Origin: Flavobacteriales bacterium | GTDB lineage: Bacteria > Bacteroidota > Bacteroidia > Flavobacteriales_E > Vicingaceae | Length of the DNA: 11,044 nt | Assembly (NCBI GenBank): GCA_029262915.1 | Contig: JAJCYN010000003.1 | Location: forward strand, 1-11,044 | Direction of reading: 5' to 3' | In this document: positions 1 through 11,044 of the stretch, one piece after another | Numbering within the stretch: position 1 is the first letter of the stretch | How the letters are laid out: each line of letters opens with the position of its first letter | Made by a program: the position numbers and the translations under genes | Notes under the pieces: model-generated | The model's database searches: none | What the model saw: the letters and a program-made list of their open reading frames with translations, nothing else | What the model was told of the DNA's origin: nothing

Positions 1-110
1 GGTTTTTCTTTTGCTGTATCGGGAATAATAATTCCACCAGCTGTTTTTTCTTCAGCTGCAGATGTTTCAATAATTACTCTATCTGCAAGTGGTTTAATTT
101 TAATTGCCAT
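1..110 (-). CDS. groES: Co-chaperonin GroES, N-terminal part (gene continues past the left edge)
   Basis: The 36 visible residues begin [14 protein letters not shown] and continue through a TAGGIIIPD motif, which is the N-terminal beta strand and the start of the mobile-loop region of the 10-kDa chaperonin. The protein caps the GroEL double ring during ATP-driven folding in the cytoplasm. The full protein is usually about 92-100 residues, so roughly the last 60 residues, and probably groEL, lie beyond base 1. The start ATG (108-110) is clear. A terminator at 211-251 separates it from secG, so groES should have its own promoter in the roughly 100 bases between, but no convincing TAnnTTTG box is visible there. 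The identification is secure despite the short fragment. Confidence 0.95.
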
Positions 111-210
111 ATTTATTTATTTTTTAATTAATGTTTATGTCTCCCATTAGTCATATTTTATACCAATTGAGTAAAAAACTTATTTGCAAGACAAATTTTC
201 TGATTTAATA

Positions 211-251
211 AAAAAAGTGCCAGATAAATAATTGTTTAACTGACACTTTTT
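211..251 (-). terminator. Intrinsic terminator after secG
   Basis: On the minus strand the transcript reads AAAAAGTGTCAG, a 16-nt loop, then CTGGCACTTTTT, followed by a run of seven U (complement of 210-216). The stem (212-223 with 240-251) has 12 pairs, one of which is a G-U wobble in the minus-strand RNA but would be an A-C mismatch in the plus-strand RNA. This favours use in the minus direction, closing the miaB-secG unit 16 bases after the secG stop. Confidence 0.85.
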
Positions 252-267
252 CATAAAATTACTTCTC

Positions 268-663
268 CTATTTTTTATCTTCGTCAGAAGCTGATTGCTC
301 TGGAGTTGGCTGACCAGCCGATGCTGGAGTTCCATTCTCTGGAAGAGGTATACCATTAGTTACTGGTGCAGATGGCATTGCTTTCTCATCAATCTGTTCT
401 GTCATTTTCGATTGTGCTCCACCTTCATCATCAGTTGCAACTGATGGGCTTGTAAATGCAGATGATGCAATACTCAAAACAACTAACGCAATACCCATAG
501 TCCAAGTCGCTTTTTCTAAGAAATCTGTTGTTTTTCTAACACCCATTACTTGATTGTTTGTAGAGAATGCTGAATCTAAACCACCTTTCGGGTTTTGTAT
601 TAATACAATTAGCACCAATAGTACACATACGATTATTACTAACACTGAAATTAAATATACCAT
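268..663 (-). CDS. secG: Preprotein translocase subunit SecG
   Basis: SecG is the small, non-essential subunit of the SecYEG channel in the inner membrane and assists SecA-driven export. Two membrane segments are visible: residues about 2-22 (very rich in V, I and L) and about 53-72. Between them lies the cytoplasmic loop with the family motif LIQNPKGGLDSAF and a G-V-R-K-T-T-D-F-L-E-K stretch. The product is 131 residues, longer than the roughly 75-110 typical of SecG, because of a hydrophilic tail of about 58 residues rich in S, P, T, E and D that has no recognisable domain. The start ATG overlaps the stop of the upstream TPR-like gene by one base (TAATG), which implies translational coupling. 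It is the last gene before the terminator at 211-251. Confidence 0.93.
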   Translation of the reverse strand: MVYLISVLVIIVCVLLVLIVLIQNPKGGLDSAFSTNNQVMGVRKTTDFLEKATWTMGIALVVLSIASSAFTSPSVATDDEGGAQSKMTEQIDEKAMPSAPVTNGIPLPENGTPASAGQPTPEQSASDEDKK

Positions 664-1472
664 TACTTAAGCTTTTGTTTTAAAATTTTAATTTGGGCTG
701 CAAAATAACTGCTTTTTTTTGGATTTTTCAAGGATAATTTTTCGTAAGTGTCAATTGCCTCTTGAAAATTTCCTTGATCAACGTGAATTAATGCCAATGT
801 TTCGCTTACTGCTCCCGAATCTGTTACACTTAAACGAGCCATATTTGTTGGAGAATAGAATTCCGTTTTCTTAGGTTTTATCCTTGGATCTTCTTGTATA
901 AATTTATTAATGATATCCTGATTTCGTTCTTTCTCGCTTTCTAATTGAACTCCCTCTTCATCACCACTATAATGCTTTAACCAAGAAGAAAATAAGTGGC
1001 TTGCACCCTCATCAAATAAATTAATTTCCTTTACCTCTTTAGAAGTCAAAACTTCAGTGGAGGCTTCATCTGATTCTAATAAGATAGTACTGCTTATAGC
1101 AGTTGTTAAATATTCTTTTTCTAAGATATCTAACTCATCTTTCCCTTCAGTCGGAACAAACTTTTCGTTAACTAAACCTTTTTCTTTTTGAGGTTTTCGC
1201 TCAACAATAGTTCTTTTTTCCTGAACAACTTCTACTTTTATATCTTGGTGAAGATATTCAAAAAGCTTGGTTCTATCAGGACAAATAGATGCTGCCCTTT
1301 TTAATTGTTCTTCAAACAAAATACTATTATTCGAATTCAACTGAATTGCATACATTAACTGCCCAGTTTGACAATAAGGAAACTCCTTAATTATTGGCAT
1401 AATTTCTTCTTCAGAAATTGAAACAATTTTTTCTGTATGATCTAAATATTGTATGAAATTATTGACCTGCAT
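663..1472 (-). CDS. Hypothetical protein with a C-terminal TPR-like motif
   Basis: I do not recognise a named family. The 269-residue product lacks a signal peptide or membrane segment and should be cytoplasmic. Residues 1-80 look helical and hold a patch SEEEIMPIIKEFPYCQTGQL. The middle is acidic and low in complexity. The last 50 or so residues contain one tetratricopeptide-like hairpin (ETLALIHVDQGNFQEAIDTY, then EKLSLKNP) followed by a basic helical end, suggesting a protein-interaction module. The gene lies directly between lptE (whose ATG-side neighbour stop is TAAATG, no gap) and secG (one-base overlap). Proteins of this kind are often found between lptE and secG in Flavobacteriales, so an envelope-biogenesis or secretion-related role is a reasonable guess, but the sequence does not show it. 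Confidence 0.85.
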   Translation of the reverse strand: MQVNNFIQYLDHTEKIVSISEEEIMPIIKEFPYCQTGQLMYAIQLNSNNSILFEEQLKRAASICPDRTKLFEYLHQDIKVEVVQEKRTIVERKPQKEKGLVNEKFVPTEGKDELDILEKEYLTTAISSTILLESDEASTEVLTSKEVKEINLFDEGASHLFSSWLKHYSGDEEGVQLESEKERNQDIINKFIQEDPRIKPKKTEFYSPTNMARLSVTDSGAVSETLALIHVDQGNFQEAIDTYEKLSLKNPKKSSYFAAQIKILKQKLK

Positions 1473-1982
1473 TTACCAATTACTTACTGCCTTATTAAAA
1501 ATATCTTGAGTTAATTGATCATTAATATCCTTTATTAATTCATCTTCAACACTCGCTAAATTTTGTGAGCTTTCATAATCTGAATATCGTGTAAAACTCG
1601 TTTCAAAATCTGATTCTTTATCCTTTGTATTGGTAAATTTAACCTTAACCGTTATTGATAACCTATTTAAAGCTGCTGTCTCATTTCCTTGAATAGCTAC
1701 AGATGTTACAGCATAGCCTGTTATTGATCCGTCAAACTGTAAGTCCCCATTTTTGGCAATCAAGTCTAAATTAGTTTGAGATATAAATTTGTCCTTTAAA
1801 TCTTCCGTAAAAGTTTGAGTTAAATTCGCACTTGCTAAAGGAGCATAACTTTGAAAAGTTTTTACAGAAACTGTTTTAACATCTTCTGGAATTGAAGCTC
1901 CAGTAAATGAATAGTTTACTTTACAAGAAAATATAGCTCCTGTTAAAACAATTAGAATAATATTTAAAATTCTTTTCCTCAA
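1473..1982 (-). CDS. lptE: LPS-assembly lipoprotein LptE, TTG start
   Basis: LptE is the outer-membrane lipoprotein that plugs the LptD barrel and helps insert lipopolysaccharide in the outer leaflet. The 169-residue product has a basic N-terminus (MRKR), a hydrophobic stretch and Cys20 in the context AIFSC, a loose lipobox as often seen in this phylum. Right after it comes the Bacteroidota LptE hallmark CKVNYSFTGASIPEDVKTVS, followed by the alternating LptE/Rlp-B-like beta/alpha pattern with a QTFTEDLKDKF helix. The start must be TTG at 1980-1982: the codon before it in frame is the stop TAG, and no ATG, GTG or TTG occurs again before the lipobox. Its TTG overlaps the TGA of the sigma-54 activator (TTGA), so expression is probably coupled. 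Confidence 0.88.
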   Translation of the reverse strand: MRKRILNIILIVLTGAIFSCKVNYSFTGASIPEDVKTVSVKTFQSYAPLASANLTQTFTEDLKDKFISQTNLDLIAKNGDLQFDGSITGYAVTSVAIQGNETAALNRLSITVKVKFTNTKDKESDFETSFTRYSDYESSQNLASVEDELIKDINDQLTQDIFNKAVSNW

Positions 1983-3214
1983 CTATTAATATCGTATTCT
2001 TTAATCTTTCGATAAAGTGTTCGTTCAGAAATACCTAATTCTTCTGCAGCTTTTTTCCTTTTTCCACTATATTTTTGTAGTGCTTTAATTATCATTTCTT
2101 TCTCTTTATCTGCTAAAGATAATGACTCCTCAACAACTTCAACTTTTTGTGTCACTTGTTCTTCTTTAGGCAGGATTTGAGGTTTATATACTTGTGGTTC
2201 TTCCATAGGTTGTTGCTCTTTATTCTCATATAATCGTTGAACACTTTGCATAATCGCTGGATTATTTGCAGCATCAGAAACATCACCCCCATTTTTTTGC
2301 ATTAAACCAACTACTATATTTTTTAATTCCGTTACATCACCTTTTAAATCGAACAGCACTTTGTATAAAATATCTCTTTCGGATAAATCTGCACTTTCTT
2401 CACCCTTGTAAACAGTTGGTAAGTTTTGATTATTGTCTTCTGGTAAATATTTCAATAAAATTTCAGCACTCACATCTCTGGTACTTTCAATTACTGAAAC
2501 CTGTTCAGCTACATTTTTTAATTGTCTGATATTTCCTTTCCACCTATAGTTTTCTAATAAACCAATAGCTTCTGGAGCTAATTTAACTGCTGGCATTCTA
2601 TATTTGTTAGCAAAATCTGCTGCAAATTTTCTAAACAACAAATGAATGTCTTCTTTTCGTTCTCGTAAAGCTGGCAAATGAATTGGCACTGTATTTAAAC
2701 GATAAAACAAATCTTCTCTAAATTTTCCTTTTCGAATTGCTTCAGGTATGTTTACATTAGTTGCAGTAACAATTCTGACATCTGTTTTCATCACTTTTGA
2801 TGAACCAACTTTTATAAATTCTCCTGTTTCTAAAACCCTTAACAACCTTACTTGAGTTTGAACTGGAAGTTCGGCAACTTCATCCAAAAAGATGGTTCCT
2901 CCATCTGCGACTTCAAAATACCCCTTACGTGAATCGTGTGCTCCAGTAAATGCTCCTTTTTCGTGCCCAAACAACTCTGAATCAATTGTTCCTTCAGGAA
3001 TAGCACCACAGTTTACTGCAATATATTTATTATGTTTTCTCGCACTTAGCTGATGTATAATTTGAGGCATCACTTCTTTACCAACACCACTTTCTCCTGT
3101 AATTAATACTGATAAATCTGTTAAAGCTACCTGTGAGGCAATATCAATTGCCCTATCCAATACAGGTGATGTTCCTATAATTCCAAATCGTTGTTTTATT
3201 TGCTGTGTATCCAT
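1979..3214 (-). CDS. Sigma-54-dependent transcriptional activator without receiver domain
   Basis: This 411-residue protein is an AAA+ enhancer-binding protein that remodels RNA polymerase bound to sigma-54 using ATP. Visible motifs are Walker A GESGVGKE (40-47), the sigma-54 contact loop GAFTGA (87-92), Walker B TIFLDE (107-112) and the arginine-finger region FREDLFYRL (165-173), all intact. A linker of about 100 polar residues (roughly 255-360) leads to a C-terminal Fis-type helix-turn-helix (KRKKAAEELGISERTLYRKI). There is no N-terminal receiver, GAF or PAS domain: the AAA+ module starts almost at residue 1, so activity must be set by expression, a partner or the linker. The gene begins 10 bases after the frame-restored IVP stop and overlaps lptE. 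Its target promoters are not evident in this window. Confidence 0.93.
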   Translation of the reverse strand: MDTQQIKQRFGIIGTSPVLDRAIDIASQVALTDLSVLITGESGVGKEVMPQIIHQLSARKHNKYIAVNCGAIPEGTIDSELFGHEKGAFTGAHDSRKGYFEVADGGTIFLDEVAELPVQTQVRLLRVLETGEFIKVGSSKVMKTDVRIVTATNVNIPEAIRKGKFREDLFYRLNTVPIHLPALRERKEDIHLLFRKFAADFANKYRMPAVKLAPEAIGLLENYRWKGNIRQLKNVAEQVSVIESTRDVSAEILLKYLPEDNNQNLPTVYKGEESADLSERDILYKVLFDLKGDVTELKNIVVGLMQKNGGDVSDAANNPAIMQSVQRLYENKEQQPMEEPQVYKPQILPKEEQVTQKVEVVEESLSLADKEKEMIIKALQKYSGKRKKAAEELGISERTLYRKIKEYDINS

Positions 3215-3220
3215 ATTAAT

Positions 3221-3246
3221 AGAGTTAAGAATCGAGATTAAAGACT
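3221..3246 (+). repeat. Left arm of inverted repeat bounding the IVP gene
   Basis: The 26-base arm begins AGAGTTAAGAATCGAGAT and ends AAAGACT. It matches the reverse complement of 3627-3653 at about 22 positions with one single-base gap. It covers the restored IVP stop codon and ends 7 bases before the start codon of the sigma-54 activator. In the minus-strand transcript it forms the 3' side of a possible long stem that loops out the IVP gene. Confidence 0.7.
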
Positions 3247-3594
3247 TTAGTTCGAAAAGAAAAAATCATTTTCTGAATTTCCTCTAATTCTTTCAAAATA
3301 AGCTCTAATTGTTCTTGGCTTCCGTAATTTCTCTGTTGACAAATTATATAGTTGTGTTTCTAATTCATAAGAAGAGCTTATCGAAATAGATAAATATTCT
3401 CCAAATTGTAACTTAGTTCTTTTTCCAGATCCTTCTGCAATATTAGATGGAATAGAACAAGAGCATCGATTTATCTGATCAATTAAATTATATCGTTCTT
3501 TTTTAGGTAAATCCTTACAATATTCAAAAGTAAGATTAGTCAAATTCATTGACCGTTCCCAAATTTTTAACTTTTTAAAATTGTGATGATTCAT
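3225..3594 (-). pseudogene. Four-helix-bundle protein (23S rRNA intervening-sequence protein, IVP family), frameshifted
   Basis: The first 82 residues match the IVP/S23 family (the fold also used by the Avd accessory protein of diversity-generating retroelements): FKKLKIWERSMNLT at the start, then SIPSNIAEGSGKRTK and SSYELETQL. After Leu82 (codon 3349-3351) the open frame turns into an unrelated arginine-rich tail and stops at 3247. Skipping one base in the TATATA run near 3345-3350 restores a convincing family ending (IICQQRNYGSQEQLELIL, then KELEEIQKMIFSF) and gives 122 residues with a stop at 3225-3227. So the gene carries a +1 insertion, a sequencing error, or a shifty site. The biochemical role of stand-alone IVPs is unknown. 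It lies between miaB and the sigma-54 activator, with inverted repeats at both ends. Confidence 0.85.
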
Positions 3595-3595
3595 C

Positions 3596-3641
3596 AGTCT
3601 TGTATCTTGTTGTCTTTATCTTTTTTAGTCTTGCTATCTTG
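3596..3641 (+). repeat. Direct repeat pair upstream of the IVP gene
   Basis: AGTCTTGTATCTTG (3596-3609) and AGTCTTGCTATCTTG (3627-3641) differ by a single inserted C and start 31 bases apart. Read on the minus strand, the tract from 3655 to 3595 contains five CAAGA units (CAAGA-at-CAAGA-tag-CAAGA ... CAAGA-ta-CAAGA). It fills the whole 39-base gap between the miaB stop and the IVP start and enters the end of miaB. Confidence 0.7.
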
Positions 3642-3653
3642 ATTCTTGACTCT
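3627..3653 (-). repeat. Right arm of inverted repeat bounding the IVP gene
   Basis: On the minus strand this arm reads AGAGTCAAGAATCAAGAT followed by AGCAAGACT. It is the partner of 3221-3246; the two arms enclose 433 bases including themselves. It overlaps the last five sense codons and the TAG of miaB, so the miaB reading frame ends inside the repeat. Confidence 0.7.
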
Positions 3654-5091
3654 CTTTTGCTTTCCCTAAAAGAGTCCCTCCTGTACAGTTATCCACTTTA
3701 ACCTGAACGTAGTCTCCAACTTTATAATTTTCTTTTGGAAAAACGACCACTGTATTCTGAGATGTTCTTCCCGCCAATTCTTGATCAGATTTTTTAGACA
3801 CTTTTTCCACTAATACTTCATATGTTCTACCAACATAAGCCTTGTTTGCTTCATAAGAATGATCTCTTTGTAAAGCAACAATTTCCGCTAACCTTCTACT
3901 CTTATCGGCCTCACTCACGTCATCCTTATACTTCTTTTCTGCCTGAGTATTTGGTCGTTCGGAATACTTAAACATATAGGAGAAATCATACTTTACGTAT
4001 TCCATTAATGATAATGTATCTTGATGTTCTTCTTCTGTTTCTGAACAAAATCCAGCAATAATATCAGCAGAAATTGCACAATCAGGCATTACTTCTTTAA
4101 TCTTATCAATTCTTCCCATATACCACTCTCGTGTATATCCTCGATTCATCTTTTCTAACATACGTGTATTCCCACTCTGAAATGGTAAATGAATATACTT
4201 GCAGATATTATCATATTTCGCCATAGTATCTAAGAACTCATCTGTAATGTCTTTTGGGTGCGAAGTTGAAAAACGAACCCTCAACTTTGGACTAATCTGT
4301 GCTACTTGCTCCATTAATTGGGCAAAATTCATACTTTGTTTTTTCTCTTCCTCAGACAACGTTTCATAATCTTTTTTCAACCCCTCTTTTCCATACCATA
4401 AGTAAGAATCTACATTTTGCCCCAAGAGGGTTACCTCTCTATATCCTTGTCCAAATAACTCTCGTGCCTCATTTAAAATCGTTTCGGGATTTCTACTTCT
4501 TTCTCTTCCTCTTGTAAAAGGAACCACACAGAACGTACACATATTATCACACCCTCTTGTAATTGAAATAAAGGCAGAAACCCCATTACTCAATAATCTT
4601 ACAGGACTAATGTCTGCATACGTTTCTTCTTTCGAAAGAATTACATTGACAGCTTTTTTACCTTCATCTACTTGTTTCACCAAGTTAGGTAAATCGCGAT
4701 AAGCATCTGGTCCAACTACAATATCAACTAATCTTTCCTCTTCTAAAAATTTCGATTTCAATCGTTCTGCCATACACCCCAATACCCCAATTACCATTTC
4801 AGGTTTTGCTTTTTTTGCTTTCTGAAAAGAACGTAACCGTTGTCTTACCGTTTGTTCAGCTTTCTCACGAATAGAACAAGTATTCACAAATACAACATCA
4901 GCTTCTTCAAGATTGTTAGTAGTATTAAATCCTTCTTTAGATAAAATCGAAGCAACAATCTCACTATCCGAAAAATTCATTGCACAGCCATAACTTTCAA
5001 TATAAACTTTCCTGTTTCCTACTTCTTTTAAATCAAGTGTAGTTGCACTTCCTTGAATCGCCTCATCTATAACTTTATTTCCTGTTTCCAT
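3634..5091 (-). CDS. miaB: tRNA-2-methylthio-N6-dimethylallyladenosine synthase MiaB
   Basis: MiaB adds the methylthio group at C2 of i6A37 in tRNAs that read codons starting with U, using two 4Fe-4S clusters and SAM. The 485-residue product has the MTTase domain with cluster ligands Cys36 (ESYGCAMN), Cys72 ([11 protein letters not shown]) and Cys106 ([10 protein letters not shown]), the radical-SAM motif [10 protein letters not shown] (Cys181, 185, 188) with the following [12 protein letters not shown], and a C-terminal TRAM domain (about 417-478). All catalytic residues are present. I chose the ATG at 5089-5091: a longer frame opens at TTG 5115, but that codon lies inside the predicted promoter box. 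The last residues (ESQESR) are encoded by the inverted-repeat arm 3627-3653 and look like a tail added to the native end. First gene of the unit ending at secG. Confidence 0.96.
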
Positions 5092-5112
5092 ATCTTTTCC
5101 AACTTCGGATAG

Positions 5113-5144
5113 CAAAATTAGTACTTTTTTGTGTTTTATGACAA
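5113..5144 (-). promoter_or_regulatory. Predicted Bacteroidota-type promoter for miaB and downstream genes
   Basis: On the minus strand TTG (5144-5142), a 21-base spacer and TAATTTTG (5120-5113) match the phylum consensus TTG-N17-23-TAnnTTTG. Transcription would start near 5106, giving a leader of about 15 bases before the ATG at 5091. This also argues against the TTG start at 5115. No later promoter of this kind is evident before the terminator at 211-251. Confidence 0.7.
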
Positions 5145-5182
5145 AATGACAGAAAAAGAAAAATTTGGTTAATTAAAAAAAG

Positions 5183-5201
5183 TATATTATTTTATAATAT
5201 A
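5183..5201. promoter_or_regulatory. AT-only palindrome in the miaB/topA divergent intergenic region
   Basis: TATATTAT-TTT-ATAATATA is a perfect 8-bp inverted repeat lying between the miaB promoter (5113-5144) and the start of topA. The position suits an operator or a supercoiling-sensitive cruciform site near the topoisomerase gene, but in AT-rich DNA such a palindrome could arise by chance. Confidence 0.3.
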
Positions 5202-5248
5202 AGAAGCTCAATTGACAATCAAATTAGGATAATCCATTTTTTATTTCA

Positions 5249-5256
5249 TTTCTTTG
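5249..5256 (+). promoter_or_regulatory. Possible -7 box of the topA promoter
   Basis: TTTCTTTG followed by CAAAAA resembles the TAnnTTTG(C) box of Bacteroidota promoters with one mismatch. It would start transcription around 5263, 25 bases before the topA ATG. No good TTG lies 17-23 bases upstream (a TTA is 22 away), so the call is weak. Confidence 0.35.
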
Positions 5257-5287
5257 CAAAAATTTTTATTCTTAAACCCTTAAATGA

Positions 5288-7774
5288 ATGGCGAAGAATT
5301 TAGTAATTGTTGAGTCACCTGCGAAAGCAAAAACCATCGAAAAATTTCTTGGAAAAGATTTTACTGTTAAATCGAGTTTTGGACACATTAGAGATTTACC
5401 TGGAAAAAACATATCAGTAGATATTGAAAATGATTTTGCTCCAGATTATGTGATTCCAGATGACAAAAAGAAAATTGTTGCTGAATTAAGAAAATTAGCA
5501 AAAGGAGCTGAAACTGTTTGGTTAGCTTCAGATGAGGACCGTGAAGGAGAAGCCATATCTTGGCATTTGTTAGAAGCCTTAAAACTAAAAGAAGAAAATA
5601 CTAAACGAATCGTTTTTCACGAGATTACAAAATCTGCTATTACTAAGGCAGTAGAAAATCCAAGAAAAATAAATAAAGATTTAGTTGATGCTCAACAAGC
5701 AAGAAGAGTATTAGATCGATTAGTTGGTTACGAACTTTCTCCAGTTTTATGGAAAAAAATAAAACCATCTTTATCTGCTGGTAGAGTTCAATCAGTTGCG
5801 GTACGATTAATTGTTGAACGTGAAAATGAAATCTTAGATTTTAAATACACTTCATCATATAAAGTAGTTGCAAATTTTTTGGTAAGTAACAATGCAGTAT
5901 TAAAAGCAGAATTACCTCAACGATTTAACACCAAAACTGAAGCTGAAAGTTTTCTAAACAAATGTAAATCTGCCGATTTCACAATTGAGAACTTAGAAAC
6001 AAAACCAGCTAAAAAATCACCTGCTGCACCATTTACAACGTCAACCTTACAACAAGAGGCAAGTAGGAAATTAGGTTTTTCAGTTTCGCAAACAATGACA
6101 GTTGCCCAGCGTTTATACGAAGCAGGAAAGATTACTTATATGAGAACCGATTCTGTTAATTTATCAAATGATGCGATCGGAGCAGCTAAAAAAGAAATTA
6201 CAACTTCTTACGGAGAAGAATATTCTCAAGTAAGAAAATTTACCACTAAATCTAAAGGAGCACAAGAAGCTCACGAAGCAATTCGTCCAGCTTATATGAG
6301 TGAACATACTTTTATGGGTGATCCTGGTCAAACCAGATTGTATGAATTAATTTGGAAAAGAACCATCGCTTCACAAATGGCTGATGCGAAGTTGGAAAAG
6401 ACCACAGTTAAAATTAACATTTCTACAACCAATGAAAATTTTGTTGCCAAAGGAGAAGTTTTAATTTTTGATGGTTTCTTAAAAGTTTACTTAGAAGGAA
6501 CAGACGATGAGAACTCGGCTGATAAAGAAGGAATTTTGCCTCCTTTATCTGTTGGGGAAAAACTAAATGTAGAAGAAATTTCTGCTACCGAACGTTTTTC
6601 CCACCATCCAGCAAGATACACTGAAGCCAGTTTAGTGAAAAAATTAGAAGCTTTGGGAATCGGAAGACCGTCTACTTATGCTCCAACAATTTCTACTGTT
6701 CAAAAAAGAGGATACGTTGTTAAAGAAGATCGAGATGGTAATCAAAGGGATTTTACTACACTTACATTGAAAGGTGGAAACATTAACGATGTAACTGCCA
6801 AAGAAAATTATGGTTTTGAGAAAAAGAAGATGTTCCCTACCGATATAGGAATTGTTGTTACAGATTTCTTGGTAGAAAATTTTGGAAAAGTATTAGACTA
6901 CAGTTTTACTGCACAAGTAGAAGAACAATTTGATGCTATTGCTGAAGGACAAAAGCAATGGAACAAGATGATTGCCGATTTTTACAATCCTTTCCACAAA
7001 CAAATTGAAGACACCTTAGAAAATGCTGAACGAGCAAGCGGAGAAAGAGCATTAGGAACAGATCCTGAATCAGGAAGACCATTAATTGTTCGTATAGGAA
7101 AATTTGGTCCAATGGCACAAATTGGAAAAACCGAAGATGAAGGTGGTGCTAAGTTTGCAAGTTTATTAACTGGTCAAACCATTGCAAAAATAACATTAGA
7201 AGAAGCATTGGAACTTTTTAAGTTCCCAAAATCTATTGGAAAATACGAAGGGCAAGAAGTAGTTGTAGCTCAAGGAAGGTTTGGACCTTATGTGAAATTT
7301 AATGAAATGTTTGTTTCTATTCCAAGAGATGAAGATATGGCAAGTGTTGATTTGAATAGAGCTATTGAACTCATTAAACAAAAACAAGAAGCTGATGCTC
7401 CAATTGATGAGTATGAAAATATCCCCGTTCAAAAAGGCGTTGGACGTTTTGGTCCTTTCATTAAGTGGAATGGAATGTTTATCAATGTCAACAAGAAATA
7501 TGATTTTGATAATTTAACACACGAAAATATTGTTGAGTTAATTGAAATCAAAAAGCAGAAAGAAATTGATAAGTATATTCATCGTTGGGATGAAGAAGGT
7601 ATTTCTGTTCAAAAAGCACGTTGGGGAAGATTTAATATTGTTAAAGGTAAATTGAAAATTGAATTACCTAAAACATTTAAAGTGGAGAAATTAACTTTAG
7701 AAGAGGTGCAAAAAATGATCGAAGAGAAAGCCCCTAAGAAAAAAACAAGAGCGAAAGCAAAAAAGAAAAAATAA
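5288..7774 (+). CDS. topA: DNA topoisomerase I (type IA)
   Basis: TopA relaxes negative supercoils by cutting one strand through a 5'-phosphotyrosine and passing the other. The 828-residue protein starts with the Toprim motif KNLVIVESPAKAKTIEKFLG (Glu9) and carries the acidic triad SDEDREGE (Asp82, Asp84, Glu86). The catalytic tyrosine is Tyr284 in ITYMRTDS, and the DNA-gate motif GRPSTYAPTI follows. There is no four-cysteine zinc finger; instead four C-terminal glycine-phenylalanine repeats are visible (GKFGPMAQIGK near 604, QGRFGPYVKF near 661, GVGRFGPFIKW near 718, ARWGRFNIVKG near 777), then a lysine-rich tail of about 15 residues. This architecture is usual for Bacteroidota. It is divergent from miaB, and the next gene begins 6 bases after its stop, so the two are probably co-transcribed. 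Confidence 0.97.
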   Translation: MAKNLVIVESPAKAKTIEKFLGKDFTVKSSFGHIRDLPGKNISVDIENDFAPDYVIPDDKKKIVAELRKLAKGAETVWLASDEDREGEAISWHLLEALKLKEENTKRIVFHEITKSAITKAVENPRKINKDLVDAQQARRVLDRLVGYELSPVLWKKIKPSLSAGRVQSVAVRLIVERENEILDFKYTSSYKVVANFLVSNNAVLKAELPQRFNTKTEAESFLNKCKSADFTIENLETKPAKKSPAAPFTTSTLQQEASRKLGFSVSQTMTVAQRLYEAGKITYMRTDSVNLSNDAIGAAKKEITTSYGEEYSQVRKFTTKSKGAQEAHEAIRPAYMSEHTFMGDPGQTRLYELIWKRTIASQMADAKLEKTTVKINISTTNENFVAKGEVLIFDGFLKVYLEGTDDENSADKEGILPPLSVGEKLNVEEISATERFSHHPARYTEASLVKKLEALGIGRPSTYAPTISTVQKRGYVVKEDRDGNQRDFTTLTLKGGNINDVTAKENYGFEKKKMFPTDIGIVVTDFLVENFGKVLDYSFTAQVEEQFDAIAEGQKQWNKMIADFYNPFHKQIEDTLENAERASGERALGTDPESGRPLIVRIGKFGPMAQIGKTEDEGGAKFASLLTGQTIAKITLEEALELFKFPKSIGKYEGQEVVVAQGRFGPYVKFNEMFVSIPRDEDMASVDLNRAIELIKQKQEADAPIDEYENIPVQKGVGRFGPFIKWNGMFINVNKKYDFDNLTHENIVELIEIKKQKEIDKYIHRWDEEGISVQKARWGRFNIVKGKLKIELPKTFKVEKLTLEEVQKMIEEKAPKKKTRAKAKKKK

Positions 7775-7780
7775 CGGTAA

Positions 7781-8941
7781 ATGAGTTTTTCTGAATATTT
7801 TGAACCAATCAATATCAGTGAAGGCGATTTAAACTTTGATTATAATGACAATCAATTTTTAAATACTATAGAACTTTATGACGGTCAAGACACTTCTGGT
7901 TTTGATATCGCTATTATCGGGGTAGGAGAGGAACGAAATTCATCTAATGAAGGATGCGCTACAGCTCCAAATCACATAAGGAAATATTTATATCGTTTAA
8001 TTGGCTTCAATACCTCAACGAAAATAATTGATTTAGGAAATCTAAAAATAGGAGCAACTACCGAAGACACCTACTTTGCTTTAAGTTCGATTTTGGAAGA
8101 TTTAATGAAACAGAATATTCTTCCGATAATTATTGGTGGTAGTCAAGATTTGACCTATGCAAATTTTTTAGCTTATAAGAATTTGGAACAAACCGTTAAT
8201 TTGGTTGCTATAGACTCTAAGTTCGATTTAGGAGAACCAGATGAAGAATTAAATTCTAATAACTTTTTAACAAAAATAATACTCCATCAACCTAACTATT
8301 TGTTCAATTATAGTAACATCGGTTATCAAAGTTATTTCATAGATAAAGAACAAATTAATTTAATATCAAAGTTGTATTTCGATGCTTACCGATTAGGACA
8401 AGTACAAAAGAACATTGAAGAAGTAGAGCCCATTGTAAGAAATGCAGATATACTGAGCTTTGATGTATCAGCCATTAGACAATCAGAAGCTCCAGGAAAT
8501 AGGAATACATCACCAAATGGTTTCTATGGAGAACAAGCTTGTCAGATAAGTCGCTATGCTGGAATGAGTGATAAGCTAACTTCAGTTGGTTTCTATGAAA
8601 TCAATCCTGAATTAGATACTAATGGACAAACTGCTCATAGTGTAGCTCAAATGATATGGTACTTTATTGACGGATACAATCACAGAAAAAATGATTTCCC
8701 TGTAGGCAGTAGAAAGACCTATTTAAAGTATATGGTTAATATTCAAGATGGCAAAAACGAAGTCGTTTTTTACAAAAGCGATAAAAGCGAACGTTGGTGG
8801 ATGGATGTACCTTACCCTTCACATAACAAAATTAAATATGAAAGGCACTTACTTGTACCATGCTCGTATGATGACTATAAAACTGCTTGCGATAATGAAG
8901 TCCCAAATAGATGGTGGCAAACTTTTCAGAAATTATCCTGA
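7781..8941 (+). CDS. Arginase/formimidoylglutamase-family protein lacking half of the metal ligands
   Basis: The 386-residue protein has the ureohydrolase alpha/beta core, and such genes are commonly labelled formimidoylglutamase or arginase. The three signature motifs can be located but are altered: GG-x-H is GGSQD (Gln122 in place of His), DAHxD is DSKFD (Asp145, Lys147 in place of His, Asp149), and SxDxD is SFDVS (Asp228, Ser230 in place of Asp). Of the six residues that bind the Mn pair in arginases, three aspartates remain and two histidines and one aspartate are lost, so hydrolysis of guanidino or formimino groups is doubtful. The last 80 or so residues (two Trp-Trp pairs, WWMDVPYP and RWWQTF) are an extension beyond the standard fold. 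Placed 6 bases after topA and upstream of the type IX genes. No signal peptide. Function unknown; HutG activity should not be assumed. Confidence 0.82.
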   Translation: MSFSEYFEPINISEGDLNFDYNDNQFLNTIELYDGQDTSGFDIAIIGVGEERNSSNEGCATAPNHIRKYLYRLIGFNTSTKIIDLGNLKIGATTEDTYFALSSILEDLMKQNILPIIIGGSQDLTYANFLAYKNLEQTVNLVAIDSKFDLGEPDEELNSNNFLTKIILHQPNYLFNYSNIGYQSYFIDKEQINLISKLYFDAYRLGQVQKNIEEVEPIVRNADILSFDVSAIRQSEAPGNRNTSPNGFYGEQACQISRYAGMSDKLTSVGFYEINPELDTNGQTAHSVAQMIWYFIDGYNHRKNDFPVGSRKTYLKYMVNIQDGKNEVVFYKSDKSERWWMDVPYPSHNKIKYERHLLVPCSYDDYKTACDNEVPNRWWQTFQKLS

Positions 8942-8949
8942 TTTTTGAG

Positions 8950-8971
8950 TTATTAACATCTTATTAACATA
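8950..8971 (+). repeat. Tandem 11-mer upstream of the porP promoter
   Basis: TTATTAACATC is followed immediately by TTATTAACATA, ten of eleven bases identical. The pair begins 9 bases after the preceding stop codon and ends 18 bases before the predicted -33 element, a location suited to a direct-repeat activator or repressor site. No known binding factor can be assigned. Confidence 0.5.
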
Positions 8972-8989
8972 ATAAAGTTGAAAAAGTTT

Positions 8990-9019
8990 TTGGTTAAAAA
9001 AAATATTTAGTTATCTTAG
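8990..9019 (+). promoter_or_regulatory. Predicted promoter of the porP-gldK unit
   Basis: TTG (8990-8992), a 19-base spacer and TATCTTAG (9012-9019) fit the Bacteroidota consensus TTG-N19-TAnnTTTG with one mismatch in the -7 box. Transcription would start near 9026, leaving a leader of about 48 bases before the porP ATG at 9074. Confidence 0.6.
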
Positions 9020-9073
9020 CCGACTAATGAATGCTGAAAAGCGTAATTTTTATACTTGAAAATAACATTTAAT

Positions 9074-10024
9074 ATGAAGAAATTAATTATTTCTACAGCT
9101 TTTTTATTTGCTGGATTTGTAGCGACAGCTCAGCAGGATGCTCAGTTTACACAAAACATGTTTAATAAATTAAGTGTTAATCCTGGATCTGCTGGACATA
9201 ATGGTGGAATTTGTGCTACATTTTTAACAAGATCTCAATGGATGGGGTTTGATGGACGTCCACAAACACACCTTTTTAGTGCTGATGCTAGGTTTAATAA
9301 ACATGGAGTTGGACTATCTATATTTCAAGACGAACTAGGAATTGAAAGTTCTTTTGTAGGTAAATTATCTTACGCATATCATTTAAGATTAGGAGTTGGA
9401 GAATTAGGGATTGGTCTAGATGTTGGTGTAATTAACAAATCTTTTGGAAGTAATTTTGTAGCTATTGATAATCCTGTTAATGATCCATCCATACCAAATG
9501 CAAATACTTCGGCATTAACTTTTGATGCAGGCTTAGGGTTATACTACTCTATTAAGGACAAAATGTATGTAGGAATATCTACTATCCATATCCCTCAATC
9601 TGAATTAAAGGATGTCGCAAATGGTTCTGGTGTTGGAGCTCTAAATTATGCTCAATCTCGTCATTACTACATAATGGCTGGCTATGATTGGGATGTTAGT
9701 GGTGGTAGCAAGAAATGGATTGTTAAACCGTCTATTTTGGCCAAAACAGATGCTGCTTCTACACAACTTGATGTAAATGCATTAGTATTATACAATAATT
9801 TAGTGTGGGGAGGCGTTTCTTATAGAGTACAAGATGCAGTTGCTATTTTAGCTGGGGTTCACATTCCTAAATTTCCAGGATTAAAATTAGGAGTTTCTTA
9901 CGATGTAACTACATCTGCTCTGGGAGATCATAGTAGCGGAAGTTTGGAGTTTATGATTAAGTATTGTACAAATATTGTTAAACCTCCGAAAAGGGAAGTT
10001 TATCATTCGGTAAGATTTTTATAA
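9074..10024 (+). CDS. porP: PorP/SprF family type IX secretion outer-membrane protein
   Basis: Proteins of this family are predicted outer-membrane beta-barrels associated with the type IX secretion and gliding machinery; SprF is needed for export of the adhesin SprB in Flavobacterium and PorP for gingipain export in Porphyromonas. The 316-residue product has a signal peptide (MKKLIISTAFLFAGFVATA, cleavage probably before QQ), then the hallmark N-terminus DAQFTQNMFNKLSVNPGSAG, and alternating amphipathic strands ending in an aromatic residue-leucine (VRFL). The ATG at 9074 is preferred over an in-frame TTG at 9056, because the signal peptide starts there. It is immediately upstream of gldK, the same order as porP-porK in Porphyromonas, which supports a core role over that of an orphan SprF paralogue. 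Whether to call it porP or sprF cannot be settled from sequence. Confidence 0.88.
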   Translation: MKKLIISTAFLFAGFVATAQQDAQFTQNMFNKLSVNPGSAGHNGGICATFLTRSQWMGFDGRPQTHLFSADARFNKHGVGLSIFQDELGIESSFVGKLSYAYHLRLGVGELGIGLDVGVINKSFGSNFVAIDNPVNDPSIPNANTSALTFDAGLGLYYSIKDKMYVGISTIHIPQSELKDVANGSGVGALNYAQSRHYYIMAGYDWDVSGGSKKWIVKPSILAKTDAASTQLDVNALVLYNNLVWGGVSYRVQDAVAILAGVHIPKFPGLKLGVSYDVTTSALGDHSSGSLEFMIKYCTNIVKPPKREVYHSVRFL

Positions 10025-10070
10025 GAAAAACTAAATACATTATATTTTAAATTACGATTAAAAGAAGTGT

Positions 10071-10120
10071 TCGCTTTAAAAATTAAATAAGCGATTTTAC
10101 TTAAAAAGATTTAAGTAAAA
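10071..10120 (+). promoter_or_regulatory. Two abutting hairpins in the porP-gldK intergenic leader
   Basis: Hairpin 1 pairs TCGCTT (10071-10076) with AAGCGA (10089-10094). Hairpin 2 begins at the next base and pairs TTTTACTTAAA (10095-10105) with TTTAAGTAAAA (10110-10120) around an AAGA loop, 11 perfect pairs. They end 7 bases before the gldK ribosome-binding site. Hairpin 2 lacks a U-run and G/C content, so it is a poor terminator; a processing, stabilising or translation-control element is more likely. Confidence 0.5.
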
Positions 10121-10127
10121 ACAAAAG

Positions 10128-10135
10128 AAGGAGGT
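10128..10135 (+). promoter_or_regulatory. Consensus Shine-Dalgarno sequence of gldK
   Basis: AAGGAGGT is a perfect match to the anti-Shine-Dalgarno end of 16S rRNA, with five bases between the GGAGG core and the ATG at 10140. Bacteroidota genes usually lack such a site, and I see no comparable one before the other genes here, so gldK may be translated at a high or separately controlled rate. Confidence 0.75.
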
Positions 10136-10139
10136 AATT

Positions 10140-11044
10140 ATGAAACGAGTATTAGTATTATTAGCTATTGTTATTCTTTACTCTTGTAGTAAAGGTAATG
10201 GTGAATTAATTGGAGTACAAGGAAGAGAAGAATGGTACCAACCAGATCCATTTGGAATGCTTTTTATTCCTATGGGCAGCTACAATATGGGACCATCAGA
10301 TCAAGATGTACCTTATGCTTTAACCGCACAAACCAGAACAGTTTCTGTCCAGGCATTCTACATGGATCAAACAGAAATATCAAACAACGAGTATCGTCAA
10401 TTTGTTTATCATGTTAGAGATTCTATTGCTAGAAGAATAATGGGAGAAGAAGTTGATGAAGAATATTATTTACGTTCTGTTAACGAATACGATGAAGATA
10501 TAGACCCTCCGATTATTGATTGGTATGCCAAACTAAAATGGAATGAACCTGAAGCTAGGGAAGCTTTAGAACCTATGTTTCTTTCTCCTGGAGAAAGATT
10601 TATGCGAAGAAGGGAAATTGATGCTCGTAAACTAAATTACACCTATTATTGGTTAGATTTTAGAAGAGCAGCGAGTAGAAATAGCAGAGATGCTTTAAAT
10701 GGTGATGAAGGTGCAAGACATGCGTTTTCTCTTGACAGATCAAAATTTATTATGAGAGATGTTATCAATGTTTATCCTGATACATTGGCATGGATACATG
10801 ATTTCACTTATTCTTTTAATGAGCCTCTGACCCAAAATTATTTCTGGCATCCTGCTTATGATGATTATCCAGTTGTTGGAGTCTCTTGGAAACAAGCTAC
10901 AGCATTTTGCATATGGAGGACACAATTATTAAATGATTTTTTAACTTCTGGAGGGGGAATAATGGTTAATAATTTCAGGTTACCAACAGAGTCCGAGTGG
11001 GAATGGGCTGCTAGAGGTGGTTTAGACCTAAGTCCTTACCCTTG
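10140..11044 (+). CDS. gldK: Gliding motility/type IX secretion lipoprotein GldK (PorK), 3' end outside the window
   Basis: GldK/PorK is an outer-membrane lipoprotein that, with GldN, forms the large periplasmic ring of the type IX secretion system. The visible 301 residues begin MKRVLVLLAIVILYSC, a lipoprotein signal with Cys16 in the lipobox LYSC. The rest belongs to the formylglycine-generating-enzyme (FGE/sulfatase-modifying factor) fold: FIPMGSYNMGPSDQD (about 42-56), MDQTEISNNEYRQFV (about 75-89), YPVVGVSWKQATAFCIW (about 241-257) and FRLPTESEWEWAARGG (about 278-293). A long insertion between the second and third motifs (about 95-235) is typical of GldK and distinguishes it from true FGE enzymes. 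Full length is usually about 450 residues, so about a third is missing. gldL, gldM and gldN are expected beyond the edge. Confidence 0.93.
   Translation, partial: MKRVLVLLAIVILYSCSKGNGELIGVQGREEWYQPDPFGMLFIPMGSYNMGPSDQDVPYALTAQTRTVSVQAFYMDQTEISNNEYRQFVYHVRDSIARRIMGEEVDEEYYLRSVNEYDEDIDPPIIDWYAKLKWNEPEAREALEPMFLSPGERFMRRREIDARKLNYTYYWLDFRRAASRNSRDALNGDEGARHAFSLDRSKFIMRDVINVYPDTLAWIHDFTYSFNEPLTQNYFWHPAYDDYPVVGVSWKQATAFCIWRTQLLNDFLTSGGGIMVNNFRLPTESEWEWAARGGLDLSPYP

What the first reader, a model, noticed from the sequence alone, without database searches (positions are those of the whole stretch)
3221..3653. IVP gene packaged between long inverted repeats inside a protein-coding operon
Seen: bases 3221-3246 and 3627-3653 are imperfect inverted copies (about 22 of 26 matching) enclosing exactly one gene, the four-helix-bundle IVP homologue. 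Known: in Leptospira, Coxiella and others, IVP genes lie in 23S rRNA intervening sequences whose complementary ends form a stem that RNase III cuts out. Inferred: this 433-bp block could be a stand-alone intervening-sequence-like element that moved into a messenger RNA, looping out as one stem between miaB and the sigma-54 activator, where it could be processed and uncouple expression. That would suggest a mobile or RNA-linked lifestyle for stand-alone IVP genes common in Bacteroidota.
Basis: partly seen in the sequence, partly recalled or inferred. Interest (0 to 1): 0.72.

Follow-up and report, generated by a model that had tools for sequence, protein, structure and literature searches.

The report
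Gene cassette with seven-base repeat arms
A small gene of unknown job sits between two mirror-image arms at a gene junction; many relatives in bacteria and archaea share the layout, with arms built from seven-base repeats, which points to a widespread and apparently undescribed kind of genetic insert.

Summary
The arms are real: 3218-3246 and 3627-3656 (shuffle p 0.006). They overlap the end of miaB and the ancestral IVP 3' end, and the window's IVP gene is frameshifted. It is one worn copy of a general layout. Stand-alone IVP (PF05635) genes carry locus-specific inverted arms: own arms beat the 95th percentile of swapped arms in 35 of 57 same-genus loci, 21 of 30 one-per-genome loci, 17 of 39 named Bacteroidota and 33 of 41 other named loci. 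The arms repeat every 7 nt, with AG per unit on the sense strand; ordinary spacers and two other armed gene families do not. At the miaB/sigma-54 junction, 33 of 46 relatives have gaps of 20 nt or less, 3 have IVP, 3 a gene-less heptad hairpin. Wobble counts give no sign that pairing is kept by selection on RNA; the compensation test is inconclusive. Best reading, mechanism inferred: a homing-like selfish cassette whose IVP recognises its own heptad arms. Nine literature searches showed no link between IVP and heptad repeats.

The parts
3247..3594 (-). IVP gene (PF05635 / TIGR02436, four-helix-bundle, Avd-like), open frame of 115 aa; last third frameshifted relative to the intact copy in G001; by that comparison the ancestral frame would have stopped at about 3225-3227
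   Evidence: Pfam match covers positions 1-92 of 106
3627..3656 (-). 5' arm (in the sense of the IVP gene), degenerate heptads; overlaps the last codons of miaB
   Evidence: heptad period not significant in this copy by itself (p 0.16)
3218..3246 (-). 3' arm, inverted copy of the 5' arm; overlaps the ancestral IVP 3' end and ends 3 nt before the sigma-54 activator ORF
   Evidence: heptad p 0.12
3634..5091 (-). miaB, upstream gene of the junction; its last codons lie in the 5' arm (start codon chosen by eye; the longest ORF runs to 5115)
   Evidence: (TIGR01574, 453.6 bits)
1979..3214 (-). sigma-54 activator, downstream gene of the junction

Best explanation
The block is a worn copy of a widespread element that I call an IVP heptad cassette: a stand-alone IVP gene between two inverted arms, each a short array of 7-nt units of the form AGNNNNN on the gene's sense strand, the N5 part being particular to the locus. 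SHOWN by computation: locus-specific complementarity of the arms, the 7-nt period, the shared AG, placement close after the upstream stop and close before the downstream start, sense orientation between co-directional genes in Bacteroidota, sporadic presence at fixed junctions with short-gap empty sites, and gene-less heptad hairpins at one such site. INFERRED: the cassette is a selfish, homing-like DNA element. Its IVP product (a solved relative is a pentamer) binds the AG heptads of its own arms; five units of 7 nt are 35 nt, close to the median arm length of 38. Arms turn over as repeat arrays, so a new unit can spread to both arms, and pairing is kept by copying between arms rather than by base-by-base selection on an RNA. 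Sites run through a cycle: occupied (G001, G054), decaying (window), gene lost with arms left (G003, G008, G011), empty.
For: Own against swapped arms: 35 of 57, 21 of 30, 17 of 39 and 33 of 41 above the swap 95th percentile. Gene control: 294 ORFs in 375 kb of G012 contigs that hold IVPs; the four IVP genes rank 2, 3, 7 and 9. Lag-7 identity in flanks not chosen by complementarity: 1.25, 1.35 and 1.36 times expectation, against 0.98 in 289 ordinary spacers, 1.01 at GIY-YIG, 0.99 at PDDEXK_3 and 0.87 at four arm-less IVPs. Heptad profile A 0.69, G 0.80; information 2.14 against at most 1.67 in 30 permutations; 135 arms of 79 loci. Arms start a median -2 nt from the upstream stop and end 3 nt before the next start (47 loci). 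Junction surveys: miaB and sdhA/sdhB. Same-site IVPs form a clade in 10 of 15 site groups. dN 0.055 and dS 0.75 between window and G001. No wobble excess.
Against: No movement was observed and target-site duplications were not established. Same-site clades, with IVP identity of 69.5% between G001 and G054 against 57% for miaB between window and G054, also fit old vertical inheritance with many losses. Sense orientation (71 of 75; 35 of 37 named Bacteroidota) fits an RNA role at least as well; elsewhere it is 22 of 36. Purifying selection on the protein also fits a host function. Dispersed copies of the same heptad were found in one of two genomes looked at. In ortholog pairs dropped as poorly alignable, 17 of 31 doubly changed stem pairs are Watson-Crick, which leans towards compensation. 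The window's own arms are not significantly heptad-periodic. One Geobacter IVP has a 6-nt unit. That IVP binds heptads rests on no data here.
Confidence: 0.48

Rival explanations
1. RNA intervening element: the arms pair in the operon mRNA, RNase III cuts the stem, and the IVP segment is released as in 23S rRNA IVS. The stem also keeps upstream stop and downstream start close, so the insert costs the operon little.
For: Same gene family and layout as rRNA IVS (PMC4990558, introduction); arms abut stop and start; sense orientation 71 of 75 and 35 of 37 in Bacteroidota; window RNA folds at z -2.3; in poorly alignable ortholog pairs 17 of 31 doubly changed stem pairs are Watson-Crick.
Against: Arm mismatches G.T against A.C: 67 vs 72 (a 30-genome subset of it leans 25 vs 17, p 0.14), 24 vs 22 and 65 vs 78. 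In alignable ortholog pairs doubly changed stem pairs are Watson-Crick 10, G.T 2, other 14, and single changes G.T 21, A.C 19. Orientation only 22 of 36 outside named Bacteroidota.
Confidence: 0.25
2. Host regulator: the IVP pentamer binds AG heptads in its own operon mRNA, rather as TRAP binds spaced triplets (recalled), and tunes expression of the neighbouring genes.
For: Purifying selection on IVP; sense placement between co-directional genes; AG every 7 nt; published heptads just before start codons were proposed to be sites of a post-transcriptional regulator (PMC4679880, abstract passages).
Against: Sporadic presence at the same junctions: 33 of 46 and 18 of 29 relatives have short gaps; many different flanking genes; gene-less scars.
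Confidence: 0.15
3. By-product: spacers that tolerate insertions collect simple repeats and IVP merely rides along; the 7-nt period reflects polymerase slippage.
For: Heptad repeats are the most abundant long class in many bacterial genomes, and a slippage reason has been proposed (PMC4679880 and PMC4692102, passages).
Against: 289 ordinary spacers and GIY-YIG / PDDEXK_3 flanks show no 7-nt period; arms are inverted and locus-matched; the same AG phase recurs across phyla.
Confidence: 0.08

Closest known systems
23S rRNA intervening sequences (IVS) encoding S23/IVP, e.g. in Leptospira and Coxiella
   Same: Same protein family; one gene inside complementary ends; sporadic presence at conserved sites; ORF decay reported (PMC4990558, abstract and introduction)
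   Different: Here the block lies between protein-coding genes, not in rRNA; arms of the family are 7-nt AG repeats; no wobble excess; RNase III step not shown
Insertions in rRNA genes of CPR bacteria that encode IVP or GIY-YIG (PMC11270868, passages)
   Same: The same two cargo families, IVP and GIY-YIG, at several insertion sites
   Different: rRNA location; the passages seen say nothing of heptad arms
Heptanucleotide repeats of Xanthomonas and Nostoc (PMC4692102), Beggiatoaceae, Cyanobacteria and Bacteroidetes (PMC4679880), Geobacter metallireducens (PMC2700814); passages only
   Same: Tandem 7-nt units; about 70 inverted pairs in each of two Xanthomonas; several units fit the AG/GG phase found here (TAACTGA is the complement of TCAGTTA)
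   Different: Word searches of the three texts found no S23 and no 23S; 'helix bundle' was searched in two of them and also absent
REPIN / RAYT systems
   Same: A gene flanked by hairpin repeats, with gene-less copies elsewhere (abstracts in the listing)
   Different: RAYT is a tyrosine transposase (recalled); IVP is a four-helix bundle; its arms differ from locus to locus
Avd accessory protein of diversity-generating retroelements
   Same: IVP of G001 matches the PHROG 'Avd protein of DGR', E 6e-5
   Different: No template/variable repeats were sought and no reverse transcriptase is among the four window proteins scanned

Membership tests
23S rRNA IVS | Encodes an IVP (PF05635) protein | tested here: met
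   89.2 bits against cut-off 33.8 (frame broken in its last third)
23S rRNA IVS | Complementary ends that can form one stem | tested here: met
23S rRNA IVS | Inserted in a 16S or 23S rRNA gene | tested here: not met
   Neighbours are miaB and a sigma-54 activator; no rRNA match in 3000-3900; none in 40 named non-Bacteroidota loci scanned of 41
23S rRNA IVS | Cut out by RNase III without ligation | not testable with these tools
   needs RNA data
23S rRNA IVS | Stem maintained by pairing in RNA | tested here: inconclusive
   No wobble excess; compensation 10 of 26 in alignable and 17 of 31 in dropped ortholog pairs; long imperfect stems may tolerate single mismatches
REPIN / RAYT | Y1 tyrosine transposase | tested here: not met
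   The gene matches PF05635 only
REPIN / RAYT | Dispersed gene-less copies of the flanking repeat | tested here: inconclusive
   Microcoleaceae genome: 35 arrays, 2 within about 120 nt of an IVP match, 33 not; Geobacter sp. AOG1: a single array, at its IVP
Insertion sequence / MITE | Terminal repeats conserved between copies | tested here: not met
   Own arms beat swapped arms; arms differ between loci
Diversity-generating retroelement | Reverse transcriptase with template and variable repeats | not tested
   Only four window proteins were scanned with Pfam

The most novel reading that the evidence does not exclude
IVP proteins and AG-heptad repeats form one self-standing nucleoprotein system across bacteria and archaea: a pentameric protein reads a seven-base register, each cassette has its own five-base key, and cassettes spread into gene junctions and rRNA. 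The orphan heptanucleotide repeats noticed in cyanobacteria, Xanthomonas, Geobacter and Beggiatoaceae would be its gene-less offspring.
Probability: 0.35. Interest if true: 0.88.

Novelty: new variant of a known kind. Interest (0 to 1): 0.76.

Why it matters
Stand-alone IVP genes are common (59 of 60 genomes searched have a match, own genome included), and the one review-like source read calls the protein's function unknown. A shared, testable architecture offers them a function, ties them to the rRNA intervening sequences, and offers a cause for heptanucleotide repeats, whose excess in bacteria has been noted with little explanation beyond polymerase slippage (passages). It makes direct experiments possible: binding of an IVP to AG heptads, and gain or loss of cassettes at known junctions.

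Tried and rejected
RNA-stem reading: tested by wobble counts with a tRNA control (119 pairs of 7 tRNAs, D stems left out: G.T 6, A.C 0) and by ortholog compensation. Wobble speaks against it. Compensation is inconclusive: few and non-independent pairs, and repeat arrays align poorly. On the recount the pairs that my filter had dropped (spacers 50% identical or less) lean towards Watson-Crick, 17 of 31; I therefore moved the RNA rival from 0.22 to 0.25 and the best explanation from 0.50 to 0.48.

Conserved terminal repeats of a transposon: rejected, arms are locus-specific. Known defence gene: no PADLOC match at E 0.1 for two proteins. Known Rfam element: one match far below its gathering score. 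Phage carriage: 36 viral-contig loci hold relatives; not followed.

Heptad density as a correlate of IVP number: a strict array scan gave 2, 2 and 0 arrays in samples of 375, 315 and 397 kb of G012, G010 and G055, too few to use. Gene-less spacers over 50 nt at sdhA/sdhB: two of four have a significant hairpin (G029, G035), two do not (G011, G017); only G029 has significant heptads. At miaB, G010 has a hairpin (p 0.02) without significant heptads, G007 and G044 neither; G043's 50-nt spacer was not tested. Five of 15 same-site groups are not clades; one of these five merges two junctions.

One search stopped with an error after printing its results.

Full report
THE OBSERVATION. The window (G000:C3; its nearest named relatives are Bacteroidota) holds miaB, an IVP gene and a sigma-54 activator on the minus strand. 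Inverted arms at 3218-3246 and 3627-3656 bracket the IVP frame. They score 37.5 against 23.6 +/- 3.8 in 2000 dinucleotide shuffles, p 0.006, and head the list of 31 inverted pairs in 2900-4000. One of eight other window ORFs scores higher, 46.0, through a long gapped AT-rich alignment that runs into coding DNA, so the single-locus evidence is modest. The RNA of the block folds at z -2.3. The arms overlap the last miaB codons and the 3' end of the ancestral IVP frame. The IVP gene is frameshifted relative to an intact copy at the same junction in G001. A real mutation and an assembly error cannot be told apart here.

ARMS ARE GENERAL. Of 83 IVP matches in 14 same-genus genomes I fetched 60; the 23 left out are mostly weak matches and further members of one conserved long subfamily. 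Of the 60, L137 (a fragment) was set aside and L110 and L117 had short flanks, so 57 were scored. Own arms have a median score of 40.0 against 24.5 for arms swapped between loci, and 35 of 57 exceed the 95th percentile of swaps (37.0). The four scored members of the long subfamily lie at 19.0-29.5, an internal negative set. The best-scoring IVP of each of 30 genomes gives 21 of 30; some of these loci are also in the first set. Eighty named genome loci, the best of 583 confirmed through one conserved motif, give 17 of 39 labelled Bacteroidota by record title and 33 of 41 with other or no clear label, among them Clostridia, CPR bacteria, a Methanophagales archaeon, Geobacter, Bosea, Planctomycetes and a cyanobacterium. 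As a gene control, 294 ORFs in 375 kb of G012, on contigs chosen because they hold IVPs, were scored alike: median 24.0, 95th percentile 34.2; the four IVP genes rank 2, 3, 7 and 9. Rank 1, with 89.0, is a GIY-YIG gene.

ARMS ARE SEVEN-BASE REPEATS. In flanks not chosen by complementarity, identity at lag 7 is 1.25 times expectation in 80 genus and class loci, 1.35 in the 39 named Bacteroidota loci and 1.36 in the 41 others, with a second peak at lag 14 (1.15, 1.22, 1.35). It is 0.98 in 289 ordinary spacers of three genomes, 1.01 and 0.99 at 30 GIY-YIG and 30 PDDEXK_3 loci, and 0.87 at the four arm-less IVPs. Of 160 loci given to, 109 had arms scoring at least 38, and 79 of these gave 135 arms with a heptad window (62% identity or more at lag 7). 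Aligned in circular phase, the units read A 0.69, G 0.80, then less defined positions (T 0.45, G 0.34, A 0.43, T 0.42, T 0.43); information 2.14 against a mean of 1.61 and at most 1.67 in 30 permutations. The 5' arm in the sense of the gene is the G-bearing one (G 0.23, C 0.08), the median arm length is 38 nt in 51 loci, and arms begin a median -2 nt from the upstream stop and end 3 nt before the next start in 47 loci. The window's own arms show heptads only weakly (p 0.16 and 0.12), those of G001 and G054 clearly (p 0.04 and 0.009; 0.0015 and 0.0025).

PLACEMENT. Both neighbours are co-directional with the IVP gene in 71 of 75 loci with both neighbours read (the four long-subfamily loci and L137 left out), against 154 of 278 control genes (p 6e-12), 13 of 29 GIY-YIG and 17 of 29 PDDEXK_3 loci. 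Among named loci it is 35 of 37 in Bacteroidota and 22 of 36 elsewhere (loci with short flanks or one neighbour dropped).

PRESENCE AND ABSENCE. At the miaB/sigma-54 junction I read 49 of the 59 genomes with a match; miaB was found upstream in 46. Gap of 20 nt or less: 33. IVP gene: 3 (window, G001, G054). Gene-less spacer of 71-75 nt with significant heptads and hairpin: 3 (G003, G008, G011). G010: 54 nt, hairpin only. G007, G043, G044: other short spacers. G036: a PDDEXK_3 gene between inverted CAGAT-type stretches seen by eye, not scored. G035 and G048: longer inserts not worked out. At sdhA/sdhB I read 30 of 58 matches; sdhA was found in 29: 6 hold IVP, 18 have 30 nt or less before the aligned start of sdhB, 4 have gene-less spacers of 54-73 nt, and 1 (45 nt) is probably a longer sdhB start. 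Coordinates place IVP beside sdhB in G041 and G044 too (not opened). Same-site IVPs form a clade in 10 of 15 site groups, among them miaB (3 of 3, two bacterial families) and sdhA/sdhB (5 of 5); at fadI/fadJ (two junctions merged), sufB/sufC and three more they do not, so some junctions seem to have been taken by different IVP lineages. The tree rests on about 105 columns. In 60-genome searches 59 have an IVP match.

RNA OR DNA. If pairing in RNA were selected, G.U should outnumber A.C among mismatches. It does not: 67 against 72 in 57 of 76 loci (the 30-genome subset gives 25 against 17), 24 against 22 in 17 loci and 65 against 78 in 33 loci; seven tRNAs gave 6 against 0. In ortholog pairs with both spacers over 50% identical, stem pairs changed on both sides are Watson-Crick 10, G.T 2, other 14, and one-sided changes G.T 21, A.C 19. 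In the pairs that this filter dropped the doubly changed counts are Watson-Crick 17, G.T 1, other 13 (my sum from the rows). The pairs are not independent and the dropped ones align poorly, so compensation is inconclusive. The wobble result suggests that complementarity is kept by something other than base-by-base selection on an RNA. Arms that are arrays of one unit can stay complementary while the unit changes, if copying between arms occurs; that is inference. The spacers of some orthologs differ far more than their genes (sdhA/sdhB: 5' spacer identity 0.39-0.68, gene 0.65-0.73), those of others do not. The protein is under purifying selection between window and G001 (dN 0.055, dS 0.75 over 228 nt before the frameshift).

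GENE-LESS COPIES. In the Microcoleaceae genome of L271 the unit AGGGAAC in three perfect tandem copies occurs in 35 separate arrays (78 overlapping hits, none for the reversed pattern); two lie within about 120 nt of IVP matches, 33 do not. In Geobacter sp. AOG1 the unit of L298 occurs only at its IVP. Four of its five IVP matches were opened: the other three have inverted arms of their own, one with a 6-nt unit. Of eight IVP places opened in the Microcoleaceae genome, two, both cut short, score only 34.0 and 31.5 (no swap control there).

LITERATURE. Nine searches of the open library and the passages read showed no paper linking IVP genes to heptad repeats or to arms between protein genes; the library lacks most subscription journals. 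PMC4990558 (abstract and introduction) describes IVS as elements of rRNA genes, cut by RNase III in the cases named, with a pentameric S23 structure from Xanthomonas campestris. My alignment matches a solved X. campestris protein, 2gsc, at E 2.3e-33. PMC4692102, PMC4679880 and PMC2700814 (passages) describe heptad repeats, with no hit for S23 or 23S in their texts. PMC11270868 (passages) reports IVP and GIY-YIG genes in rRNA insertions of CPR bacteria.

VERDICT. The RNA-processing part is not supported by the wobble test and remains open. The larger finding is the AG-heptad cassette shared across phyla.

Noticed in passing
L161-L190 (GIY-YIG) and L191-L220 (PDDEXK_3): Both gene families also have inverted arms: 19 of 30 and 16 of 29 over the swap 95th percentile, each with its own sequence style and no 7-nt period.
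   Followed up: partly
G023:C9:906073-910392 and G026:C2:183601-186426: Tandem arrays of GIY-YIG genes: ten equally scoring matches at a 457-nt step, and eight at about 375 nt.
   Followed up: no
G036:C31, miaB/sigma-54 junction (L044): The same junction holds a PDDEXK_3 gene between inverted CAGAT-type stretches (by eye), so a site can carry another cargo family.
   Followed up: partly
L191-L220: Arm mismatches at PDDEXK_3 loci (19 of 30 loci) are A.C 50 against G.T 21 on the gene's sense strand, as if pairing mattered on the opposite strand, or through a mutation bias.
   Followed up: no
L131, L133, L134, L135: A conserved longer IVP subfamily at one fixed locus, without arms; perhaps a domesticated IVP.
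   Followed up: partly
G044:C51:8487-8807: IVP match beside sdhB lies in an open frame of 492 aa, perhaps fused to the sdhA frame.
   Followed up: no
L077, miaB junction of G044: 102-nt spacer with a 9-nt tandem period (20 of 21 matches at lag 9).
   Followed up: no
L301-L336: 36 viral-contig loci encode IVP relatives.
   Followed up: no
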